DNA of 33,765 nucleotides. Origin: Methylacidiphilum caldifontis (GTDB lineage Bacteria > Verrucomicrobiota > Verrucomicrobiia > Methylacidiphilales > CAMAQI01). The notes beneath the pieces were generated by a model. That model did no database searches, was not told the origin of the DNA, and was given only the letters and a program-made list of their open reading frames with translations. Below are positions 1-33,765 of this stretch, one piece after another. The stretch spans positions 1 through 33,765 of the forward strand of contig CAMCSM010000022.1 of the NCBI GenBank assembly GCA_945877805.1, in the 5' to 3' direction. The stretch's first letter is position 1; each line of letters opens with the position of its first letter. The translations under genes and the position numbers were made by a program.

Positions 1-141
1 AAAAGGGAAACCCTTGGAGAACTCTTTGAACGACTTTCGTCGGAAGCGAGCAGAACTTGAAGAGCCCTGTGCGAGAAATCCGCACGCAGGGATCTGTGCG
101 GGGGGATCTGATGCCAGCGGCATCAGATTCCCTACCGCGAT
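1..141 (+). mobile_element. 3' end of a group II intron (domains V and VI), cut by the left edge
   Basis: Bases 62-94 fold as a group II intron domain V: GAGCCCTG pairs with CAGGGATC, an inner TGCG/CGCA stem carries a GAAA-type loop, and the AGC catalytic-triad position near the start is kept. Domain VI follows as a hairpin with arms 106-115 and 119-128, and the intron ends with CCTACCGCGAT at 131-141, matching the usual purine-rich end plus AY. Frame 1 is open from base 1 to a stop at 58-60 and could be the last 19 codons of the intron-encoded reverse transcriptase, but that is too short to tell. The rest of the intron lies outside the window. Recognition is by secondary structure and remembered consensus of bacterial introns, not by a covariance model. 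Confidence 0.72.
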
Positions 142-166
142 AAACGGCAGTTCAACTGCCGTTTTT
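142..166 (+). terminator. Perfect hairpin plus T-run directly after the intron
   Basis: AAACGGCAGTT (142-152) and AACTGCCGTTT (154-164) are perfect inverted repeats around one base, followed by more T. This has the form of an intrinsic terminator reading rightward. It starts on the first base of the 3' exon of the group II intron. Confidence 0.55.
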
Positions 167-263
167 AGGTTAAGCGGAGAACTTATCTTCAATTCTATCG
201 AAGTCCAAAGAAATGATTCTCCGATGACAATTTCGGGTTCCCGTCTCATGGATTAAAAAAACT

Positions 264-299
264 TTGACGATTTTATAAAGTGCTACTATTGTATCACTT
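264..299 (+). promoter_or_regulatory. Promoter and operator of the Phd-ParE operon
   Basis: TTGACG (264-269) and TATTGT (287-292) are separated by 17 bp, which would place the transcription start at about 299-300, on the ATG at 300. AAGTGcTAC (278-286) and GTAtCACTT (291-299) form an inverted repeat around TATT with one mismatch. It overlaps the -10 element, where an antitoxin would be expected to bind for autorepression. The -10 match is only 4 of 6. Confidence 0.5.
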
Positions 300-557
300 A
301 TGAAAACGGAATTGGTAACCACTTTGAAGCGACAGGCGACGCGAATCCTTTCCGATCTTGAAGAGAGCAAAGATACTGTTTTGATTACGGAGCACGGACG
401 CCCTGCCGCATATCTTGTCGACATTCAGACTTTTGAGCGACTCTGCAATAGGGTTCGAATTTTAGAGGGAATTGCAAGAGGAGAGAAAGCGGTCCAAGAA
501 GGGCGGATGGTGTCGCATGAACAAGCAAAAACGAAAATGAAAAGATGGTTGAACTGA
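300..557 (+). CDS. Type II antitoxin, Phd/YefM family
   Basis: This 85-residue protein has the Phd/YefM pattern. An N-terminal DNA-binding half (LVTTLKRQATRILSDLEESK) is followed by VLITEHGRPAAYLVDIQTFERL, the family's signature strand-turn. The charged C-terminal tail (about 55-85) would wrap and neutralise the toxin. The gene overlaps the ParE-like toxin by 13 bp, so the two are translationally coupled. No Shine-Dalgarno sequence precedes the ATG, and the predicted promoter lies immediately upstream, so the mRNA is probably leaderless. The inverted repeat at 278-299 is the likely autoregulatory operator. The family call is firm; which toxin chemistry it counters is inferred from the neighbour. 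Confidence 0.88.
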   Translation: MKTELVTTLKRQATRILSDLEESKDTVLITEHGRPAAYLVDIQTFERLCNRVRILEGIARGEKAVQEGRMVSHEQAKTKMKRWLN

Positions 558-847
558 TTTGGACAGAGCCAGCAATTCAGGATTTAGAGGTCATCGCAGA
601 TTACATTGCGTTGGATAAACCTGAAGCCGCTAAAAAGCTTGTTTCTCGCATTTTCGAGAAAGTGGAGAATTTGAAGCGATTTCCAAAACTTGGATCCTCC
701 CCTCGAGAATTGCACGGTATGTCCTATCGACAACTCGTTATTTCGCCATGCCGAGTCTTCTACAGAGTCGAAGAGAAGAAAATTTTCATCCTCCATGTCA
801 TGAGAGGTGAGCAACTCCTTCATGCCGGACTTTTTGAAATGAATTAA
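545..847 (+). CDS. RelE/ParE-family toxin
   Basis: This 100-residue basic protein matches the ParE/RelE fold: WTEPAIQDLEVIADYIALDK at the N-terminus, a helical AAKKLVSRIFEKVENLKRFP stretch, then the LGSSPREL, YRQLVISPCRVFYRVEEKKIFILHVMR strand series and a short tail. ParE proteins of this type inhibit DNA gyrase, whereas RelE proteins cleave ribosome-bound mRNA. The early EPAIQDLEVIADYIA segment and the YRVFY-like strand favour ParE, but sequence alone does not decide the target. It follows the antitoxin with a 13-bp overlap. The stop codon (845-847) is immediately followed by a repeat element starting TCATAAACCGG. Confidence 0.88.
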   Translation: MVELIWTEPAIQDLEVIADYIALDKPEAAKKLVSRIFEKVENLKRFPKLGSSPRELHGMSYRQLVISPCRVFYRVEEKKIFILHVMRGEQLLHAGLFEMN

Positions 848-935
848 TCATAAACCGGACGAACCGGAACCAAGGTTCATTTGTTGAACGAATTATTTTT
901 AGATCGAATCAACTCATTCCGACTCCGGTTTATGA
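848..935. repeat. 88-bp intergenic repeat with 12-bp terminal inverted repeats (copy A)
   Basis: TCATAAACCGGA (848-859) is perfectly repeated in inverse orientation at 924-935. The left arm is followed by CCGGAACCAAGG, which aligns with CCGAAACCAAGG at the same place in copy B (10654-10744, minus strand). The element starts on the first base after the toxin stop codon. An inner small hairpin, GTTCA/TGAAC, is also visible. The remaining bases to 1035 hold nothing I recognise. Confidence 0.6.
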
Positions 936-1035
936 AATTTGCTTCGCAGAAAACAAAAATTCAGGTTCTTGGTGAGGGGGTTGAAATCGCTCTCCTTCAA
1001 GGCTTTATTCTGAGGATGATTGAGGGATCGATCTC

Positions 1036-2442
1036 TTAGCAGGCGATTTTTTTCAAGGCCGCTTTCGTGATGCCTAAAATTTTTGCGGCCTTCGCTTCGT
1101 CATTGTCTGCGGCTTTAAGGGCACGAAGGAGAAATTCTTTTTGGAGCAGTTCCATGAGATTTTGATCAGGATGCTGACGGAGCGATTCAAAGAGCTGATC
1201 GAAGAGTTGCTCTTGATTCAAGGTCGCTCCCTCTGAGGAATTTGACGAGAGCACGGGAAGTCCTGCCTGCTTTGTAAACTCTTTCGGCAAATGATGCGGA
1301 AGGATGGTCGATCCGGAGGCCATCACCATACAGCGTTGGAGGCCGTTTTCGAGTTCGCGGACATTTCCAGGCCATGGATTCGATTTCAGAATTTCCATCG
1401 CTTCGGGGGAGATCTTGGAGGGGGAATTCGGGGTTTTAAGTCGAATTTTGTTCATGAAGTATTCGACAAGCAGAGGAATATCCCCCGTTCTTTCCCGGAG
1501 CGGAGGAAGGTGAAGATGAACGACATTTAAGCGGTAGTAGAGATCTTCGCGAAAAGTTTTATTCTCGACCATCGTCGTGAGATTTTTATTGGTCGCGGCG
1601 ATGATTCGGACATCGGTTTTCATCGACTCATTGTTTCCAAGTCGAGTGAACTCCCCCTCTTGGAGGACCCGGAGAAACTTCGCCTGGGTAGCGAGCGGCA
1701 TTTCGCCGATTTCATCAAGGAAGAGAGTTCCGCCGTCGCACTGTTCGAATTTTCCGATCCGTTGATTCATCGCCCCTGTAAAAGCCCCTTTTTCATGTCC
1801 GAAGAGTTCGCTTTCGAGGAGATTTTCCGGGATCGCCGCGCAATTGAGTGCGACGTAGACATTTTTGAAGCGAGGACTATTTTGATGAATCGCACGGGCG
1901 ATGAGTTCTTTACCCGTGCCGCTTTCTCCTGTGACCAGAACGGTGGCGGGGGTGGAGGCGACCTGTCCGATGATTTTATAGACCTCCTGCATCGCAGGGG
2001 AGCTTCCGATAATCGTTTGACGAAGTTCTTCAGCGGAGAGTTTTGTTGGAAAGGAGGGGATCTCCGTTTTTTGCGTTGCCGCAGCGAGGAGGGCACGGGA
2101 GATCAGGGCTTTGAGCTGAGGGATATCAAACGGTTTTAAAATATAGTCGTAGGCTCCGAGCTTCATCGCTTCGATGGCAGTTTGAGAGGTCCCGTAGGCG
2201 GTCATGACGATGACAATTTGCTTCGGATTATGAAGGCGAAGCTCACGAAGACCATCAAGGCCGTTTCGATTTCCCATTCGGATATCGGTTACAATGAGAT
2301 CCGGGTTTTCTGATTTGGCGAGTTTGACACCAGCTTCTGGAGAATCGGCGGTGATGATTTCAATTGGCTCCCTTTCCAAAACACGTTTGAAAGAGTAATG
2401 GACATCGGCTTCATCATCGATGAGGAGAAGTTTTTGTTTCAC
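1036..2442 (-). CDS. Sigma-54-dependent response regulator (NtrC/AtoC type), orphan
   Basis: The protein has three domains, numbered here from the GTG start at 2442. A receiver domain carries LLLIDDEAD at the N-terminus, phospho-acceptor D53 in LIVTDIRMGN, and the conserved K in YILKPFD. An AAA+ domain has Walker A GESGTGKE (about 172-179), the sigma-54-contacting GAFTGA loop (219-224) and Walker B TLFLDEIG. A short C-terminal Fis-type helix-turn-helix (KAAKILGITKAALKKI) stops two residues later, a few residues shorter than typical NtrC tails. The open frame extends to a TTG at 2478. GTG at 2442 gives the family's usual N-terminus (M-K-Q-K-LLLIDDE), so I prefer it, but neither has a clear ribosome binding site. 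No histidine kinase is adjacent, so the input signal is unknown. Confidence 0.93.
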   Translation of the reverse strand: MKQKLLLIDDEADVHYSFKRVLEREPIEIITADSPEAGVKLAKSENPDLIVTDIRMGNRNGLDGLRELRLHNPKQIVIVMTAYGTSQTAIEAMKLGAYDYILKPFDIPQLKALISRALLAAATQKTEIPSFPTKLSAEELRQTIIGSSPAMQEVYKIIGQVASTPATVLVTGESGTGKELIARAIHQNSPRFKNVYVALNCAAIPENLLESELFGHEKGAFTGAMNQRIGKFEQCDGGTLFLDEIGEMPLATQAKFLRVLQEGEFTRLGNNESMKTDVRIIAATNKNLTTMVENKTFREDLYYRLNVVHLHLPPLRERTGDIPLLVEYFMNKIRLKTPNSPSKISPEAMEILKSNPWPGNVRELENGLQRCMVMASGSTILPHHLPKEFTKQAGLPVLSSNSSEGATLNQEQLFDQLFESLRQHPDQNLMELLQKEFLLRALKAADNDEAKAAKILGITKAALKKIAC

Positions 2443-2551
2443 AGGGCCACAGTTTAACGGCGAAGAGGAGATTCGCAAGAAGGAAGAGGGAGGACAAAGT
2501 AAACTCTATCTACTTGAAAATCCAGCCTAAAAGCGCTAATAGACTCCTCAC

Positions 2552-3793
2552 ATGACTCCTCTTCTTCGTTTTATTTTCCCGGTCTTCCTCCTGAACCTTA
2601 TTGTAATATTCCCAACAGCCGCCGCCAACTATGAGGTCGCCGCATACTACTGGCCCAATTGGCACGTCGATGCGCGCAATGAGAAGAAGCTGGGCAAAGA
2701 CTGGACGGAATGGGAACTGGTCAAGGCCGCCAAGCCGCGTTTCCCCGGTCACGAGCAGCCGCGAGTTCCTCTGTGGGGCTATGAAGATGAAGCCGACCCG
2801 AAAATTATGGCCAAGAAGATTGATGCTGCCGCGGACAACGGCCTGACCGCCTTTATCTTTGACTGGTACTACTACAATGAAGGAATCGCCCTTGATCGTT
2901 GTTTGCGCGAAGGGTTCCTCAAGGCCCCTAACCGCAACCGTCTCAAGTTCTCCATCATGTGGGCCAATCACGATTACGTTGACCTTTTTCCCGCAAAGCT
3001 GGGCAAACAAAAAGAACTTTGGAATGCCGGGGGCGTAACGCGGGAAACTTTTGTCAAAGCCACGGACCTCATGATCAGGGACTATTTCTCACAGCCAAAC
3101 TACTGGAAAATTAACGGGAAGCCCTATTTCTCGATCTATGAGCTTCATACGCTGATGGCCGGCCTTGGTGGCGCCGAACAGACAAGACTCGCTTTTGAAG
3201 ATTTTCGCAAACGGTGCAAAGCCGCCGGTCTCCCCGGTTTACATATTAATGCCGTGGCTTGGGGAGTGCAGCTCAGTTCAATCGGAAATGAGCCCATTCG
3301 CGATATCTCCAGCATGAACAAGCCGGCAGTCATTGTAAAAGATGCTGCGGGTTTAATCGCCACGCTTGGCGTTGACAGTGTCACCTCTTACGTCTGGATC
3401 CATCACGTGGGAATCCCATCATTCCCGAGCTCCCCCTACGAAAAATGGGGGGACGAAGCGGTAGCCCAATGGCCAGGATTGCAGAAGCAGTTTAATGCCC
3501 CCTATTACCCGAATGTCAGCGTCGGATGGGATGCCTCACCGCGTACTGATCAAACGCAGGAATTTGCGAACGGTGGCTACCCTCATATGTCCGTGATCAC
3601 AGGAGGCACGCCAATGTTGTTCAAGAAATATCTCGAAAACGCCAAAGCCTACCTTGATACACAGCCCCCCGAAAATCGCATCCTCACGATCAACTCGTGG
3701 AACGAATGGACCGAAGGCAGTTACCTCGAACCAGACACGAAAAATAAGATGGATTATCTTAAGGCACTCAAAGCCGTCTTCCCTCCAAAGTGA
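2552..3793 (+). CDS. Secreted GH99/WbsX-like glycan-processing protein
   Basis: This 413-residue protein begins with a signal peptide (MTPLLRFIFPVFLLNLIVIF, cleavage near TAAA-NYE). The mature part starts with EVAAYYWPNWH, has FIFDWYYYNEG around residue 105, IMWANHDY, YFSIYELHTLM, and ends with the NSWNEWTEGSYLEPD block. These are hallmarks of the WbsX/GH99-like (beta/alpha)8 domain linked to polysaccharide processing, where the C-terminal Glu-rich block holds candidate catalytic acids. The substrate is unknown. Codon use is visibly more G/C-ending (many CTG, GCC, AAG) than in genes either side, suggesting horizontal acquisition. It stands alone between two minus-strand genes. The ATG at 2552 is chosen because it gives a complete signal peptide; no good ribosome binding site is seen. 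Confidence 0.85.
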   Translation: MTPLLRFIFPVFLLNLIVIFPTAAANYEVAAYYWPNWHVDARNEKKLGKDWTEWELVKAAKPRFPGHEQPRVPLWGYEDEADPKIMAKKIDAAADNGLTAFIFDWYYYNEGIALDRCLREGFLKAPNRNRLKFSIMWANHDYVDLFPAKLGKQKELWNAGGVTRETFVKATDLMIRDYFSQPNYWKINGKPYFSIYELHTLMAGLGGAEQTRLAFEDFRKRCKAAGLPGLHINAVAWGVQLSSIGNEPIRDISSMNKPAVIVKDAAGLIATLGVDSVTSYVWIHHVGIPSFPSSPYEKWGDEAVAQWPGLQKQFNAPYYPNVSVGWDASPRTDQTQEFANGGYPHMSVITGGTPMLFKKYLENAKAYLDTQPPENRILTINSWNEWTEGSYLEPDTKNKMDYLKALKAVFPPK

Positions 3794-3886
3794 CCCCAGT
3801 ATAGATATGCTATACCTATGAATAACAAAAATCAAATCGAAGATTAGCCTTGAGAGTGGGCGAGAACTCGCCAGTCGCAAGTTCGG

Positions 3887-4495
3887 TTAAAGTTTAATAT
3901 CTTTAGAGATTTTGCTTTTCGGTTCCTCGACGCGTTTGAGTTTCAAGGAAAGTTTTTCGAGAAAGGAACGTTCAATTTTCGACGTATGGGCTCGAAGGGG
4001 GGTGGTTTTATCGGAAAAATTCATTTTCACCTCATCGTGATGAGAGTCGGAAACTTGTTGATTTGCGGAGCGAAGTCGGTGACTGAGACAGCGAGCGATT
4101 CCCATGAGTAAGGCCCCTCCGCCACCGAGATGTTCAGAGAGATATTTAATCAGTTCATGAATATCGAGACTCCACAAAATCGATTCACCGATCGAGCGAA
4201 CGGTCGCTGAGGCGTTTCCCTCTTCAAAGAGGCAGACCTCTCCGAGGCATTCGCCCGGCTCGATTTTACAATAGATGATCTCTTTTCCTGAGCTCATTCC
4301 AGAGATTTGAAGCGAGCCCTCGACAAGAATATAGAGGCGAGTCTGGATTGTTCCCTCTTGAATGAGAGGCTCTTGATCGCTAATTTTTTCGTACTTTCCG
4401 TAGCTTCCGAGATCAACGAGAGATTTCGAAGAGAGATAGGCAAGGATTCCAACGGGAGGAAGAGCGGGGAGCTGAAGGGGGAGCCATTGAGACAT
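3887..4495 (-). CDS. Cyclic-nucleotide-binding-domain protein, second of a tandem pair
   Basis: This 202-residue protein has a CRP-like beta-roll at about residues 35-125: LIQEGTIQTRLYILVEGSLQI, then GECLGEVCLFEEGNASATVRSI, the phosphate-binding-cassette region. The Arg that contacts the cyclic phosphate (R-S/A-A-T-V in CRP and PKA) is Ala here (NASATV), so cAMP binding is doubtful. A helical region and a charged 60-residue tail follow, with no helix-turn-helix. It starts one base after the stop of its paralogue, with AGGAG upstream of the ATG, so the pair is co-translated. The role is unknown; a soluble sensor or protein-binding module is possible. The strongly truncated C-terminal end argues against a transcription factor. 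Confidence 0.8.
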   Translation of the reverse strand: MSQWLPLQLPALPPVGILAYLSSKSLVDLGSYGKYEKISDQEPLIQEGTIQTRLYILVEGSLQISGMSSGKEIIYCKIEPGECLGEVCLFEEGNASATVRSIGESILWSLDIHELIKYLSEHLGGGGALLMGIARCLSHRLRSANQQVSDSHHDEVKMNFSDKTTPLRAHTSKIERSFLEKLSLKLKRVEEPKSKISKDIKL

Positions 4496-4496
4496 T

Positions 4497-4985
4497 TTAT
4501 TGAGCTCCTGTTTTGATGCGATTGCGAATGCTCACAAAACTTGGTGGAAGTTTATGTTTGCGAATCGTTTCATTTACAGCACGTAGGCGTCGACTGAGAA
4601 GTTGATTCACTCCGAGAAGAAAAGTACATCCCTCTAAAGCATGATGATCCATAAACTGTTGGAGGAGATTGACATCCATAGACCAAATTTTTCCTTGAGT
4701 GACTCCCCGAACAGTGGCGGAAGCCGGGGCCGGTTGAAAAATACTGATTTCTCCAAAGCATTCCCCTTTTCCAATCTCAGCAAGTTTGATCTCCTCCTGA
4801 TCCGGCTTTAAGAAGACTTCAAGGATTCCTGAGAGGATAATAAAGATTCGGTCATGGGTGTCCCCTTGATGAATGATGACTTCGTACGGTTGAAAGAGTT
4901 GCTCCTCTCCGTAGTGAGAGAGGGTGGCAAGGGCCTCTTCATCCATATTGGCTAAAATTCCTTCGCGTTTGAGTATTGATGACAC
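4497..4985 (-). CDS. Cyclic-nucleotide-binding-domain protein, first of a tandem pair
   Basis: This 162-residue protein has a single CRP-like beta-roll: EVIIHQGDTHDRIFIILSGI, then GECFGEISIFQPAPASATVRGV, then a C-terminal helix region. As in the downstream paralogue, the cyclic-phosphate-binding Arg is replaced by Ala (PASATV). No DNA-binding domain is present. The start is GTG at 4985; an internal ATG (MDEEALATL) 13 codons on is an alternative. The two genes align over the whole roll and read as a tandem duplication with diverged tails. A TATACC hexamer four bases before the GTG is a weak -10 candidate, without a convincing -35. Confidence 0.8.
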   Translation of the reverse strand: MSSILKREGILANMDEEALATLSHYGEEQLFQPYEVIIHQGDTHDRIFIILSGILEVFLKPDQEEIKLAEIGKGECFGEISIFQPAPASATVRGVTQGKIWSMDVNLLQQFMDHHALEGCTFLLGVNQLLSRRLRAVNETIRKHKLPPSFVSIRNRIKTGAQ

Positions 4986-5035
4986 TTGGGGTATAGTGTG
5001 GGATCAAATCAGAGAATTCCAGTTTTTTTTAATAG

Positions 5036-5064
5036 TTGAATGAAAATAGAACAGTCCTTAAAAT
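5036..5064 (+). promoter_or_regulatory. Promoter of the DUF4410 lipoprotein gene
   Basis: TTGAAT (5036-5041) and TAAAAT (5059-5064) are 17 bp apart. Transcription would start around 5070-5072, giving a leader of only about 5 bases before the ATG at 5076. Confidence 0.45.
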
Positions 5065-5075
5065 AAGAAAAGATT

Positions 5076-5777
5076 ATGGGAACCGGATATAAAGTCGTTG
5101 GGGGGGTATTTTTCCTTTTTATTTTAGGATGCGCCTCGATTTCTGTTCGTCAGGTCGAGGAGGCGACTCAATTTGCACCCAAAAATCCGCCTGATATTAT
5201 TTATGTCGCTCCTTTTGATGTGGAGAAGGCAGAATTTAATGTGGATCGGGAGGGAGAGGTGCTCGCTGAATTTAAAAAAGCGACGGCGATTGTTTTACAG
5301 GAGGCGATTGTCGAGAGAATTTCTAAATCTTATGGGACCGCTCAATCGTTAGGGGCGCATCAAAAACTGCCGAAGCAGGGGTGGATTGTGATCGGGAAGT
5401 TTATCCGAGTGAATCAGGGGAGCCGAGCGCTGCGTGCGATTATTGGATTCGGGGCCGGTGGCACTAAAATGGAGACGGAGGTCTATCTCTATGATCTCTC
5501 TCATTCCCCGCCTGCTCCTTTTCTTTGTTTTAAGACTTCAGGGGGGAGTAATGCCGAACCGGGATTTATTGCTGATAGTACGAATCCGATTTCTGTTGCG
5601 ACGGGATTCATTGGTGTTTTAGGCGGATTAGCGAAAGGAATCACCGATGATTCTAAGCGCACTTCCCGAATGGTGACCTCCCAAATTTCGCAATATCTTC
5701 TGAAAAGAGATTGGATCGAGGGAGATCAAGCGAGCGAACCGAAACTGGACGGCAGCATTGGCCCACTAATTCCATAA
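5076..5777 (+). CDS. DUF4410-type outer or inner membrane lipoprotein
   Basis: This 233-residue protein has a lipoprotein signal, GGVFFLFILGC, with the lipidated Cys at about residue 19. The body follows the DUF4410 pattern: an IIYVAPFDV strand near residue 48, then GWIVIGKFIRVNQGSRALRA and IIGFGAGGTKMETEVYLYDL at about residues 108-148. That last block, with conserved Gly-Ser-Arg-Ala-Arg and GFGAG, is the family's best-known feature. The biochemical function of DUF4410 is not established. Its TAA stop (5775-5777) lies inside a repeat sequence (CATAAATCGG), so the extreme C-terminus may have been reshaped by repeat insertion. The next gene converges from the other strand. Confidence 0.8.
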   Translation: MGTGYKVVGGVFFLFILGCASISVRQVEEATQFAPKNPPDIIYVAPFDVEKAEFNVDREGEVLAEFKKATAIVLQEAIVERISKSYGTAQSLGAHQKLPKQGWIVIGKFIRVNQGSRALRAIIGFGAGGTKMETEVYLYDLSHSPPAPFLCFKTSGGSNAEPGFIADSTNPISVATGFIGVLGGLAKGITDDSKRTSRMVTSQISQYLLKRDWIEGDQASEPKLDGSIGPLIP

Positions 5778-5819
5778 ATCGGTCAAAGAGCGAAACCAAG
5801 AATATCTCCTCAATGAAAA
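5773..5819 (+). repeat. 47-bp half copy of the TCATAAAYCGG repeat (copy C)
   Basis: Bases 5773-5819 match the minus strand of 10697-10743 at 45 of 47 positions by eye. The element starts over the DUF4410 stop codon and loses similarity just before the end of the converging M20 gene. The opposite terminal repeat is missing. Confidence 0.75.
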
Positions 5820-5830
5820 GTCGGAGGTCA

Positions 5831-6976
5831 CTAACGGGTCAGTAAGAATCGCTCAAACATCTGGACTCCCCTCAGGAATTCCTTTTCTCGAATGAATTCA
5901 TCGACGGTATGGGCTTGCTGAATGGAGCCCGGACCAATCGCAATAGCAGCCGTTTTATATTGAGAAAAAACGGCGGCATCACAAAACCAAGGGGCAGTGG
6001 TGATTCCTTTTGTAAACGGTTTTAGACGTTGAACCCACGGATGTTGGAGGGGGGTGTCGAGAGAGGCAGGACTGCGAGAGATTTTGCAAATGACCCCAGA
6101 AAATCTCTTTAACGTGATCTTAAGCTGTTTTTCGATCTCATTCATTCCACACCCAGGAATGGTTCGAATATCACATTCAATTTTACATTGAGAGGGAACG
6201 ATATTGACTTTGCTTCCGCCGGTAATCGTTCCGATATTAAAGGAGGGCTTCCCCAAATGCGGATGGGAGTGGGCATGGAGAAACGGAACAAAATCGTTTT
6301 CAAGGGTTCGGATGATTTCAGTCATTAAAAGAATCGCATTTTTCCCTCGTTCGGGAGTCGAGGCGTGACACGATTTTCCAACGGTTTCGACGGTGAACCA
6401 AAGGGCTCCTTTATGAGCGTGGACGATCTTTAAATCGGTCGGTTCGCCGATGATCGCAAAATCGGTTTTGAAACCGCTCTTCATGAGATGGATCGCCCCA
6501 TCATTTCCGGCCTCTTCGCCCATCAATCCGGCGAAAACAACAGGGAGAGTTCTTGAGGCCGGCTTCTGTTTCTCCGACCAGCTTTTTAAGGCCCAAAGCA
6601 TGGAGGCCATCGGCCCTTTGGTATCTGAGGCTCCACGCCCGAAAATTTTCCCCGCAACGATTTTCGGATGAAAAGGATCAATCGTCATTCCTCGAACGCT
6701 GACGGTATCTAAGTGAGGGGCAAAGGTGATGGGCAAGGCATGGGGAGCGCGAGCGGCCTTGAAGTGGGCGATGACGTTGGGTCGTCCTGGAAGCACAGGG
6801 ATAAGGTCGACCTCTGCTCCGCACTTTTTCAGAAATGCGGCGATATAGTCGGCGATTTGTTGTTCTCCCGTCGAGGCGCACCCCGGATCTCCATCCGGAT
6901 TGACGCTGGGGATCGAGATCAGATCTTGAAGAAGACGAGTGGCCGACTTTGGAGTTTGAAAACCTTTGGTCGACAT
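5831..6976 (-). CDS. M20-family metallopeptidase/deacylase (ArgE/DapE/CPG2 type)
   Basis: This 381-residue protein carries the M20 metal-site series: FAPHLDTVSV (His and catalytic Asp), GRGASDTKGPMASM (bridging Asp), GLMGEEAGNDG (general-base Glu and metal Glu), IIGEPTDLKIVHAHKGA (metal Asp/Glu), and AHTVDEFI near the C-terminus (last metal His). The lid dimerisation domain lies between. M20 enzymes hydrolyse acyl-amino acids or small peptides; ArgE (acetylornithine) and DapE (succinyl-diaminopimelate) are the likeliest relatives, but substrate cannot be told from context. ATG at 6976 is preferred over 6985 because AAGGAG abuts the upstream ATG and is 9 bases from this one. Confidence 0.88.
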   Translation of the reverse strand: MSTKGFQTPKSATRLLQDLISIPSVNPDGDPGCASTGEQQIADYIAAFLKKCGAEVDLIPVLPGRPNVIAHFKAARAPHALPITFAPHLDTVSVRGMTIDPFHPKIVAGKIFGRGASDTKGPMASMLWALKSWSEKQKPASRTLPVVFAGLMGEEAGNDGAIHLMKSGFKTDFAIIGEPTDLKIVHAHKGALWFTVETVGKSCHASTPERGKNAILLMTEIIRTLENDFVPFLHAHSHPHLGKPSFNIGTITGGSKVNIVPSQCKIECDIRTIPGCGMNEIEKQLKITLKRFSGVICKISRSPASLDTPLQHPWVQRLKPFTKGITTAPWFCDAAVFSQYKTAAIAIGPGSIQQAHTVDEFIREKEFLRGVQMFERFLLTR

Positions 6977-6990
6977 GCTCTTCATCTCCT

Positions 6991-7602
6991 TTATTTCGAC
7001 TTTTTAGCCGTTTTTTTCTTCAGAGGAATCTCAGGGTAAATCCCCTTGATTAATTTCGCTTTAAATTTTATGTAGTGCTTAATGGATTCGCGAACGATAT
7101 CCATGGTTTCGACAGATCCGGCAAAGCCCTCGATTTCGGGGCGGGTCTTTCCTTTTTCCAGCTCTTTGTAAGTCGTGAAGAAATGTTTGATCTCCGTGAG
7201 CACATGCGTCGGGAGCTGAGCGATATCGGAGATGTCGTTGAAGTAAGGATCTCCTTCATGAACCGCGATGACCTTAAAGTCATCTTCCCCTTGATCGATC
7301 ATATGCATTCCGCCGACGGGGCGAGCATGCATCAGACAGCCTGCGGCCACTGATTCCTGTCCGATAACGAGAATATCGAGAGGATCTTTGTCGCCGCAAT
7401 AGGTCATCGGAATAAATCCGTAGTTGCTCGGATAATGAACGGCACTGTGGAGGATACGATCCACTTGAAGGAGTCCACTTTTTTTATCGAGCTCGTACTT
7501 AATCTTAGAGCCCATCGGACATTCGATATAGGCAGTGACGATATAAGGAGGTTTAACTCCAGGACTAACGGAATGATAAGGATTTGAAACAGCGAGTTGC
7601 AT
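6991..7602 (-). CDS. ppa: Soluble inorganic pyrophosphatase (family I)
   Basis: It hydrolyses pyrophosphate to phosphate in the cytoplasm, pulling biosynthetic reactions forward. Family I motifs are clear: KIKYELDKKSGLLQVDR, YPSNYGFIPMTYCGDKDPLD (the signature with metal-binding Asp residues), then HFFTTYKELEKGK near the C-terminus. At 203 residues it is longer than the E. coli enzyme, mainly by a Lys-rich tail (PLKKKTAKKSK). The frame also has a TTG at 7632 with AGGTGG upstream, so a 10-residue longer form is possible; the ATG at 7602 agrees better with family length. M20 starts 15 bp downstream, so the two may be co-transcribed. Confidence 0.93.
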   Translation of the reverse strand: MQLAVSNPYHSVSPGVKPPYIVTAYIECPMGSKIKYELDKKSGLLQVDRILHSAVHYPSNYGFIPMTYCGDKDPLDILVIGQESVAAGCLMHARPVGGMHMIDQGEDDFKVIAVHEGDPYFNDISDIAQLPTHVLTEIKHFFTTYKELEKGKTRPEIEGFAGSVETMDIVRESIKHYIKFKAKLIKGIYPEIPLKKKTAKKSK

Positions 7603-8019
7603 AGGATCAAAGAAAAACAAGGAAATGAGCAAATGTCCACCTTTAAAAGAACGCTCGACTCACTGTCGTCTAAAACCGAAACCTATGAAACGACGGTTGA
7701 GGAGTGGTAAGGCGCATCCTACGGAGATAAAAGGCATCTCACACAAAGCCACAAAAACACAAAGTTCGATTTAAATTTCGAATTCATAGCGCAAAAGGCG
7801 GTTGATACCCCAGTCAGATTTTATAGGAATTGGGGTCGGGATTGCCGATTGAATTTCTTTGTGTTTTTGTGGCTTCGTGTGAGAATGGTTTTAACTCATT
7901 TCCCCATCTACAATTGACCTCTCAAAACAAACTCTATTTTGGACACGAGTGGGGTTGACTTTCTCAGAGGGTTATGTTTTTAGATTTTATTTTTCGAGAA
8001 ACCGTGTTGAATAGCGACT
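7603..8019. other. 417-bp intergenic region between ppa and the MgtC-family gene
   Basis: The two genes diverge from this region. It contains the 27-bp inverted-repeat element at 7738-7883. On the plus strand TTGACT (7955-7960) could be a -35 for the downstream gene but no convincing -10 is spaced correctly. I see no open frame worth calling and no RNA gene. Confidence 0.5.
7738..7883. repeat. 146-bp element bounded by 27-bp inverted repeats
   Basis: Bases 7738-7764 and 7857-7883 are inverted copies differing at one position; each contains the CCACAAAAACACAAAG core. The 92 bp between them show no gene. Sequences of this type (CTTTGTGTxTTTGTGGCTT) recur between genes in many bacterial genomes, from general recollection. 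Confidence 0.75.
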
Positions 8020-8703
8020 ATGGATCAATGGGATATCTTATTGCGCATTGGAAGTGCTCTGGTTGCCGGAACTGTTTTAGGAATTGAGAGAGAGGCCCAT
8101 GGAAGGGCGGCAGGGCTTCGAACGACGCTTTTAGTCTGTCTTGCCTCGACCTTGGCGATGATCCTTTCCCAAGGATTTTATTTTGAGAGTATTCATCACG
8201 GGGGAACGAACGGATGGCATCCCGATCCGGCCCGTCTGGCTGCGGGGATTTTGACGGGGATCGGATTTCTAGGAGGGGGGGCGATTATTCGGCAAGGGAA
8301 CATGGTGCATGGGGTGACTACCGCAGCGGTTCTTTGGTTTGTGACGGTGTTAGGACTTTGTTTCGGCAGCGGAAGTTTTTTACTCGGTTGGATCGGTTTT
8401 GGATGCGCTCTTTTCTCGGTTTTTGGATTGCCAGTGATCGAAAAATTAGTGCGTAACGACTCTTATGCGGAGCTTTATATCACCTTGAAAGAGGGGGCCT
8501 CAACCAACGATCAAATCCGTAAGGCCATTCTCAAGGAGGGATTGAGGATTAAGGGGATGGAGATTGAATTTCGAGTGGTGGATCAAATTCGCGTTCTCCA
8601 TTTCAGCTTAAAATTTAAGCGCAGGGATGCGGTTGAACTCTCTCAGCGGATGATTCAAAAAGTGAGCCATTTTGACGGGGTCACTCACGTGAAGTGGGAA
8701 TAA
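8020..8703 (+). CDS. MgtC/SapB-family inner membrane protein
   Basis: This 227-residue protein has an N-terminal membrane domain of four or five helices with the MgtC signature: LVAGTVLGIEREAHGRAAGL, TTLLVCLASTLAMIL, then ARLAAGILTGIGFLGGGAII and VHGVTTAAVLWFVTVLGLCF. A cytoplasmic domain (about 150-227) with beta-alpha pattern resembles the ACT-like tail found in longer MgtC proteins. MgtC proteins are tied to survival under low magnesium and to control of ATP synthase in pathogens; the role in environmental bacteria is unclear. It ends 3 bp before the glycosyltransferase gene, so they are likely co-transcribed. Confidence 0.88.
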   Translation: MDQWDILLRIGSALVAGTVLGIEREAHGRAAGLRTTLLVCLASTLAMILSQGFYFESIHHGGTNGWHPDPARLAAGILTGIGFLGGGAIIRQGNMVHGVTTAAVLWFVTVLGLCFGSGSFLLGWIGFGCALFSVFGLPVIEKLVRNDSYAELYITLKEGASTNDQIRKAILKEGLRIKGMEIEFRVVDQIRVLHFSLKFKRRDAVELSQRMIQKVSHFDGVTHVKWE

Positions 8704-8706
8704 GGG

Positions 8707-9888
8707 ATGTTTTCGTTGGGTGTTATGATTCGACGGTGGATTCAGCAATGGGCCGGAAGAGGGCTGCATGTGGAGGGAAATCGCGGTTTTTTCCAAAAAT
8801 TTCAGGAACAAGAATCGTGGCGGAAGACCTTAAAGATCGTTGCGAAGCAGGGATTCCGTTTACAGTATCTTAATGAGTATGTAGATACCCATCGGGACTG
8901 TTTGCTCTCTCCGCTGCTCGCTCGTCATGAACGGTTTCCCGCCTGTGCGATTCAAAAAGTGATCGGGATCGATGAACGGTACTTTCGCCAGCAATGGAAA
9001 GGAATTGAGGGATACGAGATCCGGGCCGATTTTGGGGCCTCATTGAAGAACGTCTCCCTTTGGGGATTTCCCTTTTTTGTCCTCACCGAGGATCAGGTTT
9101 TATTGCGGGACTGCTCTTGGGATCTTAAATGCTTTCGTAAAGCAGCAGAGCGTCCCCCAGTGACGAAGAAGATATCGGGCAGGGCGATCATTTTGCCGTT
9201 GCATCGATCCAAAAACTATTATCATTGGGTGATTGAGGTATTGCCTCGAATTCAGCTTTTAATGGAGGAGGGACTTTGGAATCGAGTTCCGGTCATTGTC
9301 CCTCCGCTTCATGACAATCAACTCGAATCGTTGATGGCACTTGGTTTAAATCCAGAGCTTCTGATTCCTTTTGATCCTGAGTGCGATCATTTTAAAATCG
9401 AGGAGGGGATTTACCCCTCTCGCTTGGGGGCCATTCGTAAAGCCTCGCGAAGTTCCGTCGATTGGTTGCGAGCAAAATTGGTGCCCTCCGATTTAGAGCG
9501 AAAAAGAAAGATCTACTATTCTCGATCAGGAGCGAAAACCCGCCGGGTTCTCAATGAATCGGAGTTTTTACCGGAACTTGTAAAGCGTGGATTCGAAATT
9601 TTTACTGGGGAAGGAGTTTCGTTTAATGAACAGATCCGGTTCTTTGCCGAAGCAAAACTCGTCGTTGGTGCTCACGGGGCAGGACTGTCGAATCTCGTTT
9701 TTTGTGCCCCTCGAACTCCGGTGATCGAGCTGATGGGCCGTGATTATGTGAATCCCTGCTTCGGAGAGCTTTGCGATAGTGGGCGTAATCCCTATTCGGT
9801 GATCGTGGGAGCGCCAAAGTACAAGGGACATTACGTGGTGAATTCAACGCTTTTACTTAAGGAATTAGAGGAACAATCGAATGGTTGA
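8707..9888 (+). CDS. GT61-family (DUF563) glycosyltransferase
   Basis: This 393-residue protein has the GT61/DUF563 pattern in its C-terminal two thirds: RSKNYYHWVIEVLPRIQLL at about residue 175, KIYYSRSGAKTRRVLNESEF at about 270, and LVVGAHGAGLSNLVFCAP near 320, the GAHGAGLxN block that marks the family. Members transfer sugars such as xylose or GlcNAc onto glycans or proteins; in bacteria they sit with capsule or exopolysaccharide genes. Here no other glycan gene is adjacent, so the acceptor is unknown. A second ATG at 8725 is an alternative start; TAAGGG precedes the first by a short distance. Confidence 0.82.
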   Translation: MFSLGVMIRRWIQQWAGRGLHVEGNRGFFQKFQEQESWRKTLKIVAKQGFRLQYLNEYVDTHRDCLLSPLLARHERFPACAIQKVIGIDERYFRQQWKGIEGYEIRADFGASLKNVSLWGFPFFVLTEDQVLLRDCSWDLKCFRKAAERPPVTKKISGRAIILPLHRSKNYYHWVIEVLPRIQLLMEEGLWNRVPVIVPPLHDNQLESLMALGLNPELLIPFDPECDHFKIEEGIYPSRLGAIRKASRSSVDWLRAKLVPSDLERKRKIYYSRSGAKTRRVLNESEFLPELVKRGFEIFTGEGVSFNEQIRFFAEAKLVVGAHGAGLSNLVFCAPRTPVIELMGRDYVNPCFGELCDSGRNPYSVIVGAPKYKGHYVVNSTLLLKELEEQSNG

Positions 9889-9930
9889 CTTTGACATCGT
9901 CTTTTACGGGAGTTCAGTTTAAATAGAGCG

Positions 9931-10413
9931 ATGAACGTCGTTCTTGTGGAGCCGGAGATTCCGCCGAATACCGGAAATGTCGCTCGTTTGTGTGCGGCAA
10001 CAAAGACGACGCTGCATCTTGTGGAGCCATTGGGATTTGAGCTATCGGATAAGATGTTGAAACGGGCGGGGATGGATTATTGGCAACAGGTCGACTGGAA
10101 ATGTTGGCCGAGCTTTCAAGCATTGAGAGAGAGTTTTCCAGAAGAGCGTTTTTACTTTATCGAAACAGGAACCGCGCAGGTCTATTCAGAGATTCGGTTT
10201 CAGCCAAACGACTTTATTGTCTTTGGTCGCGAAACCAAGGGATTGCCGCTTCCTCTGATCGAGGCGAATCGGGAGCGCTGCTATCATATCCCGATGCTGA
10301 ATCCGGATTCACGAAGTTTAAATTTAGCAAACTGTGTTGCGATTGTTTTGTACGAGGCGTTGAGACAGCAGAATTATTATGGAATGGTAAATTCAAATAG
10401 CTCCATAGCCTGA
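9931..10413 (+). CDS. trmL: tRNA (cytidine/uridine-34-2'-O)-methyltransferase TrmL
   Basis: This 160-residue SPOUT-fold enzyme methylates the ribose of wobble position 34 in leucine tRNAs with S-adenosylmethionine. The three SpoU motifs are present: PPNTGNVARLCAATKTTLHL at the N-terminus, FIVFGRETKGLP at about residue 95, and MLNPDSRSLNLANCVAIVLY at about residue 120, which forms the trefoil knot. The length equals that of E. coli TrmL, which lacks extra domains. It lies 42 bp after the glycosyltransferase and is followed by repeat elements with a terminator-like hairpin. Confidence 0.93.
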   Translation: MNVVLVEPEIPPNTGNVARLCAATKTTLHLVEPLGFELSDKMLKRAGMDYWQQVDWKCWPSFQALRESFPEERFYFIETGTAQVYSEIRFQPNDFIVFGRETKGLPLPLIEANRERCYHIPMLNPDSRSLNLANCVAIVLYEALRQQNYYGMVNSNSSIA

Positions 10414-10447
10414 TCGCTGAATAGCCTGCGAAATTTAAAGACAGTTA

Positions 10448-10483
10448 TTCACCGCGGGGTAAACGGAGGACAACAGAGGAAAA
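10448..10483 (-). repeat. Remnant of a common intergenic CCTCTGTTGTCCTC-type sequence
   Basis: The minus strand of this stretch reads as a CCTCTGTTGTCCTCCGTTT and GCGGTGAA pattern, which I recall as a scattered intergenic motif in many genomes. Only one arm is seen here. Confidence 0.3.
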
Positions 10484-10516
10484 TTTATTTAGAATCCAAA
10501 ACAAATGAAACTGTAT

Positions 10517-10651
10517 TTTTAAACCCATATCTTGCATTAGAACTGGAGGGGCAGACGCCGTCTGCCTCGGGCTGCCCCTCCATTTTTTATCACCATTTTG
10601 GTAATATCTTTTGAGAGGTAAACCGATTCCTATTGCATGATCTAGGTTAAA
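10517..10651 (+). repeat. MITE-like element, short form (copy 1, 135 bp)
   Basis: The element starts TTTTAAACCCATATCTTGCA and ends TTGCATGATCTAGGTTAAA, so the ends are imperfect inverted repeats of about 20 bp. It matches 14163-14328 with two substitutions and a 31-bp length difference. Inside is a GC-rich hairpin (10545-10581) containing the palindrome GCAGACGCCGTCTGC. Two bases later copy B of the TCATAAAYCGG repeat begins. Confidence 0.8.
10545..10588 (+). terminator. Terminator-like hairpin inside MITE copy 1
   Basis: GGAGGGGCAG (10545-10554) pairs perfectly with CTGCCCCTCC (10572-10581) and is followed by ATTTTTT. It would stop transcripts arriving from trmL. Confidence 0.6.
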
Positions 10652-10653
10652 AT

Positions 10654-10744
10654 TCATAAATCGGAATTCAATGCGACTTGTAGGGGCTAGAGAATATTTT
10701 CATTGAGGAGATATCCTTGGTTTCGGTCTTTGACCGATTTATGA
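10654..10744 (-). repeat. 91-bp TCATAAAYCGG repeat (copy B, full length)
   Basis: TCATAAATCGG at 10654-10664 is inverted at 10734-10744. The minus strand of the right half matches copy C (5773-5819) at 45 of 47 bases and shares the ends and the CCGRAACCAAGG motif with copy A (848-935). The TAA stop of the PIN gene (10739-10741) is part of the terminal repeat. Confidence 0.75.
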
Positions 10745-11116
10745 TTGGAGTTCCAGTCCCCAAGTGAGAAATAGCTGAAAATCTTTCTTGTTGTCCGTCG
10801 CCAGTTTTGCTCCTTGAGCCATGGCAGCCGCCGCAATACAGCAATCAAATCGTAATTGACGCTTTCCTCCTGTATTTTGAAACCATTGACCGGCGATTTC
10901 GGCCTCTTTAGAGGTAAATGGAGCGATCCCTCCTGTGAGGACCTCTCGCATCAGGTCGGAGCTTGAGAGCGAGATCGGCTTTGAATGAATCTCCATCCAC
11001 GCCAAAGAACTACAACCGAGTTGCTCTCCAGTCGAAAGCAGGGATTCAACGAAAGCGGCGTGGGGATGTGAGGAGTCTAGAAGCGCGATCAGTAAATTGG
11101 TATCAAGATGGATCAT
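10739..11116 (-). CDS. PIN-domain ribonuclease toxin (VapC-like)
   Basis: This 125-residue PIN protein opens with MIHLDTNLLIALLDSSHPHA (first catalytic Asp at residue 5), has a conserved Glu in SSLAWMEIHS, a third acid in LRFDCCIAAAAM, and the LATDNKKDFQ block with the last acid. PIN toxins cleave RNA, commonly initiator tRNA or rRNA loops. The ATG at 11116 overlaps the antitoxin stop as ATGA, giving tight coupling; the open frame upstream of it lies in antitoxin coding sequence. Its stop codon is supplied by the terminal repeat of copy B, so the last residues may differ from relatives. Confidence 0.87.
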   Translation of the reverse strand: MIHLDTNLLIALLDSSHPHAAFVESLLSTGEQLGCSSLAWMEIHSKPISLSSSDLMREVLTGGIAPFTSKEAEIAGQWFQNTGGKRQLRFDCCIAAAAMAQGAKLATDNKKDFQLFLTWGLELQS

Positions 11117-11382
11117 CGGGATAAATCCTCTTCTCTTTCGTGAATGATTTCTTGCATCCATCGCATTCCTGTTCCAGGGGCCAAGGCGGAGCTCTCTCTC
11201 AGAAGTTTGAACGCCTCTTGAGGGCTGCGGGATTCCCGTTTTTTACTCTCTTCAAGGACCCGATGAATCGCCTGACGAACTGCTGCTGATTTGGAGATAT
11301 TCCACCGTTGCGCAAGTTCGCTTATTTCTTCCGTCGTTTTTTTATCGAAAGCATAAGTCACTCTGTAGGAGATATTTGCCAT
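11113..11382 (-). CDS. Ribbon-helix-helix antitoxin paired with the PIN toxin
   Basis: This 89-residue protein has a CopG/Arc-like ribbon-helix-helix at its N-terminus: a beta strand (ISYRVTYAFD), then TTEEISELAQRWNISKSAAV and RQAIHRVLEE, with the N-I-S-K-S turn typical of RHH regulators. The C-terminal half is helical and charged, as expected for toxin binding. An ATG at 11400 in the same frame would add six residues, but the promoter hexamers at 11389-11416 place the transcription start on the ATG at 11382, so this start is preferred. It overlaps the toxin gene by 4 bp. Confidence 0.82.
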   Translation of the reverse strand: MANISYRVTYAFDKKTTEEISELAQRWNISKSAAVRQAIHRVLEESKKRESRSPQEAFKLLRESSALAPGTGMRWMQEIIHEREEDLSR

Positions 11383-11388
11383 TAAGGT

Positions 11389-11416
11389 ATTGTATTTCAT
11401 ATGTAATTAAAATCAA
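11389..11416 (-). promoter_or_regulatory. Promoter and operator of the RHH-PIN operon
   Basis: On the minus strand TTGATT (11411-11416) and TACAAT (11389-11394) are 16 bp apart, and the -10 ends 6 bases before the ATG at 11382, predicting a leaderless mRNA. The near-palindrome ATTtCATATGtAAT (11394-11407) fills the spacer and is a likely operator for the RHH antitoxin. Confidence 0.55.
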
Positions 11417-11422
11417 TCTTAT

Positions 11423-12919
11423 TTAGAGCTCTTTTTCGAGGTCTTTAATCTTACTTTTAATCTCGGCACGATAGTCCTCAAAGCGGAGCGTTGAACTCAA
11501 CGGTTTCTCTTGAAGGCTTTGTTGGCTGATCCAGTCGGGAAAGGAGCACTGGGAACAATTTGAGAGGTCTTTAAAACAGAAATCTTGAAGGAGTGCGATC
11601 AATCCCTGTTGAAAAAGAACTGTCTGTTTCTCAGGAGGAATTTCAGCGGTTCCGCCGATCCGAGCCCAAGCAAGCTTTGTCTTATGATTGGGGGTCATTC
11701 GATGAGTGAGAAGTTGCGATTGCGTGGAGCTCCCTTTTTCGAGGATTTGCCAGACCCAGTAGAGATTGATTTCGAGATCGCGGATCCTCTCGACTCCGAG
11801 CAGCGGAGAGGGCTTCTGGGGCATCGAGTTCCAGGTGGAATGGGATTGCCAGAACGGATCGTGAAGGTGAGCCAGATCGCGCTGGAAATGGAGTCTGACC
11901 CCTTTTTGAAGTGCCTCCTTGAGCGATCGGAGTCGGGGAAGTAGTCGAGCAAGGGAGGCGATGCGTCGCTCCGGCCGATTCCACGGCCGAACCCCGTGCA
12001 GGGTCCAGGCATGAAAGGGTAGAGTCGAGTGGGACCAGAGGGATTGCGCCCGCCACCATTGTTCCCAAATCGATTGGGCTTCATGCTGTTTTTCGGAGGA
12101 GTTACTTTTTTCGAGATGAATCTCTTGGGGAAGAAATCCTGAAACTCCGAGAAGAATCGCTTTGCGGGTCGTTGCCGAATAGCCGATGAGATCAGCGGCA
12201 CGAACCCGTTGAGCGAGAGCGCGAAAGGGGAGGAGGTTTCGCCCATAGCCGCATCCCTCGGCGAGAGCCTCCCAGAGGGATTGAGTGCTCCCCACCGATT
12301 TTTGACGAAGGGCGAGCCGCTTTGATTTTCGGAGAAGTCTCAGCCAGCCAACCTCTTCGATCAGTTTCCACCGATTTTCCTCCGCGGTTTTTAAAAAGCT
12401 CTGATGGCAGAGCCCCGGCTTGGCAAGAGGCAGTGAGGGGGAGGGGAGTTCAGGAAAGAGGGAGTTCAGATCCTCGATCTCGACGGTGAGAAATCGGGAG
12501 AGTTCAACTTGCGGGATCACCGCTCCGGATCGGCTGATGGTGGGCTCGGAGCTGCTTTTCCAAACAAGATGAAGGATTACGGAATCATAGCGTTCATCGA
12601 GATGATGCCCGTGGTTCTTCCAGTCCGAGGCCTCAAGATGGATTTCGACGGCTCCGGTCTGAATTTTTCCTGCGGAATCTCGGTAAGCGGCATGAGTAAA
12701 ATCAGGCCCGGCACTGTGGTTCCAAAAACCGGTCTGGATGATCGTGAGGGGGATTCCTTCGGTCGTCAGAAGCGGATTTTTAAACCACGATTCAAACCAG
12801 AGCTTTTGCAGTTGGATCTCTTTCAAGGGGAGAGGTGGGGAGGAAAAAGAGGTTTGAATTAACTTTTTGAACTCGTTTTTTGGTAAAAAGCGATTAGTTT
12901 GTGCTGAAATGAATTCCAT
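11423..12919 (-). CDS. DUF2851-family protein
   Basis: This protein of about 498 residues has the DUF2851 pattern in its first 150 residues: LQKLWFESWFKNPLLTTEG, then GFWNHSAGPDFTHAAYRDSA, GAVEIHLEASDWKNHGHHLD and YDSVILHLVW. Conserved His, Asp and Glu in those blocks look like a metal or nuclease-like site, but the function of DUF2851 is not established to my knowledge. The C-terminal end has closely spaced Cys residues (DFCFKDLSNCSQCSFPDW), possibly a metal-binding knuckle. The start is ambiguous: GTG at 12940 or ATG at 12919. Either overlaps the oppositely oriented protease gene start head to head. Confidence 0.82.
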   Translation of the reverse strand: MEFISAQTNRFLPKNEFKKLIQTSFSSPPLPLKEIQLQKLWFESWFKNPLLTTEGIPLTIIQTGFWNHSAGPDFTHAAYRDSAGKIQTGAVEIHLEASDWKNHGHHLDERYDSVILHLVWKSSSEPTISRSGAVIPQVELSRFLTVEIEDLNSLFPELPSPSLPLAKPGLCHQSFLKTAEENRWKLIEEVGWLRLLRKSKRLALRQKSVGSTQSLWEALAEGCGYGRNLLPFRALAQRVRAADLIGYSATTRKAILLGVSGFLPQEIHLEKSNSSEKQHEAQSIWEQWWRAQSLWSHSTLPFHAWTLHGVRPWNRPERRIASLARLLPRLRSLKEALQKGVRLHFQRDLAHLHDPFWQSHSTWNSMPQKPSPLLGVERIRDLEINLYWVWQILEKGSSTQSQLLTHRMTPNHKTKLAWARIGGTAEIPPEKQTVLFQQGLIALLQDFCFKDLSNCSQCSFPDWISQQSLQEKPLSSTLRFEDYRAEIKSKIKDLEKEL

Positions 12920-14027
12920 AAAGATTGTAGTAGTCGTCACCCTGCTGCTCGTCCAATCGCTCTTTCCCTTGAGAGCGATGACTCCTCAGGAGGAGCCAGT
13001 GGTTCAAGCCGTTCAAAAGGCCATCCCCGCCGTCGTCAGTGTCTATTTAGAGGGAGAGATCGAGTATCGTGCGCGAGATCCCTATTCCCGTTTGTTAGAG
13101 GATTTTTATGGGCGTCGATTTGTCTATCGGGAGCCGATTAAGAGCCTAGGTTCCGGTGCGATTGTCTCCCCTGAGGGCTATATTTTGACCTGTGCCCACG
13201 TGGTGGAGATCGCGACCGAGATCAAAGCGCAGATCCGCGTCGTGCTTTCGGATGAACGAAAATTTGAGGCGAAACTGGTTTATATCGATTCCGACCGCGA
13301 TTTAGCCTTGTTGAAAATCAGCGATTCAAAGCCCTTGAGCTATTTAGATTTAAAAGTGCTTTCTCCGAATTTAATTGGACAGACCGTCATTGCATTAGGG
13401 AATCCAGTCGGTTACGAAAATTCGATTAGTGCCGGAATTTTATCGGCAAAGAATCGAACGTTAAAGGTGGAGAATCAGACCTACGAAGGGCTGTTGCAGA
13501 CCGATGCAGCGATTAATCCCGGAAACTCCGGTGGACCTTCAATCGATATTCAGGGGAGTTTTATTGGAGTGAATTCAGCGAAGGCGGCTGGCCAGGCGAT
13601 TGAGGGGATTGGATTTATTATTCCTTGCGATAAAGCGGCCGCCTGGGCACTCGATTCGATCGCGATTGTCAAAGGGGAAAAAAAGGCCCCTACCCCTCCC
13701 TCTTCTGATGCGGTCTTGATGAAACGATTCGGGTTTTCACTCCAGAACTTGACCCCGGAGCTGTCACGATCTTTTGGGATTCCGGTAACCGAAGGGGTGA
13801 TCGTGGCTGAAGTCGAGGCCGATAGTCCTGCGGCGAAGATTGATCTCAAGCCAGGGATGTTGGTCTCCGGATTGGGAGGGATCATTCTGAATTCGAAGAA
13901 CGATCTCCCTAAGAGCCTTCCCAAAATTAAAACGGGAAACACCCTTTCGATTCAAATCTCTGTCTTCCGAAAAACTTCCAACGGCGTCTTACGCCGTTCG
14001 GTCAACGCCTCAATGGTCGCACGGTAG
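12909..14027 (+). CDS. HtrA/DegP-type trypsin-like serine protease with PDZ domain
   Basis: This 372-residue exported S1C-family protease does envelope protein quality control or stress signalling. A signal peptide (IKIVVVVTLLLVQSLFPLRA) precedes the protease domain, whose triad is visible: H97 in ILTCAHVVE, D131 in DSDRDLALLK and S207 in AINPGNSGGP. One PDZ domain follows at about residues 275-370 (EGVIVAEVEADSPAAKIDLK, then LKPGMLVSGLGG), fewer than the two in DegP and more like DegS. The frame opens at 12867, but the ATG at 12909 gives the signal peptide at the N-terminus. Its start lies inside the start region of the divergent DUF2851 gene. Confidence 0.92.
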   Translation: MNSIKIVVVVTLLLVQSLFPLRAMTPQEEPVVQAVQKAIPAVVSVYLEGEIEYRARDPYSRLLEDFYGRRFVYREPIKSLGSGAIVSPEGYILTCAHVVEIATEIKAQIRVVLSDERKFEAKLVYIDSDRDLALLKISDSKPLSYLDLKVLSPNLIGQTVIALGNPVGYENSISAGILSAKNRTLKVENQTYEGLLQTDAAINPGNSGGPSIDIQGSFIGVNSAKAAGQAIEGIGFIIPCDKAAAWALDSIAIVKGEKKAPTPPSSDAVLMKRFGFSLQNLTPELSRSFGIPVTEGVIVAEVEADSPAAKIDLKPGMLVSGLGGIILNSKNDLPKSLPKIKTGNTLSIQISVFRKTSNGVLRRSVNASMVAR

Positions 14028-14071
14028 TCACGTCAATTTCACTATCAAAAGAGATCGCTAAAAGATGAAAG

Positions 14072-14096
14072 AAGATCCGGGCCAGGATCTTTTCTT
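14072..14096 (+). terminator. Intrinsic terminator after htrA
   Basis: AAGATCC (14072-14078) pairs with GGATCTT (14085-14091) and is followed by TTCTT. Confidence 0.6.
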
Positions 14097-14132
14097 AATG
14101 CAAAATCTGGCTTCAAAACGGGAAGCCACAAA

Positions 14133-14166
14133 AAAAGAGATTCCCCTTTTCGGAGGAATCTCTTTT
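14133..14166. terminator. Bidirectional terminator
   Basis: AAAAGAGATTCC (14133-14144) and GGAATCTCTTTT (14155-14166) are a perfect 12-bp inverted repeat with A-runs on one side and T-runs on the other, so it can work in both directions. Its T-run is also the left end of MITE copy 2. Confidence 0.7.
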
Positions 14167-14328
14167 AAACCCATATCTTGCATTAGAACTGGAGGGGCAG
14201 ACGCCGTCTGCCTCGGGCTGCGGGGAAGGCAGCCCCGACAGGTCGGGGCTGCCCCTCCATTTTTTATCACCATTTTGGTAGTATCTTTTGAGAGGTAAAC
14301 CGATTCCTATTGCATGATCTGGGTTAAA
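14163..14328 (+). repeat. MITE-like element, long form (copy 2, 166 bp)
   Basis: It matches 10517-10651 except for two substitutions and 31 extra bases in the centre. The extra bases create a 12-bp palindrome, GGCAGCCCCGAC/GTCGGGGCTGCC around AG, inside the older GGAGGGGCAG/CTGCCCCTCC stem (14191-14200 with 14249-14258). That stem is followed by ATTTTTT. Same orientation and same setting (between converging genes) as copy 1. Confidence 0.8.
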
Positions 14329-14348
14329 TCTTCAGCGAAGCTGCGCTT

Positions 14349-14372
14349 AAAAAAATCGCTTTGGATTTTTTT
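14349..14372 (-). terminator. Probable terminator of guaB3
   Basis: AAAAAAATC (14349-14357) and GATTTTTTT (14364-14372) form an AT-rich hairpin with a six-base loop, four bases beyond the guaB3 stop. Confidence 0.5.
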
Positions 14373-14375
14373 AAT

Positions 14376-15554
14376 TTAGCTGGTTCCCATTCCGACTCGT
14401 TGGATCGTTTGGAACAGTTTCCCCTCTGTTTTAATCGAAGGGGCGATAATGATTTCGGTCTCTTGGAACTTACGGATGCTGTCTGCGCCGACATTTCCCA
14501 TACAGGTCATGATTGCACCGACAAGATTTTGAGATCCATCATCCACGGTCGCAGGTCCAAAGAGGATCTGTTTAAGTGATCCTGTGATCCCGACTTGAAT
14601 ACGTGTTCCTCGAGGAAGGTTGGAGTGCGGCGTTGCCATTCCCCAGTGATTTCCACGTCCAGGAGCCTCTTCAGAGCGAGCAAAGGCCGATCCGACCATC
14701 ACGGCATCGGAGCCGGAAGCGAGCGCCTTACAGACATCTCCTCCGCGGGACATTCCCCCGTCAGTGATAATCGGGATATATTTACCGGTCTCTTTATAAT
14801 AGTAATCACGAGCGGCTGCAGAATCAACGGTTGCGGTCACTTGCGGGACTCCTAAACCTAAAACGCCACGTGAAGTACAGGCCGCTCCAGGGCCGACACC
14901 AATGAGAACCCCTGCAACACCGTTTTGCATGAGCTCCAAGACAACATCATAAGTCACGGCGTTTCCAATAATGATCGGCATCTTGGAGCGCTTCGTGAAA
15001 TCGAGAAGGTCAAATGTTTTGTATTCCGTCGCAATATGACGAACCGTGCTGACTGTCGATTGAACGACAAAGACATCGCAACCGGCCTCTTGAGCAATCG
15101 CGGCGTAGCGCTCTGCCTTTTGCGGGATCGCGGAAACAGCGGCAATCGCCCCTGCTGCCTTGAGCTCTTGAATCCGTTTCGCAATCAATTCCTCTTTGAT
15201 CGGTGCGGTATAAATCTTTTGAATCAACTCTGTAATCGAGGCTTTATCCCCTTTTACGATTTGATCTAAAACCTCGGAAGGATTTTCAAAACGCGTTTGA
15301 ACCCCTTCGAGATTAATCACCCCCAGACCGCCGAGTTTGCTCATTTCGATACAAAAACGGACATCGGTGACTCCATCCATGGCGCTGGCAATGATCGGAA
15401 TTTTAAGTTTGATCGGATTCCCTTTAAAGTTAGGAATCTCAAAAGTGGTGTCCACTTCGTTAGGATTAATAGTGACAGAGCCCGGAACCAACGCGATTTC
15501 ATCAAATCCGTAGGCGACCCGTGCTTTACGATTACGACCGATCCACATACCCAT
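14376..15554 (-). CDS. guaB3: GuaB3-family IMP dehydrogenase-related protein
   Basis: This 392-residue TIM-barrel protein of the IMP dehydrogenase/GMP reductase superfamily acts in guanine nucleotide metabolism. It starts IGRNRKARVAYGFDEIALVP, has PIIASAMDGVTD and LGGLGVINLEG early, the nucleotide and catalytic Cys loop GVGPGAACTSRGVLGLG, then IITDGGMSRGGDVCKAL. The CBS pair present in GuaB is absent, and the N-terminal style fits GuaB3 of Actinobacteria and Cyanobacteria. Whether it oxidises IMP or reduces GMP cannot be decided from sequence. It starts 2 bp after the zinc-ribbon gene, with GAAGGAG upstream, and is the last gene of the exbB operon. Confidence 0.87.
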   Translation of the reverse strand: MGMWIGRNRKARVAYGFDEIALVPGSVTINPNEVDTTFEIPNFKGNPIKLKIPIIASAMDGVTDVRFCIEMSKLGGLGVINLEGVQTRFENPSEVLDQIVKGDKASITELIQKIYTAPIKEELIAKRIQELKAAGAIAAVSAIPQKAERYAAIAQEAGCDVFVVQSTVSTVRHIATEYKTFDLLDFTKRSKMPIIIGNAVTYDVVLELMQNGVAGVLIGVGPGAACTSRGVLGLGVPQVTATVDSAAARDYYYKETGKYIPIITDGGMSRGGDVCKALASGSDAVMVGSAFARSEEAPGRGNHWGMATPHSNLPRGTRIQVGITGSLKQILFGPATVDDGSQNLVGAIMTCMGNVGADSIRKFQETEIIIAPSIKTEGKLFQTIQRVGMGTS

Positions 15555-15556
15555 AA

Positions 15557-15790
15557 TTACTTCTCCTTCAGGTGTTGAGTCTCATGAACGGATCCGCATG
15601 CACGACAGTGAATGCGGAGCGTTGGGGTTACAATAGGAATAGGCTTGCCGCAAACAGGGCAAACCCAATGACGACGGTGATTGTATTTGAGACGATATTG
15701 GCGCCATGCGAAAGCCAACCATGCCGTGACGACGAGGGCAAGAAAAACTATCAAATAAAGTGAAAAAAATCCATTTAAGGTGGTACTCAT
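15557..15790 (-). CDS. Small membrane-anchored zinc-ribbon protein
   Basis: This 77-residue protein has one N-terminal transmembrane helix (FFSLYLIVFLALVVTAWLAF), a basic linker (RQYRLKYNHRRHW) and a C-terminal CPVCG-x14-CRACG zinc ribbon. The basic residues after the helix predict a cytoplasmic ribbon. No specific family is recognised. The start at 15790 overlaps the tonB stop as ATGA, showing translational coupling; the frame reads further upstream only into tonB. It may assist the TonB complex or bind RNA or protein, but nothing in the sequence decides this. Confidence 0.75.
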   Translation of the reverse strand: MSTTLNGFFSLYLIVFLALVVTAWLAFAWRQYRLKYNHRRHWVCPVCGKPIPIVTPTLRIHCRACGSVHETQHLKEK

Positions 15791-16581
15791 GCCCCCTCTT
15801 TCGTCTGGGGAGCAGGATTGGTAAAGGCCCAAAATACGGTGATCGAGCCCCATTCAAGCGTTGAGCCCGCCTTCACCTGAAAGGTTGTCTTTCGGATCTC
15901 TTGGAGGGCGATCTGATCCACCGCATTCGATCCGGAGCTCTCCTCGACCAAGGCATGGATCACAAATCCTTCAGGGCTTATTCCCAATCGAATCGTGGTG
16001 ACCCGAGATTCATTCAGGAGATTGACGGAGGCTTTTGGCCAGACCAAAGGAGTTTTGATCGCTCTCTCTTCAAGATTTTTAGAGTAGAGGATCTGAGAAG
16101 GAGGATTGGGGGTGGTGGCTGAGGTTGAAAAGATGAATTTATTCGGAGAGAGAATCATTTTTTCAAAGGCCTTATTTTCGAGCGGAAGCAATTTCTCTTC
16201 TTGAGAGTTAAACTCACTTCCCACGGGGAGGAGAGGAAGGTTTGAATCCGAAATTTTTTCAAAGACAGGCTGAAGAAGTTTTAATTTCTCGGGGGAAATC
16301 AACGATTGATGGAGAACGGTACTGGGATCTCGCATCTGATTCCAAAAAACAGTACTCGTCCAAGATTCCGCCCCCATGAGGCTCGATGAGGAAAGAAAGA
16401 TTTCAGTCCTTCGAGTCGCCGCTTCATTGGCGGTGGGATACTGTATTTCAATTGTAAAAAAGAGGAGGAGATGAATCAGTCCGACAATAAAAACAATCAG
16501 TCCAAGCCGCCTCTTCTCCTCGGGGAGAAGCTGAAAAATCCGCAGAGGGATGCGGAGATCTATTTTAGGGGTTTTGAGCAT
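15787..16581 (-). CDS. TonB-like energy transducer
   Basis: This 264-residue protein has a cytoplasmic N-terminus, one transmembrane helix (LGLIVFIVGLIHLLLFFTI, about residues 27-45), a long variable periplasmic region and a C-terminal TonB-like domain (SRVTTIRLGISPEGFVIHAL and ALQEIRKTTFQV, near residues 195-250). TonB couples the ExbBD proton channel to outer-membrane transporters. The Pro-rich Glu-Pro/Lys-Pro spacer of classical TonB is absent, so this is a divergent type. It lies directly after exbD, overlapping it by 17 bp from the ATG at 16581; a TTG at 16605 is an alternative start. Confidence 0.75.
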   Translation of the reverse strand: MLKTPKIDLRIPLRIFQLLPEEKRRLGLIVFIVGLIHLLLFFTIEIQYPTANEAATRRTEIFLSSSSLMGAESWTSTVFWNQMRDPSTVLHQSLISPEKLKLLQPVFEKISDSNLPLLPVGSEFNSQEEKLLPLENKAFEKMILSPNKFIFSTSATTPNPPSQILYSKNLEERAIKTPLVWPKASVNLLNESRVTTIRLGISPEGFVIHALVEESSGSNAVDQIALQEIRKTTFQVKAGSTLEWGSITVFWAFTNPAPQTKEGA

Positions 16582-17023
16582 CAGAGGGTTGAGTTGCGAG
16601 CACAACAGAGTAGCCCTTTGCTAAAATAAGATTCATCACTTCAACGACAAAACCGTGAGGAACCTCTTGATCCGCTTTTAAAACAAAGGAGGCAGAACTC
16701 GGAGCTCCTCCTATTTTTTTCAGCGATTTTTCGAGAGTTTCCATCGAACTGACTTCATCGTTAAAGAAAAGAAGTGGCTTTGCCTTGGTAACCGCTCCTG
16801 TCAGAGGATCTTTCTTTTCCCCCTCCATCACGACAGAGATCATCAGGTGATTGGTCTGAATTCCTTGACCTAAAAGACTTCTGGGGACTTGAACCCGCAA
16901 CCCCGGCTGAAGGATAAAGGAGCGACTGAGCATGAAAAAAATAAGCAGAAGAAAAATCACATCAACCAAAGGGGTGAGTTCAATCTTCCCTTGGACAATT
17001 TCCAAGTGTTTACGAAGCTTCAT
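16565..17023 (-). CDS. exbD: ExbD/TolR-family proton channel subunit
   Basis: This 152-residue protein has a short cytoplasmic N-terminus, one transmembrane helix with the proton-carrying Asp (TPLVDVIFLLLIFFMLSRSF, about residues 17-36), and a periplasmic domain ending AKGYSVVLATQ. That Asp and the PLVDVIFLLLIFF string are the hallmark of ExbD/TolR. It overlaps exbB by 4 bp. Together with ExbB it forms the inner-membrane motor that uses proton motive force; the TonB gene next door argues for the ExbD rather than TolR role. Confidence 0.9.
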   Translation of the reverse strand: MKLRKHLEIVQGKIELTPLVDVIFLLLIFFMLSRSFILQPGLRVQVPRSLLGQGIQTNHLMISVVMEGEKKDPLTGAVTKAKPLLFFNDEVSSMETLEKSLKKIGGAPSSASFVLKADQEVPHGFVVEVMNLILAKGYSVVLATQPSDAQNP

Positions 17024-17754
17024 GAGGAGATGGCGACAGGAGGAGGGGTCGATTTGCTCTCAGTGACTGCGGCCGCTTTAAAGTCGATCACCTCCTTCGC
17101 AGGGGGTTCGATCAAGGCATGAATCAATTCGATTCCTGCGCGTTCCATATCATTCGTGAGATGGTGACAGCGGGTGACTAAATAGTTATAGGCCACATAA
17201 CAAGGGATGGCGACCACAAGCCCCGCCGCAGTCGTGATCAGCGCGGTCCAAATCCCTCCGGCAAGATCAGAAACCCCTGCCGACCCGCTTTTTTGATTGA
17301 TTTGGATAAAGGCATCGATCATCCCCATCACCGTCCCTAAAAGTCCCAAGAGCGGGGAGACGTAGCCAATCGTCGCAAGGATCGGAAGATTCGCCTCAAG
17401 CTTCGGAACTTGAAGTTGGGCCACTTCTCGAACAACCTCGCGAAGCTCGCTGGAGGGAAGATTACGAGAGAGGATCGCTCGTTGGACCACGACTTTAATC
17501 GGACCGTAGCCCTCTTCACAGCGCTCTAACGCTTCGAGGTAGTTTTGTTTGCGAACTAAATTGAGAATTCCGACAAGATATTCCCCGACTCGTAGGTGAG
17601 AACGATAATAGTAGAGAATGCGCTCAATAAAAACCCCAATCGCAAGAATGCTGCTCCCTAAAATGAGCCACATCAGAGAGCCCCCCTTTTGCATAATATC
17701 AAAAAGGCCGACGCTTTGCGTCATAAAAGAGGGGTTATCAATTTGAAGAAACAT
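17020..17754 (-). CDS. exbB: ExbB/TolQ-family proton channel subunit
   Basis: This 244-residue protein has three transmembrane helices: GGSLMWLILGSSILAIGVFI near the N-terminus, then the conserved pair around LPILATIGYVSPLLGLLGTV (about 125-145) and GGIWTALITTAAGLVVAIPC (about 165-185). The LLGTVMGMIDAF and GIWTALITTAAGL stretches are the MotA/TolQ/ExbB signature with the pore-lining Thr residues. The frame opens with TTG at 17760; the ATG at 17754 is the more likely start. It is followed by exbD with a 4-bp overlap and preceded by a secreted protein gene. Confidence 0.9.
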   Translation of the reverse strand: MFLQIDNPSFMTQSVGLFDIMQKGGSLMWLILGSSILAIGVFIERILYYYRSHLRVGEYLVGILNLVRKQNYLEALERCEEGYGPIKVVVQRAILSRNLPSSELREVVREVAQLQVPKLEANLPILATIGYVSPLLGLLGTVMGMIDAFIQINQKSGSAGVSDLAGGIWTALITTAAGLVVAIPCYVAYNYLVTRCHHLTNDMERAGIELIHALIEPPAKEVIDFKAAAVTESKSTPPPVAISS

Positions 17755-17760
17755 GAGCAA

Positions 17761-18312
17761 TTACCAGATAAATGATTTCGATTCCGCTAACAATTCATCC
17801 CCCGACCAGAGCGTAAAACGGTACGACTGAATCGGCCCCCCTTCTTGAAAGGCCTTTCCTAAGACTGAAAATTGCGAGCGATTCGATCCTTTTGCTGTCG
17901 GGTAATGGATCGAGAAATTTCTCACCACATCTTTTGTTTTCGCTTGGCGATATTCTAAGCGGGCCTCAATATTTTTCACAGGCCCGTTATTCACCCAAGT
18001 AATCAGATAAATTTGACCTTTTCTCTCCTCGATCTGCTCCTTCGTGACCGCACCGAACATCCAGTATTTTTGTTCGAACTCCAAAGCCTTATTTCCACTG
18101 GAATCACTATTGAGATCGGTTCGCACTTCGTGAACCTTCGTCACCTTAAAAAGAGGATTCACCGGAGCCTTCATTAGTTCCGCTTTACGAACTTCCGGAG
18201 CGGAGTTTGTGGAAAGTGGGGAAGGGCGCTCCTCCTTTTGAGGGACTAATCCCCGGCCTTCAACGGCAAAGGTCCAAGATGAAAGAATTAAAAAGAGAAT
18301 AAAAAAAGGCAT
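17761..18312 (-). CDS. Secreted protein of unknown function, first gene of the exbB operon
   Basis: This 183-residue protein has a signal peptide (MPFFILFLILSSWTFAVEG) and a mature part with mostly polar, beta-rich sequence. Recognisable stretches include IYLITWVNNGPVKNIEARLE and, at the C-terminus, SYRFTLWSGDELLAESKSF, which read like the strands of an immunoglobulin-like or other beta-sandwich domain. I do not recognise a family. It is the first gene of a closely spaced operon with exbB, exbD and tonB, so a periplasmic partner of that motor is plausible. Its promoter is well formed, ending five bases before the ATG. Confidence 0.75.
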   Translation of the reverse strand: MPFFILFLILSSWTFAVEGRGLVPQKEERPSPLSTNSAPEVRKAELMKAPVNPLFKVTKVHEVRTDLNSDSSGNKALEFEQKYWMFGAVTKEQIEERKGQIYLITWVNNGPVKNIEARLEYRQAKTKDVVRNFSIHYPTAKGSNRSQFSVLGKAFQEGGPIQSYRFTLWSGDELLAESKSFIW

Positions 18313-18317
18313 TCGTA

Positions 18318-18346
18318 TTTCTAGAAGCAGAGATTCTCGCTGTCAA
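18318..18346 (-). promoter_or_regulatory. Promoter of the exbB-tonB-guaB3 operon
   Basis: On the minus strand the consensus TTGACA (18341-18346) is 17 bp from TAGAAA (18318-18323). Only five bases separate the -10 from the ATG at 18312, so the transcript is predicted to begin at or next to the start codon. Confidence 0.6.
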
Positions 18347-18517
18347 GGAGGACCCGTATGCCGAAAACAAATGAAATTTTTAATCGATGATGGACGCGGC
18401 GATCTCCCTCAAAACGGCCAAGGGAAATCGAGAAAAACAGGCCCAAAAGTTTTTAGGTTGATTTTACGACTTGAGGTTCTACTTCTAAAGACCAAGGGAT
18501 GAGCCAGCTGATTGTCT

Positions 18518-18553
18518 TTGACCCAGCCCTTAAAGTATCTATCTTGATAGATA
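18518..18553 (+). promoter_or_regulatory. Promoter and operator of the vapBC operon
   Basis: TTGACC (18518-18523) and TATCTT (18540-18545) are 16 bp apart, predicting a transcript start on the ATG at 18553. TATCTATC (18536-18543) and GATAGATA (18546-18553) are a perfect inverted repeat around TT over the -10 and the A of the start codon, the expected AbrB-fold antitoxin operator. Confidence 0.6.
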
Positions 18554-18789
18554 TGATAACAACAACTGTTTTTCAGCACGGAGGATCTCAAGCAGTTCGG
18601 CTCCCCAAAGAGGCCCGCTTTTCGTGCAGTCGAGTCGAAGTGAGAAAGACGAAGGAAGGAGTTCTTCTAATTCCGATTCCTGAAGAGGAGAATCGGAAGA
18701 AAAAATTCCTCCAACTCGCGGGATCCTGTGCGGACTTCCCGATGGTGGATCGCCCTCAAAAGCCGGATGAAAGGGATTTCGTGTGGTAA
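18553..18789 (+). CDS. vapB: VapB-type antitoxin (AbrB/SpoVT fold)
   Basis: This 78-residue protein starts with the swapped-hairpin AbrB pattern of VapB: TTTVFQHGGSQAVRLPKEAR and VEVRKTKEGVLLIPIPEE. The GGSQAVRLPKE string is typical of VapB antitoxins paired with PIN toxins. The C-terminal third, with FPMVDRPQKPDERDF, would thread into the toxin active site. The frame is open upstream to 18499, but the operator and promoter at 18518-18553 fix the start at 18553. It overlaps the toxin gene by 7 bp. Confidence 0.88.
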   Translation: MITTTVFQHGGSQAVRLPKEARFSCSRVEVRKTKEGVLLIPIPEEENRKKKFLQLAGSCADFPMVDRPQKPDERDFVW

Positions 18790-19199
18790 AACGGATCTTC
18801 CCCGACACGAATATCTGGTCCTACTGGCTTCGAGGAGCGGACGCTGGACTGATGGGTAAAATGGAAAAAGCATTCGATCATCTGCTGATGTCATCGGTGG
18901 TTTATTCGGAGCTCTTCTTTGGGGCTCAAAAATCAGGGAATCCCCGTCATATGGGTAAAGTGGTGGCCCTGGGAGAAGTTGTACCTATCGTCGATTTCAA
19001 AAAAGAGGATGCAAAGATATATGGAGAAATTCGTGCGGATTTAGAGAAGACGGGAAATCGGATCGGACCTTATGATCTCCAGATTGCCGCTCAAGCTCTC
19101 CGACTTTCGGCGATACTGATCACTCATAATCATCAAGAATTTTCACGAGTACCGAATCTTAAATGGGAGGACTGGGTCGAGCCTCGCATTTTTAAATGA
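18783..19199 (+). CDS. vapC: VapC-type PIN-domain ribonuclease toxin
   Basis: This 138-residue PIN protein has the first catalytic Asp in IFPDTNIWSYWL, Glu in SSVVYSELFFGAQKSG, Asp in IGPYDLQIAAQAL and the LITHNHQEFSRVPNLKWEDW closing block; the latter (THNxxEFxRVxxLxxEDW) is a strong VapC marker. VapC toxins of this group cut initiator tRNA or the sarcin-ricin loop. The start is GTG at 18783, inside the end of vapB, so translation is coupled. Confidence 0.9.
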   Translation: MVKRIFPDTNIWSYWLRGADAGLMGKMEKAFDHLLMSSVVYSELFFGAQKSGNPRHMGKVVALGEVVPIVDFKKEDAKIYGEIRADLEKTGNRIGPYDLQIAAQALRLSAILITHNHQEFSRVPNLKWEDWVEPRIFK

Positions 19200-19554
19200 G
19201 AACCATCTTTCAGAGAGTAAAAAATTAGTTTAAAATTCTGTTTTTAAGCGATTTATTTAAATTTCATTCAAAAAAGGCTGTTTTTATTTTCTACTCTGAA
19301 AATAGCGAGGAATCGGCCCATTAATTACAGTTTTAGTGCCAAAAAATTACTTTTTTAAAAAAAAACTAAAAAAATACTTGCATCGGATAGAAAAGTTGTC
19401 ATTGTCCCGATCCCCGCAAAACTGGGTGATCGTTACTGGCACCTGGGACGTATGGGAAACAAGTAGCACTACGGCGAGTCTCGTCGAGTGAAACTTCGTT
19501 CTCTTCGTCTTAGTTCCAGAAACTTTCAAAACAATTTAACGAAGAGAATAGAAG
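19200..19554 (+). other. 355-bp leader and upstream region of the ribosomal operon
   Basis: The left part is very AT-rich. TTTCAGAG (19208-19215) is inverted at 19294-19301, with weaker complementarity inside, possibly the end of vapC transcription. A CTGTTTTTA direct repeat occurs at 19238 and 19279. The A/T-run block at 19350-19375 followed by TTGCAT (19378-19383) may be an UP element and -35, but no good -10 is evident. From about 19400 the sequence becomes mixed and structured, with a hairpin at about 19471-19485, as expected for an untranslated leader. No gene is seen. Confidence 0.5.
19498..19549 (+). promoter_or_regulatory. Leader stem-loop covering the rpsL ribosome-binding region
   Basis: GTTCTCTTCGT (19498-19508) can pair with ACGAAGAGAAT (19539-19549), ten Watson-Crick pairs plus one G-U, around a 30-base loop. 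The 3' arm is the purine-rich GAAGAGAA tract six bases before the rpsL ATG, so the stem could hide the ribosome binding site. Confidence 0.4.
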
Positions 19555-19983
19555 ATGCCAACCATCAACCAATTAGTGCGAAAAGGTCGTACACAGTTGA
19601 AAAACAAATCAAAGTCTCCGGCTTTGAAGAACTCCCCGTTTCGTCGTGGTGTTTGTTTACAAGTGATGACACGTACCCCTAAGAAGCCGAACTCTGCTTT
19701 GCGTAAAGTCGCTAAAGTTCGTCTCACCAACGGAATTGAAGTCATTGCTTACATTCCTGGCGAAGGCCACAATCTCCAAGAGCATTCTATTGTCTTGGTT
19801 CGTGGCGGTCGTGTTAAGGATTTGCCAGGTGTTCGTTATCACATCGTTCGTGGTACATTGGATGCCCTCGGCGCAGTAGGACCTTCGAATTCTAATAAAT
19901 TGAATCGTAATGTTTCTCGTTCCAAATACGGCGTTAAGAAGCCGAAAGCAGGGGCTGTGGCAGCTCCCGCGAAGAAAAAATAA
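19555..19983 (+). CDS. rpsL: 30S ribosomal protein S12
   Basis: S12 sits at the decoding centre of the small subunit. The core is standard: [14 protein letters not shown], the [17 protein letters not shown] loop with the streptomycin-site lysines, and [14 protein letters not shown] with the modified-Asp position. At 142 residues it is longer than the 124 of E. coli for two reasons. About eight extra residues lie between RGTLDALG and RSKYGVKK ([15 protein letters not shown]), and there is an Ala/Lys tail ([11 protein letters not shown]). It is the first gene of the operon, 21 bp before rpsG. Confidence 0.97.
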
Positions 19984-20004
19984 AGTACTCTTGAGGTAAC
20001 GAAT

Positions 20005-20475
20005 ATGGCACGTCGTCGTCGCGCAATTAAAAGGGCTATTAAGGCCGATACAAAATTTGAATCCACTATGGTTGGTCGTCTGATCACCACGGTGATGAAG
20101 TCCGGCAAGCGCTCCACAGCGGAGAGCATTGTCTATGGAGCAATCGATCTTTCGAATGAAAAGAAAGACGGTAATCCTCTCGAAACACTTCAAAAAGCAA
20201 TTGATAATGCAAAACCTCGTTTGGAAGTAAAGTCCCGCCGCGTCGGTGGTGCTACTTACCAAGTTCCGATGGAAGTGACTCCTGAGCGCCAACAGTCGCT
20301 CGCACTCCGTTGGATGGTCACTTACGCAGCAAAGCGTAAAGGGGTCGCAATGAAAAAAGCACTTGCAACAGAGATTAAGGAAGCCGCTTCTGGACAAGGT
20401 AATGCGGTTAAGAAACGTGACGATGTTCACAAGATGGCGCAGGCCAATCGTGCTTTTGCACATCTTCGTTTCTAA
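20005..20475 (+). CDS. rpsG: 30S ribosomal protein S7
   Basis: S7 nucleates assembly of the 30S head and contacts the E-site tRNA and mRNA exit. It is 156 residues with the usual basic start MARRRRAIKRAIKADTKFES, the GGATYQVPMEVTPERQQSLA hairpin and the AVKKRDDVHKMAQANRAFAH C-terminal helix. In E. coli S7 represses its own operon by binding the rpsL-rpsG junction; that junction is only 21 bp here, so any control site must lie elsewhere, perhaps in the rpsL leader. A ribosome binding site AGGT lies upstream of the ATG. Confidence 0.97.
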   Translation: MARRRRAIKRAIKADTKFESTMVGRLITTVMKSGKRSTAESIVYGAIDLSNEKKDGNPLETLQKAIDNAKPRLEVKSRRVGGATYQVPMEVTPERQQSLALRWMVTYAAKRKGVAMKKALATEIKEAASGQGNAVKKRDDVHKMAQANRAFAHLRF

Positions 20476-20490
20476 TCCTTGGAGATTTAT

Positions 20491-22653
20491 ATGAGCGCAG
20501 TAGCAGAAGTAAAAAAGAATATCAACGATCCCAAACGGGCTTACGTTCTTGAAAAGACACGTAACTTCGGGATCTGTGCACACATCGATGCGGGTAAAAC
20601 AACCCTCACCGAGCGTATTCTATTTTACACCGGTTCGATCCATAAAATTGGTGAGGTTCATGAAGGAACAACCGTTACAGATTGGATGGAACAGGAACGT
20701 GAGCGTGGAATCACGATCACCTCGGCTGCAACCACCTGCTTCTGGCCTCAGAAGAAGGAAGAGGGAATCGTCAAGGCTTTCGAAGGCCAAAAATTTCGTA
20801 TTAACATTATCGACACTCCTGGTCACGTCGACTTTACCGCTGAAGTAGAGCGTTCCCTCCGTGTATTGGATGGTGCGATCGCTGTGTTCTGTGCAGTTGC
20901 CGGGGTTCAGCCTCAGTCGGAAACCGTCTGGCGTCAAGCGACGAAGTACAATGTTCCTCGTATTGCTTTCGTGAATAAGATGGATCGCGTCGGTGCAAAT
21001 TTTGACAACGCAATCAATGATATGCGTGAGAAACTCGGCGCTAATGCCTGGCCGGTTTTGATTCCTCTCGGAAAAGAGGATTATCTCAAAGGTCAAATCG
21101 ACGTCATCAATCAAAAAGCGGTTATTTATTCTGATGACAATAAGATTGGTTCTATTTACACAATCGAAGAGATCCCTGCAGAAGAAAAAGCAATGGCCGA
21201 AAAGGCATTGTTAGAGCTCGTTGCCGCCCTCGCCGATATCGATGATGAAATCGGAACGATGTTCCTCGAAGAGAAAAAGCCGACGGTCATGCAGATCAAG
21301 CATGCGATTCGTCGCCAAGTTCTTGCTAATAAATTTGTTCCTGTGGTTGGCGGATCGGCTTTCAAAAACAAAGGAGTTCAATTCCTTGTGGATGCCGTGA
21401 TCGATTATCTTCCAAGTCCAGTCGATATCGATCCTCAAGTCGGGCATAATACCGATACTCAAGAGCCAATGCCTGCGTTACCAGATGACTCTGGAAAATT
21501 TGCCTCCCTAGCGTTTAAACTTTGGACCGATGCCTTTGTCGGTAAACTGGTATTCTTCCGTGTTTATTCCGGTAAAGTTTCAAAAGGAGATACGGTCTAT
21601 AATCCTCGCTCTGGAAAATATGAGCGGATCAGTCGTATCGTTCAAATCCAAGCCGATAAACGGGAAGATGTCGAAACCGTCTATTCCGGTGATATCGCCG
21701 CTCTCGTCGGTGTTAAAAACATCAAGACCGGAGATACTCTTTGCGCAGAAGGTCATCCGATTCGTTTAGAGCCTCCTTCTTTCCCAGAACCGGTGATCTC
21801 GATGGCGGTTGAGCCAAAGACAAAGGTCGATCGTGAAAAGATGGGCGAAGGACTTCAACGTTTGATGGAAGAAGATCCAACCTTTACGGTGAACTCTAAT
21901 GAAGAGACCGGCCAGACGATTATCGCTGGAATGGGTGAGCTTCACCTTGATATTATTTTAGATCGAATGCGTCGTGAATTTAAAGTTGAATGTAATTCCG
22001 GGGCTCCTCAGATCGCTTATCGTGAGACAATCACAAAAGCGGCAACGGGTGAAGGAAAGCTCGTTAAGCAATCCGGAGGTCGTGGACAATACGGTCACGT
22101 TGTTTTGACAGTGACTCCTGTTGAGCGCGGAAAAGGAAATTCAATTGAAAATAAAGTGGTCGGTGGAACAATTCCTAAAGAATATATCCCCGCCTGCCGT
22201 AAGGGAGTTGAAGAGGCTCTTCTCAACGGAATCATCAATGGCAGCCCTGTCATTGATATGGAAATTCAAATTATCGACGGAAGTTACCATGACGTCGATT
22301 CTAACGAATTGGCCTTCAAAATGGCCGCTATTTTCGCCTTGAAAGATGCCCTTAAAAAAGCCTCTCCTATTTTACTTGAACCGATGATGAAGGTTGAAGT
22401 TTCGACTCCTGATGAATTCCAAGGGGACATGATGGGTGACTTAAATCGTCGCCGCGGAAAAATCATGAACGTGGAAAACAAAGGAAAGAGCTCCAACATC
22501 AATGCAGAGGTTCCTCTCTCAGAAATGTTTGGTTACGTGAACTCGATTCGCTCAATGTCCAAAGGTCGTGCGGCCTACTCAATGGAGCCCTCGCACTTTG
22601 AACAAGTTCCGGCGCAAATCGTTGCGCAAATTACAGAGCAAAAGAAAGGATAA
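20491..22653 (+). CDS. fusA: Elongation factor G
   Basis: EF-G is the GTPase that drives translocation and, with RRF, ribosome recycling. It is 720 residues. GTPase motifs are [12 protein letters not shown] (P-loop), [13 protein letters not shown] (switch I), [10 protein letters not shown] (switch II) and NKMDRVG (G4). Domain IV carries [12 protein letters not shown] and domain V the C-terminal [20 protein letters not shown]. The frame opens four codons earlier at a TTG (20479), but that TTGGAGA is better read as the ribosome binding site of the ATG at 20491. Unlike many bacteria, tuf does not follow it; rpsJ starts 3 bp after the stop. Confidence 0.97.
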
Positions 22654-22656
22654 GTC

Positions 22657-22965
22657 ATGGCTGCTAATAAAATTCGTATTCGTTTAAAATCGTATGATTA
22701 CAGACTTCTTGACCGCGCAGCGGTTGAGATCGCTGAAACTGCGACACGCACCGGTTCTACGGTCGCTGGCCCTATCCCGCTCCCTGTAAAGATCGAGCGC
22801 TATACCGTGAATCGCTCTCCTCACGTTGATAAGAAGAGCATGGATCAATTTGAACTCCGAACCCACAAGCGCATGATCGATATCATGCAGCCGACTGCAA
22901 AAACAGTGGATGAGTTAAAGAAACTCAATCTCCCTGCGGGTGTGGATATCACGATTAAAATCTGA
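22657..22965 (+). CDS. rpsJ: 30S ribosomal protein S10
   Basis: S10 is a 30S head protein and, as NusE, a transcription antitermination partner of NusB. It is 102 residues, the normal length. It shows [20 protein letters not shown] at the start, then [20 protein letters not shown], the long loop that enters the ribosome, and [26 protein letters not shown], which overlaps the end of fusA, is the ribosome binding site. Confidence 0.97.
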
Positions 22966-22973
22966 GGTAATGT

Positions 22974-23672
22974 ATGAAATCAGGAGTGATTGGAATTAAA
23001 GCTGGAATGACCCGCATCTATGATGATGCTGGAATCATTCGCCCAGCAACGGTGGTAACGGTTGAGCCCAACGTGGTGGTTCAAGTAAAGTCGAAAATCA
23101 AAGAGGGTTACGATTCAATTCAAGTCGGATTGATCGACCAAAAGGAATCCCGCTTGACGAAGCCTGTCATTGGACACTTCAAGAAAGCAGGGGTCACGAC
23201 AAAACGTTATGTGCGCGAGTTTCGTACTAAAGATGAAGAATTTGAAGTAGGCGATACGCTCACCGTCGAGCGTTTCACCAAGGGAATGTTGGTTGATGTG
23301 ATTGGAACCTCGAAGGGACACGGTTTCTCCGGTACAATCAAACGCCATAATTTCCACGGACAACCTGCGGCTCACGGTTCTAAGATGCATCGACGTAACG
23401 GATCGATCGGAACTCGTTCGACCCCCGGTTTAGTTTTTAGAAACAAGAAAATGCCCGGTCATTTTGGAGATGTTCGCACCACGATGCAAAATCTCGAAGT
23501 GATCCAGATTCGTCCAGAAGATAACACGATTGTCATCGCTGGAGCAGTCCCTGGTGGTAACGGAACTCTCGTGATCGTTCGACCTGCAATTAAAGGTCAA
23601 CCGAAGCCGAAAGCCGTTGTTGCAAGTGGCAAGCCTAAGAATCCGATGAAGGAATCCAAAGGAAAGAAATAA
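22974..23672 (+). CDS. rplC: 50S ribosomal protein L3
   Basis: L3 is an early-assembly 23S rRNA-binding protein near the peptidyl transferase centre. It is 232 residues with [17 protein letters not shown] at the start and the loop [20 protein letters not shown] followed by [13 protein letters not shown] and [19 protein letters not shown]. The Gln methylated by PrmB in E. coli (GSIGQ) is Thr here, so that modification is not possible. The C-terminal end has a Lys/Pro tail beyond the E. coli length. The ATG follows a GAGGTAATGT site. Confidence 0.97.
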
Positions 23673-23675
23673 CGT

Positions 23676-24290
23676 ATGAAAGCTACTGCTTTATCGTTTG
23701 AAGTTGCTAGTGAAAAACTAGGCGTCGAACTTATCAAAAATGGCCGTGGGACACAAGCCCTTCACGAGACTGTTGTCGGTTACCAAGCCGCTCGTCGTGC
23801 CGGTACTCACTGTGTGAAGACCAAAGGAACGGTTAAGAAAACCGGTAAAAAACCTTGGCGCCAAAAAGGAACTGGACGTGCTCGTGCCGGTTACTTTGCT
23901 TCTCCTATCTGGCGTGGAGGTGGTGTGGTTTTCGGACCCCATCCTCGTGATTACACAAAGAACATTCCTAAACGGGTCAAACGACTTGCTTTGAATAAAG
24001 CAATCAGTGAGCGCGTTAAAAAAGGAGAAGTTCTTTTTATCGCCGATTTCAAAATTTCAAAACCAAACACCAAAGAGCTCTTGGGGCAAATTCAATCCGT
24101 TAAGGGTGAAGGTTCCATTCTTTTGGTACTTGGTGAGCTAAATAACAATATTTATCTCGCTTCCCGTAACCATCCAGAAGTGGCTACGACAACGGCGGAT
24201 CTCGTCAATGCAGAAGACATTCTTCTCTATGACAAAATCGTCATCACCGAAGTTGCTTTCGAGAAACTCTCTAACCGATTGAAGGGATAA
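23676..24290 (+). CDS. rplD: 50S ribosomal protein L4
   Basis: L4 lines the exit tunnel constriction and in E. coli also represses the S10 operon. It is 204 residues. The tunnel loop KKPWRQKGTGRARAG is intact with its basic and aromatic residues, followed by SPIWRGGGVVFGPHPRDY, the strongest L4 marker. It starts 3 bp after rplC. No E. coli-like S10 leader exists here because rpsJ is internal to the operon, so L4 autoregulation through that site is unlikely. Confidence 0.97.
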   Translation: MKATALSFEVASEKLGVELIKNGRGTQALHETVVGYQAARRAGTHCVKTKGTVKKTGKKPWRQKGTGRARAGYFASPIWRGGGVVFGPHPRDYTKNIPKRVKRLALNKAISERVKKGEVLFIADFKISKPNTKELLGQIQSVKGEGSILLVLGELNNNIYLASRNHPEVATTTADLVNAEDILLYDKIVITEVAFEKLSNRLKG

Positions 24291-24295
24291 GCACT

Positions 24296-24586
24296 ATGCG
24301 CGATCCATTTGACATCATTAAAAATACACGTGTAACCGAAAAAGGTTCTGCTCTCAATGAAAAGGGGCAGTACGTTTTCGAGGTGGCTCTCTCTGCGACC
24401 AAGCAAGAGATCAAGCATGCTGTAAAAAGAATTTATAACAAAAACGTGGTCAGCGTTAATACTATGCGCGTCAAACCCAAAATCAAGCGTGGTCACTTGG
24501 GTGGATTTGGTCGTACAGGTATGTCTTCCGCAATGAAAAAAGCGGTTGTTACGTTGAAAACCGGTGAGAAAATCGAACTGATCTAA
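24296..24586 (+). CDS. rplW: 50S ribosomal protein L23
   Basis: L23 is located at the tunnel exit, where it docks trigger factor and SRP. It is 96 residues: [60 protein letters not shown] and a C-terminal [16 protein letters not shown]. The Glu of VTEKG is the usual trigger factor contact region, in family terms. AAGGGATAAGCACT precedes the ATG. It ends 4 bp before rplB. Confidence 0.96.
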
Positions 24587-24590
24587 AGTT

Positions 24591-25433
24591 ATGGGACTCA
24601 AAACATTTCGCCCCTTGACTCCATCATTACGCTTTACAGCGCTTTCTGACTTTTCAGAAATCACTAAAGGCAAACCTGAGTGGAGCTTAACAGAACCCAA
24701 AAAGAGATCCGGAGGCCGCAACGCCCACGGACGCTGTACCTCACGTCACATTGGTGGCGGGCATAAGCAACGATATCGTTTCATTGATTTCAAACGAAAC
24801 AAAACCGGCATGAAAGCCGTTGTTGAATCCATTGAATATGATCCAAATCGTACCGCTCACATTGCTCTCCTTAAGTACGAAGATAACGAAAAACGTTATA
24901 TTATCGCACCGATGGGATTGAAGGTCGGAACAACACTTCAAAGTGGACCGGATGCAGAGCCGATTGTCGGAAATGCCCTCCCTTTGAATAAGATTCCTCT
25001 GGGTGTTCAAATTCACAACATCGAACTCACTTCTGGTCGCGGAGCGCAAATCGTTCGCTCGGCTGGTTCTGCTGCCATTTTGATGTCGGTCGATGCTGAA
25101 TACGCACAGATTCGCTTGCCCTCGGGTGAGATTCGCAGAGTTCATGCTTTGTGTCTCGCAACGATCGGACAAGTCGGAAATCTCGATCACGAAAATATTT
25201 CACTTGGAAAAGCGGGCCGTAAACGTTGGCTTGGTGTCCGTCCCACAGTACGTGGTATGGCCATGAATCCAGTCGATCACCCCAATGGTGGTGGTGAAGG
25301 TAAGTCAAAAGGTGGTGGCGGACGCCAACATCTCGTCTCTCCTTGGGGACAATTGGCTAAGGGCCTAAAGACCCGTAAAAAACAAAAGCCATCGGATCGC
25401 TTCATTGTTGAGCGCCGAAAGAAAAAGAAATAA
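24591..25433 (+). CDS. rplB: 50S ribosomal protein L2
   Basis: L2 is a subunit-interface protein needed for peptidyl transferase activity. It is 280 residues: [45 protein letters not shown], and [20 protein letters not shown]. The key His in PVDHP (E. coli H229) is present, while the second His of the canonical HPHGGG is Asn here. The tail is Lys-rich (ERRKKKK). Spacing to its neighbours is 4 and 6 bp. Confidence 0.97.
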
Positions 25434-25439
25434 AGTTTT

Positions 25440-25718
25440 ATGGGACGTAGCTTAAAAAAAGGACCGTTTGTTGATGGCCATCTCTTGGCTAAAATCGACA
25501 AGATGAACTCAGCCATTGCAAAGAAACCGATCAAAACTTGGTCGCGCCGTTCTTTAGTGACACCAGACTTCGTGGGACACACGTTTATGGTTCATAATGG
25601 AAAAATTTTTAACTCAGTATACGTGACGGAAAACATGGTCGGTCATCGTCTCGGAGAATTCTCTCCGACTCGTACCTTCAAGCGTCACGGTAGTCACACA
25701 GAAAAAGTAGCGAAGTAA
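25440..25718 (+). CDS. rpsS: 30S ribosomal protein S19
   Basis: S19 is a 30S head protein contacting the A-site finger. It is 92 residues, normal length: [20 protein letters not shown] at the start, [20 protein letters not shown] in the centre and [20 protein letters not shown] near the end. Normally rplV follows directly; here an exported coiled-coil protein gene starts 5 bp after the stop. Confidence 0.97.
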
Positions 25719-25723
25719 TCGCT

Positions 25724-26470
25724 ATGATTTTCTCAATCCACTGGTGGCAGGGATTGTTAAAGGTCATATTAATCGGTGTAGCTCTTGGAGTTACCCCAGT
25801 TGAGGCAGAGTCTTCAGCTGAACGTTCTTTGAAACAGGAGAGTGAAACAGATCGCATCGAGCGGCTGGAAAAACGTCTCAAGGCAACTCAGGAGAGCCTC
25901 ATGCTCTCCAACTCAGAAGCCCAGATGTGGCGCCAGGCGTACGAAGAGCTTCGTCTCAAAAACGAAGCATTGGGAGTAGATGCCCTCACCGCAGACGAAA
26001 AACGGCTTCAAAACCGGGTCGTCCAAGCAGTGAAAGAGGTTTATCAAGCAGAAAAAGCACGCCGCGCTGGAGCGGAACTTTTAGAAAAATGGGTTTATAC
26101 AACTCAAAGCTTGCTCAAAACCGCACAAGGGCTAGACCCTCAGAAGCGATCTGAATACGAAGCAGTTCATCGATCAACAAGAGAGTATCTTGAAGGAAGA
26201 GGAGCTGCACGGTTTACAATAGGGCGTGACCTGAAAGAAGGTCAAATTCTTGATGTGAATAAAGAGCTTGGTTCAGTCATTATGAATCTCGGTCAAACAC
26301 AAGAAGTCAAAATTGGAATGCCATTTCGAGTCTTTCGAGACAATCTCCTGATTGGTAAGTTAAAAGTTTTACAAGTGCGAGAGCACGTGAGCGTGGCTCT
26401 GATAGAGCGCGTAGAAAAAGGAAATGAACTGAAAATAGGCGACCGGATCTCGGTCGCAGCGGACAAATGA
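25724..26470 (+). CDS. Exported coiled-coil protein inside the S10 operon
   Basis: This 248-residue protein is not a ribosomal protein. It starts with a signal peptide (KVILIGVALGVTPVEAESS, cleavage at about residue 28). A charged heptad-like coiled coil follows (about 40-80, IERLEKRLKATQESLMLSNS), then further helix (RLQNRVVQAVKEVYQAEKAR). The C-terminal part (about 165-246) is beta-rich: GQILDVNKELGSVIMNLGQT, VKIGMPFRVFRDNLLIGKLK, then NELKIGDRISV. That V-N/V-I-N-L-G/I-G-M/I-G-D series resembles the small barrel of FlgT-like envelope proteins. Its stop overlaps the rplV start as ATGA. The role is unknown; periplasmic location is inferred. Confidence 0.85.
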   Translation: MIFSIHWWQGLLKVILIGVALGVTPVEAESSAERSLKQESETDRIERLEKRLKATQESLMLSNSEAQMWRQAYEELRLKNEALGVDALTADEKRLQNRVVQAVKEVYQAEKARRAGAELLEKWVYTTQSLLKTAQGLDPQKRSEYEAVHRSTREYLEGRGAARFTIGRDLKEGQILDVNKELGSVIMNLGQTQEVKIGMPFRVFRDNLLIGKLKVLQVREHVSVALIERVEKGNELKIGDRISVAADK

Positions 26471-26829
26471 CTATGGAAGTAAAGTCTATCACAAAGTTTG
26501 CGCGTATCTCGGCCTTTAAGGCCAGAGAAGTAACGCGGGAAATCCAAGGGCTCCCCATCGGGATCGCTTTGGATACACTACAATTTTCGCCGAAAAAGGC
26601 GGCTCGTCTCGTGCGCAAAACGCTCGTGAGTGCGATCGCCAATGCGGAGAACAATCACGGTCTACGTGCGAACAGTCTCAAAATTAAAGAGGCAGTTATC
26701 GGCGAAGGACCAACGATGAAACGTTTTCGACCCAAGGCTCGGGGTTCGGCCGGTTCGATTCGTAAGCGCACTAGCCATATTAAGATTATTTTGCAGGACC
26801 AAGCCCCTGCCGAAGATAAAGCGGAGTAA
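26467..26829 (+). CDS. rplV: 50S ribosomal protein L22
   Basis: L22 lines the exit tunnel opposite L4. It is 120 residues: ITKFARISAFKAREVTREIQ at the start, TLQFSPKKAARLVRKTLVSA, then FRPKARGSAGSIRKRTSHIK, whose hairpin tip reaches the tunnel constriction. The ATG at 26467 overlaps the stop of the exported protein gene; a second ATG two codons on (26473) is equally plausible and gives MEVKSITK. The C-terminal tail (QAPAEDKAE) is acidic. Confidence 0.96.
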   Translation: MTMEVKSITKFARISAFKAREVTREIQGLPIGIALDTLQFSPKKAARLVRKTLVSAIANAENNHGLRANSLKIKEAVIGEGPTMKRFRPKARGSAGSIRKRTSHIKIILQDQAPAEDKAE

Positions 26830-26834
26830 GCGTC

Positions 26835-27485
26835 ATGGGACAAAAAGTAAATCCTATTGTATTTCGTGTTGGTATTAATCGCGCCTGGCGCTCGATTTGG
26901 TACGCAAGCAAAAAAGACTATTCGACCTTCGTGGTTGAAGATTTTAAAATTCGTCAATTCATCAAGAAGAAGCTTGAGAGTGCGGCGGTTTCAAAGGTCG
27001 TTATTGAGCGTGCTGGAAATCGCGTCCGTGTCAATATTCATACCGCTCGCCCTGGTGTCGTCATCGGCCGTAAGGCTTCTGAACTCGATAAGTTGAAAGA
27101 AGAGATCCGTAATGTCATTAAGACAGATCGTGATATTTTGATCGACGTTAAAGAGATCAAAAATCATGAGACCGATGCTCAGCTGGTCGCAGAAAATATT
27201 GCACTTCAAATTGAACGACGTATTTCCTATCGCCGCGCAATGAAAAAGTCGATGCAACTTGCAATGGACATGGGTGCCGAAGGGATCCGTATCCGCGCTG
27301 CAGGTCGTCTGAATGGAGCCGAAATCGCACGTGTCGAACGTATGATGGAAGGCCGAGTCCCACTCCATACTCTCCGAGCAAATATCGATTACGGCTTTGC
27401 CGAAGCGATGACGATTGCCGGAAAAATTGGTGTAAAAGTTTGGGTTTGCCGCAAACCCGAGGCCGCTGTGGAGGCGGTCTCCTAA
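26835..27485 (+). CDS. rpsC: 30S ribosomal protein S3
   Basis: S3 forms part of the mRNA entry channel and helicase. It is 216 residues: MGQKVNPIVFRVGINRAWRS at the start, a KH domain (VRVNIHTARPGVVIGRKASE), then AQLVAENIALQIERRISYRR and AEGIRIRAAGRLNGAEIARV. The KH loop reads G-R-K-A rather than the usual GxxG (GRKG). GGAG precedes the ATG. Confidence 0.97.
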   Translation: MGQKVNPIVFRVGINRAWRSIWYASKKDYSTFVVEDFKIRQFIKKKLESAAVSKVVIERAGNRVRVNIHTARPGVVIGRKASELDKLKEEIRNVIKTDRDILIDVKEIKNHETDAQLVAENIALQIERRISYRRAMKKSMQLAMDMGAEGIRIRAAGRLNGAEIARVERMMEGRVPLHTLRANIDYGFAEAMTIAGKIGVKVWVCRKPEAAVEAVS

Positions 27486-27500
27486 TCACAGAGGTTGGCT

Positions 27501-27923
27501 ATGGCACTAATTCCGAGTCGTGTAAAATATCGTAAAATGCAACGGGGGAGCCGTAAAGGGTTCGCCACTCGCAATAACAAAATTGATTTTGGTTCTTTCG
27601 CTCTCCAAACATTGGATCGCGGATGGATTCCAAATACCCAAATCGAAGCCGCTCGTGTTGCGATCAATCGTAATATGAAGCGTAAAGGAAAGCTCTGGAT
27701 CCGAGTGTTCCCTGATAAATCGATCACAAAACGTCCTCCTGAAACCCGAATGGGTAAAGGAAAAGGAAACCCTGAAATCTGGGTAGCCGTTGTGAAGCCT
27801 GGGAATATCTTGTTTGAATTGGATGGACTTCCCGAGTCAACTGCTCGTGAATCCTGCCGTCTCGCTGCTGCAAAGCTCTCCGTGAAGACCCGGTTCATCG
27901 CACTCCAAGGGAGACTTCAATAA
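27501..27923 (+). CDS. rplP: 50S ribosomal protein L16
   Basis: L16 helps place tRNAs in the A and P sites. It is 140 residues from the ATG at 27501 (a TTG two codons upstream is in the AGAGGTTGG ribosome binding region). It shows [40 protein letters not shown] and [20 protein letters not shown]. The next gene, rpmC, starts one base after the stop. Confidence 0.96.
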
Positions 27924-27924
27924 C

Positions 27925-28131
27925 ATGAAAATCGCAGAAATTTCAAATTTAACCGATGTCGAGCTTGCCGCAAAGCGTCAAGAATCACGACAAGAACTTT
28001 TTAATCTCCGTCAACAAAAAGTGACTTCTCAATTGGAGAAGCCTTCGCGTATCAAAGACTTGAGAAAAACAGTGGCACGGATTGAAACGATCCTCTCCGC
28101 TCGTAAAAATAAGGCAGCAAAATCTGCCTAA
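27925..28131 (+). CDS. rpmC: 50S ribosomal protein L29
   Basis: L29 is a two-helix protein at the tunnel exit next to L23. It is 68 residues: ISNLTDVELAAKRQESRQEL, FNLRQQKVTSQLEKPSRIKD, then LRKTVARIETILSARKNK, all typical. GGGAG at the end of rplP serves as ribosome binding site. Confidence 0.95.
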   Translation: MKIAEISNLTDVELAAKRQESRQELFNLRQQKVTSQLEKPSRIKDLRKTVARIETILSARKNKAAKSA

Positions 28132-28146
28132 AGAGAAGGTAATCGT

Positions 28147-28425
28147 ATGAGTGAAACTGTTCAAGTAGAGAAGCCCGTTGCCGTTAAGCACCGTAAGGAA
28201 CGTACCGGAATCGTTGTGTCAGATAAAATGACCAAAACGATTGTCGTCGAAGTCACCCGACGCGTTCCGCATCCTCGCTACAAAAAGATTATTAAACGTT
28301 CCAGTCGTTTTTATGCTCATGATGAGCAAGGCCAAGCCAAAGAAGGAAATACGGTTCTCATTCGTGAGACTCGCCCTTTAAGCCGCCTCAAACGTTGGGA
28401 ACTCGTGGAAATCGTCAAAAAATAA
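28147..28425 (+). CDS. rpsQ: 30S ribosomal protein S17
   Basis: S17 is an early 16S rRNA binder at the base of the body. It is 92 residues: [40 protein letters not shown] and [20 protein letters not shown]. The N-terminus has a short extra segment ([14 protein letters not shown]). An AAGGT site precedes the ATG. Confidence 0.96.
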
Positions 28426-28434
28426 GGTGACGTT

Positions 28435-28803
28435 ATGGTACAAATTCGTTCATGGCTCGATGTAGCCGATAATTCAGGTGCGCGACGCGCGACGATGATT
28501 GGTGTGATTGGGAAAGGAAAATCCCTTCATGCAGGTATTGGTGATGTGATCACCGCCACAATCAAAGAAGCAGCGCATGATGGTACGGTTAAAAAAAGTG
28601 AAGTGGTTCGTGCGGTGATCGTTCGAACACGCAATCAAATTAAGCGTAACGACGGTTCTTGCGTTCGTTTTGATAGCAACGCGATTGTCATTATCGACAA
28701 AGATAATAACCCTCGTGGTACTCGTATTTTTGGGCCTGTCGCACGTGAATTGCGCGATAAAAATTTCATGAAAATTGTTTCATTGGCACCGGAGGTCATC
28801 TAA
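28435..28803 (+). CDS. rplN: 50S ribosomal protein L14
   Basis: L14 lies at the subunit interface with L19 and binds initiation and silencing factors such as RsfS. It is 122 residues, the universal length: [60 protein letters not shown] and [23 protein letters not shown] is upstream of the ATG. Confidence 0.97.
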
Positions 28804-28805
28804 TT

Positions 28806-29108
28806 ATGGCTAAACGTAAAGCTAAAATTGCACCTGGTGCAGTTCATGTCAAAGCCGGCGAAGAAGTGGTCGTACTCTCGGGTACTTACCGCGGTCGCCG
28901 TGGAAAAGTTCTTCAAGTGATCCGTAATAAAAATCGCGTGATCGTCGAGGGGATCAACCTCGTGAAGAAATCGGTTCGTAAAAGTCAACAAACGCCTGAA
29001 GGTGGTTTTCAAGAAAAGGAAGGCGCACTTCCCTCTTGTAAAGTCATGCTTGCCTCCCGATTTGATGCAAGTAAACGCCGCACTGTAGCGGTCGAGAAGA
29101 AGGCCTAA
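28806..29108 (+). CDS. rplX: 50S ribosomal protein L24
   Basis: L24 is one of the initiators of 50S assembly. It is 100 residues: VKAGEEVVVLSGTYRGRRGK is the KOW motif, then VIVEGINLVKKSVRKSQQTP and FQEKEGALPSCKVML. It starts 2 bp after rplN, with GGAGGT at the end of that gene as ribosome binding site. Confidence 0.95.
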   Translation: MAKRKAKIAPGAVHVKAGEEVVVLSGTYRGRRGKVLQVIRNKNRVIVEGINLVKKSVRKSQQTPEGGFQEKEGALPSCKVMLASRFDASKRRTVAVEKKA

Positions 29109-29116
29109 GGAATTAT

Positions 29117-29680
29117 ATGGCGACTCAATCTTTTATGCTTAAGCACTACCGGGAAAAAGTAGTTCCATCGATGATGGAATCCCGGAAGTACACGAATCCT
29201 CATCAAATGCCGAAGATCACGAAAGTGGTTCTGAATACTTGCGTTGGCTCTAGCCAAGATATTAAAGCGGCCCTTGAAGACGCGGTCCGTGATATCACTT
29301 TAATTACTGGTCAAAAACCGGTGAAGACTCTCACCAAGAAAGCGATTTCTAATTTCAAAACTCGTCAAAACCAAGAAATTGGATGCCGGGTGACGCTTCG
29401 CGGCCAAATGATGTATGACTTCCTTGGACGTCTGATCAATATGGCGCTTCCTCGTATTCGTGATTTCCGTGGAACTTCTCCTCGTGCCTTTGACGGCCGT
29501 GGAAATTACACGCTCGGAGTCAAGGATCACACGATTTTTCCGGAAATTGAACTTGATAAAGTTAAACGTAACCTCGGTATGGACGTGACGATTGTCACGA
29601 CAGCCCCTACGAATGCGGAAGCCAAAGAGCTTTTGAGTCTCATGGGCGTTCCGTTCTCGGATCAGAAAAAAGGACAATAA
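29117..29680 (+). CDS. rplE: 50S ribosomal protein L5
   Basis: L5 binds 5S rRNA in the central protuberance and touches P-site tRNA. It is 187 residues: [60 protein letters not shown], and [20 protein letters not shown]. The final segment [20 protein letters not shown] is standard. CTAAGGAAT precedes the ATG. Confidence 0.97.
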
Positions 29681-29684
29681 GCGT

Positions 29685-29870
29685 ATGGCTACGAAAGCAT
29701 GGATCGCAAAACAAAAGCGTAAACCGAAATTCTCAGTTCGCGCTTATAACCGATGCAAAATCAGCGGACGTAAACGTTCTTATATCCGTAAATTCGGCGT
29801 GAGCCGTATGCAATTCAGAGAGCTCGCCTCCCGTGGTGAACTTCCTGGTGTCACCAAAGCAAGCTGGTAA
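29685..29870 (+). CDS. rpsN: 30S ribosomal protein S14, short type with degenerate zinc site
   Basis: This 61-residue protein has the length and ending of short (type Z) S14: [40 protein letters not shown], then [10 protein letters not shown]. Zinc-binding S14 of this class has CxxC-x12-CxxC. Here only the first Cys remains (NRCKISG); the other three are replaced (S, S and Q at the CxxC positions), so no zinc can be held. It is therefore a zinc-free short S14. The gene is in frame and intact, in the usual place between rplE and rpsH. Confidence 0.93.
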
Positions 29871-29876
29871 AAAAGT

Positions 29877-30272
29877 ATGCAAACAGACCCTCTTAGTGAT
29901 TTTTTAACGACGCTCCGTAATGCGTCTCGCAGTTCTAAAAAAGAATGTGTGATCCCTTATTCACGTCTCAAAAGCGATGTCGCCCATGTCTTGAAAAAAG
30001 AAGGCTATATCCTTGAGGTTGAAACGATTAAAACCGTGAAGGCCAAACCTTCTCTTAAGGTCACTCTCCGTTTTACAGGAAAAGCGCCCGCTTTTGCTGA
30101 CTTAAAACGAATCAGCAAACCTGGACTTCGTCGCTACGTCGACGTTGATTCCATCCCCCGAGTTCTCGGTGGAATGGGTGTTGCGATTCTTTCGACCCCG
30201 AAAGGTGTTCTTTCTGGTCACGAAGCGAAAAAGCAAAACGTAGGGGGCGAACTCCTACTTACCGTGTACTAA
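29877..30272 (+). CDS. rpsH: 30S ribosomal protein S8
   Basis: S8 binds the central domain of 16S rRNA and in E. coli represses the spc operon. It is 131 residues: DPLSDFLTTLRNASRSSKKE, SRLKSDVAHVLKKEGYILEV, RISKPGLRRYVDVDSIPRVL and GVAILSTPKGVLSGHEAKKQ; the last two are the rRNA-binding C-terminal domain. No ribosome binding site is clear upstream, suggesting coupling to rpsN, 6 bp away. Confidence 0.96.
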   Translation: MQTDPLSDFLTTLRNASRSSKKECVIPYSRLKSDVAHVLKKEGYILEVETIKTVKAKPSLKVTLRFTGKAPAFADLKRISKPGLRRYVDVDSIPRVLGGMGVAILSTPKGVLSGHEAKKQNVGGELLLTVY

Positions 30273-30276
30273 ACAT

Positions 30277-30819
30277 ATGTCGAGAATTGGAAATAAACTC
30301 ATTTCAGTACCTGATAAGGTAAAAGTAAACATCAATGGCTCTACTGTTGTTGTCGAAGGACCTAAAGGGAAATTACAGCATGTGATGCCTTCAGCGATTG
30401 CGGCCTCTTTTGAAAATAAGACCGTCATTGTGAAGAACATCGGAACCGAGCGTACCGATAAAGCGTTGCACGGTTTAACCCGTAGTCTCATCAATAATAT
30501 GGTGGAAGGGGTTAATGCCGGCTTCACAAAAAAACTTGAGATTCATGGCGTCGGTTTTAAATCGAACGTTCAAGGAAAGATCTTGAATCTTTCTCTCGGA
30601 AAATCTCACCCCATCAATTACGAGATTCCTGAGGGAATCAAAGTAACGGTGACCGACAACACGCAAATCGCGGTTGAAGGAATCGATAAACAACTCGTCG
30701 GAGCTGTTGCTGCCGATATTCGTCGCTACTATCCTCCTGAGCCTTATAAAGGTAAAGGGGTTCGCTATAGTGGAGAGCAAATCCGCCGTAAGGCCGGTAA
30801 GACCGCTCAAAGTAAGTAA
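30277..30819 (+). CDS. rplF: 50S ribosomal protein L6
   Basis: L6 lies at the factor-binding site near the sarcin-ricin loop. It is 180 residues in two similar domains: MSRIGNKLISVPDKVKVNIN, VVEGPKGKLQHVMP, LINNMVEGVNAGFTKKLEIH and the C-terminal PEPYKGKGVRYSGEQIRRKA. It starts 4 bp after rpsH. Confidence 0.97.
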   Translation: MSRIGNKLISVPDKVKVNINGSTVVVEGPKGKLQHVMPSAIAASFENKTVIVKNIGTERTDKALHGLTRSLINNMVEGVNAGFTKKLEIHGVGFKSNVQGKILNLSLGKSHPINYEIPEGIKVTVTDNTQIAVEGIDKQLVGAVAADIRRYYPPEPYKGKGVRYSGEQIRRKAGKTAQSK

Positions 30820-30834
30820 TAGAGGACTATCAAT

Positions 30835-31197
30835 ATGTCAAAAATGAATGGTAAGCAAAAGCGCCAGCGGTTGCATGTTCGTCTCCGCAGCAAGGTCTCG
30901 GGGTCAACGGTGCGTCCTCGCCTCAGCGTCAATTTCACTGGTCAGCATATCTACGCCCAAATCATCAATGATGAAGTGGGAAAAACTCTCGTGAGTGTCT
31001 GTAGTACTGAAAAAACGCTCAAATCGAGCAATATCCGCCCGAATATCACTGGGGCAGAGAAAATTGGTAAGCTCATCGCAGAGCGAGCCAAAGCCAAGAA
31101 AATCGAATCCGTCGTGTTTGATCGCGGTGGTTTCCGCTACCATGGCAAAGTAAAAGCCTTGGCGGATGCTGCACGTTCCGGTGGAATTAACTTTTAA
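30835..31197 (+). CDS. rplR: 50S ribosomal protein L18
   Basis: L18 carries 5S rRNA into the central protuberance with L5. It is 120 residues: [60 protein letters not shown] and [26 protein letters not shown] site precedes the ATG. Confidence 0.97.
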
Positions 31198-31205
31198 GAA
31201 AACCT

Positions 31206-31901
31206 ATGGCAGACGATAAAGCAATCCAAGCACCCGCAGTAAATACGACCGCCGCAGCTCCTGCAGCCGCACCCGCTCCTCATTCTGGTTCCCGTGGTCA
31301 TGACAATCGTGGTGGAGACCGACGTGGCGGCGGTGGTGGCGGCGGCGGTGGAAATCGCCGACGTGGCCCTCGTCAAGACCGTGACGGAGATGGCAAATCT
31401 GATCTTTTTGAGAAAGTAGTTTCCGTAAATCGTTGCGCAAAAGTAGTGAAAGGCGGACGTCGTTTCAGCTTTAGCGCTCTTTTAGTTGTTGGCGATCGCA
31501 ATGGCAAAGTCGGAATCGGCTTTGGTAAAGCGAATGAAGTTTCTGAAGCCGTTCGTAAAGCAACAGAAGCCGCAAAAAAACGGATGGAAAATTTCCCTCG
31601 TCGTGAAGGAACGATTCCTCACGAGGCTCTTGGAGTATTTGACGGAGCACGCGTTCTCTTGCGTCCCGCTTCTCCTGGAACTGGATTGATTGCCGGTGGT
31701 GTTGTTCGTTCTGTCATTGAGGCCGCTGGCTTACGTGATGTGATGACAAAATCACTTGGATCGAGCACTCCTTCGAACGTAGTCCGTGCGACACTTGACG
31801 CTTTGCGCCAACTTCGCTCCCAAGACACCATTTTAAAACTTCGCGGGCGTACAATCCGTGCGAAGGCACCTAAAGTTGATAAAACCGAAAAAGCGGTTTA
31901 A
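31206..31901 (+). CDS. rpsE: 30S ribosomal protein S5 with long N-terminal extension
   Basis: S5 lies at the mRNA entry site and influences decoding fidelity. The conserved part starts at about residue 66 ([20 protein letters not shown]), followed by [40 protein letters not shown] and [20 protein letters not shown]. At 231 residues it is some 60 longer than E. coli S5. The extra N-terminal part is Ala/Pro-rich (residues 8-27), then Gly/Arg-rich with a run of nine Gly (about 28-60). The gene is in frame from the ATG, 8 bp after rplR. rpmD does not follow. Confidence 0.95.
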
Positions 31902-31926
31902 TCCAATCTAAATTAGAGGATCTCCT

Positions 31927-32391
31927 ATGAGACTGCATGATATCAAACCTCGTCCCGGCGCTACTCATCGTGTTAAACGATTGGGTTGCGGTGAATCTTC
32001 AGGCCACGGTAAAACCAGTGGTAAAGGACATAAAGGTCAAAAAGCCCGTTCTGGGGGTAGTATCCGACTTGGATTTGAAGGAGGTCAAATGCCTCTTATC
32101 CGTCGTATCCCGAAACGCGGATTCAATAATAAAAATTTCAAAATCTCCTACGCTCCTGTTAATTTGAGTGACTTGAACGCATTTGAAGGGGTCATTGATG
32201 AAGTGGCTCTTCGCCAAGTCGGTCTCGTCAACGGACCTTGGAACGGGGTAAAAATTCTCGCAACAGGGGAACTTAAAAAGAAGATCTCTGTAAAATGCAA
32301 TGCGATCAGCGCAATTGCTCGTGAGAAGATCGAAAAATTAGGTGGCTCAGTCGAATTGATTGCGAAAAAAGCCAACGCAAAAAAGAAATAA
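31927..32391 (+). CDS. rplO: 50S ribosomal protein L15
   Basis: L15 is a late-assembly 23S rRNA binder. It is 154 residues: MRLHDIKPRPGATHRVKRLG, SSGHGKTSGKGHKGQKARSG, RLGFEGGQMPLIRRIPKRGF and a C-terminal IEKLGGSVELIAKKANAKKK. It follows rpsE by 25 bp with no room for rpmD (L30), which normally sits between them. An AGAGGATCTCCT site precedes the ATG. Confidence 0.97.
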   Translation: MRLHDIKPRPGATHRVKRLGCGESSGHGKTSGKGHKGQKARSGGSIRLGFEGGQMPLIRRIPKRGFNNKNFKISYAPVNLSDLNAFEGVIDEVALRQVGLVNGPWNGVKILATGELKKKISVKCNAISAIAREKIEKLGGSVELIAKKANAKKK

Positions 32392-32412
32392 GTATTAAGG
32401 GCTTTCGCTTCC

Positions 32413-33765
32413 ATGTTCTCCGCTTTCACAAATTGCTTTAAAATTCCTGAGTTGCGCCAACGTATTCTCTTCACGCTCTGTATGATCGTGATTGTACGTA
32501 TTGGAGCTGCAATTCCTTGTCCCGGAGTGAACTCCGTGGTTTTGGGTGAATTTTTCAAGACGGTTGTCGATAAGCAAGGACAGGCGAGTGTCGTTGGTCT
32601 TTTCAATCTCTTTAGTGGAGGAGCGCTCGAAAATTGCGCTCTCTTCTCCTTAGGGATTATGCCTTACATCAGTGCTAGCATCATGATGCAATTGATGACG
32701 GCGATCATGCCACAGCTAGGAAAGCTCGCTCGTGAAGAAGGTGGCCGGGTTAAAATCAATCAGTATACACGGTTGATGGCAGTGGCTCTTTGTATCTTCC
32801 AAGGATACATGATGGCGGCAAGTTTCGAGAATCCTTCGAAGATCCCGATGCTTCATGGAATTGAAGGAATTATCGCTCAATACGGCGATTTAGTTCCGAA
32901 TAAAGGGTGGATCTTCCGTTTGACAACAGTCATTAATCTCGCGGCCGGAACGATGTTCCTCATGTGGCTCGGAGATCAAATCACCGAAAAGGGAATTGGA
33001 AACGGAATCTCGGTCATTATCACGGTCGGTATTCTTGCCCGTCTTCCTTCTGCTCTCGTTCAACTTCTTCAAACCTTCCATATCGGAAGCGATCAAGGCC
33101 CCTCCCCTTTAATTATTCCTTTAATGCTGTTATTTTTGTTCGGGGTGATCGCGGCAACGATTGCGATTACTCAAGCGCAACGTAAGATCCCCGTTCAATA
33201 TGCCAAGCAGGTTCGTGGCAACCGAATTTTTGGTGGCCAAAGCTCTTTTCTTCCTTTAAAAGTGAATTATTCAGGGGTAATGCCGATTATTTTCGCTCAA
33301 TCGCTTTTGATTTTCCCCTCAATGATTATCGGGTTTCTTTTCCCGACATCAGTGACCGCAAAGCATATCAGTGATTTGATTGTCAACGGATGGCTTCATT
33401 ATGTTCTTTATGTTCCGATGATTCTTTTCTTTGCCTACTTCTGGGTAGCGACGCAGTTTAATCCGGTTCAAATTGCCGATGAGCTCAAGAAAAATGGTGG
33501 CTTCATTCCCGGAATTCGTCCCGGACAAGGAACTGCTCAATTTCTCGAATTTTCAATGACCCGTTTGACCCTTGCAGGTGCTATTTTCTTAATTGTTTTA
33601 GCGATTCTACCGATGTCCGTTCAATCCTGGATGGGAGTTCCTAGTATCACGGCACAGTTCTTCGGGGGAACGAGCTTATTGATTATGGTTGGTGTTGTTT
33701 TGGATACCATGCGCCAAATGGAGACATTTTTATTGCAACGTCATTATGATGGATTTTTGAAAAAA
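32413..33765 (+). CDS. secY: Protein translocase subunit SecY, 3' end outside the window
   Basis: SecY is the central channel of the Sec translocon in the inner membrane. The frame runs from the ATG at 32413 to the last base of the window (451 codons) without a stop, so the gene is partial. It shows IPELRQRILFTLCMIVIVRI at the N-terminus, GLFNLFSGGALENCALFSLG with the plug region, LGIMPYISASIMMQLMTAIM, QRKIPVQYAKQVRGNRIFGG (cytoplasmic loop that meets SecA and the ribosome), LKVNYSGVMPIIFAQSL and FGGTSLLIMVGVVLDTMRQM near the cut. AAGGG lies upstream. Its location after rplO is typical of the spc operon. Confidence 0.96.
   Translation, partial: MFSAFTNCFKIPELRQRILFTLCMIVIVRIGAAIPCPGVNSVVLGEFFKTVVDKQGQASVVGLFNLFSGGALENCALFSLGIMPYISASIMMQLMTAIMPQLGKLAREEGGRVKINQYTRLMAVALCIFQGYMMAASFENPSKIPMLHGIEGIIAQYGDLVPNKGWIFRLTTVINLAAGTMFLMWLGDQITEKGIGNGISVIITVGILARLPSALVQLLQTFHIGSDQGPSPLIIPLMLLFLFGVIAATIAITQAQRKIPVQYAKQVRGNRIFGGQSSFLPLKVNYSGVMPIIFAQSLLIFPSMIIGFLFPTSVTAKHISDLIVNGWLHYVLYVPMILFFAYFWVATQFNPVQIADELKKNGGFIPGIRPGQGTAQFLEFSMTRLTLAGAIFLIVLAILPMSVQSWMGVPSITAQFFGGTSLLIMVGVVLDTMRQMETFLLQRHYDGFLKK

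Follow-up and report, generated by a model that had tools for sequence, protein, structure and literature searches.

Background

The closest known case to the locus analysed here is that of RmInt1 in Sinorhizobium meliloti, whose natural homing site is described as lying within ISRm2011-2, a multi-copy insertion sequence of the IS630 family (PMC5894124). Group IIC introns are reported to use terminators or attC motifs as insertion sites, the stem lying upstream of the intron (PMC4424553, PMC7923331). Thermosynechococcus elongatus is described as containing many group II introns that fall into families, most of them at sites with a matching IBS and some inside other mobile introns (PMC2882425), and the MITEtron of Thiomargarita nelsonii is presented as a MITE residing inside a group I intron (PMC4853749).

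The window, by which we mean the whole 33,765 nt stretch of Methylacidiphilum caldifontis DNA that was analysed, begins with a different arrangement. It opens on the tail of a multi-copy group II intron. We consider it very probable that this intron has the homing site TTAA(x)CCTAA|A (the bar marks the junction) at the edge of a MITE-like element, and that the hairpin immediately following the intron is the remainder of a 33-bp element that the intron has split.

Results and discussion

A group II intron ends at base 141

The features of the window referred to below are as follows.

1-141, + strand: 3' end of a group II intron belonging to the sequence family we call family A (RF00029 at 60-141; 1-141 repeated within the same genome; the remainder lies beyond the contig start)
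62-94, + strand: domain V (sequence inside the RF00029 match; exact limits set by eye)
98-138, + strand: domain VI helix (inverted repeat 102-115/119-132 and predicted fold; presumed limits)
134, + strand: probable branch-point A of domain VI
142-169, + strand: the 28 remaining bases of a 33-bp palindromic MITE-like element, comprising the inner part of the left terminal repeat and the whole of the right one (once CCTAA is restored, C61:8325-8357 is its exact reverse complement; the genome has 24 exact terminal repeats)
170-174, + strand: probable right-hand 5-bp target-site duplication, TTAAG (the sole TTAAG-CCTAA among the 12 5' exons is that of C46)
300-557, + strand: Phd/YefM-type antitoxin gene, a neighbour outside the element (PF02604)
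545-847, + strand: ParE-type toxin gene, a neighbour outside the element (PF05016)

An Rfam search of the window, a check proposed in the preliminary description of this DNA, returns RF00029 at 60-141 on the + strand over the full model (1-77), with 44.5 bits against a gathering score of 40. The match stops exactly at base 141, the intron boundary which that description had drawn from domains V and VI. Group II introns have the consensus ends 5' GTGYG and 3' AY; the final intron letters in the window are CCTACCGCGAT at 141, giving a 3' end of ...CGAT, and GTGCGCC begins the intron at 12 5' junctions on other contigs. The region 55-175, which includes domains V-VI and the hairpin, folds with z = -6.64, and none of 200 shuffles did equally well. 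Neither domains I-IV nor a reverse transcriptase can be seen to the left of base 1, because base 1 is the contig start and the window is the whole of contig G000:C22. Bases 1-141 are found again, whole or in part, where other contigs of this genome end, and are followed there by different 3' neighbours, which disposes of the possibility, raised earlier, that they are ordinary conserved intergenic sequence.

Intron copies coincide with contig ends

The genome assembly consists of 169 contigs (2.94 Mb), and most of the counts given here refer to 121 of them (1.23 of 2.94 Mb), namely C50-C169 and the window. With 150 of 228 first-look candidates scored, RF00029 was found at no fewer than 21 places at E <= 0.001, 17 of them over the cut-off, and the 3' ends, judged by eye, represent at least three intron sequence families. 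At least 12 of these 3' ends belong to family A (11 of the matches over the cut-off, plus a shorter copy on C128). All 12 lie no more than about 150 nt from a contig end; the contigs break inside the intron, presumably because a repeat longer than the assembler's word halts assembly. Such a break would leave no intron interior to the left of base 1, and it is probably also the reason that no RVT_1 or GIIM domain is matched in the whole assembly, in which every family A copy is partial; that the family A intron is ORF-less is a possible alternative account of the missing domains.

Clustering of contig ends (C50-C169) yielded one cluster starting with GTGCGCCAAGCAAAGC, which is similar to a group II 5' end and begins at a fixed point after unique flanks. 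At least 12 such 5' junctions were located: a search of the whole genome gave nine followed by the full 124 nt of intron used as query and two followed by 38 nt (C9) and 34 nt (C76), and a twelfth, on C141, is followed by only 11 nt. The last three, cut at 11-38 nt and joined to other sequence, are probable intron remnants. The Rfam intron models give no match to the 204 nt of family A 5' sequence. Copy number and the repetition of the insertion site both suggest that family A is a mobile, multi-copy group II intron.

Two further families were noticed in the same genome. One has seven copies (C30, two on C117, C104, C25, C27 and C33; L015-L021), with domain VI ending near CCATCCGAT; by eye, six of the seven 3' exons are fragments of a different dispersed repeat with ends CCCATTTCTTGCATT, and a possible 5' end of this family, GTGTGCCCAGCATGGGC (C118, C142), stands after a stem GGCAGACGGCGTCTGCC-CCTC, resembling the classic after-hairpin rule. 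The other, on C87 (L003), has the 3' end CTCTAC, and its 3' exon TTAACCACAAAAGGTTCG is the inner module found in some elements that family A targets.

Full-length relatives of the intron

At the blastn level family A was found in none of the others among 98 related genomes; a survey of 387 genomes from the phylum gave matches in 13 others, for the most part confined to domain V. The relatives compared for a domain V of this kind are 80 loci out of at least 107 stretches, several loci coming from one species; 12 of the 80 were skipped and 68 tested. Two genomes of the same class, represented by L334 and L335, contain in order, over about 2 kb, a start GTGCGCC[AG]AGCAAAGC, an open frame for a reverse transcriptase and a domain V resembling that of the window, and they share with family A 17 (L334) and 15 (L335) of the first 17 intron bases. 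The L334 reverse transcriptase is of the TIGR04416 type (group II reverse transcriptase/maturase, 350 bits) and its RNA matches RF02005 with 56.7 bits (gathering score 49). Aligned to L335, the 5' 204 nt of family A reach a local score of 56, compared with an average of 40 and a maximum of 59 for 200 shuffles. The full introns tie the 5' and 3' junctions into one family and support the reading that the family A 5' end and the window 3' end belong to one intron; the L335 score, which does not exceed the best shuffle, counts against it.

Two observations concern other introns among these loci. At L203, L211, L213, L241, L243 and L253 of Telmatospirillum siberiense a related intron lies beside a repeat, one copy of which is diverged, with GGCGGACGGATGTCCGCC about 30 nt downstream (by eye); these loci, at least six, look like another multi-copy intron within a dispersed palindromic repeat. 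In L332 (genome G225, 1122-1754) the RF02001 domains and domain V are only about 380 nt apart, too close for a full reverse transcriptase, and this intron is probably ORF-less or deleted.

A shared sequence at the junctions

Eleven of the 12 5' junctions read CCTAA|GTGCGCC, the exception being C169 with CCTGA; TTAA occurs within the five bases before CCTAA in 11 of the 12 5' exons; and every one of the 12 3' exons starts with A (AAACGGCAGTT, ATTCGGCA, AAAAAGCAGTTGG and others). Family A copies share the site TTAA(x)CCTAA|A, with a conserved 5' exon stretch of about 9 nt, and its CCTAA coincides with the outermost bases of the terminal repeat in a family of short dispersed elements. Read behind CCTAA, eight of the 12 3' exons are element ends (by eye, C110 being weak and the least certain), and the four on C50, C65, C89 and C91 are not recognisable as element interiors.

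Of 12 occupied sites 11 have TTAA in the flank, compared with 16 of the 52 free element ends (Fisher p = 1.5e-4), a comparison picked after the junctions had been seen, and one in which the 52 free ends are not fully independent, as an element has the same duplication on its two sides. Given this enrichment, the intron site appears to span duplicated host bases and the element edge. As a candidate EBS1 we considered 8 nt complementary to TTAACCTA within the 204 nt of 5' intron sequence of the C61 copy; this candidate was rejected, since a complementarity of 8 or more arises in 115 of 2000 shuffles, and since L334 and L335 have the stretch that is complementary to their own exon ends deeper in the intron, beyond the 204 nt (by eye).

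The interrupted elements look like MITEs

Elements of the family are 33-248 bp long on the 121 contigs and are bounded by the terminal repeat CCTAA[AT]3CGGCAGTT, with ends CCTAAATTCGGCAGTT. The terminal repeat pattern CCTAAAWWCGGCARTT has 24 exact copies in the genome, none in genus mate G001 and two in genus mate G002, where both have another interior and run to contig ends; it occurs once each in two of 95 other genomes searched. The reversed control pattern is found nowhere in the genome of the window and once in one of 98 genomes. We identified 14 element pairs. Two of them, 1147 and 2014 bp long, have one end in common with shorter pairs, and a third, on C105, stops at the contig end, leaving 11 that could be tested for target-site duplication. 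Exact 5-bp duplications flank seven of these 11 two-ended elements and are lacking from the other four; among four further elements examined through their flanks, exact duplications are present for C4, C25 and C35 and absent for C15. Because of these exact 5-bp direct duplications, together with their short length and multi-copy terminal inverted repeats, the dispersed elements look like MITEs.

In elements holding an intron the right-hand duplication matches a 5' exon in four of five testable copies, but only TTAAG (C46) is discriminating, TTAAA and TTTAA being common 5-mers; none of the 12 5' exons matches the C4 duplication, ATTAT, and two matches on C89, with 3 mismatches, were discarded as spurious. 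From the TTAAG match we infer that C46 is the left neighbour of C22 across the intron. The last gene of C46, a DUF5069 gene, is oriented away from the junction, and on C22 there follow a toxin-antitoxin pair of the Phd/YefM-ParE type and an NtrC-type regulator; a search of the relatives with two of the genes found no neighbouring pair. No viral contigs were found.

The hairpin beside the intron

Directly after base 141 the window does contain, as the preliminary description had it, an 11-bp perfect inverted repeat with a T-run: the arms are 142-152 (AAACGGCAGTT) and 154-164 (AACTGCCGTTT) with one base between, and TTTTT occupies 162-166. As a hairpin it has 10 pairs (5 G-C), a 3-nt loop and -13.2 kcal/mol. 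The repeat finder, at its default minimum of 12, does not list this 11-bp repeat at 142-164. With CCTAA in front, 142-169 becomes a 33-bp palindrome that folds, when intact, as a 15-bp perfect hairpin. The uninterrupted counterpart on C61 has its own 5-bp duplication, TTGAT, and sits between convergent ORFs; a copy on C101, two letters off at one or other end, sits between divergent ORFs.

One could take the hairpin for the intrinsic terminator of the upstream gene, beside which the intron merely landed. The stem of 10 bp, 5 of them G-C, with TTTTT after it, and the position of the C61 copy between convergent ORFs, fit this explanation. We nonetheless judge it improbable, since the C101 copy lies between divergent ORFs (as the window hairpin also would if C46, with its DUF5069 gene, is the neighbour), the TTGAT duplication and the longer family members mark transposition, and a terminator scan of the window leaves the site unflagged. 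These opposed settings on C61 and C101, together with the gene context of C46 and C22, make a dedicated terminator role for the window hairpin unlikely; the stem and T-run could terminate transcription if read. For the same reason, that similar 33-bp palindromes occur between both convergent and divergent ORFs, the earlier suggestion that the hairpin belongs to the control of the next gene is unsupported.

It was also suggested at the outset that the target rule may be different. One such rule would be based on the hairpin, a stem-loop on the 3' exon side being recognised as a mirror of the group IIC rule. Two of the 12 copies in this genome, C22 and C50, have a 9-10 bp perfect stem starting from the first exon base, and the intact 33-mer can form its longer hairpin, but no stem of 7 or more pairs is present in the other 10, nor in any of the 68 relatives tested (with 12 of 80 skipped). 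Element interiors, moreover, are no commoner among intron 3' exons (8/12) than behind free TTAA(N)CCTAA|A sites on the 121 contigs (16/21, although four of these 16, on C22, C99, C103 and C161, are the distal ends of elements in which the intron already sits; Fisher p = 0.69), and with no such difference the short sequence alone can account for targeting. On the stem counts we rejected the hairpin as a target rule; it is probably no target signal, and recognition of this kind seems to us very improbable. The C50 copy (L007, 147-175) carries on its 3' side a different 9-bp hairpin with a T-run (AAAGCGCAG...CTGCGCTTTTT), perhaps a diverged element.

Group IIC introns commonly have CGC in domain V, whereas family A has AGC. 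If family A were nevertheless a group IIC intron obeying the known rule, a hairpin would be expected in the 5' exon, directly upstream of the 5' junction. Stems of at least 7 pairs ending within 20 nt upstream do occur in two of the 12 5' exons (a 14-bp terminator-like stem on C161 and an A/T-only 10-bp stem on C139), compared with 14 of 2400 shuffled exons, so that they are commoner than chance and yet no rule, being absent from the other 10. The full relative L334 matches RF02005, and the conserved 5' exon stretch of about 9 nt exceeds the 3-4 bp of pairing that the source describes for group IIC introns (PMC7923331). Membership of group IIC under its known rule is thus extremely improbable, and the initial impression that this arrangement departs from the usual IIC one is borne out. 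The hairpin is most likely the split target of the intron, neither a new hairpin rule nor clearly a terminator.

Proposed mechanism and implications

The preferred homing site of family A would be TTAA(x)CCTAA|A, in the window copy presumably TTAACCTAA|A, where CCTAA|A is the outer edge of the element's terminal inverted repeat and TTAA the host DNA duplicated at element insertion. The intron would reverse-splice 5 nt inside the element edge, the element interior becoming the 3' exon wherever an element is the target. In the window the element would consist of two terminal repeats back to back (33 bp), an arrangement that produces a perfect hairpin from the first exon base. Recognition presumably occurs through EBS-IBS pairing, and a group II reverse transcriptase is the presumed driver.

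A broader scenario, which we offer tentatively and with some doubt, is that this intron lineage was reprogrammed to the joint between MITE end and target-site duplication, so that mainly TTAA-type MITE insertions become homes and each MITE jump mints new targets; other lineages, also found in dispersed repeats, would then use a shared landing field. For a retroelement that needs a rare exact target, the locus suggests a route to high copy number, namely to match the ends of a target-making DNA transposon. Recognition seems to extend into the duplicated host bases, so that the intron would respond not only to the end of the transposon but also to its insertion preference. On the practical side, the intron copies explain contig breaks seen in this assembly, and the locus cautions against inferring hairpin targeting whenever an intron adjoins a hairpin.

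Comparison with known systems

Group IIC introns, as the cited sources describe them, resemble family A in that the intron adjoins an inverted repeat; the IIC stem lies on the 5' exon side and pairing extends over 3-4 bp, whereas family A has a 3' stem in 2/12 copies, an upstream stem in 2/12 and a consensus of about 9 nt. In T. elongatus, going by the same account of its introns, the mobile host is another intron (twintrons), while for family A it is the edge of a MITE. The MITEtron, as presented in its source, likewise nests an intron and a MITE in one bacterium, and family A reverses the order, with a group II intron inside a MITE-like element.

RmInt1, in the description drawn on here, is like family A a group II intron with its homing site in a multi-copy transposable element, and it also uses ectopic sites with a similar IBS. 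Its target lies within an insertion sequence, whereas that of family A consists of the outermost 5 nt of a non-coding element and the duplicated host bases. Among the matches listed in a search of the open-access literature (titles and abstract starts), none describes a group II intron that homes to the end of a MITE or to a joint between MITE end and duplication. A transposon as homing site is already known; what is new here is a homing site that would straddle duplicated host DNA and the transposon end.
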